A stretch of 33,782 bases of DNA from a virus: the IMG/VR virus record IMGVR_UViG_3300003885_000051, positions 1 through 33,782 of that record. One strand, given 5' to 3'. Below the pieces are notes generated by a model that made no database searches, had not been told where the DNA came from, and saw nothing but the letters and a program-made list of their open reading frames with translations. The first letter of the stretch is position 1. Every line of letters starts with the position of its first letter. This document shows, piece by piece, positions 1-33,782 of the stretch. The translations under genes were made by a program, and so were the position numbers.

Positions 1-387
1 ATCCCAGCCGTACCATATGCCGTTTGTTTTTTTGCTCGACGACCATAGCCCGCCCCATTCAACACTGTAACCTAGCTCAGCAGCCGCTTGCATTAAAGCA
101 CAAGCAACCATCGCTAAATGATCGTGCTTCCAGCTCGGTTTCCCGTCGATGTAAGCGTAAAAATCAATAGCATCACCAGTCTGATGGTAACTTAGTTTAT
201 CGTAACCGTCGGCTCTAGAGTCTTTACTATTGTATAATTTGTTCTGCTCTTCAGCAGTACGAAGTCCACCATGATTTGGTATTCCGAAGTCTATCTTTGT
301 GATCTGAATGCCACCGCTGGATATTTCGATTAATTTAGAATTTACCCCGATCAATCTAGTCTTTGATCGTTCTGATAATTTAAACAT
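1..387 (-). CDS. Endolysin, M15-type peptidase (partial, C-terminus off window)
   Basis: The ATG at 387 follows a GAGGGTG ribosome-binding site; the frame is open to the left edge (129 residues seen). The protein carries the Zn-peptidase M15 signature SYHQTGDAIDFY, in which H68 and D75 would be zinc ligands, preceded by GLRTAEEQ (residues 41-48) and followed by EWGGLW (110-115). This matches the L-Ala-D-Glu / D-Ala-D-Ala carboxypeptidase-like phage endolysins that cut peptidoglycan cross-links. The third zinc-binding His of the family is expected just beyond the window, after the final W-D. There is no signal peptide, so release would need a holin, not seen here. It is the last gene of the late operon, after the tail fibre. 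Confidence 0.88.
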   Translation of the reverse strand, partial: MFKLSERSKTRLIGVNSKLIEISSGGIQITKIDFGIPNHGGLRTAEEQNKLYNSKDSRADGYDKLSYHQTGDAIDFYAYIDGKPSWKHDHLAMVACALMQAAAELGYSVEWGGLWSSSKKTNGIWYGWD

Positions 388-428
388 AGTCACCCTCGTT
401 GAATATTAGTTGATCTCTAATGTTAATT

Positions 429-1733
429 TTATACAAAAGACCAGACCACTTGTGATAATGTAACTATATTTGCTGGTGATGAAGCTCCTGCAATCTGTAC
501 AAATACATCAATCCACCCGTTTTTATCGCTTACAGTGAGCAGTCCAGGTCCGTCCCACACATCTGTTGTCGCGGTAGGAGGGAGGCCTGTACCGTTTTGA
601 GTTGTAGTAGCTAATCTTGATCCACCAGCACCGGTAATCCCCCCTCTTTGATAAACATAATATTCAATACTCGTCACGCCTGAAGGTATTTTGATTTTAG
701 TCGTCGCAAAAGTAGAGTAACCGGGTGCCGAGTTAACCCCTCCCTCCTTTATCAAGCCTTGAGCTATACCGCTAGATGCCGGCCAATTAATATTTACAGG
801 TGCAACGGTATTTAAAGTAGCTAAAGATCCAAGACCTGATATTGAGGTTGCTGGCTGTGTATGATTCGCACCGCCAGGGACTAATTTTGTTTGAACTGCT
901 GCTGATAATTTAACCTCTGTTATATTTCCGTCAGGCACTTTAGCGGTTACTACTGCACCATTATCGATATCGCCTGATGCCACTGTGTTTTTAGCTGCTA
1001 AAGCCCCAAGCCCTGATACATCACCGATTGAAACTTGACCGGAATAAGCCAGTATAAAATTAGTACCGTTGTAAAATAGTTCAACAATATCAATAAATTG
1101 CCCCGATGCTAATGGTTGGCCTTCTGACGTTAAAATAGTAATTACCGGAAGCCCGTCAAACTGAATTGTCGCTGGACCGCTGTTAGGGATGTGAGCTCTT
1201 AATCTGTATGATCCATTTACTGCGTATGAATTTATTCCGAGAACAGCAGTATAAACAGTAGCCGTTCCTGTTGTGACAGGATAAACGGACTCAACTGTGC
1301 CCCTAGCACGTAAAAATTGAAAATCATCAGTAGCTAATCTGTACACAATATCAACACGGCTGCCGACTTGTATTTCACTTCCTGTGCCGACGTTTATTAT
1401 ATTTCTAACTCCAAGTCCTGCAATATTAACAGTTGAAGCACCTGTGTTCGTCGTTCCAGCAATAAACGAAACTTCCATTCCATCGACGTAACGTTGAACA
1501 CTTTGTTTCCCGCCGATACTTGTTAGAATAAAAGCGTTAACAACACCGCTGTCTAAATAAAAATTACCGTTGGCTACGTATTCTGCTACGCCTTTTCCGA
1601 GCTGGTCCAAATCTGTATTTACTGGAGTCTGTCCGGTCTGTATAATAATGTTGTTTTGTTCTGTTGCCGGTTGATTCCACTGACCTGCGGGTAAGTTATC
1701 AATATTGTCGACTTTTCCTGATAAATTTTCCAT
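429..1733 (-). CDS. Distal tail fibre protein
   Basis: A 434-residue protein directly after the Mu gp48-like baseplate gene (3-nt gap), the usual place for a fibre gene in Mu-type tails. It is low in Cys and rich in Gly, Thr, Val and Asn. The N-terminal 70 residues resemble fibre attachment regions. Two short similar segments, VSGLGALAAKNTVASGDID near residue 243 and ISGLGSLATLNTVAP near 299, are the repeat type found in phage fibre shafts. The C-terminal ~110 residues (from about INWPASSG) look like a receptor-binding head domain. Role inferred from position and composition; the receptor is unknown. No chaperone gene follows before the endolysin. Confidence 0.75.
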   Translation of the reverse strand: MENLSGKVDNIDNLPAGQWNQPATEQNNIIIQTGQTPVNTDLDQLGKGVAEYVANGNFYLDSGVVNAFILTSIGGKQSVQRYVDGMEVSFIAGTTNTGASTVNIAGLGVRNIINVGTGSEIQVGSRVDIVYRLATDDFQFLRARGTVESVYPVTTGTATVYTAVLGINSYAVNGSYRLRAHIPNSGPATIQFDGLPVITILTSEGQPLASGQFIDIVELFYNGTNFILAYSGQVSIGDVSGLGALAAKNTVASGDIDNGAVVTAKVPDGNITEVKLSAAVQTKLVPGGANHTQPATSISGLGSLATLNTVAPVNINWPASSGIAQGLIKEGGVNSAPGYSTFATTKIKIPSGVTSIEYYVYQRGGITGAGGSRLATTTQNGTGLPPTATTDVWDGPGLLTVSDKNGWIDVFVQIAGASSPANIVTLSQVVWSFV

Positions 1734-1736
1734 TCT

Positions 1737-2288
1737 CTACACCTGGTTAAAAATAATATCACAATTAGCTGGTTTAACGCGATTAAATAAGCACTCAAGA
1801 ATAACAGCACCATTGCCGACGAATGATATTGGGAAAGGCAGTGGAAACGCTTGACTTATATTGAGTGAAAAATTTACATTAATCGTAAATTTAAGGTTTA
1901 TATTGGGGATAATTGTTACTGTTACACCGAATAAAGCGGCTAAATCTATAAAATCTTGTTCGGTTTGAACTCCGAGCGAAGCAAGTTTAACTAATACATT
2001 GCGTCTACGTTCGTCTATTGTCCCGGTACCAGAAAAACACAAATCTGGAATGCCAACAGAACTCTCCCACTCTTCAATTAGCAACGTCGTTGTTCTAATG
2101 TCGTACTCATCAGCTACAGACTTAATTACGCCCTCAGCGTCAAATAATGTTGAAGCTAGACCGATAAGCAAATTTCTAAAATTAGTATCTTTTACATTTG
2201 CTGCTCTAAACAACTCACCGCCCGGCATATATAAAGCGATTGAATCGGCGTGATCTTCAATGCTAAATTGTTTTATCAAGCGTGTCAT
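1737..2288 (-). CDS. Baseplate wedge protein, Mu gp48-like (YmfQ/DUF2313)
   Basis: A 183-residue protein of the DUF2313/YmfQ family, equivalent to Mu gp48. The N-terminus (YMPGGELFRA, residues 20-29) and the central E-W-E-S-S-V-G-I-P segment followed by the D-E-R-R-R-N-V-L helix are characteristic of the family. In contractile and some long tails this protein joins the baseplate J-type wedge and carries the fibre network. Its ATG overlaps the stop of the J-like gene (ATGA at 2285-2288), and the fibre gene follows at once, in keeping with its place between wedge and fibres. Confidence 0.87.
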   Translation of the reverse strand: MTRLIKQFSIEDHADSIALYMPGGELFRAANVKDTNFRNLLIGLASTLFDAEGVIKSVADEYDIRTTTLLIEEWESSVGIPDLCFSGTGTIDERRRNVLVKLASLGVQTEQDFIDLAALFGVTVTIIPNINLKFTINVNFSLNISQAFPLPFPISFVGNGAVILECLFNRVKPANCDIIFNQV

Positions 2289-3598
2289 AAGTTATACGTT
2301 ATCGTTCCAAGCGTTCCGATTTCACCTGAAGCTATTGTTACATCTCCCGGCGGTGAAGTGATAGTAAAGTTAACTACTACGTCTCCAGACGTTAAATCAA
2401 TACTATTAAATATCACTGACCTAAATGCATCTGATTCAACGTTAACGCCGACTTGCGTAGATTCATCAAAATATTGAGCTAAGTTCGTATTAATTGCGGT
2501 TTTCATTGCCTCAGTTCCAGGATTTAATATTGAGAACACAAAGTTTACAGGGATAGCTGTCGGAGCTAATACGATCACATCATTATCATGTGTATTTGCA
2601 GGTTTTATAGTCAGTATTTTATCTTTAACTTTTGTGATTTCGGTACCTGGCGGTATAGGGTTTTGATCGTTATCTCGCATAAAGTATACTGTTACCTGAC
2701 CTACTGCGGGTGTTACTTCTTGCACGAATACACGCGTTACCCCGTTTATTTCGCGAGCTATTGCTATTATCGCAAATACGTTAAAATGTGCTATTGCGTT
2801 TTGAATTCTAAACAAAAATCTTTTTCTAAAATCTGTTGTTGACTCTTGATCTGTGCCACCACTTATTTGATTAAAGGTAACGCCAGCATCGTTATCAACT
2901 CCTATAACGCCTTGAGTTAAAGTAAGTAAAGCATCAGCTAACACATTATTGCCAGCTCCGAACCCAGAACTTGCAACAGAGACTATAACATGCGTAGTTT
3001 GAAGCACCCCTGATCCTGTTGCCGGCGATGTAGGGTTGCCTGTAATTACATAAGTAAAGTCTGTGTTTGATATTATATTTACAGTAAATGCCCCGTTGTA
3101 CTCAACTTCAACAAAGCCAGAGATTGTCGCTTGAACGTTTGAAGCGATATTATGCCCGGCAGCTATATTTATAGTAACTACTTGACCAACTCGTGTAGCA
3201 CTAGTTATCGCCACATTTGAGGTCGCAATTGTCGCGTTAGCCAAAGTAACAAATATACTACCATCTGAACTTTTGTACTCCTGTGCAACCGGTATCACAG
3301 ATCCAGCGACTCCGGTTATCGCAATATTGCCGGTACTTTTTGTAGCTGGTAGTATTGTCACACCATACCATGAGGCCTGGATCTTTAAATATTCTTCTGA
3401 TGAAGTATTAAAGAATAACTCTTTTAATAAAACCTCAAGCTGTAAGTAAAAATCATAAACTCTATTTGAATATCCTGTAATTAAAGCACTAAGCCAATGG
3501 TTTTTTAGAAACGGATTAGTGCCTTTTAATTCTCTTTGTACGTCAGTTTTTGCTTTTGATACTAATTGACTTGCGCTATCTGGTATTTTAATTGGCAT
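2285..3598 (-). CDS. Baseplate J-like protein, Mu gp47-like
   Basis: A 437-residue baseplate wedge protein of the baseplate J / Mu gp47 family. Family features are the N-terminal amphipathic helices (to about residue 65, with FFNTSSEEYLKIQASWYGV), the ATKSTGNIAITGVAGSVIP segment (residues 83-101) and the G-G-T-D-Q-E-S-T-T-D-F-R-K-R motif near residue 250. Residues about 125-215 hold an inserted beta module (HNIASNVQATISGF, EYNGAFTV, TDFTYVITG) that also occurs in the tail terminator and the tailspike of this genome. It overlaps the upstream gp46-like gene by 11 nt and the downstream gp48-like gene by ATGA. Confidence 0.9.
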   Translation of the reverse strand: MPIKIPDSASQLVSKAKTDVQRELKGTNPFLKNHWLSALITGYSNRVYDFYLQLEVLLKELFFNTSSEEYLKIQASWYGVTILPATKSTGNIAITGVAGSVIPVAQEYKSSDGSIFVTLANATIATSNVAITSATRVGQVVTINIAAGHNIASNVQATISGFVEVEYNGAFTVNIISNTDFTYVITGNPTSPATGSGVLQTTHVIVSVASSGFGAGNNVLADALLTLTQGVIGVDNDAGVTFNQISGGTDQESTTDFRKRFLFRIQNAIAHFNVFAIIAIAREINGVTRVFVQEVTPAVGQVTVYFMRDNDQNPIPPGTEITKVKDKILTIKPANTHDNDVIVLAPTAIPVNFVFSILNPGTEAMKTAINTNLAQYFDESTQVGVNVESDAFRSVIFNSIDLTSGDVVVNFTITSPPGDVTIASGEIGTLGTITYNL

Positions 3599-4052
3599 TG
3601 CCGGTATTTTCCCACAATTTATAGTTTCGTTTCTCTACTGATGAGTTAGGACGCTCTATGGTTATTAGAATGTCAACACCATTATTCGTTATTACTGCGT
3701 CAGCTTTGACCGATATTGCAAATCCATCATCTATCATCCATTGCAACGATGATGTTGCGACAGAACTTATGCTATTTAATACGCTTCGAGTTAACCTTGA
3801 TTGATCGTAAAGCCATATTTTTGAGCCTATTTCAAACCCTGGCGTTTCTTCATTTCCGATCCATCCTCGACGATTCTTTGAAACTGGAACTTCTGATTCT
3901 GTAGCTCTTTGTTCACAAAATAAACTCATTAAAATAGACGTGTCAAAAAATTCTTCAGTTACAATATCTCCGTGAGCATCGATTGAAATATCGTATATCC
4001 CGTTAACTTTTGTTAATACTGCGTCAGTGATTTTTCCAGTTGAATTACTCAT
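3588..4052 (-). CDS. Baseplate wedge protein, Mu gp46-like
   Basis: A 154-residue protein of the phage GP46 family, the Mu counterpart of P2 gpW/T4 gp25 lysozyme-like wedge proteins. Recognisable parts are DISIDAHGDIVTEEFFDTSI (residues 20-39), then SLFCEQRATESEVP and RRGWIGNE. These proteins form part of the baseplate ring that joins the hub to the J-type wedge and take part in triggering sheath contraction. The start overlaps the gp45-like stop (ATGA at 4049-4052), and the end overlaps the J-like gene by 11 nt. Confidence 0.88.
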   Translation of the reverse strand: MSNSTGKITDAVLTKVNGIYDISIDAHGDIVTEEFFDTSILMSLFCEQRATESEVPVSKNRRGWIGNEETPGFEIGSKIWLYDQSRLTRSVLNSISSVATSSLQWMIDDGFAISVKADAVITNNGVDILITIERPNSSVEKRNYKLWENTGNAN

Positions 4053-4582
4053 GGATTAACGCCTAATGTTGGCTGTTCAACATTACCGCCGCTGTCATTT
4101 CCTTGATTGTGATTATGAAGTGAGCCAACGTCGATATTGTTTTGTGTTAACGCTCCGGTAACAGCAGCATCACCGCCTATGTCACATTTCCCGGTGATCG
4201 TTACATCACCATCAAGGTTGATTATAGGCGATTTAATATTAACATTGCTTTGTGTGTCAACATCGATGTCACCATTTTCTTTTAAGTGAATAAAAGTCTT
4301 TTTCTCAGGATGGTAAAGAACTATTTCACCCGGCTTTAAATCACGAATTCTTTCTTTTGACGATAGTGGAAAAGCTATTCTATTATTTTCTTGCGCGCCT
4401 ATTTGAAATATTATGCCGAGATAATTTTCTGGAATATTTGCGTGAAGACCGTAAGGCATCATAGTAAAAGCGGTTCCAACTTTATCCATATACTCAACTT
4501 GCTGGACAGGGAATTGTCCTGAGTCATCGGCTGGTTTACTAAACCGGCATATTTTAACTAAATGTTGGAGTAACGCTTGCAT
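4049..4582 (-). CDS. Central spike / baseplate assembly protein, Mu gp45-like
   Basis: A 177-residue spike protein of the Mu gp45 / P2 gpV family. The N-terminal half is an OB-fold-like region (GLHANIPENYLGIIFQIG, then EIVLYHPE). From about residue 100 a repetitive beta-prism follows (IDVDTQSNVNIKSPIINL, DGDVTITGKCDIGG). Near the end is LHNHNQGND: its H-x-H pattern matches the metal-binding tip described in P2 gpV-type spikes. The trimeric spike punctures the outer membrane during injection. The gene overlaps the hub gene by 29 nt and the gp46-like gene by 4 nt. Confidence 0.88.
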   Translation of the reverse strand: MQALLQHLVKICRFSKPADDSGQFPVQQVEYMDKVGTAFTMMPYGLHANIPENYLGIIFQIGAQENNRIAFPLSSKERIRDLKPGEIVLYHPEKKTFIHLKENGDIDVDTQSNVNIKSPIINLDGDVTITGKCDIGGDAAVTGALTQNNIDVGSLHNHNQGNDSGGNVEQPTLGVNP

Positions 4583-5648
4583 TTTTTTGCTTCACTGGTT
4601 CATTAAGTTCTAAGGTGTATGATTTTTTATTAACCATTCCGATAGTTGTTTCGGTTATATTAGCTTCTTTTAAAAAAGTAACTGAGTTTATTAACATTTG
4701 TCCGTTAATTCCCGCAAATTCATCGTTTACATTCACTATTTGATTTGGCATCCATAATTTATTATCAGCTCCATAAGTGGCTACTGTTACCGAGTAAACC
4801 ATACTCCGTGTTTGCCTGATATTTTGCTCCCACTTTGCCCGATTTTCATTTTCTAAATCTGACGATGAGGATTCAGCTTGAAAAACTAACTGTCTTGATG
4901 GTCGTATGTTTTTATCTAAAACTACGGGTGATTTCTGACTTACAATATCTTTTGATTTTGTTTCTCCGGAAAAATTCAATGTAGACAAGTTTGCCTGTGA
5001 CTTACTGATATACTTGTTGTACAAATCTGTCTCATCACGGCTAATCGAACCAGTTTCTATATTATTGCCTTCCTTACCTATGGCATTTTGAAGCCCTGTA
5101 GGGGCTGTGTCAGCGTTAGGCTTGACGATAACTACATTACCGTCCGCATCAGTCGTTAGTAGTACTTGTCGCTTACGTGCTAATTTTTCAATAAACAAAA
5201 AAGCATTTTCACCTACCTTAGGGCTGATGATATCCTCGGTCTTAGTAAAATCCAGTAATCCTGGAACTTGGTTAATCACTTTTACGTTCATACCAATATC
5301 TTTAATAACTTGCTCGATAACTGATTTTAATGATACCGGCGCGTTTATTTCAATAGTGTTAATGTAAGACTCGATTAAATCACCTGTCTTGCTGCGACCT
5401 AAATAACTTATGTCATGGCTTGTTGAATCATAATCAACGTCAGATAATTCAATATATCCTGTTAAAACTTTGATTCCGTTAACGTCAACCTGACATTCAT
5501 CACCAACATTAAACGGTATAACCTGGTTCTTTGTAGCTATCGCTGAAAAGCTAAATTGACCTGCTAACGTATCAAGCTGTAACGAGCAACTCGCAGACGT
5601 AAAATTAGAATATTCAAAACCGTTGACTTTTAGCGTTAATGTACTCAT
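4554..5648 (-). CDS. Baseplate hub protein, Mu gp44-like (gpP / late control D family)
   Basis: A 364-residue hub protein. N-terminal LTLKVNGFEYSNFTSASCSL, the NVGDECQVDVNGIKVLTGY segment (residues 47-65) and the ENAFLFIEKLARKRQVLLTT region (146-165) match Mu gp44 and related T4 gp27-like hub proteins. The hub carries the central spike made by the next gene and adapts the threefold spike to the sixfold tail tube. It is coupled to its neighbours by ATGA with the DNA-circularisation-type gene and by a 29-nt overlap with the spike gene. Confidence 0.87.
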   Translation of the reverse strand: MSTLTLKVNGFEYSNFTSASCSLQLDTLAGQFSFSAIATKNQVIPFNVGDECQVDVNGIKVLTGYIELSDVDYDSTSHDISYLGRSKTGDLIESYINTIEINAPVSLKSVIEQVIKDIGMNVKVINQVPGLLDFTKTEDIISPKVGENAFLFIEKLARKRQVLLTTDADGNVVIVKPNADTAPTGLQNAIGKEGNNIETGSISRDETDLYNKYISKSQANLSTLNFSGETKSKDIVSQKSPVVLDKNIRPSRQLVFQAESSSSDLENENRAKWEQNIRQTRSMVYSVTVATYGADNKLWMPNQIVNVNDEFAGINGQMLINSVTFLKEANITETTIGMVNKKSYTLELNEPVKQKNASVTPTFS

Positions 5649-6847
5649 TGGGTCACTATTTGTATCTCACCGTTCACGAATGACACGTTTGCTTCGTTGT
5701 TAAGTTCTGCTATTTCATTTCCTAAATTCGAACTACCGTAGTACTGATACGCTATAATTCGAGCCGGTAATCGCGGTGTTCTGACAGCAATAATTCGCTG
5801 TAACGTAACTCTGCGCGCTACGAAATAAGCATTTGATACCTCGCGCATATTAAGTAACGCTTCTCTTAGGTCAAATCCAAGATCAGTGTCGTAAATCATT
5901 GATTGATATTGATTTTCTAAATCTTGACCCGCTAAATCAAGATCATTTGTTGTTCTGTAATTGACTGAAACGGCAGCTAAATAACTGTAGCTTAATGATT
6001 CTGCTTTAACCGCTTTATTTATTACTAAATTATTAGACTCTTTCTCAATATTACTTGCTGTTATATTGATACTTGTTAAATCTTTATCGCCAAAGCCGAA
6101 AAGCTCTCTCCATGCAAAGATCTGGCTATCGACTGTCGCGAATAAGCCATTAAATGTCTGGCCTAGACTTGTCATGCTATCCGCTAATGCTTGTGGAGTT
6201 TGAATTAGATTATTAATCTCGGTACCAAAATCACTCACTAAGCTACTAAATGCGTCAACGTTATCAGTAATTGTAACGATTGTTTTTGTAGCATCTTCAT
6301 AAGCTTTTACATATTCATTCAGCTTTTCACGAGCATATCCAAAATTTGATATAAATCGTTTATCAACTTTAAAGCTATTTGCTGTGTTTTTATTTACTTC
6401 ACTTACAACCGCATCATTGGCAACGCTGACCAGACTTAACGTATCCTGGGTTGCTATTGGCGCACCGAGATCATCGTCAATCTCAAATAATATACTTATT
6501 TCACCACGGCCTAAGTCTGACATATTCTCAGTAAGACTAAATGTCCTTACTTTCATGTTCTTCAGTATGCCGTAGAGTGGGTGTGATAATTCTCCTTTCT
6601 CAGAACTTTCAAGAGCGGTTAATAATGCTTTTTTTCTGTCTAAATAGTCATCTTCACCCGAACTATTTGTTATCCAACCCTGTATTGAATAAGAACGTGG
6701 ATCTGCTCCGAAATCCTCAATCGACTGTTTATCGGAATTTGGGAATGAGTGTTTTTGGTCTTTTCGGCCACCGTCGACCGATGAACTTGATATTAAAAAT
6801 ACCGCTTTTTTATAAGAACATGGCAATAATTGCTCAAGTAATGACAT
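5645..6847 (-). CDS. Tail/DNA circularisation-type protein, Mu gp43-like (gpN, DNA_circ_N)
   Basis: A 400-residue protein whose first ~130 residues match the DNA_circ_N family: DGGRKDQKHSFPNSDKQSIE (residues 25-44) followed by DFGADPRSYSIQGWIT. In Mu this is gp43/gpN, a baseplate or tail-tube distal protein; the DNA circularisation name is historical. The central part is predicted helical (residues about 160-290) and the C-terminal part (RRVTLQRIIAVRTPRLPARI) is typical. It follows the tape measure gene with a TAATG overlap at 6847, as in other Mu-type tails. Confidence 0.87.
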   Translation of the reverse strand: MSLLEQLLPCSYKKAVFLISSSSVDGGRKDQKHSFPNSDKQSIEDFGADPRSYSIQGWITNSSGEDDYLDRKKALLTALESSEKGELSHPLYGILKNMKVRTFSLTENMSDLGRGEISILFEIDDDLGAPIATQDTLSLVSVANDAVVSEVNKNTANSFKVDKRFISNFGYAREKLNEYVKAYEDATKTIVTITDNVDAFSSLVSDFGTEINNLIQTPQALADSMTSLGQTFNGLFATVDSQIFAWRELFGFGDKDLTSINITASNIEKESNNLVINKAVKAESLSYSYLAAVSVNYRTTNDLDLAGQDLENQYQSMIYDTDLGFDLREALLNMREVSNAYFVARRVTLQRIIAVRTPRLPARIIAYQYYGSSNLGNEIAELNNEANVSFVNGEIQIVTQ

Positions 6848-8226
6848 TAGTAATTGGGTACCATATTGTTTCCGACGTTCAACTTAGTTGACCCGGATGA
6901 TTTCGATTTAATCGATTTAATTACGCCCTGTGGTGCGTTTAGATTTACATCTACTGTTGAGCTTGATTTGCTGTTTAAGCTACTATCAATCGTAGAGTTT
7001 TTAACTGTGCTATTATTTTCCGCGCTCACTCCATTAAAGAGATCTATGATTCCACCGATTACGATTCTCGGTATCGTATTTAAAAAGTCAATATTCTCAA
7101 ATACGATAGCAGCAGCGTCAACGGTTTTAGATGCTGCAGGTTCTATTTTGTTAAAGGATTCTATAGCTTTAGCCCCGATCACAGATCCAAGCCTGCTCGA
7201 TTTTTTGTTAAATGTGTTAAGTCTGATATTTGCCTGATCTTGCGCAACAGTCGTACCTTTTAATTTTTTCTCGAAATGTGTCAACATATTAATATTATTT
7301 AGTATAGAAAAACCGACTTTAGCGTGTTCCTCGCCAAATATTTTAGCGGCTAGTTGAGCTTTTTTCTGTGGGGTATCCATATTCTCAAGGGCTGTTTTTA
7401 TTTTCATAAAGCTACCCTCTAAACCGAGCTTGTTAAAATCAATACCTGCTCTTTGCAGTCTTCCAAGCATGGCGTTTAACGCCGTACCAGCCTGAGATCC
7501 TTTAATACCACCAAGTGCAACCGTTTGTATTGCCGCGTTTAATTGGTTAAAACTTAGTCCTGCGGCTCGCGCTGCTGGACCAGCTAACAATATTGCCTCG
7601 CCAGTATCTCGTATTTCAGATGCGCCGAATTTTGATCCAGCAGCTAAGATATTAACGTACTTAGCTGCAAAGTTAGCATTTTTACCAAAGATGTTTAAGC
7701 TTTGTGCTGCTACGTTTGCAGATGCTTCAAGCTCAAGTCCTGACGCATTGCTTAATAATAGAACTTGTTCTGTTACTTTTGCTAATGCCTTAGTATCTTC
7801 AAGTAATTCAGGCTTTGCAGATGCGACTAATTTAAAAGCTGTGGCAATCTCGCTTGCAGATTTAATCGATACTTTACTTAATCTTAAGGCTTCAGTTTGT
7901 AGAAATTTAAGCTGTTTTCCGGATGCTCCGGTAATAGCCTCCAAGTCTGCCATTGAATCTTGGAATGTTGCTCCAACTTCAACCACTTTTTTAATTGCCA
8001 TTCCTGCTATCGCAACAGATGCCAAGCCTTTCAACGAACTTGCGAAACCACCTGCAGCTGCCGACATGTTCTTGAACTTTTTGTTTAGCCTGTCAGAGTC
8101 GCGACCCATTTTTCGAGAAGTTTTAGCGAACCGTGAAGCCATCTTTTTGTTAGCAACGTCAACTTTACGCCCAACTTTTGAGAACTTGTCTTGAGCTATA
8201 ATATTGTAAGTAACATTGAAAGCCAT
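6847..8226 (-). CDS. Tail tape measure protein, TP901 type
   Basis: A 459-residue tape measure protein. The TP901 core is clear: FQDSMADLEAITGASGKQL (residues 88-106), then KVSIKSASEIATAFKLVASA, AGPAARAAGLSFNQLNAA, and GIKGSQAGTALNAMLGRL. The N-terminal ~60 residues are highly basic and helical. A hydrophobic helix lies around residues 60-80. The C-terminal 70 residues are Ser/Asn-rich. It is short for a myovirus; at the commonly used 0.15 nm per residue it would set a tail near 70 nm, which is inference. The ATG overlaps the stop of the frameshifted chaperone (TAATG at 8224-8228). Confidence 0.9.
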   Translation of the reverse strand: MAFNVTYNIIAQDKFSKVGRKVDVANKKMASRFAKTSRKMGRDSDRLNKKFKNMSAAAGGFASSLKGLASVAIAGMAIKKVVEVGATFQDSMADLEAITGASGKQLKFLQTEALRLSKVSIKSASEIATAFKLVASAKPELLEDTKALAKVTEQVLLLSNASGLELEASANVAAQSLNIFGKNANFAAKYVNILAAGSKFGASEIRDTGEAILLAGPAARAAGLSFNQLNAAIQTVALGGIKGSQAGTALNAMLGRLQRAGIDFNKLGLEGSFMKIKTALENMDTPQKKAQLAAKIFGEEHAKVGFSILNNINMLTHFEKKLKGTTVAQDQANIRLNTFNKKSSRLGSVIGAKAIESFNKIEPAASKTVDAAAIVFENIDFLNTIPRIVIGGIIDLFNGVSAENNSTVKNSTIDSSLNSKSSSTVDVNLNAPQGVIKSIKSKSSGSTKLNVGNNMVPNY

Positions 8227-8803
8227 TATTTATTCTCTTTGTCAGCTATTTTCTTTACAGATGAGCATTTATTAATCAATTCAGTTAACGGCAAATTTTC
8301 AAGATAACTATAAGGCATTCCACCACCCATGTACTTAGCTGTTTTTATTAACATAATTTCTAAGTCTGCTAACTCAGAACAGACCGCAGGATAAAATTTA
8401 CAAGGTACGCCCCTAATAGCGTCTCTACATCATCTTGAGATAGTGAGTCATAAAGTGGTTTGGTTAACTTTACATCTCCATCAACTAAGCAAACGCCTGA
8501 CGTTAAAAGCTCTCTAGCACTATAAAATATTTTATTCATTTCAATTTTAGTACTTGAGTACATCATTTTTAACAGCTCACTTGCCAGTACTTTGTTGTCT
8601 ATTTTTTCGACTTTATCTGGTTCTGAATTTTCCTGAGCTTTAATATCGCTTGTTGCAACATAGAACGCCTGTTTTAATTCTGCGCAGAAATTCATATGCC
8701 GTGCGGTAGGTTCGTTTATTTGAATAAATACCGCTTCTACAGTATCACCGTTACTTGAATATTCAATTCCTTTGATTAACTCTATGTTAAATTCTTCTGA
8801 CAT
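8226..8803 (-). CDS. Tail assembly chaperone, -1 frameshift fusion form (G-GT / E+E' type)
   Basis: Inferred 192-residue product: residues 1-137 from the 0 frame, then a -1 shift on A AAT TTT, then 55 residues from the -1 frame up to the TAA at 8226-8228. The added part begins YPAVCSELADLEIMLIKTAK and ends IADKENK. It has no initiation site that would cover its whole length: the first ATG in the frame is at 8354. The downstream frame is open exactly from the slippery site to the tape measure start, the layout of lambda G-T, P2 E-E' and Mu 41. The fused T-like part is expected to bind the tape measure protein. Confidence 0.82.
8364..8399 (-). promoter_or_regulatory. Programmed -1 ribosomal frameshift signal
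   Basis: The slippery heptamer A AAT TTT lies at 8393-8399 in the chaperone reading frame (codons GTA AAT TTT). It follows the X XXY YYZ rule. After an 8-nt spacer comes a stem-loop at 8364-8384: outer stem GTCTG/CAGAC, a 2-nt bulge, then CT/AG around a 5-nt loop. The 0-frame TAG lies inside the stem-loop. Heptamer, spacing and structure agree with known -1 signals; efficiency cannot be judged from sequence. Confidence 0.8.
8369..8803 (-). CDS. Tail assembly chaperone, short (0-frame) form, Mu gp41-like
   Basis: A 144-residue protein between the tail tube and tape measure genes, the standard place of the tail assembly chaperone (lambda gpG, P2 gpE, Mu gp41). It is acidic, starts MSEEFNIELIKGIEYSSNG and ends with a short tail, ILRSVLS, that would be read only if no frameshift occurs. 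Near the end the gene carries a slippery heptamer at 8393-8399, described separately. Family function: it coats the tape measure protein and guides tail tube polymerisation; it is absent from the mature virion. Confidence 0.85.
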   Translation of the reverse strand: MSEEFNIELIKGIEYSSNGDTVEAVFIQINEPTARHMNFCAELKQAFYVATSDIKAQENSEPDKVEKIDNKVLASELLKMMYSSTKIEMNKIFYSARELLTSGVCLVDGDVKLTKPLYDSLSQDDVETLLGAYLVNFILRSVLS

Positions 8804-8814
8804 AATGTACCTCG

Positions 8815-9210
8815 TTATACCGCTGTATTAGATGAAAATTCTAATTCAATTGTCGTATCGGCTCCAAGTGGGGTTTCATAGTCACCCAGTAACGCAGCTT
8901 TATTAAATGTTCGTCTTAATACCTGGCCGTCCGATGTTTTACCGGTTATTACGGCGACATTTTTGTTACCATTAATTTTCCATTCACGCGCTTTGTTAAT
9001 ACCTCTGACATCTGGATATATTTCACAAGTAAACCCGCCGAACTTGGTCTCTATGTTGTCACTAAAAACCTGCTCAACGGAACCGCCACCAACGGACGCG
9101 GCGCGCATAGTTTGCTCACCTAATCCTTCTTTAAACTTCAGTGAGTTAGGTACAATTGCGATAGGCTCGTTATTAATAACAAGTGATGGATCTGCTAATG
9201 CTATAGACAT
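8815..9210 (-). CDS. Tail tube protein, Mu-type
   Basis: A 131-residue protein immediately after the sheath gene. Its length and order fit the Mu-type tail tube family (major tail tube, PF10618-like). Family-like features are LKFKEGLGEQTMRAASVGG (residues 24-42), the central IETKFGGFTCEIYPD and the C-terminal YETPLGADTTIELEFSS, which correspond to beta strands of the tube fold. It would polymerise as hexameric rings around the tape measure protein and carry DNA. There is a 14-nt gap after the sheath gene and an 11-nt gap before the chaperone gene. Confidence 0.85.
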   Translation of the reverse strand: MSIALADPSLVINNEPIAIVPNSLKFKEGLGEQTMRAASVGGGSVEQVFSDNIETKFGGFTCEIYPDVRGINKAREWKINGNKNVAVITGKTSDGQVLRRTFNKAALLGDYETPLGADTTIELEFSSNTAV

Positions 9211-9224
9211 TTTTTATACCTCTT

Positions 9225-10766
9225 TTAACTGTTTATGCTAAATGAAAGCTGGATTGTTCCGATCATAATTCTTAATTGAGTAACGATAGGCGTTTTCATT
9301 ATTGTTTGAACTGTCCCAGTCAATAAATCAACGGTAACATTCATGTTCTGATTAAAATATCGAAGCGCATTTTCACCAGATTGAGTTAATACCATTTCTG
9401 ACAGCTCGACATACAATTGCGTGTGATATGCTTCGATTAATTCTTGATTTGCAATATCATAATCTCGGACTAATGAACCGTCAGTTAAACGAGACTGACT
9501 AAACCGAGACTTTAAGTTATTGTAAAAATATTCTCGTATCGTCGAGATGGTATCAACATAATTCAAGTATTTAAAACTTGAATCCGGGTTCCCAGCCGAA
9601 TCGGTTTTGTAAGTTGTTGGCACTTCACCGATTAACAGCGTATTACCTGCTGTGTTGTTTCCGAGAACAAACCCCCCATCATCAGTTATTAGCTCAACTT
9701 CGTTACGGGTAAACCCTAGATTCGTTTTACTTAATGGCGAATAAGGCATTGGAGTATTGAAGTAAGGCTTCGACGCTAAAGCGGGACCACCAAAACTGTC
9801 TAGTGAGCCGTTTCGAGAATTAACAAATTGACTTATATCAGCACCAGGTTGTAACCGAAGTGATCGAATTGCTGCGACTTGAGACGTTTTACTGTATTCA
9901 AGCTCCATGACAGAAGCTCCAGAGCGATTACCTACTGAGGAAAACTTGTCTACAAGCATTATCAGGCTTTGTGAATTCAAGGCTTGTAGGGTTGCTCTGA
10001 CGTTTGCCAAAGTATCGATTTTTGACGCTATTCCAACACCGTCTTGTACGCTATTGTTTGTGTTGAATCTTGCATCGAGTACATTTGTCAACTCAGAAGT
10101 ATCGCTATACGGCCATACGATTGATTGATATCGGATATCACCGATCACATCAAGCACACCGGTTAACACTGGATCTAATGCACCATTGGCCATTATTACC
10201 GTAGTAATCGTAATACCTGCCGCTAAAGTGCCATGAGAAATACCGATATCATTACCAGTAATACCACCATTAACCGCTGTAAGTGTTACGACACCTGCCA
10301 CATTTGCCGCAGTTACCGGTACTTTAGTGTCTGCTGTAATTACCGCAACTAAAGCATCACCTATAATCGTCGGCGTGTCATCTAGGGTAATAGGGATAAT
10401 ATAAGTGTGATTTATCTCAGAGCCAATAGTGAATTCTTGAACTCCATCTGCTGTAGCAGCTCCGGCGATCGTTAATGCGCCTACTGCGCTAACTGCAGAT
10501 CCATTGTCATCAAGTGCAATATAGTCGAAACGGACAACAGGGTTAATTTTCCGAGCAACTCGAATCATAGTAGCAAGCATTGAGTTTACGCCTAGCTGAG
10601 TATCCCACGAACTGTCATTCTGAACGTCGGTTACCAAATCACCCGCCACCGCTGTTCCTCCAGCTACTTTTTGACCGGTAAATAGTACTTTTTGGTCAGT
10701 ATTATCTACTTGGGTTTGAGCTGCAATAATGTTGTACGTTATATCTGGTTGGCTTACGATTGTCAT
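9225..10766 (-). CDS. Contractile tail sheath protein, Mu gpL-like
   Basis: A 513-residue tail sheath protein. The N-terminus includes VLFTGQK (residues 27-33), the Mu-like sheath signature, followed by SSWDTQLGVNSMLATMIRVA. The middle (about 110-200) holds a beta-rich variable region, probably the outer domain. The conserved end contains LNYVDTISTIREYFYNNLKSRF and the late segment in which sheath strands interlock between subunits. Together with the tube, spike and baseplate genes it establishes a contractile tail. Its ATG overlaps the DUF2635 stop (ATGA at 10763-10766). Confidence 0.92.
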   Translation of the reverse strand: MTIVSQPDITYNIIAAQTQVDNTDQKVLFTGQKVAGGTAVAGDLVTDVQNDSSWDTQLGVNSMLATMIRVARKINPVVRFDYIALDDNGSAVSAVGALTIAGAATADGVQEFTIGSEINHTYIIPITLDDTPTIIGDALVAVITADTKVPVTAANVAGVVTLTAVNGGITGNDIGISHGTLAAGITITTVIMANGALDPVLTGVLDVIGDIRYQSIVWPYSDTSELTNVLDARFNTNNSVQDGVGIASKIDTLANVRATLQALNSQSLIMLVDKFSSVGNRSGASVMELEYSKTSQVAAIRSLRLQPGADISQFVNSRNGSLDSFGGPALASKPYFNTPMPYSPLSKTNLGFTRNEVELITDDGGFVLGNNTAGNTLLIGEVPTTYKTDSAGNPDSSFKYLNYVDTISTIREYFYNNLKSRFSQSRLTDGSLVRDYDIANQELIEAYHTQLYVELSEMVLTQSGENALRYFNQNMNVTVDLLTGTVQTIMKTPIVTQLRIMIGTIQLSFSINS

Positions 10767-11005
10767 TTTTTAGACTCCTTCTTGCTTTCTTTAATTTGCT
10801 TATGTTCTTTAGTTTCGATGGGTTTTTTGAATTCTTTGGCTTGAGACGGCTTTACAGCCCACTCAACGCATTTATCAATTTTAGCGTCTCTGATACGGTT
10901 TCGCCAAAATTGTTCAACCGGAATACCGCTCGAGTCGCAGTGAATCATTATTTTAGATCCCGGCAAATACCCCAATGCTCCGCTGTTTATTTTTAATTCT
11001 CTCAT
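10763..11005 (-). CDS. DUF2635 family protein, Mu gp38-like
   Basis: An 80-residue protein. LPGSKIMIHCDSSGIPVEQF (residues 14-33) followed by WRNRIRDAKI matches the DUF2635 pattern of a short beta segment, a proline and then an aromatic plus arginine pair. In Mu-type phages this gene always sits between the tail terminator and the sheath. Its role is unknown; no catalytic residue is visible. The last 30 residues are a Lys/Glu-rich tail, probably disordered. It is ATGA-coupled to both neighbours. Confidence 0.75.
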   Translation of the reverse strand: MRELKINSGALGYLPGSKIMIHCDSSGIPVEQFWRNRIRDAKIDKCVEWAVKPSQAKEFKKPIETKEHKQIKESKKESKK

Positions 11006-12111
11006 AATGGCTCCTGGTCTAAATTAATCTTTGCTGTAGCTTCTTCTGACCCAAAATCGGGTGTGATACTAATATCGATATCTCTGAAAGCTACGTTATA
11101 CTGAATATCGACAATATCATCAGACGTGATATCAGCAGCACTTTCAAAATTGAATTCATGTATGTAATATGCATTTGTGTAAGAATTAAACCCATGGTTT
11201 AAAAATGTTGTAGCATATTGATCTATTGATGCAAGGCCAGTATCGAACGCTACGCCAATTAACGATCTTGCTAACCACTTAAATACATCCTCCATCAAAT
11301 CTCGAACTATACGGCCTGCGTGCTCGTCGCTTGACGGTGAAAAAACATACACCGTAAACGGTTGTGATAATCTCTGATTCCAGCCCGTATTTCGTTTTGC
11401 AGTAGCAGTTAAGTCGCTCATTACTTTTCGGTCTTTTGATGCTATGACATCACCCAACACCACAAATGCCCACAATTCACCATTGCATTGTGCTGTATAA
11501 GCGTCCGTAGCACGTTCGACTGAAATAGACCCCGATATTCTAGGATTAATCTTGATTAATGCGTCACCTATAGTCGTTATTTTCGACTTAGCAGATAAAA
11601 CTTGATTAACCGGATAAGTAAAAGTATGTATTCCGGTTATCGTTATAATCTGCCTTCCGTTGAATCCAGGCTGTCTTGCTCCGTTTTCTAAAATTGGAGA
11701 GCCATTTCCGGTGATTGGTCCTAGATCAGGTACTATAACATCAAATGTTCTTCTATTAATTACCTCAAATAATTTAAACGAATTGTTGAATTCTGTTTGA
11801 TCGCAGCCTGAAATATCAGCTCTTTTTTTACCTAAGGACTTATCTACTTGACCGAACGTGAGATCATGATCTGTTTCAGTAACGACACGAACGATCATTC
11901 CAGATCGAACAAGCGTTAAAATTTTAATCGTGTTTTTTGCACCAATTATTGTAACTTGTTGATTATCAACTAAATTGTGTTCGTTTTCAGTTGTGCACGT
12001 CACCAATCCGTTTGAATAAGTCAGACTTACGATAGCAATTTTGTTAGTGAATAAGTCTGTATAGTTCGGTAATACCGTTTGTAACTGATTTATGACGTGT
12101 TCACATTTCAT
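11002..12111 (-). CDS. Tail terminator, Mu gp37-like, with inserted beta modules
   Basis: A 369-residue protein in the place of the tail terminator, between the gp10-like and sheath genes. The ends look like a Mu gp37/DUF1834-type protein: N-terminal helix CEHVINQLQTVLPNYTDLFT, and C-terminal TLNHG-like FLNHGFNSYTNAYYIHEF with IDISITPDFG. Residues about 27-165 are an insertion of two beta modules (SLTYSNGLVTCTTENEHNL, then TEFNNSFKLFEVINRRTFDV). The same module is seen in the baseplate J protein and the tailspike. The insertion explains why it is longer than a typical terminator. It would cap the sheath/tube and dock to the head. Confidence 0.7.
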   Translation of the reverse strand: MKCEHVINQLQTVLPNYTDLFTNKIAIVSLTYSNGLVTCTTENEHNLVDNQQVTIIGAKNTIKILTLVRSGMIVRVVTETDHDLTFGQVDKSLGKKRADISGCDQTEFNNSFKLFEVINRRTFDVIVPDLGPITGNGSPILENGARQPGFNGRQIITITGIHTFTYPVNQVLSAKSKITTIGDALIKINPRISGSISVERATDAYTAQCNGELWAFVVLGDVIASKDRKVMSDLTATAKRNTGWNQRLSQPFTVYVFSPSSDEHAGRIVRDLMEDVFKWLARSLIGVAFDTGLASIDQYATTFLNHGFNSYTNAYYIHEFNFESAADITSDDIVDIQYNVAFRDIDISITPDFGSEEATAKINLDQEPL

Positions 12112-12563
12112 TTGTATACGTATTTCTTTATTTGAGATTCAATGTAATTTTTAGCGTTTCGTTCAGTTTCAGTAATAGCTATTTTCAGCCCTGGGCGCGG
12201 TTTCATTTTACGAGTCCCTTTTTCCAGGAATTCCGCATAAGGTACTTTGCTGCTACCGGCCCCAAATATCATACTGTCAGAACCTTTCAGTTTGAAATCT
12301 GCTGTCTTACGATAAGCCCCGCTAATGTTCGCTGCTGTTTCGTTAGGGCTTGAGGATCGATGTTTACGTTTAGTCTTTCCTCTTCGGATTAAATAAACTT
12401 TTCCACCTTTGGGTTTTTTCAGTACATTTTTATTTAAAGTCTTAACTAAATCTTTGCCGTAGTAAAAAAATGCTTGTCTTACTCCTTGGCGTGTAGAATT
12501 TGCGATATTCTCAATAGAAATCTCAACTTTCCGGTTGCCGTGATCTGGTTTAATTTTAATCAT
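12108..12563 (-). CDS. HK97 gp10-like neck/tail completion protein
   Basis: A 151-residue basic protein with the HK97-gp10 family hallmark PYAEFLEKGTRKMKPRPGL (residues 108-126) and the usual N-terminal helix plus basic loop (about 55-75). Members of this family act at the head-tail joint as tail completion or terminator-side proteins. It lies between the head closure gene and the gp37-like gene, coupled to both by ATGA overlaps (12560-12563 and 12108-12111). Confidence 0.87.
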   Translation of the reverse strand: MIKIKPDHGNRKVEISIENIANSTRQGVRQAFFYYGKDLVKTLNKNVLKKPKGGKVYLIRRGKTKRKHRSSSPNETAANISGAYRKTADFKLKGSDSMIFGAGSSKVPYAEFLEKGTRKMKPRPGLKIAITETERNAKNYIESQIKKYVYK

Positions 12564-12949
12564 AACATGTTCGCATTATTGATATCGTTACCGGTATTCG
12601 AGCAGCGCAAAACAGTAAATGCATGCCGTTCATCAAAATCGCTACTGTCTATTATGTCGAATCTCTCATTGTTGAATAAAATCCATTCTTCAGAAGTGAT
12701 ACCAGGCAAAAATCGAATAAATATTAAATGCGTTACATCTCTCTCAGTTCCTGCACCGTCAAATACAGTTACACCGCTGACTGTTTCAATTAATGACCAC
12801 ATAGTCATCTTTCCTTGAAAATCTTCAATAAAATCAACGCCGTCAAAGATAGGTGATTTTAGATTTCTTGATTGAATAACTATTTCATCTCTCATGTCAC
12901 CAATGCAAACATTTCTTTTCTTCTTTTTTTTGAATGTGCAAACTGGCAT
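12560..12949 (-). CDS. Head closure / head-tail joining protein (SPP1 gp16, HK97 gp9 type)
   Basis: A 129-residue protein resembling the Phage_H_T_join family. The pattern is an N-terminal beta strand (MRDEIVIQSRN), a loop with DFQGKMTMWSLIETVSG (residues 43-59), a strand HLIFIRFLPGI (about 73-83) and EEWILFNNERFDIIDSSD (86-103). This protein closes the connector and forms the surface onto which the tail docks. The N-terminus has an unusual basic stretch, KKKKKR (residues 7-12). It starts by TAATG overlap with the 328-residue gene. Confidence 0.8.
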   Translation of the reverse strand: MPVCTFKKKKKRNVCIGDMRDEIVIQSRNLKSPIFDGVDFIEDFQGKMTMWSLIETVSGVTVFDGAGTERDVTHLIFIRFLPGITSEEWILFNNERFDIIDSSDFDERHAFTVLRCSNTGNDINNANML

Positions 12950-13935
12950 TAGCCTATTCTCGCGATCCCTTTAAAAAACACAATCATTGAAGTAAGCGAT
13001 GTTATGTCGTCTTGAATAAGAATTTCATACGAGTCAATCGGTGAGCTAAATAGTTTGTCCGGGTTTTCTATTCCAGTTGTTATTTCACCATATCCCCTGG
13101 TTCCAAAAGCCCCTTGACCTGATTTGTTATGATATTCGAATGTTTTAGAAATTAACGCAATATCACCATTCGTTTTAAAATTTGAGATATTAACGGTATC
13201 ACCAAGGTCAGTGACACCCCTGAATACGACTCCATTAATTAAACCGCTTGGAATATCTCCGAAATCAGCGTTATCGCCTGCAGCTGCATGAGTAAGCTCA
13301 ATCACAAAAGATGTTAGTTTCCAATCCTCGTCATTAGGTGGAGTAATCGAATAAATTACTGGATTAGTTAACGTTCCAGCAACTGAAGTCATATTATCCT
13401 CAATGATCTCGACTATGGCTGCAGTTGAGTAATCTTTACTCAATGGAGCATCGATTGATATTTTATTTCCTGCTGGTGAGCTTGGTACCGTATAAGTATA
13501 AGTATCGCTTATTCCGTTTTCTGATATTCTGAAATTTGCACCTGCTACAAACCCTGCCGAACTAACCAGATCTATTGATGTCGCCCCCTGCAACGCCGGA
13601 GCGAATAATGTTGTGCTGATTGGTGGTATAGCTTGCCGCACGACTTTGCTCGATACCGATTTTGTAGATCCAAGCTGTGGAACGATAGTAACTATATTGT
13701 CATTAATGTTTGATTTTGCCCACAGTGTAGTTTGCTTTAGAATTAAAAACCGGTACGTGTTATTGGGTAATAAATTAAAGCCGTTGCGAGAATTGTTATC
13801 AGGCTTTGTTATAGACTGTACTAATTTTACAATTCTCCCACCCGAGTTGTGCATTATTCCATCTTTAACGCCGGAGATAAGCCCGACATCAATCCAATCT
13901 ACTGCTGGAATAGTTATATCAGTTGTTTGTGGCAT
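12949..13935 (-). CDS. Hypothetical virion protein in the neck cluster
   Basis: A 328-residue protein not assigned to a named family. Residues about 110-175 look like a common phage beta module: QGATSIDLVSSAGFVAGANF, then a strand TYTYTVPSS and ISIDAPLSKDY. The C-terminal part has SSPIDSYEILIQDDITSLTS (residues 297-316), a pattern I associate with phage structural proteins. There is no signal peptide or membrane segment. It stands between the connector and head closure genes, where a direct neighbour pair is more usual, so it is probably a neck or head-surface component. This is inference from position. Confidence 0.6.
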   Translation of the reverse strand: MPQTTDITIPAVDWIDVGLISGVKDGIMHNSGGRIVKLVQSITKPDNNSRNGFNLLPNNTYRFLILKQTTLWAKSNINDNIVTIVPQLGSTKSVSSKVVRQAIPPISTTLFAPALQGATSIDLVSSAGFVAGANFRISENGISDTYTYTVPSSPAGNKISIDAPLSKDYSTAAIVEIIEDNMTSVAGTLTNPVIYSITPPNDEDWKLTSFVIELTHAAAGDNADFGDIPSGLINGVVFRGVTDLGDTVNISNFKTNGDIALISKTFEYHNKSGQGAFGTRGYGEITTGIENPDKLFSSPIDSYEILIQDDITSLTSMIVFFKGIARIG

Positions 13936-13939
13936 TCCA

Positions 13940-14497
13940 TTAAATCCTTGTTATTCTGAATTGACCGTAAAAATTTGTAATACCAAGTAATTTGGCAGCC
14001 TCGGCAGTATCGGGACAATCTCCACGATTTTCGTATAAATAAGCTGTATGCCGGGTCAATGATTCTAGTATTTCGCTTTCCAGGTAATAGCTTTTTGTTA
14101 CAAACTCGATATTGACTGACTGTTTTCTGTCGTCAACTTCAGGCCAGAATTTTCCGGCTTCAAGTTCTATTTCTGAATATTGCTGATGTCTAACTAAATA
14201 ATAATCTGTAGCTGGAATTGCTATTTGAACTCCGTTTAGTAAATACGTTATTGAAGTAATCGAATCGACTGGGTCGCGGCAGATCTGAATAACTTCTTCA
14301 AAATCGTCTTGCAGTAAGTTCCAGGTGCTTGCTCTGAACTCACGACCAGTATAATTTTCACCGAACTGAGTAACAGCGTTAATAATGTTTTGTAAAACAG
14401 TATCATCTGCTGAAGCAGTTACTTTTAAAGCCTGTTTTGTTGGCTTTAGACTAAGCGGAGAATCACCAAATTTATTTATTTGGTATAATTGGATCAT
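13940..14497 (-). CDS. Head-tail connector (adaptor), HK97 gp6-like
   Basis: A 185-residue protein of the gp6/gp15-type adaptor fold. Helical motifs NIINAVTQFGENYTGREF (residues 38-55) and the C-terminal LESLTRHTAYLYENRGDCP (143-161) are typical: a helix with Y-T-G-R and a last helix with an aromatic plus E-N-R-G. The adaptor ring binds under the portal and receives the closure protein. It is ATGA-coupled to the 86-residue gene upstream and separated by 4 nt from the 328-residue gene. Confidence 0.83.
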   Translation of the reverse strand: MIQLYQINKFGDSPLSLKPTKQALKVTASADDTVLQNIINAVTQFGENYTGREFRASTWNLLQDDFEEVIQICRDPVDSITSITYLLNGVQIAIPATDYYLVRHQQYSEIELEAGKFWPEVDDRKQSVNIEFVTKSYYLESEILESLTRHTAYLYENRGDCPDTAEAAKLLGITNFYGQFRITRI

Positions 14498-14754
14498 TTC
14501 TTGCCTTTTTTATTCTTTTTACTGTTGTTGTTTAACTCACCTTCTTTCACGTCCGTATTCTGTGGCATTTCTGGTTCAGGTTCGACTGCTTCTGGAGATT
14601 CAATAACAATAGTGCCTTTTCCTGCTTTTACGACAACATTAGCAAGGTTGGCAGATACTTCGCGTTCCTCTCCTTCCTTAACTTCGAAAATTGGATCTGC
14701 GGGGTTATCGCCCCACTTACCAGCTTCTTTGAATTTGACTTTTATATTATTCAT
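14494..14754 (-). CDS. Hypothetical small protein between decoration and connector genes
   Basis: An 86-residue protein, not recognised as a named family. Residues 1-50 form a predicted small beta unit (NNIKVKFKEAGKWGD, then EVKEGEEREVSANLANVVV) of the kind found in short head-module proteins. The remainder is acidic (PEAVEPEPE), ending in a Lys/Asn tail NNNSKKNKKGKK. It may be a head-surface or head-completion accessory. It begins just after the terminator-like hairpin at 14772-14792 and is ATGA-coupled to the connector gene. Confidence 0.6.
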   Translation of the reverse strand: MNNIKVKFKEAGKWGDNPADPIFEVKEGEEREVSANLANVVVKAGKGTIVIESPEAVEPEPEMPQNTDVKEGELNNNSKKNKKGKK

Positions 14755-14771
14755 TGGTATTCCTTAAGTGA

Positions 14772-14792
14772 AGCGGTCCTATTTCGACCGCT
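14772..14792 (-). terminator. Hairpin after the second decoration gene (terminator-like)
   Basis: A perfect 7-bp inverted repeat, AGCGGTC and GACCGCT, around a 7-nt loop, lies 4 nt after the stop of the second 138-residue gene. On the minus strand only a weak T-containing tail follows (TCACTT). It may attenuate or stabilise the transcript 3' end rather than end transcription fully. Confidence 0.5.
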
Positions 14793-14796
14793 ATTG

Positions 14797-15213
14797 TTAA
14801 ACATTAACCGTTTCTGCTGGCGGTCTGGATTTTTTATGCCCTCTAACCGCCATGATCCCAAAAGTACCACCTGTAGTAACTGCTATACTGACGATCGATA
14901 TCCTCTGATATCGCATTTTACCAATTGAGCCGACATGCCTGGCTGAATTTTGCTGCACTGACGTAAAGCGTGGTAATTCTAACAACGTGTTATCAGCAGG
15001 TACTAATGTTGCTCCTACCATCCCGGGATCATCACTTTCTTCAAGAATAATATCGTAAGTTCCGTCTGTGATGCTTCCCGCGTGCACTAAATACGTCAAT
15101 GATTCATAACCCATGCTGTCCTGAGTCAATCCTACGGTTGTTGTATTCGCTGTAATCGCTGCAATATGTAATGCCGGTTCTTCAGTAATGCTATGTGCTA
15201 AATCATACTCCAC
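14797..15213 (-). CDS. Probable capsid decoration protein, copy 2
   Basis: A 138-residue protein, a paralogue of the gene just upstream (also 138 residues; about half of positions identical by eye, no gaps needed). Shared blocks are PAL (13-15), ANTTT (22-26), AGxITDGxY (45-53), LEESDDP (56-62), ELPRF, the 11-residue GSIGKMRYQRI and the C-terminal ETVNV. Position after the major capsid gene and high copy-type composition suggest a capsid decoration or minor head protein. The function is inferred; the family name is not known to me. Hydrophobic beta segments dominate and no Cys is present. Confidence 0.72.
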   Translation of the reverse strand: MEYDLAHSITEEPALHIAAITANTTTVGLTQDSMGYESLTYLVHAGSITDGTYDIILEESDDPGMVGATLVPADNTLLELPRFTSVQQNSARHVGSIGKMRYQRISIVSIAVTTGGTFGIMAVRGHKKSRPPAETVNV

Positions 15214-15228
15214 TTTAGATACTCCTTA

Positions 15229-15645
15229 TTAAACGTTTACAGTTTCAGAAGTTGGTGCGCTTTTAGCGTTTCCTAGCAGCGCTACTGCTGACATTACAGC
15301 TCCTGTGGTAACAATTGTTGATACTATGTTTATTCTTTGATATCGCATCTTGCCAATTGAGCCGAAGTGACGAACAGTATCACTATCTGTGGCTCTGAAT
15401 CGTGGTAATTCGCCGATTGTTTCATCTGGCACCACCGGTGTTGGGACTGTCATTACGGGGTCGTCACTTTCTTCTAAAACAGTGTTATACACGCCGTCAG
15501 TGATTGCCCCGGCTTGAATAATGAATGTAAGCGATTCAAATCCGAGTGTGTCGACAATCTCGCCAATCGTAGTTGTGTTTGCGCCAATGGTTTGACTGTT
15601 TAAAGCTGGTGCATCACCCGCTCTTGATGAAATTTCATATTCCAT
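15229..15645 (-). CDS. Probable capsid decoration protein, copy 1
   Basis: A 138-residue protein, first of a tandem pair after the major capsid gene. It shares with its downstream copy the blocks ANTTT, FESLT/YESLT, ITDG, LEESDDP, ELPRF, GSIGKMRYQRI and ETVNV. The two differ most at residues 4-20 and 63-75, which may be surface loops. Between capsid gene and this gene lies a strong terminator-like hairpin, so this pair may be expressed at a level lower than the capsid protein. A role on the capsid exterior is inferred from order only. Confidence 0.72.
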   Translation of the reverse strand: MEYEISSRAGDAPALNSQTIGANTTTIGEIVDTLGFESLTFIIQAGAITDGVYNTVLEESDDPVMTVPTPVVPDETIGELPRFRATDSDTVRHFGSIGKMRYQRINIVSTIVTTGAVMSAVALLGNAKSAPTSETVNV

Positions 15646-15671
15646 GGTATTTACTCCTGATTACTTGTAAA

Positions 15672-15691
15672 AGGCCGGGGTTAACCGGCCT
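15672..15691 (-). terminator. Rho-independent terminator-like hairpin after the major capsid gene
   Basis: On the minus strand, AGGCCGG and CCGGCCT form a 7-bp GC-rich stem around a 6-nt loop (TTAACC), directly followed by TTT. It begins 8 nt after the capsid stop codon. Such hairpins after capsid genes often give partial termination or protect the 3' end of an abundant capsid message. Confidence 0.72.
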
Positions 15692-15698
15692 AATTTGC

Positions 15699-16883
15699 TT
15701 ATGGGATGATTTGTAATACTTTAATTGCTTCAGGGATAGTAACTTTACCCGAAGAGTATCGATGTATTGTAAATTCGATGATTGCATTACGTTTACGCGT
15801 GTATTCATCACGGATAATGGTAATACCAGTTCGATCGGTTAATGTATAGCCTTTGAAAAAGTCTCCAAACATTACAGGGTATGAATTAGCTGCTGCGTTA
15901 GGCATGTCAATCAAAGACAAGTAAGGATAACCGTTAATTGTGTTTGATATTGGACCGTTTACGCCAGGACTCCATAAAAACTGTCCTGTGGTTGACTTTT
16001 CAGTCCGTAACTTAGCGAGCTCAATACGATTTAAGCCGTACATTGGGTTGTGACCTTCCTTTAAATCACCGGTTAACAAGATAAGATCGTCGATTGATAC
16101 TTTACCGGCAGCAATCGAAGGTCGCGCATTATCTGTAACTGCGGTATTTAATAAAATGCCTTCCGGTCCTTTAATGCCCGTACCGACTATCATGCTGCGT
16201 CCTTCGCCTTGTGCGAAAGCTGTCATAGCATCATCAAGTAATTCAGATTCCATGTTGTAACTTGCATTCATTAGCAAATCGCGAGTTGCTGGCAATGTAA
16301 CCGTTTGACGAAACGCGGTTATTGTTTCTAAAGCATAATTTGATTGATCTTCCTGACCTTGCTCTGCTTCACCTTCATAATAGGCTTTAGGAATACTAGT
16401 TCGAACAGGGATTTCGATTGATTTTGATCCAATAGTACGCACTCGAACTGCTGGACGTAAAAGACTAATTTCTTCAATCGTTTTTGTTAAAAATGTTTCT
16501 TGTTCGACAGTTGTTAAGAATCCGCCGTCAATATCACTGTCAGTTCGTAATAATGCTTTTTGTTCTGCGTCAAGTCCTGATATTCCTTTTTGAATCATGG
16601 AATGAAGAGCTTTATACTCAGGCTTATCACGATAATTCTTTACTTCACTAGATCCGCTTCGCGCTACTTCAATTTCAAGTGAATCAATACGTTCTTTGAA
16701 TTCTTCTTCACGTTTTTTTAGTTCTGCTTGCGCGGATACTGCTTTTTGATTCAGATCTTCTTGTAGATCAAGAAACTTTTCGAGATTTGCAATTTTTTCT
16801 TGATCGGGTGCTGCTTTTTCGAATTGTGCGCGAAGCTCGGTAACGGCTTCCATTACTTTTTGTTGGGTAATTTTTTCGGGCAT
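15699..16883 (-). CDS. Major capsid protein, HK97 fold
   Basis: A 394-residue major capsid protein of the HK97 (phage_capsid) family. Residues 1-110 are a charged, coiled-coil delta/scaffold domain. The capsid fold starts near LLRTDSDIDGGFLTTVEQET (residues 112-131), a typical region just after the protease cut. Further family segments are IPVRTSIPKAYYEGEAEQ, the VTLPATRDLLMNASYNME stretch and the C-terminal FGDFFKGYTLTDRTGITII. The start has a good Shine-Dalgarno sequence (AGGAGC, about 9 nt upstream). The N-terminal domain is expected to be removed by the protease encoded just upstream. Confidence 0.94.
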   Translation of the reverse strand: MPEKITQQKVMEAVTELRAQFEKAAPDQEKIANLEKFLDLQEDLNQKAVSAQAELKKREEEFKERIDSLEIEVARSGSSEVKNYRDKPEYKALHSMIQKGISGLDAEQKALLRTDSDIDGGFLTTVEQETFLTKTIEEISLLRPAVRVRTIGSKSIEIPVRTSIPKAYYEGEAEQGQEDQSNYALETITAFRQTVTLPATRDLLMNASYNMESELLDDAMTAFAQGEGRSMIVGTGIKGPEGILLNTAVTDNARPSIAAGKVSIDDLILLTGDLKEGHNPMYGLNRIELAKLRTEKSTTGQFLWSPGVNGPISNTINGYPYLSLIDMPNAAANSYPVMFGDFFKGYTLTDRTGITIIRDEYTRKRNAIIEFTIHRYSSGKVTIPEAIKVLQIIP

Positions 16884-16900
16884 GGTCTATTGCTCCTGTT

Positions 16901-16946
16901 AGTTAAACGTATTTTCGTTTGACTAGCTGGTGATTTTCATCACAGC
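16901..16946 (-). promoter_or_regulatory. Two hairpins in the major capsid gene leader
   Basis: Two inverted repeats lie just upstream of the capsid ribosome-binding site. The first is AGTTAAACG/CGTTTGACT (16901-16909 with 16916-16924, one G-T pair, 6-nt loop). The second is GTGAT/ATCAC (16930-16934 with 16939-16943), extended to 16926-16946 by three further pairs with a bulge. Neither has a T-run on the minus strand, so they are more likely mRNA processing or stabilising structures than terminators. Confidence 0.45.
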
Positions 16947-16977
16947 AATAGAACCAAATTGGCCTATTTTTTAGTAC

Positions 16978-17997
16978 TTACTTAGATACTAATGATTTAA
17001 TTTTTAGTAATTCATCCAAAATATTCTGGTTTGCATTACTATCAACTTCTATAATAGCTTGTTTTTCTTCAAATTGCATACTTTTTACAATGTGTTCTAC
17101 AGCTCCCTTGGTGAATACTCCTGCTTTCAACATTGCTTTTGAACATTCAGTTGAATCGAACTCTTTAACATTATCGACTGTGTAAAATTGTTTTTCTTCA
17201 CCGACGAACGGGGATGTCATGCTTGCTTTCGCAAAATACCGTTCTAAGTGTTTGATAGCATTAACTTTGTCTTTATCATCTAAGTTCTTTACTTCTTCGG
17301 CTGCGTTAATTAGTGCGTCCGGGAATACAACTAAATTGCCACCAATGTTATCAGCTATCAATAACGAATAATCAGATCCTTTTCGAATTATATAAGCATT
17401 ATCTTGTGTTTTTGTTTCGTTTACATGTTTAATTGCTTCAACACCATTCCATTCACGGTCTTTATTGGCAATTGGTAAGTCTGTGAATTCTGATATTGAT
17501 TTTACAGATGTAACTTGTGCGTTTGGATTTGCTGGCTCTCTCACAAGTGAAAACTCCCATATTGTTGCTTTAGTAATGGTTCGTATTTCTTCTTTTTCAT
17601 CCATTTCGTATTTATCAACTGAAAAACCGATAGAAAAATCAGTTAATACATCTTGCTTTGCAAGCGAATACATTTCCCTGCCTTCTTGAATTTCAAGGTT
17701 AATTTCCCCCTCAATAAATATTCCGTTACCATCTTCATATACTTTATCAATAGGGAACCCACCAACAAGATTATTATGCTGGTTTTGGAATCGTATTTGC
17801 CTAGCTCTTTGCTTATGGTCGTTAATTGAATCAAGGAAAGCCCCTTTGACGAATTGATCTTTAACACCCCACATATCCCCTCTGTCAATGTCAAACGTTG
17901 CGCCGTAGCCAGATATAATACCGACCTTAACGCCATTACGCTCCTCTTCATGAGCTTTCGTTAATCTTCCGCCTAGGCATTTAGTTTCAATATTCAT
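16978..17997 (-). CDS. Prohead protease (HK97 family) with long C-terminal extension
   Basis: A 339-residue protein. Residues 1-165 match the HK97 prohead protease family (U35): GYGATFDIDRGDMWGVKDQF, the catalytic His in NQHNN (H74) and the catalytic Ser in LTDFSIGF (S122), followed by WEFSLVREPANPNAQVTSV. The protease removes the delta domain of the capsid protein during maturation. Residues about 170-339 form an extension, longer than the minimal protease, with YIIRKGSDYSLLIADNIGG and a C-terminal FDSTECSKAMLKAGVFTKGA region; this may act as an internal scaffold. The gene precedes the capsid gene by a 94-nt spacer. Confidence 0.9.
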   Translation of the reverse strand: MNIETKCLGGRLTKAHEEERNGVKVGIISGYGATFDIDRGDMWGVKDQFVKGAFLDSINDHKQRARQIRFQNQHNNLVGGFPIDKVYEDGNGIFIEGEINLEIQEGREMYSLAKQDVLTDFSIGFSVDKYEMDEKEEIRTITKATIWEFSLVREPANPNAQVTSVKSISEFTDLPIANKDREWNGVEAIKHVNETKTQDNAYIIRKGSDYSLLIADNIGGNLVVFPDALINAAEEVKNLDDKDKVNAIKHLERYFAKASMTSPFVGEEKQFYTVDNVKEFDSTECSKAMLKAGVFTKGAVEHIVKSMQFEEKQAIIEVDSNANQNILDELLKIKSLVSK

Positions 17998-18007
17998 ATA
18001 GTTTCCT

Positions 18008-18862
18008 TTAAAGCTGATCTTGAATTGATAATAGTAATTCTTGTGAATTTCGACGTTCTGCGTACACTTCTGTTTTTGCTACTACTGAGGCGCATCTGCA
18101 GTTAATCACGTTACCCAAACTTGCCCCTTGACTCATGTCGCCCGGTATATTGAGTTTCTCACCACCAACAGTATAGGGTTCGTTGTACATAACAACTTGA
18201 CCGTCAGCTAATCTATGCGGATCTCTAACTAGATTATCACCAACTGATGTCCATTCTTTGTTAACACCGACTTCTTTATTAGTTCCGGCTAATACGCTCG
18301 GGTCTTGACCTATCAGTACATCGGTTTCGGTAGCTTTTGCTGTTTCAGCCGCTACTTGAGTTTCATAACTTGCTATTCCTGGTGCCCGGCCTTTTAACTT
18401 TCGATTTAGGATGGCTCCTGATGTCGTCGCTTGTTCGCGTTTCGACATCGGCTTACCAGCAAGGGATTGTTCGTCGGCAATCAGGCTGGTTTGTTTAATA
18501 GCATCGTCAATATCAACTTGATTAGATATGGATATGATTGATGACTGCTCTCCGGAACGTGCTAAGTAAAAAATTGCCAGGGCTGAGGCTATTACACCTA
18601 ATTCGTCTTGCGATATCGGTATATCTTCTGGTAAATCTGGAATCATTCGATTACTAAACTCATTGCCGACTATTTCGTAATGTTCGTTTAGTATCTTTTC
18701 TACGTCTTTTCTGTAACGTTCTGCATTTAATGTTTGATTTGCTTCAAACGCAACTATCTGGTCTCTAGCCATACCTCTATTTAAGCTGTTTAGCTTTTTG
18801 AGTATGATTTTCTCGAATTTGAGCTTATCGGTTAAATCTTGTCTGGCTTGGTGGTTGGACAT
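18008..18862 (-). CDS. MuF-type minor head protein (SPP1 gp7 family)
   Basis: A 284-residue head morphogenesis protein. The C-terminal region has the family's signature order: EWTSVGDNLVRDPHRLADGQ (residues 206-225), PYTVGGEKLNIPGD and a final INCRCASVV. These correspond to Mu gpF / SPP1 gp7, a minor capsid protein bound to the portal and injected or retained near the DNA exit. The N-terminal 100 residues are helical. No toxin domain is fused behind the MuF core, unlike some polymorphic MuF proteins. The start overlaps the stop of the 58-residue gene (TAATG at 18860-18864). Confidence 0.87.
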   Translation of the reverse strand: MSNHQARQDLTDKLKFEKIILKKLNSLNRGMARDQIVAFEANQTLNAERYRKDVEKILNEHYEIVGNEFSNRMIPDLPEDIPISQDELGVIASALAIFYLARSGEQSSIISISNQVDIDDAIKQTSLIADEQSLAGKPMSKREQATTSGAILNRKLKGRAPGIASYETQVAAETAKATETDVLIGQDPSVLAGTNKEVGVNKEWTSVGDNLVRDPHRLADGQVVMYNEPYTVGGEKLNIPGDMSQGASLGNVINCRCASVVAKTEVYAERRNSQELLLSIQDQL

Positions 18863-19038
18863 TAATCACTCATATCAATAACTGTGAAATTCTCAGGACC
18901 TAATCCGCCATTCCGTGGATCGTCAATCATTGCCTGAGCCAATTTTTTAGTAGGGTAGTGGAAAATAGCTCCACGAGAGTCGACCAGATATGTTTTAATG
19001 CCTTTTTCTTTTCTAACTAATATTGCAAAGTGTTTCAT
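18862..19038 (-). CDS. Hypothetical 58-residue protein
   Basis: A small ORF starting MKHFAILVRKEKGIKTYLVD and ending ENFTVIDMSD. The ATG overlaps the stop of the 64-residue gene (TAATG) and its own stop overlaps the MuF ATG (TAATG), so translation is coupled on both sides, which supports it as real. The composition is mixed, with a predicted short beta-beta-alpha arrangement. The family was not recognised. It sits inside the portal-MuF interval. Confidence 0.7.
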   Translation of the reverse strand: MKHFAILVRKEKGIKTYLVDSRGAIFHYPTKKLAQAMIDDPRNGGLGPENFTVIDMSD

Positions 19039-19232
19039 TAAATAACCTCTAATGGAGTTTTATATTCTTTTATATCTTCTTTTAAATCGTCCCTATAATA
19101 TTCAAGATCATCATATATCCGTCCGCTTGATTCGTTTTGTACGTTGTTTTCTCTCATTATTAAAAGTAATTGTTCAATACCGTCGCAAACTTTCGTTATT
19201 TCTTCTACTTTTTTAACTTCATTCTCAGTCAT
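19038..19232 (-). CDS. Hypothetical 64-residue acidic helical protein
   Basis: A small, strongly charged protein, MTENEVKKVEEITKVCDGIE at the start, followed by a Leu-rich helix and a D/E/Y-rich second half (YDDLEYYRDDLKEDIKEYK). Two helices, possibly a coiled coil, are predicted. There is no membrane segment. The ATG overlaps the stop of the 141-residue gene (ATGA). The family was not recognised; it may act with its neighbours in an unknown step. Confidence 0.65.
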   Translation of the reverse strand: MTENEVKKVEEITKVCDGIEQLLLIMRENNVQNESSGRIYDDLEYYRDDLKEDIKEYKTPLEVI

Positions 19233-19654
19233 ATTGTTAGCTCGGTCGCCGTGTAATTAATATTATTAATATTATCGCGGTAGTAGAATATTGTTAGATC
19301 TCCGTTAACGGGTTCTAAATAATCAACAAATATTTCTGTGACAAATTCATTTCGTTTATTTTCGACGCTGTTAATGGCTTCATCTTTAGTTTTATAGAAA
19401 TCGAGAATCAACGTGCTATCCATAACGCATTTTTCTTTGTTTGATATTCCCCGAACCCATAACCTTTCTAATTCGCTGGTTTTTTTGATGCTGTACTGTA
19501 TATGAAGTCCACCTTTGTTCTTATTCTGAACAATAAGCTCGATCATTTCTTTTTGTGCAGAAAATAACTTGTCATAAAAGCAAGGCTCACCGTATATTCT
19601 TGTGAAACATGTCGCGCCACTCAGATGCTCTTCTGTTATTACATATTGTGTCAT
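19229..19654 (-). CDS. Hypothetical 141-residue protein after the portal gene
   Basis: A mixed alpha/beta protein starting MTQYVITEEHLSGATCFTRI that does not match a head-protein family I know. Its stop and start are tight against the neighbours: the portal stop is at 19655, right before its ATG at 19654, and ATGA overlap joins it to the 64-residue gene. The composition is rich in Asn, Lys and Ile. It does not look virion-like. It could be a cargo (morron-like) gene within the head operon; this is a guess from position. Confidence 0.65.
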   Translation of the reverse strand: MTQYVITEEHLSGATCFTRIYGEPCFYDKLFSAQKEMIELIVQNKNKGGLHIQYSIKKTSELERLWVRGISNKEKCVMDSTLILDFYKTKDEAINSVENKRNEFVTEIFVDYLEPVNGDLTIFYYRDNINNINYTATELTI

Positions 19655-20929
19655 TTATTTATCCCTCACTAATTTAGGTTCGTCTTTAAATATGTCGGTC
19701 GCTATTGGCATCATTGATGATGAAATATATACTTCGTCTCCACCTTCTACATCCTCACGGCCCACCATAGCGCGTAATTCGTTAAGTGATTCAATATTTA
19801 ATTCTTTACGTAGTTTTAAATTCTCATTCCTACGACTTTCTAAGGCTGTAATTTTATCAGGATTGTAAGTGATTTTAACTTTTGTTACATCTAAGCCATA
19901 TCGCGGGACCAGTAATTGAGACAGCCCGGAAAACAGTCTATCAGCTAGCGGTAGTACTGCGTCATCATATAAAGCCAGTTTAGCAGCAGCATAATTATTG
20001 AATGTTGATGCATCGGTAGTAACTAATGGCAACGGTACTTTGTATTGCAAAGCTACAGCTCTTTGTGCCATTTGCTGCATGTTTACAAAATCCATATCTT
20101 TGTTGCTCGTGCCCAATTCCTGAATATCAAGTTTGCCACCGGATGTTACGCCGATCGACCCGGCTTTGGTTGAACCTCCGTACTTTGTGTGTATCGCTGC
20201 TTCCGCTGCTTTGAATTCGTCTACACTTAAATCATCCTCAATATTGAATACTAACGATAATTTACCACCATTTTCCAAAAGTGCGACGTTATGAGCGTTA
20301 CCTTTGATGTGCTGTCTTGCTTCGGCACTCGCTGATCGTAATGGAGACATACCGCGTAATAATGAATTATGACGTGGCGAAAAATTACGGGTTTGCTTAA
20401 GCTCTTTCAAATTTCCTTGCAAATATCGAGCCTTGCTCTTTATCGTAATTAAATTGTATTGCCCTGGCATTGTGTTACCCGAGATTATCATTGATTGACT
20501 AATACCGCCTGTTCCTTCGTTAACTGACAAATTTGATGGGCTTATAGGCTGTAGTTCAAGCGGTGGCCTATTGACTCCGCCGATTGCAATAATTACTTCT
20601 TCGCCCGTTATTAAATAATCTTTTGCTAATGCTTCAAAAAACAGCTCTTTAGTATAGTAGGGGCTTGGAATATTCAATAAATCTAATATAGGATGCTTAG
20701 TCTCGAAAGAACCGTCGATTTCGAGTACCGGCGTAATCGATGCAAAAGCATCGGCTATCATATTAATCGGGATGCTAACTGCTGTCGAACTTTCATATAA
20801 TGCGAGTGCTGAAGCAGCCGTGGTAGCGTGTCCTTGCATGCCAAAGCTAAAAAATTTACCTAGCTCATCATTTAATCCTAGAACAACTGAATTTGAATGT
20901 GACTTTTTCTCCCAGAATTTCCAATTCAC
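19655..20929 (-). CDS. Portal protein, HK97 family
   Basis: A 424-residue portal protein starting at GTG 20929, with AGGA 11 nt upstream; the start MNWKFWEKK is typical. Family segments include ALALYESSTAVSIPINMIAD (residues 40-59), the central LRGMSPLRSASAEARQHI, and the C-terminal DFVNMQQMAQRAVALQYKVP with an F-N-N-Y motif followed by ALYDDAVLPLADRLFSGL. Twelve copies would form the ring through which DNA is packaged and ejected. It starts 1 nt after the stop of the terminase C-terminal frame (TAG at 20931-20933), supporting that frame as real coding sequence. Confidence 0.92.
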   Translation of the reverse strand: MNWKFWEKKSHSNSVVLGLNDELGKFFSFGMQGHATTAASALALYESSTAVSIPINMIADAFASITPVLEIDGSFETKHPILDLLNIPSPYYTKELFFEALAKDYLITGEEVIIAIGGVNRPPLELQPISPSNLSVNEGTGGISQSMIISGNTMPGQYNLITIKSKARYLQGNLKELKQTRNFSPRHNSLLRGMSPLRSASAEARQHIKGNAHNVALLENGGKLSLVFNIEDDLSVDEFKAAEAAIHTKYGGSTKAGSIGVTSGGKLDIQELGTSNKDMDFVNMQQMAQRAVALQYKVPLPLVTTDASTFNNYAAAKLALYDDAVLPLADRLFSGLSQLLVPRYGLDVTKVKITYNPDKITALESRRNENLKLRKELNIESLNELRAMVGREDVEGGDEVYISSSMMPIATDIFKDEPKLVRDK

Positions 20930-20930
20930 G

Positions 20931-21344
20931 CTACATTGTTCCTATATTCGTTCTTGTTTGGCTTTTGACCATTAAATATGTTAATCCCCAGACTAATGCG
21001 TCTAGTCTGTCGGGTGAACCGGTTGAATTCTCTGGTTCCCATTGCGTTAATTCTTCTTCAAGATCTGGCATTGCTTCTAAATGGGTTACTGAACACTGTG
21101 AATACTCATTAGTTTCATATAATGCTGCTACCGGCTCAGCTCTTGCGAATTTACCTTTACTTGCATGGACTTTAACAACTTTAACATTAGGGTCGATATT
21201 TTTAATGACATCTTCTACTAAATCGCCACCCTGATTAACTTCGGCAACTATAGCGTTTGCATTATATGCATAATAAGCGTTAACAGCTCTTTGTGCCCAT
21301 TTTTTGGTTGATTCTTTTTTAGATAGATCAGCTTGAACTACAGA
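20931..21344 (-). CDS. Large terminase, C-terminal nuclease half, in a shifted frame
   Basis: This frame has no start codon at its left part and continues the large terminase in the +1 frame. It reads ...VVQADLSKKESTKKWAQRAV, then ANAIVAEVNQGGDLVED, VHASKGKFARAEPVAALYE, LEEELTQWEP and finally SPDRLDALVWGLTY. These are the conserved C-terminal segments of large terminases, including the RNase H-like nuclease acidic residues (D-L-V, and the final D-A). The frame is closed upstream by TAG at 21345-21347. The N-terminal half ends in the 0 frame at 21328. See the finding on the split. Confidence 0.85.
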   Translation of the reverse strand, partial: SVVQADLSKKESTKKWAQRAVNAYYAYNANAIVAEVNQGGDLVEDVIKNIDPNVKVVKVHASKGKFARAEPVAALYETNEYSQCSVTHLEAMPDLEEELTQWEPENSTGSPDRLDALVWGLTYLMVKSQTRTNIGTM

Positions 21345-22314
21345 CTACTATTCCACACGTATCGCTATTTTTGTTGTTTGATACAATCGGATCAACTGCA
21401 ATAACTGTTCTGACAATCTCTCCGTACGGTTTATCGCGGGCATCCTTGATCATTTTATCAGACCAAAGCGCGCCTTCTGCCGCTACTCTGTCTTTGCCAT
21501 CCCAAATATTGTTGTATTTCGATACTGGCCACATTTTTTTATTTCTGAGCCTTTTTTTCTCAAGGACTTCAGGAAACCAAAAATTATCTGTGTAATGCAT
21601 CTGAATTATCATGATTGTATCATCTTCATAATATCGATGTTTTTTTAGCTCTTTTTCGTAAGGCTTCAAATGTTCGACGCTAATTGGGTCGGTTACTTTA
21701 CCTCTGTTTAACGTATACCAGATTTCTGACCCTTTCTTTCTGGCGGTTGGTTCGATTATCTCAAGTGATTTTTCGCTAATTACCTCGGCTTCTTCTATCC
21801 AGAAATCATCGAAGTCATCCATTGACTTAATGCCGGTTGGGTTACGTGCTATCCCTCGATATTTAACTGATCCACCATTTTCATGTAAAATTCGTTTTTC
21901 TTGTATCTCGAATCCGTAAAAGTTTAATTCTCGTATTTTCTTGGAAATTAAGGAATGTACTGAATCCTCTATTGTTGTCTGGAATTCTCTGAACGCGCCT
22001 ACTTTATGGCCGTAGTCTTTGACTCTGGCTGACATTATTGTTGAGACTGTTTCACTCTTGCTTGACCCTCGTCCACCGTCCAATATCTTAATAGGCTTTG
22101 GTATTATCAAAGCCCGTTCTGCTACTTCGGGTATATTGACGTCCGGTACCATATCAACTTCTACGAACTCACCATCCTGGTCTTGCCAGCATCGAACTAA
22201 TTTACCGGTTTTAGACACTATCCCATAAACAGTCATTCGCTTTGACTTTCGACGTTGCTGCTCAATTACCGCTGCCGCTTTCATTTCTAACTCTTGTCTA
22301 GCTGCTGATGGCAT
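21328..22314 (-). CDS. Large terminase, N-terminal ATPase half (frame ends early)
   Basis: A 328-residue product with a ~70-residue N-terminal extension before the motor. Walker A is GGRGSSKS (residues 80-87) and the Walker B-like motif is DDFWIEEAE (169-177). The start of the nuclease domain, AVDPIVSNNKNSDTCGIVV (306-324), is present with D308, but the frame then ends (CSSS, stop). The rest of the nuclease domain is in the +1 frame at 20931-21344. A full protein would be about 460 residues. It packages DNA into proheads through the portal and cuts the concatemer. The gene overlaps the small terminase by 17 nt. Confidence 0.88.
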   Translation of the reverse strand: MPSAARQELEMKAAAVIEQQRRKSKRMTVYGIVSKTGKLVRCWQDQDGEFVEVDMVPDVNIPEVAERALIIPKPIKILDGGRGSSKSETVSTIMSARVKDYGHKVGAFREFQTTIEDSVHSLISKKIRELNFYGFEIQEKRILHENGGSVKYRGIARNPTGIKSMDDFDDFWIEEAEVISEKSLEIIEPTARKKGSEIWYTLNRGKVTDPISVEHLKPYEKELKKHRYYEDDTIMIIQMHYTDNFWFPEVLEKKRLRNKKMWPVSKYNNIWDGKDRVAAEGALWSDKMIKDARDKPYGEIVRTVIAVDPIVSNNKNSDTCGIVVCSSS

Positions 22315-22792
22315 CGATTATGTCTTGTAGTTCCTGGTCTGATAGTCCGGTTAGGTTGATTGCACCTAAATGTTTAGTTTGGTCAATCATTAGCCCGTGT
22401 AACTTTGCCTTCACACTGCTTGAGCCTGTCATGTTCGCGGGTTGCTTTAGTTTCTTTGCCATATTAAAAGACTCGTAAAGTTCCTGACTGATTGTCTCAA
22501 CGGTTACTAAGTGGTTTTGCGTTGATAGTTCCTGTAATTCCTTAATCCTTGATTGGACTTTGACGTTATTGAAAGCCCTTGCTGATAATTCCCATATAGA
22601 TTTAGTGGTAGATTTGCTGTTTGGATGAAGTGCTCTATATGCATCTGATTGATTACCATGATGTAGTATATAAGCTTGTGCTAATTCTTCCTGCTTCTGT
22701 GTTAGTCCTTGCTTTGTCTTTGGCTTGCCGCGTGGCTTTGCTTTCTTCTTACTGACTCCTTTCTTTTTAGCTGATTTCTTTTTAGTTGCCAT
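22298..22792 (-). CDS. Terminase small subunit (Terminase_2 type)
   Basis: A 164-residue protein. After a very Lys-rich tail (residues 1-28) comes GLTQKQEELAQAYILHHGNQ (29-48) followed by SDAYRALHP, the N-terminal HTH of the Terminase_2 small-subunit family. Next come a W-E-L-S helix and an oligomerisation helical region (70-130). The C-terminus has LSDQELQDIIDAISS, typical of these proteins. It recognises pac or cos DNA and stimulates the large subunit, whose ATG overlaps by 17 nt. The basic tail may add nonspecific DNA binding. Confidence 0.88.
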   Translation of the reverse strand: MATKKKSAKKKGVSKKKAKPRGKPKTKQGLTQKQEELAQAYILHHGNQSDAYRALHPNSKSTTKSIWELSARAFNNVKVQSRIKELQELSTQNHLVTVETISQELYESFNMAKKLKQPANMTGSSSVKAKLHGLMIDQTKHLGAINLTGLSDQELQDIIDAISS

Positions 22793-22804
22793 AATATGTC
22801 TTGT

Positions 22805-23014
22805 TTAATAATTTTTCGTTCTTTTTTTTGGTGGTATCGGCCTTTTGGGTATACTTCCACTATCGCCCATTAAATGACCTTGCTTTTCTGCTTTAAATTC
22901 AATTGTCATATTTACGTCAATATTGTGTATTTTTGGTGGCATGGCTGATGGCTTTGTGAATTTATTTATATAAACAGGTTTTAATAAAAAGGAGAATAAG
23001 CTCTTAATCATCAT
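22805..23014 (-). CDS. Hypothetical 69-residue protein
   Basis: A small basic protein starting MMIKSLFSFLLKPVYINKF and ending in a Pro/Lys-rich tail (IPKRPIPPKKRTKNY). The N-terminus is weakly hydrophobic, but there is no cysteine, hence no lipobox. It overlaps the upstream membrane-anchored gene by 11 nt. The family was not recognised. It lies just before the small terminase. Confidence 0.5.
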   Translation of the reverse strand: MMIKSLFSFLLKPVYINKFTKPSAMPPKIHNIDVNMTIEFKAEKQGHLMGDSGSIPKRPIPPKKRTKNY

Positions 23015-23480
23015 CTTTCCCGTGATCAGTTTTTTTACTTATACTTTCTTTTATTTCTCTTATTTGATTGTTAATAATATTATCAAACCTATCTAAATTA
23101 ACTTTAACTTCTGACTCTGCTTTTGGTGAGAAGTTAGAATAATATTTAACGCTTCTCTCCCTCTTTTTGCTATCATTATTGATTTCATCGTTTTCATTAT
23201 CATTTAGCTCGATGTCTTTGTGGTATTCAGTTTCCTTATTATCATCTTCACCATCGTTATATCGCTTCCCATCGCGCTTGCTGTCTTCATAGCCGTTACG
23301 CTTTGCTTGCTCTCGAAAATGTAAATCGTGTAATTCACTGTCTTTAATCAAGTTTTTAACATTTGACTGTAATATCAAATCTTGCATTTTTAATCGATTG
23401 AGTTGTTTACGCATTATTAGAATTATTATTAATAATGCTACTACTGCAATAATTAAGGGTGCTTGAGCTAATTCTGTCAT
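23004..23480 (-). CDS. Hypothetical membrane-anchored charged protein (i-spanin-like topology)
   Basis: A 158-residue protein with one N-terminal membrane segment (about residues 9-24: LIIAVVALLIIILIMR) followed by a long, highly charged region rich in D, E, K, N (66-115) and helical stretches. An N-in, C-out protein of this size could be an inner-membrane spanin (Rz-like), but no lipoprotein partner is seen, and it is far from the endolysin. It could equally be a scaffold for the fibre block. I keep it as unassigned. Confidence 0.6.
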   Translation of the reverse strand: MTELAQAPLIIAVVALLIIILIMRKQLNRLKMQDLILQSNVKNLIKDSELHDLHFREQAKRNGYEDSKRDGKRYNDGEDDNKETEYHKDIELNDNENDEINNDSKKRERSVKYYSNFSPKAESEVKVNLDRFDNIINNQIREIKESISKKTDHGKDDD

Positions 23481-23493
23481 AATATTTCCTCGG

Positions 23494-23841
23494 TTAATCA
23501 GGTACTACAGTAATTATTACTATTCCTGAAATTTCTTGTGATGGAATTGAATTTGTTAATATTGTTAATTTCACGCTATACGGGCTGTCAGCAACTACTC
23601 CGCTTGTATGTGAGAATATTACTGCCTGGCCTGCTGGTACCGTTTTATTTCCGATGATTAACTCAGTTAAGCTTATCGATATGTTGTTGATTACTAAGTC
23701 ATTTGTAACTTGTTCTTGAACGATCGGATTGCCCGTTATTATCTCATTAATGTCAAGTTGACCGGCGAACGAAACAGCAGAGTTTCGCTTGCCGCTGACC
23801 GTTCTGACCGGTCTTTCAGGTGCAGTACTTATTACAGGCAT
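23494..23841 (-). CDS. Probable fibre-tail adaptor-type protein (phiJL001 Gp77-like pattern)
   Basis: A 115-residue beta-rich protein. The pattern of an N-terminal segment with Pro/Arg (STAPERPVRTV), a central ISLTELIIGNKTVPAGQAVI and a C-terminal SPYSVKLTILTNSIPSQEI resembles small phage proteins proposed to link fibres to the tail, of the Gp77 type. This is a recalled resemblance, not a search result. Its stop is followed after a short gap by the membrane-anchored gene. The start overlaps the 143-residue gene by 1 nt (TAATG-like). Confidence 0.5.
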   Translation of the reverse strand: MPVISTAPERPVRTVSGKRNSAVSFAGQLDINEIITGNPIVQEQVTNDLVINNISISLTELIIGNKTVPAGQAVIFSHTSGVVADSPYSVKLTILTNSIPSQEISGIVIITVVPD

Positions 23842-24272
23842 TATGCAAACGTCAAACTAAATGCATCAACCGGAAATGTGGGGTCTGAACCTATATTTAT
23901 CGGTTTAGGAATTAACAAAGCTCCGTGAAAATACATATTACCACCGGTTATAGCTGACATAATTTTGTAATGCGTTACTGTTAACCAGTCTCCGGTCGGT
24001 ACCGGGTATACAATTTGAACAGCGTTTAAAAATTGTCCTGATGTTCCAGAGCTTGGACCAGTCGTGTTTCCGTGTGTGCCCTTCCAATTCGTATCTGAAG
24101 CTGGTAAGTTTACCCGCGCATAACTACCGCCGGCAACTTCCGTACCACCGCCTGCATCCGTTGGAGCTGATGTAAATAAAGCGATGTATAAATCGGTTAG
24201 TTTTGGTAATGGCGTTGATCTTATAAGATGATCGCCTACCGCGTTTTCCAGAAAATCTGACAGTGCAGCCAT
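23841..24272 (-). CDS. Conserved phage structural protein of the fibre region
   Basis: A 143-residue protein beginning AALSDFLENAVGDHLIRSTP and continuing LTDLYIALFTSAPTDAGGGT, then EVAGGSYARV. This N-terminal pattern (LSDYLEN..., VYVGLFTAAPTDAGGGTEV) is widespread in phages next to fibre genes, where it is called a tail fibre or minor virion protein. The exact role is not known to me. It would be virion-associated. The central part contains NAVQIVYPVPTGDWLTVTHY, also typical. Confidence 0.65.
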   Translation of the reverse strand: MAALSDFLENAVGDHLIRSTPLPKLTDLYIALFTSAPTDAGGGTEVAGGSYARVNLPASDTNWKGTHGNTTGPSSGTSGQFLNAVQIVYPVPTGDWLTVTHYKIMSAITGGNMYFHGALLIPKPINIGSDPTFPVDAFSLTFA

Positions 24273-24287
24273 GTTTAATACTCCTTA

Positions 24288-24965
24288 CTATATTGTGTAA
24301 TGAAATCGGTTATTTGGTAGTGTAAATTGTGACGCTGAAATTCCTCTTATCGGAGCAACTTCTTTTACGTTAATAAAAACATTGCTTGTTACTGTTGCTA
24401 TATCAGAAACCCCTAATACAAGAAACGCTTTTAACTTAACATTGTCTTGTACTGAAATATTGCTATCTACACTGAATTTGTCGTTAGTTTTTAAACTGAC
24501 TAAGCTTGTTACTGTAGCTATAGCTCTTGCGTCTAAATCATTACCTACCGCCAACCCTATGCTACTTGTAGCTGAAATCAACCCTGACGCGCTTAGGTTT
24601 ACTTTTTCACTTAATGCGGCCTTCCCAAATACTGTCGCAAAATCTAGAACCGCCATTAATCGTCTATCTGATAAATCGGCTTGAATTGTTGCGCTTATTG
24701 TATCTGTTACGTTAAATGGTGCTTTTACGTTTAATGCTGCACTTGATATTACTGTTGCATTTGCCACAACATTTAATGCATTTCCGACCGAAAGCCCGAC
24801 GCTGCTTGTTGCGCTTGATAGTCCGGACACTGCTAACGAAATCGGTACAAATATCTCAACATTGCCCGTTACGCTAATATTATCATCAACCGCTAATGTT
24901 GAATCTATGGCTGTAGTTGGTATTGCTGGTCTTGAAAACCCGCTTAATCCTAGTCGAGTGGGCAT
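24288..24965 (-). CDS. Fibre-region protein of nine 20-residue repeats
   Basis: A 225-residue protein. After a 20-residue head (MPTRLGLSGFSRP...) residues 21-200 are nine consecutive 20-residue units without any insertion or deletion. A unit has a hydrophobic residue at position 4 (L/F/M) and a small one at 6 (V/A). Positions 10-12 read I-S-A/V or A-T-V, and 16 and 18 are hydrophobic. The last 25 residues (RGISASQFTLPNNRF...) are distinct. No Cys, Trp or Tyr occurs in the repeats. This suggests a beta-solenoid or extended fibrous rod, probably part of the fibre apparatus. I do not know a named family. Confidence 0.7.
   Translation of the reverse strand: MPTRLGLSGFSRPAIPTTAIDSTLAVDDNISVTGNVEIFVPISLAVSGLSSATSSVGLSVGNALNVVANATVISSAALNVKAPFNVTDTISATIQADLSDRRLMAVLDFATVFGKAALSEKVNLSASGLISATSSIGLAVGNDLDARAIATVTSLVSLKTNDKFSVDSNISVQDNVKLKAFLVLGVSDIATVTSNVFINVKEVAPIRGISASQFTLPNNRFHYTI
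24366..24905 (-). repeat. Nine tandem 60-bp coding repeats (diverged)
   Basis: The repeat region of the 225-residue protein: nine 60-bp units, diverged at DNA level but in perfect register as protein. From unit 2 onward I-S-type (S-S in unit 2) and A-T-V-type units alternate, giving a 40-residue super-repeat, and units 2-3 resemble units 6-7 (SGLSSATSSVGLSVGN versus SGLISATSSIGLAVGN). Confidence 0.75.
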
Positions 24966-24966
24966 T

Positions 24967-26124
24967 TTAGACTATCACAAATCTGTTTGTAGCAACCGGT
25001 ATTGACGTTAATGCTTTTATAGTTAAAGTGCCATTAGTATTTCCTAATATTTCTTTAGCTTCGTTAATAGCGGGTCCAGACTTAAATATAATCCAGCGAT
25101 CTTTTAATGAATTTGATGTAGCTGTTAAATTTGTAGGTATTACTGTCGAAGTTGGAATTCCGGTGCATGATCCAAAAACAACAGATTCAGTCGATTCTTG
25201 CAAATTTATGGCAGATTGATTGTTGTTATTAATGGCGCTTATGTTCGAGTCCATTCTACCACCTACCAACCCTATTGGTATACGGGATTGTATGTTTGAA
25301 GTGCCTGCCGGTAAATTTACAGCATCTAATTCAGATAATCTTAATTCTGTATTGATTGCGGCAGCGTCATCTAATCTTTTGATGGCTCCGGTGTAAGCTA
25401 ATGATAATGTTAAAATATCATTAAGCGCAATAACTCCGCTTGTTTCGACAAAAGTAACCGGTATCACCATCCACGTCGAATTATCTGTTATTGCTGCACT
25501 TACTATGAAATCTATAAAATTTAACCCATCTCCGTTTATTTGAAATGATACTGTATCACCTATCTCGAGATTTGTTATTGATATTGTTTCATTAGATCCA
25601 TTTACGCTGATTTGACTAATGTATAAATTTGTAATGTTTGCTAGTACTAGATTATCACCTTTAACTTTTCCTGCGCCTGGGTCTGTCGCTGTTACCGAAG
25701 TATCCCACTGGAATAAATTATTAACTGGAAAATCTTGTAATTCTGAAACTATTTTTGTATCAGTAACAAGAGAATCATTTACAGTTAACGCCCCTGTTAA
25801 AACAAAAACTAATCCAACCGTTTTTCCGTTTGTTTCTGCTGCGCTTATGTCAAACGCCCACTGTCCATTGCCTTTTGAAATTGGCGTAACATCTGCGATA
25901 GCTGCTTGATTACCGTTGTCAAGAGTATAGTAGCCAACTGGAATTCCGGTATTTACATCACTACCGTCGCTTGAGTTTCGCATGTGGAACTTATACCCGG
26001 CTATAGCTGTGTTTCTTTTATACCCCATTTGATTAACCTTATTTAATTTATCTATAAGAAATTTTCTTGCGAGAACATTAACGCCATAAACGCCTGTTCC
26101 GTACGCTTCGACTCCGTAACTCAT
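24967..26124 (-). CDS. Fibre-type virion protein
   Basis: A 385-residue beta-rich protein. The N-terminus MSYGVEAYGTGVYG is a Gly/Tyr-rich peptide common in phage proteins of fibre regions. The middle (about 100-250) has Ser/Thr-rich beta segments. At 275-305, LPAGTSNIQSRIPIGLVGGR and MDSNISAI form a pattern also familiar from phage tail and fibre proteins. It is transcribed after a separate fibre gene and before the 20-residue-repeat gene. Probable role: a shaft or joining part of a side fibre. Low sequence conservation makes the exact role uncertain. Confidence 0.6.
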   Translation of the reverse strand: MSYGVEAYGTGVYGVNVLARKFLIDKLNKVNQMGYKRNTAIAGYKFHMRNSSDGSDVNTGIPVGYYTLDNGNQAAIADVTPISKGNGQWAFDISAAETNGKTVGLVFVLTGALTVNDSLVTDTKIVSELQDFPVNNLFQWDTSVTATDPGAGKVKGDNLVLANITNLYISQISVNGSNETISITNLEIGDTVSFQINGDGLNFIDFIVSAAITDNSTWMVIPVTFVETSGVIALNDILTLSLAYTGAIKRLDDAAAINTELRLSELDAVNLPAGTSNIQSRIPIGLVGGRMDSNISAINNNNQSAINLQESTESVVFGSCTGIPTSTVIPTNLTATSNSLKDRWIIFKSGPAINEAKEILGNTNGTLTIKALTSIPVATNRFVIV

Positions 26125-26125
26125 T

Positions 26126-26977
26126 TTAGGGCCACATTACTAACGAGCCGTTATTTTGCCCGGTTATCGGATTCGGTACTGTGGGTAATGTCGTCCAGCC
26201 ACCTGCAAGCACTTCATACAATAAATATGCCCTTCCTACGGCAGAATTGTAACCTAATGGCGTATGTAATACAGCGTCAACATTTAAACGCCTCATTGAT
26301 AGCGTTGCGCTGGAGCTTGCAACTGCAGTGTAATAATATCCTGATGGCAAAACTAAAGTCGGGGATATTAAAGCAGTATCAACTACCCCTGCTACGCCGA
26401 CCGGTAAATCTAATTCAATTAATTTTGCACCCATTGACGCGTTTGGAGCCATTGCATAAATAGCTATTTTTGTGGTTGGAGCTGCTGCGTCTGCTATAAC
26501 TACCCGCATTGTTAACCTTGTTATTCTCGTTTGTTGCGCAAGATACATCGGAGTATAGATACATCTATTTGCTGCATTCACACCATCACTGATTAATGCT
26601 ACGTTAAAGTTGTCTGGGTAATTGCGATAATTTACAGGGTCAAGCATATAACCTGGTAGTGGCGGTTTATTACTTGCGTCTGGAGATACTGAAATTGTAG
26701 ACGTGCCTACAAGCGTGATCGGAGTCGGATTTATAGCATTTGATACACCTGCTACCAAAGTCTCAACTATATAATCCCTAGTTAATGTATCTGCAGTGGC
26801 ATCATAAACACCGAATCCACTTTCACGATTATTGCCGTTGCGTAGCTCATACTTAACTGTCATACCAGTGATATATATAGCATTAAATCTTCGTCTGTCT
26901 GCAGAAGTCACGCCCGATAATGTTACTGCGCCAACTCCTGTTGTAACAGTATTTTCGCTTATCCAATTTGCTCGCAT
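26126..26977 (-). CDS. Fibre/adaptor protein with phage N-terminal fibre domain
   Basis: A 283-residue protein. Residues 4-90 follow a frequent phage fibre N-terminal pattern: NWISENTVTTGVGAVTLSGV, then VKYELRNGNNRESGFGVYDA and DTLTRDYIVETL. The C-terminal half (from about 135) is a beta-sandwich-like region, LAQQTRITRLTMRVVIADAA followed by ELDLPVGVAGVVDTALI, which could be a carbohydrate-binding or trimerising domain. It follows the tailspike gene by 4 nt and precedes the 385-residue gene by 1 nt, so the three genes are likely co-translated. Confidence 0.65.
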   Translation of the reverse strand: MRANWISENTVTTGVGAVTLSGVTSADRRRFNAIYITGMTVKYELRNGNNRESGFGVYDATADTLTRDYIVETLVAGVSNAINPTPITLVGTSTISVSPDASNKPPLPGYMLDPVNYRNYPDNFNVALISDGVNAANRCIYTPMYLAQQTRITRLTMRVVIADAAAPTTKIAIYAMAPNASMGAKLIELDLPVGVAGVVDTALISPTLVLPSGYYYTAVASSSATLSMRRLNVDAVLHTPLGYNSAVGRAYLLYEVLAGGWTTLPTVPNPITGQNNGSLVMWP

Positions 26978-26981
26978 TTAT

Positions 26982-28874
26982 TTATTTCCTGAAATTACAG
27001 CCACTATTCAGACTGTATTTGTTATTTATTATACCACTTTTCATTCTTGCTATTTGAATATTAAGTGAAAACTGATATGCACCCATATCTGGGTTACTGC
27101 CTCTGCTTTTATTATTAAAATCAGTTTGGCTAGATAATGTAGGATGACCTAATCCGATTGCGGGTGAGCCAGCTTGCAAACTTAAATCAGGTGTTATTGG
27201 GTTAGCGTTTGCAGGATCAACATATAACGGGTCTTGACCTTCAATTGAATTAACGTCAAATCTATTACCGCTGGCTGTTTGCCATGCTGCTAGATTTCCG
27301 CGTGTAGATTCCCAGTTAAATTGAGCTGCATTTGGCGCATAAGCTAAATTATTATCGATGTTTGCGTATGCATTGTTATCAGTTATAGTCAGAACGCATT
27401 GAAACATATCAAAATTACTAGCTCCCGTATAATGCGCTATGTTTGATACGCAATTAAATCCGGTACCGAATTCTAGTCTAAATGCTCTACGTAAATTACT
27501 ACCGAATAATGAACAATTTTTAATTGATATATTTTGGTTTTCTCGGCCTTGTGGGCCCGCTATTCCTGCCGCCCTGCATTCAATAGTAGCAACACTTGTG
27601 AATGCAGTTTGATTATTAATGATAACAATATTTTCGATTGTTCCACCGACCCATCCGGCAAGATCAATATCTCTATTGCCAGTGTTTATTATTTTTAATC
27701 TGCGTAATTTTGTATTAACATATTCTTCTGCGTAATCAGTATAGCCCGGTGCAATTGACATTCCCCACGAACCGCTTGTGCATTTTCCAATATCTTCATA
27801 AATCAAAGTATCTTCTACTGTTAAATTATGCGTGACTCCGTGTGTTGAAAATGATGAACCTGCAGCTTCTCCTGCAGCGTTTAAAGCTGATTGATACAAA
27901 TTGCAAAACTTAACAGTTGTATCAATCATGTCAGCTCTATTGCTAAAGTAGATATTGTGATTAAATTGATTACTGCCGTTTCCATTATTATGACCATTGT
28001 TGATAAATATAACATTATCAAAAACAGAATTTGAAAACATACCTAAAACACCTTGCCCCCAGTTGTTTTGTATTGTGCAATTTTTTACGTTGATATATGT
28101 TTGTGGGCCTAAATCACCGTTTGGGTTTATTCCTATTCTATATCCATCGATTATTAAATTTTCAAATAGAAATGTGTCTCGTGTGTTTGAAGCTAAAAAG
28201 AAACAGCCTGGTACGCCTAACCCTGGTGTTCCTGTAAATTTGTAGCTGATATCTAAGAACTGTACGCCTTCAAGATGCGCGCCGTTATCGAAAGTATGCT
28301 GTCTGTTAGAATTTGCACCATTATCAGTATAAGTACAATATGGTTTTGCATCAATAGCGGGTGCGTTTGCTCCTGTTTCAATATATTCTCTTACTGTAAT
28401 TAATGCACCATCGAATCTTAATTTATCGTTAGTTGTTGCGCTTGCTGCAGAACCCGTATTTTCTGCCCACGATACTGTGAATGGGCCAACATCACTGACC
28501 GCTGTTAATTGTACGTAGCCGTTGAACTCTGCTTCGTTTGCACCAATAAATGTTACAAAGTCATTGGCTTCTAAATTCGTGCGCTTGCTTAATGTCGCTG
28601 TTAGAGTAGTTCCTGAACGTGTTATGCTTGTTACTACAGAATGAGAATTTAAGTTTGTCATTCTTGCAAACGGGCCTTGCGTCCAAGCGTAACCTCTTGC
28701 AAAATATAAATTTGTTCCGGCTGGTAATGAATTCCACATCGTAGAAACTACGTTTTGATAGGTGCGCTTTGCAGTTGCAGGCGTGAACCCGTCATTTAAA
28801 TCATTACCCGGCGTTGTTCCTGCGCTGGCTCCCGCCTCAGTATCCCTAAAATAATAAGGTTGAGCTGTACTCAC
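26982..28874 (-). CDS. Tailspike, right-handed parallel beta-helix (putative depolymerase)
   Basis: A 630-residue protein. After an N-terminal part (residues 1-75, PYYFRDTEAGASAGTTPGND) a beta module (about 80-155: SITRSGTTLTATLSK, GANEAEFNGYVQL) is inserted. Residues about 180-530 are beta-helix rungs rich in N/I/V with recurring I-x-N-C and I-I-x-N-N stacks (INVKNCTIQNNWGQGV, NISIKNCSLFGS). The end, PDLSLQAGSPAIGLGHPTLS followed by NPDMGAYQF, is the classic end of pectate-lyase-like helices. Such spikes bind and often cut surface polysaccharide. Catalytic residues cannot be named from sequence alone. Its ATG overlaps the stop of the coiled-coil gene by 1 nt. Confidence 0.8.
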   Translation of the reverse strand: MSTAQPYYFRDTEAGASAGTTPGNDLNDGFTPATAKRTYQNVVSTMWNSLPAGTNLYFARGYAWTQGPFARMTNLNSHSVVTSITRSGTTLTATLSKRTNLEANDFVTFIGANEAEFNGYVQLTAVSDVGPFTVSWAENTGSAASATTNDKLRFDGALITVREYIETGANAPAIDAKPYCTYTDNGANSNRQHTFDNGAHLEGVQFLDISYKFTGTPGLGVPGCFFLASNTRDTFLFENLIIDGYRIGINPNGDLGPQTYINVKNCTIQNNWGQGVLGMFSNSVFDNVIFINNGHNNGNGSNQFNHNIYFSNRADMIDTTVKFCNLYQSALNAAGEAAGSSFSTHGVTHNLTVEDTLIYEDIGKCTSGSWGMSIAPGYTDYAEEYVNTKLRRLKIINTGNRDIDLAGWVGGTIENIVIINNQTAFTSVATIECRAAGIAGPQGRENQNISIKNCSLFGSNLRRAFRLEFGTGFNCVSNIAHYTGASNFDMFQCVLTITDNNAYANIDNNLAYAPNAAQFNWESTRGNLAAWQTASGNRFDVNSIEGQDPLYVDPANANPITPDLSLQAGSPAIGLGHPTLSSQTDFNNKSRGSNPDMGAYQFSLNIQIARMKSGIINNKYSLNSGCNFRK

Positions 28875-29170
28875 TATTTAAAACCTTTTTTATTTATTAA
28901 GTTCTTTAGGTTGTCCATCTTTCTGAGTCCCGCCGATAACGCTTTTTGATGCACGTAATTTTTTGTTTTAAGTTCCCCAGTATCTTCAAGTAATGCATGA
29001 TTACTATTTATTAATTTCTGCAGTAAAATTTCAGATTGTGAAAATGCAGTCAATAACTGTTGTTGCTGCATAACTACTTGCATTAACATAGATTCAAAAT
29101 CAGTTAATTGCTTGCCGTTAAATGTTGGGTTTTTCTTTCGCGGGTTTTGCTTGAATTTGATAACGCTCAT
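28874..29170 (-). CDS. Hypothetical coiled-coil protein
   Basis: A 98-residue protein, first gene after the candidate late promoter. Residues 1-22 are basic; 23-90 form heptad-like helices (FESMLMQVVMQQQQLLTAFS, ILLQKLINSNHALLED). No membrane segment. Position just before the tailspike suggests a spike-associated or assembly protein, but no family was recognised. Confidence 0.6.
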   Translation of the reverse strand: MSVIKFKQNPRKKNPTFNGKQLTDFESMLMQVVMQQQQLLTAFSQSEILLQKLINSNHALLEDTGELKTKNYVHQKALSAGLRKMDNLKNLINKKGFK

Positions 29171-29189
29171 GCAATTATATTTGTCCCGT

Positions 29190-29218
29190 ATATTAAAAAT
29201 ACGGCGTTAGCCGGTCAA
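29190..29218 (-). promoter_or_regulatory. Candidate late sigma70-type promoter
   Basis: In the 105-nt spacer between the regulator gene and the late block, the minus strand reads TTGACC at 29213-29218, a 17-nt spacer, and TAATAT at 29190-29195. Downstream are the coiled-coil and tailspike genes. Two small inverted repeats overlap it: CCGTAT/ATACGG (29186-29191 with 29199-29204) and CGGC/GCCG (29202-29205 with 29210-29213). These could be an operator or a weak terminator. Confidence 0.35.
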
Positions 29219-29275
29219 AAGGTGAGTTTTAAGGTAGAAATGAATATGTGTTACGTCTTGCGACTCTATACTAAT

Positions 29276-29704
29276 TTAGATTAAATTCGTTAAAAAATCA
29301 AACGTTTTTGCTAGTTTATTTGATTTATTTTTAGTGTCGATGAATTTCTTTAATTTCTTGTCAATGATCTTTAAATTGTATCTTACCGTACTTTCTGAAC
29401 AAATTATCTTTTTCGAGATTCTTACATTAGAGTATTCTAATACATGTTTGTCATAAAATGTTGTTCTTTGCTTGTCACTCAGTTCGCGGTAGCCTTGATC
29501 TAAGTAGAGTACGAATTTAGCTGGCGGGAAGTAAGACGGGACGCTTGGGCTTACTTGCTGTGTTCCTATACTGCCAGCGAAAGCTTTTTGTTCAGTTGTT
29601 TGATTTGGATGGCATAAGCCTGGGATGTTCTCAAGATCACAGGCTTGACGGTACCGCCAGTCGATCCAGGCTGCTAATGTTTCTTTGTATTTGTTTTGTC
29701 TCAT
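29276..29704 (-). CDS. HTH protein, probable late-gene regulator (antiterminator Q / ArpU-RinA-like)
   Basis: A 142-residue protein. The N-terminus AAWIDWRYRQACDLE is basic/aromatic. Near residues 71-93 is GYRELSDKQRTTFYDKHVLE, a sigma-region-4-like helix start, followed by an HTH VRISKKIICSESTVRYNLKI (94-113) and a Lys-rich end. The last gene before the structural block in phages of this plan is often the late transcription activator or antiterminator. Both the sequence and the position fit, but no specific family is proven. Its ATG overlaps the stop of the PD-(D/E)XK-like gene (ATGA). Confidence 0.6.
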   Translation of the reverse strand: MRQNKYKETLAAWIDWRYRQACDLENIPGLCHPNQTTEQKAFAGSIGTQQVSPSVPSYFPPAKFVLYLDQGYRELSDKQRTTFYDKHVLEYSNVRISKKIICSESTVRYNLKIIDKKLKKFIDTKNKSNKLAKTFDFLTNLI

Positions 29705-30225
29705 TTTTGACTACTCCAGTAACGATAAGCCATTTTTCTACCAACACTCCTTGTTTCTTTATCGCTAACTTTATTTGAATTTAATTTTTTAGCTTTTATT
29801 ACTTCATTTACTATATGTAATTTATTTGAATTTACTGAATATGTATAAAGTCCAGCGTAATCCGGGATAGTGCATATTTCAGCCAATTCCTCTGGCATGA
29901 AAAATGAAAAATAATTGCAATGGTATTTACCTTCTTTTATTTGATCGTGCTTTAGCTCGTCTACACTAGTGTAACGCCTCAAAATATCAGCGGGTCGTAC
30001 TTTTTTAAAATCTGCTAAATAATCACTTTTAGATATTTTTATCTCTATTTCGTCGCTATAACCACTCGATCTTATTCCGTACAAATCCATCTCGGTTGAA
30101 CTATCTAGTAAAATATTTGGTGCTAATATTTCATATCGACTAAACGTGTGCCGATAAAATTCAAGCTGCATAAGCTTTACTAGCTTATTCGGTGACAATA
30201 TTTCATTGCACTTTGTTATTATCAT
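29701..30225 (-). CDS. PD-(D/E)XK nuclease-like protein (MmcB-like)
   Basis: A 174-residue protein from the ATG at 30225, 1 nt after the methyltransferase-like stop (30227-30229). A longer in-frame start at 30306 would overlap that gene by 80 nt and is rejected. A nuclease-like core is seen: STEMDLYGIRSSGYSDEIEI (residues 43-62) followed by KISKSDYLADF, with D47 and E61-x-K63 as the likely metal-binding set. This pattern occurs in phage proteins annotated as MmcB-like or PDDEXK. A role in DNA processing is inferred; no partner is seen. The C-terminus is basic. Confidence 0.7.
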   Translation of the reverse strand: MIITKCNEILSPNKLVKLMQLEFYRHTFSRYEILAPNILLDSSTEMDLYGIRSSGYSDEIEIKISKSDYLADFKKVRPADILRRYTSVDELKHDQIKEGKYHCNYFSFFMPEELAEICTIPDYAGLYTYSVNSNKLHIVNEVIKAKKLNSNKVSDKETRSVGRKMAYRYWSSQK

Positions 30226-30226
30226 T

Positions 30227-30835
30227 TTATCTAGACCACTGTTTAGCCATGGCTTTTGCGATTCCAGGGAATGTCTCTGATCGCTCCGCACCTTTACCAC
30301 CACCAAACCAATGAGTTTTAGTATATTTGTTTCCGTTGCTTGATGTTATAAATTCAGGCTCAACCCATGTTTTTTTATTAAACATATCATCTTGCGGGTA
30401 ATGTTCTAGTTTTGGTAAATTCTTTAACCATAAGCATGTTGTTTTTTGCTCTGGATCCCCAAAATAAAAAGGCTGGATTATTTGGCTTGGAGTTTTATAA
30501 AGCGTACTCATTATGCATACAGGGTTTTCAATTGAGATTTTATCGCTATTCGCATTTACACATTTCATAAAAAAATCTATCCCTTTTTGCTGTCTACCAT
30601 CTGCTATTTTTTTAGGGAAATGCCTACTGCCGCTAACGGCTATATCGGTGCAGGGTGGAAAAGCAATAATCATATCCCATCTCTCTAATAGTAGCGGAGT
30701 AACATCTTGTTGTAAGTGCCATTCCGGATGATCGCCTGTTGTTTTTTTAATATCACACGAGTAAGCTTCATGCCCTAGCTTTCTAAACTCAGTTGTTACT
30801 ATTTGAGTCACTTCACACGGAATTAAAATTTTCAT
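30227..30835 (-). CDS. DNA cytosine methyltransferase-like protein
   Basis: A 202-residue phage protein of the small cytosine-C5 methyltransferase-like family. MKILIPCEVTQIVTTEFRKL corresponds to the SAM-binding start, WDMIIAFPPCTDIAVSG carries the P-P-C motif (C62 as candidate nucleophile), and ISIENPVCIMSTLYKTPSQI (residues 101-120) the E-N-P motif. FGDPEQKTTCLWLKNLPKL is also typical. Many such small phage proteins lack a clear target recognition domain, so activity is uncertain. A role could be protection of phage DNA from host restriction. It is closely followed by the PD-(D/E)XK-like gene. Confidence 0.8.
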   Translation of the reverse strand: MKILIPCEVTQIVTTEFRKLGHEAYSCDIKKTTGDHPEWHLQQDVTPLLLERWDMIIAFPPCTDIAVSGSRHFPKKIADGRQQKGIDFFMKCVNANSDKISIENPVCIMSTLYKTPSQIIQPFYFGDPEQKTTCLWLKNLPKLEHYPQDDMFNKKTWVEPEFITSSNGNKYTKTHWFGGGKGAERSETFPGIAKAMAKQWSR

Positions 30836-30857
30836 ATCACCATAAGTTAATTATTTT

Positions 30858-31025
30858 TCACTGAAAATTTGTTTCGTGTTCGTCTTGGCCTGGATCTTCA
30901 CCGAATCTGACAAATAAATAACATGATAATGCGTATAGAACGCCGATTATTGCGACCGCTATTAGCACTTTATCATTAAACGATAATGCATAAATAGCTT
31001 CAAGTATTTTTTCTAATATTGTCAT
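30858..31025 (-). CDS. Small one-pass membrane protein
   Basis: A 55-residue ORF starting MTILEKILEAIYALSFNDK, with a membrane segment VLIAVAIIGVLYALSCYLFV (about residues 20-39) and an acidic end (GEDPGQDEHETNFQ). A GAGG ribosome-binding site lies about 9 nt upstream. Size and topology allow a holin-like or antiholin role, but there is no neighbouring lysis gene; a membrane modulator is equally possible. Confidence 0.65.
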   Translation of the reverse strand: MTILEKILEAIYALSFNDKVLIAVAIIGVLYALSCYLFVRFGEDPGQDEHETNFQ

Positions 31026-31039
31026 AGTATTTAACCTCG

Positions 31040-31207
31040 TTAATAATCTTCGTCTGCTATGCTATAAAGTGCTTCATAAGCTTTTAATAATTCCGGATTT
31101 TGTTCTTTTAGTAAGTTATACGATTCTTCTCTTTCGTCAAAAAAATACGCTGATAGATTTAATGAATTAAGTATTAAGTCTGCTTGTTCCGGCGTTAAAA
31201 TATTCAT
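31040..31207 (-). CDS. Hypothetical 55-residue protein
   Basis: A small acidic ORF starting MNILTPEQADLILNSLNLSA and ending YSIADEDY, with an AAAGG ribosome-binding site 8 nt before the ATG. Helical prediction throughout. Not recognised. It stands 14 nt before the small membrane-protein gene. Confidence 0.6.
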   Translation of the reverse strand: MNILTPEQADLILNSLNLSAYFFDEREESYNLLKEQNPELLKAYEALYSIADEDY

Positions 31208-31209
31208 AA

Positions 31210-31440
31210 TTACCTTTCTGCGTTTTTGTAACCATAGCCAGCAGCTAAGCCGCCGACCCTGCCATATTTTAATAATCCGTTATCACTCATTCTTCTGCAT
31301 TCTTGCCCGATTCTTGACTCAAGATTTGTTATTGAAGATAATTCAGTTAACTTACTTATGGCAATGTATTTATATTTTGCTGTAATTGTGTTTTTAAGTA
31401 TCTCAGCTTCTAAGGTCATTTTGATTAATTTAAATATCAT
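31210..31440 (-). CDS. Small winged-helix-like protein
   Basis: A 76-residue protein. ITNLESRIGQECRRMSDNGL (residues 37-56) followed by LKYGRVGGLAAGYGYK resembles the recognition helix and wing of a small winged-helix DNA-binding protein (similar to phage proteins with R-x-x-Q-C-R-R-x-x-x-x-G-L). A regulatory role is plausible. The ribosome-binding site is GGGG upstream of the ATG. Confidence 0.5.
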   Translation of the reverse strand: MIFKLIKMTLEAEILKNTITAKYKYIAISKLTELSSITNLESRIGQECRRMSDNGLLKYGRVGGLAAGYGYKNAER

Positions 31441-31481
31441 TTTGTTACCCCGTTATATCTTCGATTAACTTCTCTAATGCA

Positions 31482-31838
31482 TTAGATGTTTATTGAAAAT
31501 TCCATTATTATCATTTCTGCATCTTCTACGCTTCGCGCTATACCAGCTATGCCACCTGATTCATCAACATATTTAAGGAATTCAAGCTGTTCTTTAGTAG
31601 CTTTTCCTGTCGCTGATTTAACCTCAATAGCAAAAAATATTCCGTTGGTTGTCATTCCAATTAAATCAGCCATACCATCGTGATTCTCGCATTTTTTGTT
31701 TTCTCTAAACCATTTTCCTATATGGTAGAATACTGGCCCACGCTTCATAGTTCCGGTCGTTACTACAGAGTAGAACGCTACTATCTGGTTTTTTTGCAGC
31801 ATCTTACAAATATCTTTCTGAATATCTCGTTCATGCAT
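31482..31838 (-). CDS. VRR-NUC domain nuclease
   Basis: A 118-residue protein starting MHERDIQKDICKMLQKNQIV, with the ATG overlapping the stop of the HNH-like gene (TAATG at 31836-31840); a start 9 codons upstream (31865) would overlap that gene in another frame and is not preferred. Catalytic-type residues are E3, D58 in GMADLIG, and E72-x-K74 in FFAIEVKSATGKATKEQLEF, plus Q84. These are the VRR-NUC (Holliday-junction resolvase-like) signature of phage genes in nin-like regions. Likely role: structure-specific DNA cleavage during recombination or before packaging. Confidence 0.85.
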   Translation of the reverse strand: MHERDIQKDICKMLQKNQIVAFYSVVTTGTMKRGPVFYHIGKWFRENKKCENHDGMADLIGMTTNGIFFAIEVKSATGKATKEQLEFLKYVDESGGIAGIARSVEDAEMIIMEFSINI

Positions 31839-32128
31839 TAAACTGTTTTTAACATTCCATCCCATTCAGCCTGTAATATTGTTTTAATTACCATTTCAAC
31901 TTGGCTGATATTGTATTTTTTCTCGAATGACTTACATCCATTCTCGTGTAGTTCATTATGAAGTGACGAACGCAAAGGGATACATGTTAAGTCACTTCCT
32001 TTTTTACTTGTGCATTTTCCTGTAAGCCAGTTTGATCCAGTTATGTGGTGTGGTACACCTTCATCACCTTGGTATCCGCTAACACAGCATGGTAGTGATG
32101 CTACGTATTCTCTGTATTTTTTTGTCAT
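31838..32128 (-). CDS. DUF968 / Ref-like HNH-type protein
   Basis: A 96-residue protein. SLPCCVSGYQ (residues 11-20), then VPHHITGSNWLTGKCTSKKG with IPLRSSLHNELHENG match the phage YbcO/Ref-type HNH nuclease pattern: a Cys pair, H-H, and a last H in L-H-x-x-x-L-H. YbcO- and Ref-like proteins are DNA nucleases, Ref acting with RecA. Some of the usual second-Cys pairs are absent, so Zn binding may be partial. ATGA overlap with the 20-codon ORF upstream (32125-32128). Confidence 0.78.
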   Translation of the reverse strand: MTKKYREYVASLPCCVSGYQGDEGVPHHITGSNWLTGKCTSKKGSDLTCIPLRSSLHNELHENGCKSFEKKYNISQVEMVIKTILQAEWDGMLKTV

Positions 32129-32187
32129 GCTAACATCATCACATTGCCAAACCCTGAATCCTGATTGATTAGTTGCGAGTTATTCAT
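32125..32187 (-). CDS. Mini-ORF of 20 codons (possible leader)
   Basis: A short ORF, MNNSQLINQDSGFGNVMMLA, that starts at 32187 with an AAGG about 8 nt upstream and ends in an ATGA overlap with the HNH-like gene. It could be a small translated coupling leader; it is too short for a family call. Confidence 0.3.
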   Translation of the reverse strand: MNNSQLINQDSGFGNVMMLA

Positions 32188-32357
32188 CTGTATACCTTGT
32201 CATTTTCTGTAAGTAACTGTATTCGGTTATGTTTGCCACTATCATTACAGAGCTATCTCTTGACCCGACTAACGCCCACCCCCTCGGATAATGCTTTATC
32301 AATAAACGCTTCGAAATTTTTAAAACTGTCGCTTATTATTACCATTTTTTCGATCAT
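32180..32357 (-). pseudogene. DUF1737-like small gene, frame broken at a G5 run
   Basis: The ATG at 32357 overlaps the NinB stop (ATGA at 32354-32357). The 0 frame reads MIEKMVIISDSFKNFEAFID and goes on to KALSEG, then ends at 32253-32255 after 34 residues. Reading one G fewer in the five-G run (32279-32283) keeps the frame open: EGWALVGSRDSSVMIVANIT, then EYSYLQKMTRY, ending at 32180-32182. This fits the DUF1737 pattern of a short alpha-beta protein with E-G-W-x-L-x-G. The frame break is either a sequencing/assembly indel, a true mutation or a recoding site. Confidence 0.6.
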
Positions 32358-32854
32358 GATGTAGCCCTTCGTTGGTTTGCTGATTTACGTCCTATCGCAA
32401 TTTCGTATTCGTCACTCGGTTGCGGTAATATTAAATTTAACTTATCAGCACAATACCATTCAATTTTCTCAAGATATTCGCCGAACTGTTTTGTTGTTAA
32501 TTTTTTTGTAGAATACGTTTTAATTACCTCATCTCTGAACTGCGTTACTTTCGGTTCCAGAAAAAACCGTTTCATCTTCTCGTGCAAATCCTCAGAATCA
32601 AAAAGAACAGGCTCGTCTAATGGTTCGTCATGTTCTGTATTATGTTTTTCCCAGTTGCATTTATAGATAAAATTAACATGATCTTTAATTAACGTGAGCC
32701 ATGCCCACATTAGTTTATTCTGTAATAGAGATCGTTCATTCTTAAGATCTTGTATAATTATTTGTCTTGGTTCTGAAATATCAAGGCTTACCAACACATT
32801 ACCGAAATCTGCTAAATCTGCATCAGTTTTAATTGTTGTTATTGTTTTTTTCAT
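32354..32854 (-). CDS. ninB: NinB-family recombination protein
   Basis: A 166-residue protein of the NinB (YbcN) family. SLLQNKLMWAWLTLIKDHVN (residues 42-61) is the family's Q-N-x-x-M-W helix. The centre has HEKMKRFFLEP, and later come YSTKKLTTKQFGEYLEKIEW and ILPQPSDEYE near the end. NinB binds single-stranded DNA and acts with the lambda Red/Orf recombination functions. The gene overlaps its neighbours by ATGA on both sides, and lies with HNH- and VRR-NUC-type genes in a nin-like order. Confidence 0.87.
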   Translation of the reverse strand: MKKTITTIKTDADLADFGNVLVSLDISEPRQIIIQDLKNERSLLQNKLMWAWLTLIKDHVNFIYKCNWEKHNTEHDEPLDEPVLFDSEDLHEKMKRFFLEPKVTQFRDEVIKTYSTKKLTTKQFGEYLEKIEWYCADKLNLILPQPSDEYEIAIGRKSANQRRATS

Positions 32855-33072
32855 TGCACAAACTCAATTCCGTGAAGATCGTAAACGTGAACAGATCCAT
32901 TACCATATCCTAATAACTTATCACCGAATTTATGCGCTATACAATTCCAATAACCATTTTTTGCCTCAACTTCAAACACAGTATCTATGTATTGTGTATT
33001 TTGCTGCGGCCATTTTAGAGTGAAATTCATATCAATCCCTACGCTTGCGCCTATTTTGATTTTTGCTTTCAC
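32851..33072 (-). CDS. Hypothetical 73-residue protein
   Basis: A beta-rich small protein starting with GTG at 33072, directly after the stop of the 30-residue ORF. MKAKIKIGASVGIDMNFTLK, then YWNCIAHKFGDKLLGYG. No membrane segment and no recognised family. ATGA overlap with NinB downstream. Confidence 0.6.
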   Translation of the reverse strand: MKAKIKIGASVGIDMNFTLKWPQQNTQYIDTVFEVEAKNGYWNCIAHKFGDKLLGYGNGSVHVYDLHGIEFVQ

Positions 33073-33165
33073 TTAACATTTATACTCATAAATCACATAA
33101 AACAAAAAGAACGCTATACAGTCTATTGTTATTACGTATAGTTTAAATAGGGTTTTTAGTTTCAT
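33073..33165 (-). CDS. Very small membrane peptide (30 residues)
   Basis: A 30-residue ORF, MKLKTLFKLYVITIDCIAFF with the remainder LFYVIYEYKC, almost entirely a single membrane helix. It starts in an ATGA overlap (33162-33165) and ends right before the GTG of the next gene, which supports translation. The function is unknown. Confidence 0.45.
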   Translation of the reverse strand: MKLKTLFKLYVITIDCIAFFLFYVIYEYKC

Positions 33166-33512
33166 TCTTCTAAATCTTCCTCACAAATTCTAAATAATGT
33201 TGACGTTAATTTTCTAACAATATCGCGCGTATCTTTTAATTTTCTTTCTAGATAATGAGTCTTTGCGTCTTTTTCGCTTTCTCCGTTACCTATTTTTACA
33301 GATGTTTGATAGCTGTAATCTGAAACATAGCTTAACTCTGAATAGCCGCTTAGTGAATAGCCAATTAATTGCGCGAGCTGCTCTCTATCTTCTATTGAGA
33401 AATCCATTATAGCTATATCATTTAAATCTATACCTCCATTTTCAATTAAATAATTAACAATTTCATTTCTAACAAACCGATCATTTACTATTTTTTGCGT
33501 TGGATGTTTCAT
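33162..33512 (-). CDS. Conserved phage hypothetical protein
   Basis: A 116-residue protein from the ATG at 33512, which overlaps the stop of the 52-residue gene (ATGA). The upstream in-frame start at 33566 would overlap that gene by 58 nt and is not preferred. MKHPTQKIVNDRFVRNEIVN, then LIENGGIDLNDIAIMDFSIE and REQLAQLIGYSLSGYSELSY form a pattern I recall from many phage early regions. The last part has a coiled-coil-like HYLERKLKDTRDIV. The function is unknown. Confidence 0.78.
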   Translation of the reverse strand: MKHPTQKIVNDRFVRNEIVNYLIENGGIDLNDIAIMDFSIEDREQLAQLIGYSLSGYSELSYVSDYSYQTSVKIGNGESEKDAKTHYLERKLKDTRDIVRKLTSTLFRICEEDLEE

Positions 33513-33667
33513 ATTATCGCTATTTCTTTTAAAAATGTTCTGTACTCGATTTCTATGTCGTAGCACCTGCCGTTTTCTTCTTCGTTGTCATAAGTGAATA
33601 CTTCTACTTCACCGCCGAACTTTTCTAGCATTTCCTTTATCTTTTTATCTACTAGTTTTAGTTTCAT
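33509..33667 (-). CDS. Hypothetical 52-residue protein
   Basis: A small charged ORF starting MKLKLVDKKIKEMLEKFGGE and ending in EIEYRTFLKEIAII, an alpha/beta pattern. Coupled on both sides by ATGA overlaps (33664-33667 and 33509-33512). Not recognised. Confidence 0.6.
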   Translation of the reverse strand: MKLKLVDKKIKEMLEKFGGEVEVFTYDNEEENGRCYDIEIEYRTFLKEIAII

Positions 33668-33782
33668 TTCAAATACTCGGCCTTTACGGTTTCTTTGATT
33701 GTTTCGATTACCATATCTTCGTAAAATATTGTGTATGACAGTGTTTTTGCTACCCAGTAACTACCATAAATTACAACTGACA
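33664..33782 (-). CDS. Partial hypothetical protein (5' end off window)
   Basis: An open frame reaching the right edge of the window; the visible C-terminal part reads SVVIYGSYWVAKTLSYTIFY and ends in ETIKETVKAEYLK with a TGA in ATGA overlap with the next gene. The hydrophobic/aromatic stretch could be a membrane helix. Too short to assign. Confidence 0.45.
   Translation of the reverse strand, partial: SVVIYGSYWVAKTLSYTIFYEDMVIETIKETVKAEYLK

What the first reader, a model, noticed from the sequence alone, without database searches (positions are those of the whole stretch)
20931..22314. Large terminase split into two frames at a GTAGT-CT-GTAGT direct repeat
The ATPase half ends at 21328 just after the start of the nuclease domain (AVDP...DTCGIVV). 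The rest of the nuclease domain is in the +1 frame from 21344 to 20931 and is fully conserved. The frames overlap only over 21328-21344, where GTAGT occurs twice 2 nt apart. Compared with my recollection of related proteins, a beta hairpin of roughly 8-12 residues between GIVV and the ADLS segment also seems short. So this may be a small deletion with frame loss, an assembly collapse, or a +1 recoding event. Both halves are otherwise undamaged, and the portal gene begins 1 nt after the second half.
Basis: partly seen in the sequence, partly recalled or inferred. Interest (0 to 1): 0.6.

Follow-up and report, generated by a model that had tools for sequence, protein, structure and literature searches.

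The report
Phage packaging gene broken by deletion
In this phage sequence the gene for the DNA-packaging motor is cut into two reading frames because a short stretch coding for a small hairpin is missing, most likely an ordinary damaging deletion (or a library or assembly error) and not a new way of making the protein.

Summary
In detail: the large terminase (TerL) gene is in two frames (22314-21328, then +1 frame 21344-20931), and the nuclease half has no ATG/GTG/TTG start before its residue 92. The interpretation narrows to loss of a short coding stretch. In 164 of 164 relatives with this nuclease type the frame runs unbroken through the site. From the glycine of GIVV to the aspartate of ADLS they have 16 residues or more (17 in 105); here it is 25 nt, 8.3 codons. 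About 26 nt are missing, so neither a 1-base error nor a ribosomal +1 shift accounts for the gap. In a confident model of an intact relative the missing residues are the end of strand 2, the turn and the start of strand 3. Homology in both frames overlaps on the second GTAGT (21341-21337), which fits a deletion between short repeats; this is inferred, since no intact parent was found. No recoding signal was found. Broken TerL frames are not rare: 4 of 257 relatives. Real mutation versus artefact needs the reads. Low interest. Side finding: this TerL joins an ATPase and a nuclease from different terminase lineages.

The parts
21328..22314 (-). TerL first half: ATPase domain, linker and first strands of the nuclease (DP motif, GIVV), ending at an out-of-place TGA
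   Evidence: ORF list and translation; Pfam Terminase_3 residues 75-260; PHROG terminase large subunit
20931..21344 (-). TerL second half: rest of the nuclease domain in the +1 frame, no ATG/GTG/TTG start before residue 92
   Evidence: translation; Pfam Terminase_6C residues 9-122; start codon scan
21337..21341 (-). Second GTAGT: bases where both frames still match relatives (Cys-Ser in frame 0, Val-Val in +1); inferred deletion junction
   Evidence: sequence; relatives GIVVAS.../...VDKDLS; the junction is inference
21344..21348 (-). First GTAGT: Val-Val codons of the conserved GIVV strand; probably incidental
   Evidence: sequence; five-base repeats at this spacing are common
21345..21347 (-). 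TAG that bounds the +1 frame upstream; any frame change must happen between here and the TGA at 21330-21328
21345..21489 (-). Linker and start of the nuclease domain; the lineage of the nearest relatives changes at about 21490
   Evidence: ATPase matches to L005-L009 stop at query residue 273-274
22298..22792 (-). Terminase small subunit, intact, overlapping the TerL start
   Evidence: PHROG 51, E 9.8e-14
19655..20929 (-). Portal protein, intact, starts 1 nt after the TerL stop
   Evidence: PHROG 2662, E 2.2e-37; nearest relative L010, 63%

Best explanation
The TerL gene carries a small frame-breaking deletion in the beta2-beta3 hairpin of its RNase H-like nuclease domain. About 26 nt are gone (23 or 29 are also possible), a length of 3k+2, so the downstream part lies in the +1 frame. 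The likely route is slippage or end joining between two copies of GTAGT, one in the codons after GIVV and one at the start of the next strand, leaving one copy (21341-21337). As written, the ribosome stops three codons later at TGA; the cell would get an ATPase with a stub of nuclease and no DNA-cutting activity, so this genome copy could be packaged only with an intact TerL supplied by a sister genome. Shown: the two frames, the missing residues, the intact state of relatives. Inferred: the microhomology route, recency (the untranslated half has kept its frame and conserved residues), loss of function, and that the deletion is real in the sampled DNA.
For: G-to-D spacing is 16 or more in 164 of 164 relatives, 17 in 105, against 25 nt here. 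Frame unbroken through the site in 164 of 164. L011, whose portal is 43% like the window's, has GIVVASRYEDKSLSVDKDLS where the window has GIVVCS / VVQADLS. AlphaFold2 model of the L011 nuclease (mean pLDDT 90.1): strands 28-36, 48-56 and 61-66; the missing residues are the end of the second strand, the turn and the start of the third; the model matches TerL nucleases and RuvC-like folds in the PDB. The second half still holds residues invariant in the five-sequence alignment, such as E35, G39, G40, R68, E70 and D115. Broken TerL frames occur in 4 of 257 relatives.
Against: No near-identical intact genome was found, so the parent sequence, the exact length and the repeat at its far end are not seen (the tool may leave out records very near the window). 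No reads were available. The genes flanking TerL are intact, so there is no sign of general decay. One relative, L225, is also split in the same domain, 8-10 codons upstream, which could hint at a recurrent site.
Confidence: 0.62

Rival explanations
1. Library or assembly artefact: a chimeric read, or a minor deleted variant chosen by the assembler, lost about 26 nt; most genomes in the sample have an intact TerL.
For: The record is a virus contig with no named isolate. The rest of the head module is intact, and the untranslated half has kept its frame.
Against: A loss of about 26 nt is not the usual one-base sequencing error (inference). The TerL chimera itself is not a sign of misassembly: 4 of 93 ATPase relatives join a similar ATPase to this nuclease type in one ORF.
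Confidence: 0.28
2. Recoding: a +1 ribosomal shift in the 17-base overlap, or a short hop between the matched GUA codons at 21348-21346 and 21341-21339, makes a full TerL with a trimmed hairpin.
For: The frames overlap, both halves are conserved, and GUA occurs in frame 0 and again in the +1 frame 7 nt on. A review says that Streptomyces phage Hau3 may use bypassing to make its terminase (PMC5009743, passages).
Against: The product would lack about 8-9 residues present in 164 of 164 relatives. None of the 164 shares the split. The review gives CUU_U as the highly conserved RF2 site and a Shine-Dalgarno 3 nt before a +1 site; neither is here. The downstream RNA folds no better than shuffles, z +0.41.
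Confidence: 0.06
3. Two separately started proteins that assemble into one terminase.
For: Both halves are open and carry conserved domains.
Against: In the second frame the first ATG/GTG/TTG is at residue 92 of 137; only ATA, ATT and ATC occur earlier. The DP aspartate is in the first half and the other conserved acidic residues are in the second, so neither half holds the whole set. None of 164 relatives is arranged this way.
Confidence: 0.02

Closest known systems
Terminase_3 / Terminase_6C large terminases of tailed phages
   Same: Both domains present and conserved; gene order TerS-TerL-portal
   Different: Frame broken in the nuclease hairpin; the ATPase and nuclease come from different TerL lineages
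Frame-disrupted TerL genes in metagenomic contigs and genomes (L225, L138, L246, L252)
   Same: TerL no longer one open frame
   Different: Different positions and kinds: L225 a short shift upstream of GIVAAG with the hairpin intact; L138 lacks the ATPase; L246 and L252 hold several in-frame stops
Putative translational bypassing in the terminase of Streptomyces phage Hau3
   Same: A terminase gene proposed to be read discontinuously (review PMC5009743, passages)
   Different: That case is linked to a UUA codon and a KGWG nascent peptide; the window has neither at the site. The primary paper was not held
Release factor 2 +1 frameshift
   Same: +1 change of frame before a UGA
   Different: No CUU_U shift site and no Shine-Dalgarno 3 nt upstream; not conserved in relatives

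Membership tests
Large terminase (TerL) | Terminase ATPase domain | tested here: met
   Pfam Terminase_3, 99 bits against cut-off 23.2
Large terminase (TerL) | RNase H-like nuclease domain | tested here: met
   Terminase_6C, 46.1 bits against cut-off 22.6, but its first strands are in the other frame
Large terminase (TerL) | ATPase and nuclease in one open frame | tested here: not met
Programmed +1 frameshift (RF2 type) | Slippery P-site codon able to re-pair in +1 (CUU_U or UUU_U) | tested here: not met
   Frame-0 codons in the overlap are GTC TGT AGT TCA AGC TGA; shift-site rule from PMC5009743
Programmed +1 frameshift (RF2 type) | Shine-Dalgarno-like element 3 nt before the shift site | tested here: not met
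   The nearest GGA lies 22-24 nt before the TGA; spacing rule from PMC5009743
Programmed +1 frameshift (RF2 type) | Same frame architecture kept in relatives | tested here: not met
   0 of 164
[quoted passage not shown]
   GTA at 21348-21346 and 21341-21339 match, but such short repeats are common
Translational bypassing (gene 60 type) | Extra non-coding bases between two otherwise complete halves | tested here: not met
   Coding sequence is missing, not added
Translational bypassing (gene 60 type) | Fused protein product | not testable with these tools
   Needs proteomics
Microhomology deletion | Relatives have extra sequence at the site, with length of the form 3k+2 | tested here: met
   Spacing 16-29 residues in 164 of 164 against 25 nt
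Microhomology deletion | Short direct repeat at both ends in the parent | not testable with these tools
   No parent found

The most novel reading that the evidence does not exclude
The ribosome changes frame or hops between matched GUA codons in this TerL mRNA and makes one working terminase whose nuclease lacks the usual hairpin turn: a recoded packaging motor with a minimal RNase H sheet.
Probability: 0.05. Interest if true: 0.6.

Novelty: new member of a known kind. Interest (0 to 1): 0.12.

Why it matters
As it stands it matters little: one more broken terminase gene in an environmental contig, useful as a caution when TerL is used as a marker gene (a split TerL gives two partial hits). 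If recoding were shown, a core packaging enzyme would tolerate loss of a conserved hairpin, which would surprise specialists.

Tried and rejected
Group I intron or other known RNA element at the site: no Rfam match in the window. Recoding signals: no suitable slippery codon and no spaced Shine-Dalgarno; no stable downstream fold. Separate start for the second half: none before residue 92. TGA read as sense: the frame would reach TAA three codons later (sequence). Simple one-base error: rejected because the hairpin would still be about 8 residues short. Assembly chimera joining two phages: weakened, because a similar ATPase-nuclease pairing occurs in single ORFs of L220, L235, L240 and L249. 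Near relatives for reading the parent sequence: none, and no megablast match of window 10000-33782 in the phage records (the first 9999 bases were not given). A PDB sequence search with the L011 TerL gave 0 matches; the fold search gave matches. Literature: 'split terminase' found 0 papers. The listings were scanned as listings only; passages were read in PMC8008677, PMC12846349 and PMC5009743.

Full report
What is there. The window is the whole of a 33,782-base virus record. On the minus strand a packaging and head module runs from the terminase small subunit (22792-22298) through TerL to the portal (20929-19655), head morphogenesis protein, protease and major head protein, followed by a contractile-tail module. 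TerL is in two pieces. The first ORF (22314-21328, 328 aa) holds the Terminase_3 ATPase and the first strands of the nuclease. The second (21344-20931, 137 aa) holds the rest of the Terminase_6C nuclease in the +1 frame. The change of frame must lie between the TAG at 21347-21345 and the TGA at 21330-21328. The portal start lies 1 nt after the TerL stop.

Is the second half a gene of its own? The first ATG, GTG or TTG in its frame is at residue 92 of 137; before it there are only ATA (32), ATT (47) and ATC (50). The aspartate of the DP motif is in the first half, and the conserved E35 and D115 are in the second, so neither half has the complete set of conserved acidic residues. That these residues form the active site is recalled knowledge of TerL nucleases and was not tested here.

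Relatives. Of the 177 loci then held, 164 have a match to the second half at 1e-5; the other 13 had been fetched by ATPase or portal. In 164 of 164 the frame is open from the DP motif through the site. The number of residues from the G of GIVV to the D of ADLS is 16 in 8, 17 in 105 and 19-29 in 51. In the window the same distance is 25 nt. A +1 shift or a one-base error would therefore leave about 8 residues, half of the shortest seen. The usual spacing of 17 implies a loss of 26 nt; 16 implies 23 and 18 implies 29. Of 373 named phage records matching an intact nuclease domain (that of L101), 369 hold at least 80% of it in one place, and the 40 listed each match in one piece. In nine phage records the TerL ORF is open from ATPase to nuclease, including Cronobacter phage ENT47670, where the gene is merely not annotated.

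What is missing. L011, a phage contig whose portal is 43% like the window's, reads DECGIVVASRYEDKSLSVDKDLS. The window reads DTCGIVVCS and then VVQADLS. An AlphaFold2 model of the L011 nuclease domain from 44 sequences (mean pLDDT 90.1, pTM 0.88) has strands at 28-36, 48-56 and 61-66, with the invariant G at 49 and D at 66. The missing residues, roughly 55-61, are the end of the second strand, the turn and the start of the third. The model matches TerL nucleases (Sf6, G20c, T4, RB49, HK97) and RuvC-like resolvases in the PDB.

How it probably arose. Frame-0 similarity continues through Cys-Ser, and +1 similarity starts at Val-Val; both use the same five bases, GTAGT at 21341-21337. This is what a deletion between two copies of GTAGT leaves behind. 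It is an inference, since no parent sequence was found.

Recoding. A review of recoding (PMC5009743, passages) gives the conserved RF2 shift site as CUU_U, with a Shine-Dalgarno element 3 nt before a +1 site. The codons here (GTC TGT AGT TCA AGC TGA) offer no such site, the nearest GGA is 22-24 nt before the TGA, and the downstream RNA folds no better than shuffles (z +0.41). [quoted passage not shown] that case skips a short gap near a UUA codon, whereas here coding sequence is missing. The primary paper was not held.

How unusual is a broken TerL? Among 257 relatives (164 by nuclease, 93 by ATPase, no overlap; L009 and L188 are the same contig), four have a TerL frame that is broken or lacks a domain: L225, L138, L246 and L252. 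L012 and L182 were flagged by the script but have open TerL frames. L225 also breaks inside the nuclease domain, 8-10 codons upstream of the window's site, but its hairpin is intact and the shift goes the other way. That leans slightly against pure chance and is reported as such.

A mosaic TerL. The ATPase half is 57-64% identical to L005-L009, which carry a different nuclease, and the similarity stops at residue 273-274, at about 21490. Of 93 ATPase relatives, 4 carry the window's nuclease type in the same ORF (L220, L235, L240, L249), and L225 carries it in another frame. The combination is uncommon but natural, which weakens the idea that the contig is a misjoin.

Verdict. The most likely cause is an ordinary frame-breaking deletion; a library or assembly artefact is the main rival, and only reads can decide between them. 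Recoding and two-protein readings have little support.

Noticed in passing
window 21490 (within 20931-22314): TerL is mosaic: ATPase nearest L005-L009 (57-64%), nuclease of another type nearest L002, L011 and others; the pairing is seen in one ORF in 4 of 93 ATPase relatives.
   Followed up: partly
L225:3226-3345: TerL of this contig is also split inside the nuclease domain, before GIVAAG, with the hairpin intact.
   Followed up: partly
L246 and L252, TerL frame: Several in-frame TAG and TGA codons (one TAA in L252) in otherwise conserved TerL, one stop shared at EVQ*SVIKG; pseudogenes, hypermutation or a changed code not resolved.
   Followed up: partly
L138 (about 2000-3700): A 6C-type nuclease domain without its ATPase in an alphaproteobacterial genome contig.
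   Followed up: no
L011:4200-4440: Long array of imperfect CATAGC/CAGAGC/CATCGC repeats between TerL and portal.
   Followed up: no
window 14797-15213 and 15229-15645: Two adjacent similar 138-aa genes after the capsid gene, apparently a tandem duplication (by eye).
   Followed up: no
window 6847-8226: Tape measure protein of 459 aa, short against the PHROG profiles that it matches (19 of 20 are 625-2006 positions).
   Followed up: no
window 20931-21344: The nuclease half has an extra stretch of about 4-5 residues after LYE (TNEYSQ) relative to four relatives.
   Followed up: no
L187:1-1860: The MetMV terminase ORF has a long N-terminal part that looks like an intein or homing endonuclease by eye.
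   Followed up: no

Follow-up and report, generated by a model that had tools for sequence, protein, structure and literature searches.

A protein of nine exact 20-residue units beside a Gp80 gene in a viral tail-fibre block, a candidate beta-solenoid spacer

The window, by which we mean the whole stretch of DNA analysed, is a 33.8-kb virus record (33,782 nucleotides). Reading its ORFs by eye, we found tail sheath, tape measure and baseplate genes, and the phage thus looks contractile-tailed; the terminase and portal were confirmed by Pfam. The minus-strand order is 630-aa protein, 283-aa protein, 385-aa fibre protein, repeat protein, Gp80, 115-aa protein, small genes and terminase. The features around the repeat protein are as follows.

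24967..26124, minus strand: 385-aa fibre protein; its N-terminal domain matches the fibre of contig stretch L037, and there is a weak match to the HTVC010P putative tail fibre
24288..24965, minus strand: repeat-protein gene, 225 aa (N-terminal 20 aa, nine 20-aa units, C-terminal 25 aa)
24906..24965, minus strand: N-terminal segment MPTRLGLSGFSRPAIPTTAI, with a TRLGLxGxxR likeness to the starts of TRLGLYGGxRxxYGSF proteins
24366..24905, minus strand: nine 20-residue units, residues 21-200, no indel
24288..24365, minus strand: C-terminal 25 aa KEVAPIRGISASQFTLPNNRFHYTI plus stop, described from sequence only
23841..24272, minus strand: Gp80 homologue (podophage GP4 fibre I), 143 aa, Pfam PF23140 (E 3.6e-36)
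23494..23841, minus strand: 115-aa beta-rich small protein, overlapping the end of the Gp80 gene in the same gene run

The ATG of the repeat-protein gene lies one base past the TAA of the 385-aa gene, a spacing as in tightly coupled phage operons, and the Gp80 gene is 15 bases away on the other side. The Gp80 homologue also matched PHROG 240 (E 3.4e-22) and PDB 8jou chain a (E 1.1e-12). A fibre on L037 (L037:7025-9070) is 56% identical over 82 aa to the N-terminal domain of the 385-aa protein, and the gene that follows it encodes a protein that starts TRLGLYGGxRxxYG. The placement of the repeat protein in a fibre block by the initial annotation was therefore borne out, as the gene is flanked by a Gp80/GP4 fibre I homologue and by a fibre gene whose N-terminal domain is shared. 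Further along the block, the 630-aa protein (26982-28874, minus strand) appears parallel beta-helix-like by eye, with N-rich rungs, and had no clear family match in Pfam. The large terminase (20930-22314, minus strand) is broken in frame: a 328-aa ORF ends at 21328 and terminase-like sequence goes on in another frame to ~20930. In the relatives L002 and L003 this gene is an intact ORF of 540-555 aa; either an indel from assembly or a genuine frame shift may explain the break in the window.

The repeat protein starts MPTRLGLSGFSRP, and its residues 21-200 (24366-24905) divide gap-free into nine units of exactly 20 residues, as had been described. Self-similarity by mean BLOSUM62 score reached z=6.1 at lag 20, z=6.5 at lag 40 and z=7.5 at lag 80; the maximum was attained by 0 of 3000 shuffles, the largest shuffle value being 4.7. 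Similarly, the column score over the units was 507, vs -369 +/- 54 for within-unit shuffles (~16 sd above). Hydrophobic residues occupy columns 4 and 6, 10 and 12, and 16, 18 and, less strictly, 20; the residues that separate them are polar or small, and the pattern suggests three short strands per unit. On all units position 4 is L, F or M and position 6 is V or A, in agreement with the initial annotation. The conserved positions are the hydrophobic ones, as would be expected of a structural core.

The finer patterns proposed within the array fared less well. The residues at positions 10-12 of units 2-9 are those listed for an alternation of I-S-A/V and A-T-V units, but the alternation itself gave p=0.062 when unit order was permuted; among eight related proteins, a two-unit alternation had p < 0.05 in one only (p 0.034). 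The resemblance of units 2-3 to units 6-7, taken as a hint of block duplication, holds at 12/20 and 9/20 identities and is weak (four-unit lag, p=0.024). At the DNA level, units 2 and 6 are identical at only 29/60 bases and use the same codon at 3/12 shared residues. Since identical residues are mostly encoded by different codons, any duplication is old, as are the units themselves. Tandem Repeats Finder detected no DNA-level array at the repeat block.

Consistent with the claim that the pattern belongs to no named family, the protein had no match in Pfam, PHROG or PDB sequences, and direct searches of phages, IMG/VR and GTDB returned no relatives. Two weak tblastn matches were set aside: one is not a repeat protein, and the other is antisense in a polymerase/ligase region. 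The sole unit-profile match in the PDB, to sigma-C capsid protein (2jjl), was not significant (E 0.45). We also considered a pentapeptide repeat, which has 20 residues per coil, and rejected it as the hydrophobic columns do not fall in 5-residue steps and there is no Pfam match. In IMG/VR, neither the 385-aa fibre protein nor Gp80 retrieved anything; scans with the terminase and portal found relatives, and none of their loci contained a period-20 protein. Structure prediction of the window protein by AF2 from its single sequence had a pLDDT of 29.7 and carried no information. Non-overlapping pieces of the repeat block gave no end-to-end alignment and hence were not used as an AF2 alignment.

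A 20-residue-period scan over all ORFs of the fetched loci first flagged proteins adjacent to Gp80 in other phages. A period of 20 marks the gene directly after Gp80 in 8 of 14 loci, vs 5 of 149 other genes (Fisher 3e-7); period-20 was scored as z20 >= 2.8 and best of lags 18-22, a threshold set after the first examples had been seen, so the p-value is indicative. The fraction is slightly conservative because BcepMigl gp57, annotated directly after Gp80, was not counted as adjacent by our ORF parsing. Examples include MW202462, MW202879, MEP401/402 and C72C1. BcepMigl gp57 itself (annotated virion associated) has period 20 with z 4.6 over its repeat part. In the myophage Lietuvens (Sporosarcina phage), ORF27 (L010:8403-9326) lies directly after Gp80; its first 130 aa have the 20-residue period (z 3.8) and are joined to a Mu gp48-like baseplate domain, by sequence a direct link of such a segment to the tail. 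Podophages of the L107/L130 type have the order adaptor, Gp80, repeat protein and next tail protein. The repeat gene of the window precedes Gp80, whereas elsewhere it follows. Pfam Gp80 (PF23140), GP4 fibre I, has a repeat-protein gene as its neighbour both here and in many phages, but is itself without 20-residue repeats. PHROG 19041 (virion structural protein; BcepMigl gp57, Itty13) also stands directly after Gp80, and its BcepMigl member has period 20; however, its unit sequence differs, it has fewer clear units, and the window protein does not match it. Phage cta39025 (L060:5466-6647 and 7455-8507) encodes, behind a Gp80 fusion, a period-20 protein of the pattern LAASAxxxSSVxVxLxV, and not far from it another protein whose period is 26 residues (z 5.0). 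On L016, a low-complexity tract of alternating AI/AR-like repeats (L016:9126-9434) lies just upstream of the portal gene.

With a profile built from three of the Gp80-adjacent period-20 proteins, we found a related 20-residue family (GSASITATATVTA..) on 268 IMG/VR viral contigs. Its consensus is GSASITATATVTAxAxR, and Venkman gp51, ctXG6705 and the MW202462 'serine-rich adhesin' belong to it; we refer to it as the ASITATATVTA family. Across 75 complete proteins (79 loci kept) the number of units is 5, 8, 9, 10 or 12, and 534 of 605 steps between units measure exactly 20 residues, the others 21 or 22. In the AF2 model of the member on L123, made with 28 sequences, unit positions 4-6, 9-14 and 17-20 form strands, a pattern that returns at each 20-residue step (pTM 0.48; mean pLDDT 54, ~55-74 over the repeat block). 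The model, of modest confidence, is a parallel beta-solenoid with one coil per unit. Foldseek alone gave no confident PDB match to the model (best E 0.41). A second look with VIA-align, which covered the folds listed among the weak Foldseek PDB matches, put the model with parallel beta-helices of the right-handed type, the best alignment reaching Z 18.5 over 244 residues at rmsd 3.4. The best PDB sequence match of the family profile is 4opw (E 0.013, weak), and one Gp80-adjacent protein weakly matches Pfam DUF2807. Tapirin, WceF tailspike-like, inulin lyase and the DUF2807-type 4opw/3ljy, all right-handed parallel beta-helix proteins, have stacked three-strand coils like those of the model, but they are enzymes or adhesins with less uniform coil length, and they show no sequence relation to it. 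Taken together, the model and the spacings suggest that in the ASITATATVTA family one unit is probably one coil and that the number changes by whole coils.

The window protein shares with this family a period of exactly 20 aa, a count of about 9-10 units, a short N-terminal segment that may serve as an anchor, a short tail, and a place in the fibre/tail block with a Gp80 link; variation by whole units is a feature of the family. In contrast, family members end in a C-terminal W-rich repeat tail, and the window tail KEVAPIRGISASQFTLPNNRFHYTI has no Trp. The window units did not match the family HMM. Profile-profile comparison gave p=0.039, or 0.012 with a larger set, vs p<=0.0003 for members against the rest, and the hydrophobicity-profile correlation was not significant (p=0.22). 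Significant sequence similarity of the window units to the family is thus not established. Given the missing HMM match, the marginal profile scores, the p of 0.22 and the lack of a W-rich tail, the window protein is family-like by architecture and locus and is not filed as a member. Two expectations of the initial annotation are accordingly qualified: unit number does vary in the ASITATATVTA family, at a spacing that is nearly always exactly 20, but the kinship of the window protein to that family is not established, and one coil per 20-residue unit is favoured by analogy with the modelled family, but not by the window protein's own model.

The N-terminus offers a further comparison. Motif proteins aside, the window N-terminus was the top match to the TRLGLYGG motif among ~3,600 N-termini, with the first half of the motif only (score 26 vs ~65). 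The full TRLGLYGGxRxxYGSF motif occurs on 23 IMG/VR contig stretches, in proteins that usually follow a fibre-like gene, often precede terminase genes and have completely different bodies. These proteins resemble that of the window in the slot after a fibre gene and in the TRLGLxGxxR start, but their bodies are unrelated and not period-20, and the window lacks the second half of the motif; among same-slot TRLGLYGG proteins (L024-L046) we detected no 20-residue period. The extended motif TRLGLYGGxRxxYGSFAGK is present in three copies in L043 (L043:13578-13904) and in two copies each in L042 (L042:1428-1652) and L030 (L030:8482-8976). N-termini of the ASITATATVTA family scored a z of only about 3 against the motif. 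Their own anchor reads FGISxFSQxPFSSL, and by eye GLSGFSRPAI of the window resembles GLSAFSQSPY. We propose that the N-terminal segment is an anchor.

We therefore favour, at a probability of roughly 0.55, the reading that the repeat protein is a minor protein of the tail-fibre complex in which an anchor at the N-terminus is followed by a solenoid rod of nine coils and a short tail, and that it serves as a spacer. The periodicity, the gene neighbourhood, the link of period-20 proteins to Gp80 and the whole-unit variation of the analogous family are observed. Because its own AF2 model was uninformative, its fold is assigned by analogy with the modelled family, and we infer the anchoring and spacer role. 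In what looks like a contractile-tailed phage, the N-terminal segment would attach to a partner, most likely the adjacent Gp80 (fibre I-like) or the preceding fibre. Each unit would supply one coil, built from about three short beta strands, and nine coils would stack into a rigid parallel beta-solenoid. Beta-solenoids usually rise 0.48 nm per coil, and the rod would be ~4 nm long. The C-terminal 25 residues, possibly a cap or docking tail, would cap or dock the far end. Coils would be gained or lost as whole 20-residue units, making the rod a spacer. In GP4, 8JOU chain g is described as a fibril that connects an adhesin with the nozzle collar (phage LSH1 paper, PMC13243795), so fibrils of an accessory kind do occur beside Gp80. 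Counting against the reading are the unestablished kinship of the window units to the modelled family, the uninformative model of the window protein, the moderate family model with its lack of a confident Foldseek match, the place of the repeat gene before Gp80, and the lack of a 20-residue period in the same-slot proteins of L024-L046.

The closest competitor, which we think unlikely, is a trimeric fibre shaft in which three copies intertwine as a triple beta-spiral or triple-stranded beta-helix and each unit contributes a single turn of the assembly. Trimers are frequent among phage fibres, the LxVxxxIxV spacing could suit a beta-spiral, and the gene sits in the fibre block. However, the family model, which is of moderate confidence, is one chain in which every 20 residues close a three-strand coil, and the 225-aa sequence shows no evident coiled-coil or trimerisation domain.

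Less probable still is a solenoid that decorates the capsid or collar and not a fibre. PHROG files the neighbouring phrog_240 ('head protein') under head and packaging, as it does phrog_19041 ('virion structural protein'), found beside Gp80 in BcepMigl and Itty13. Against this, the solved Gp80 relative is fibre I of podophage GP4 (PF23140, PDB 8jou), and the title of the GP4 structure paper names three types of tail fibres.

We hold it about as improbable, or slightly more so, that the protein is a receptor-binding adhesin whose solenoid faces or C-terminus bind the host surface, with the repeats diversifying specificity. Beta-solenoids are common in adhesins, and weak profile matches were to adhesin-like beta-helix proteins; yet neither Pfam nor PHROG revealed a binding or catalytic domain, and the conserved unit positions are hydrophobic, as for a structural core. 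Low-complexity or chance periodicity devoid of structural meaning is very improbable, as only the empty single-sequence AF2 result speaks for it and it is opposed by the unmatched lag score, the column score and the recurrence of a similar period beside Gp80 in other phages.

Returning to the spacer reading, a 20-residue architecture is common beside Gp80 and unnamed in Pfam and PHROG, and the window protein is a variant of it. A bolder extension, which we offer as a doubtful one, is that unrelated sequences occupy the accessory slot at the side of Gp80 and have arrived by convergence at the same strict 20-residue beta-solenoid coil. Insertion or deletion of whole coils would then set the length of this modular spacer, and the window protein would be an independent instance. 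Taken by itself, the window protein brings a modest gain. Proteins of period 20 occur widely among phages next to Gp80, but the labels they carry are hypothetical, adhesin and even ubiquitin ligase. Their tie to a tail-fibre locus and their likely beta-solenoid fold give annotators a handle, and the idea of a spacer becomes testable through unit number.
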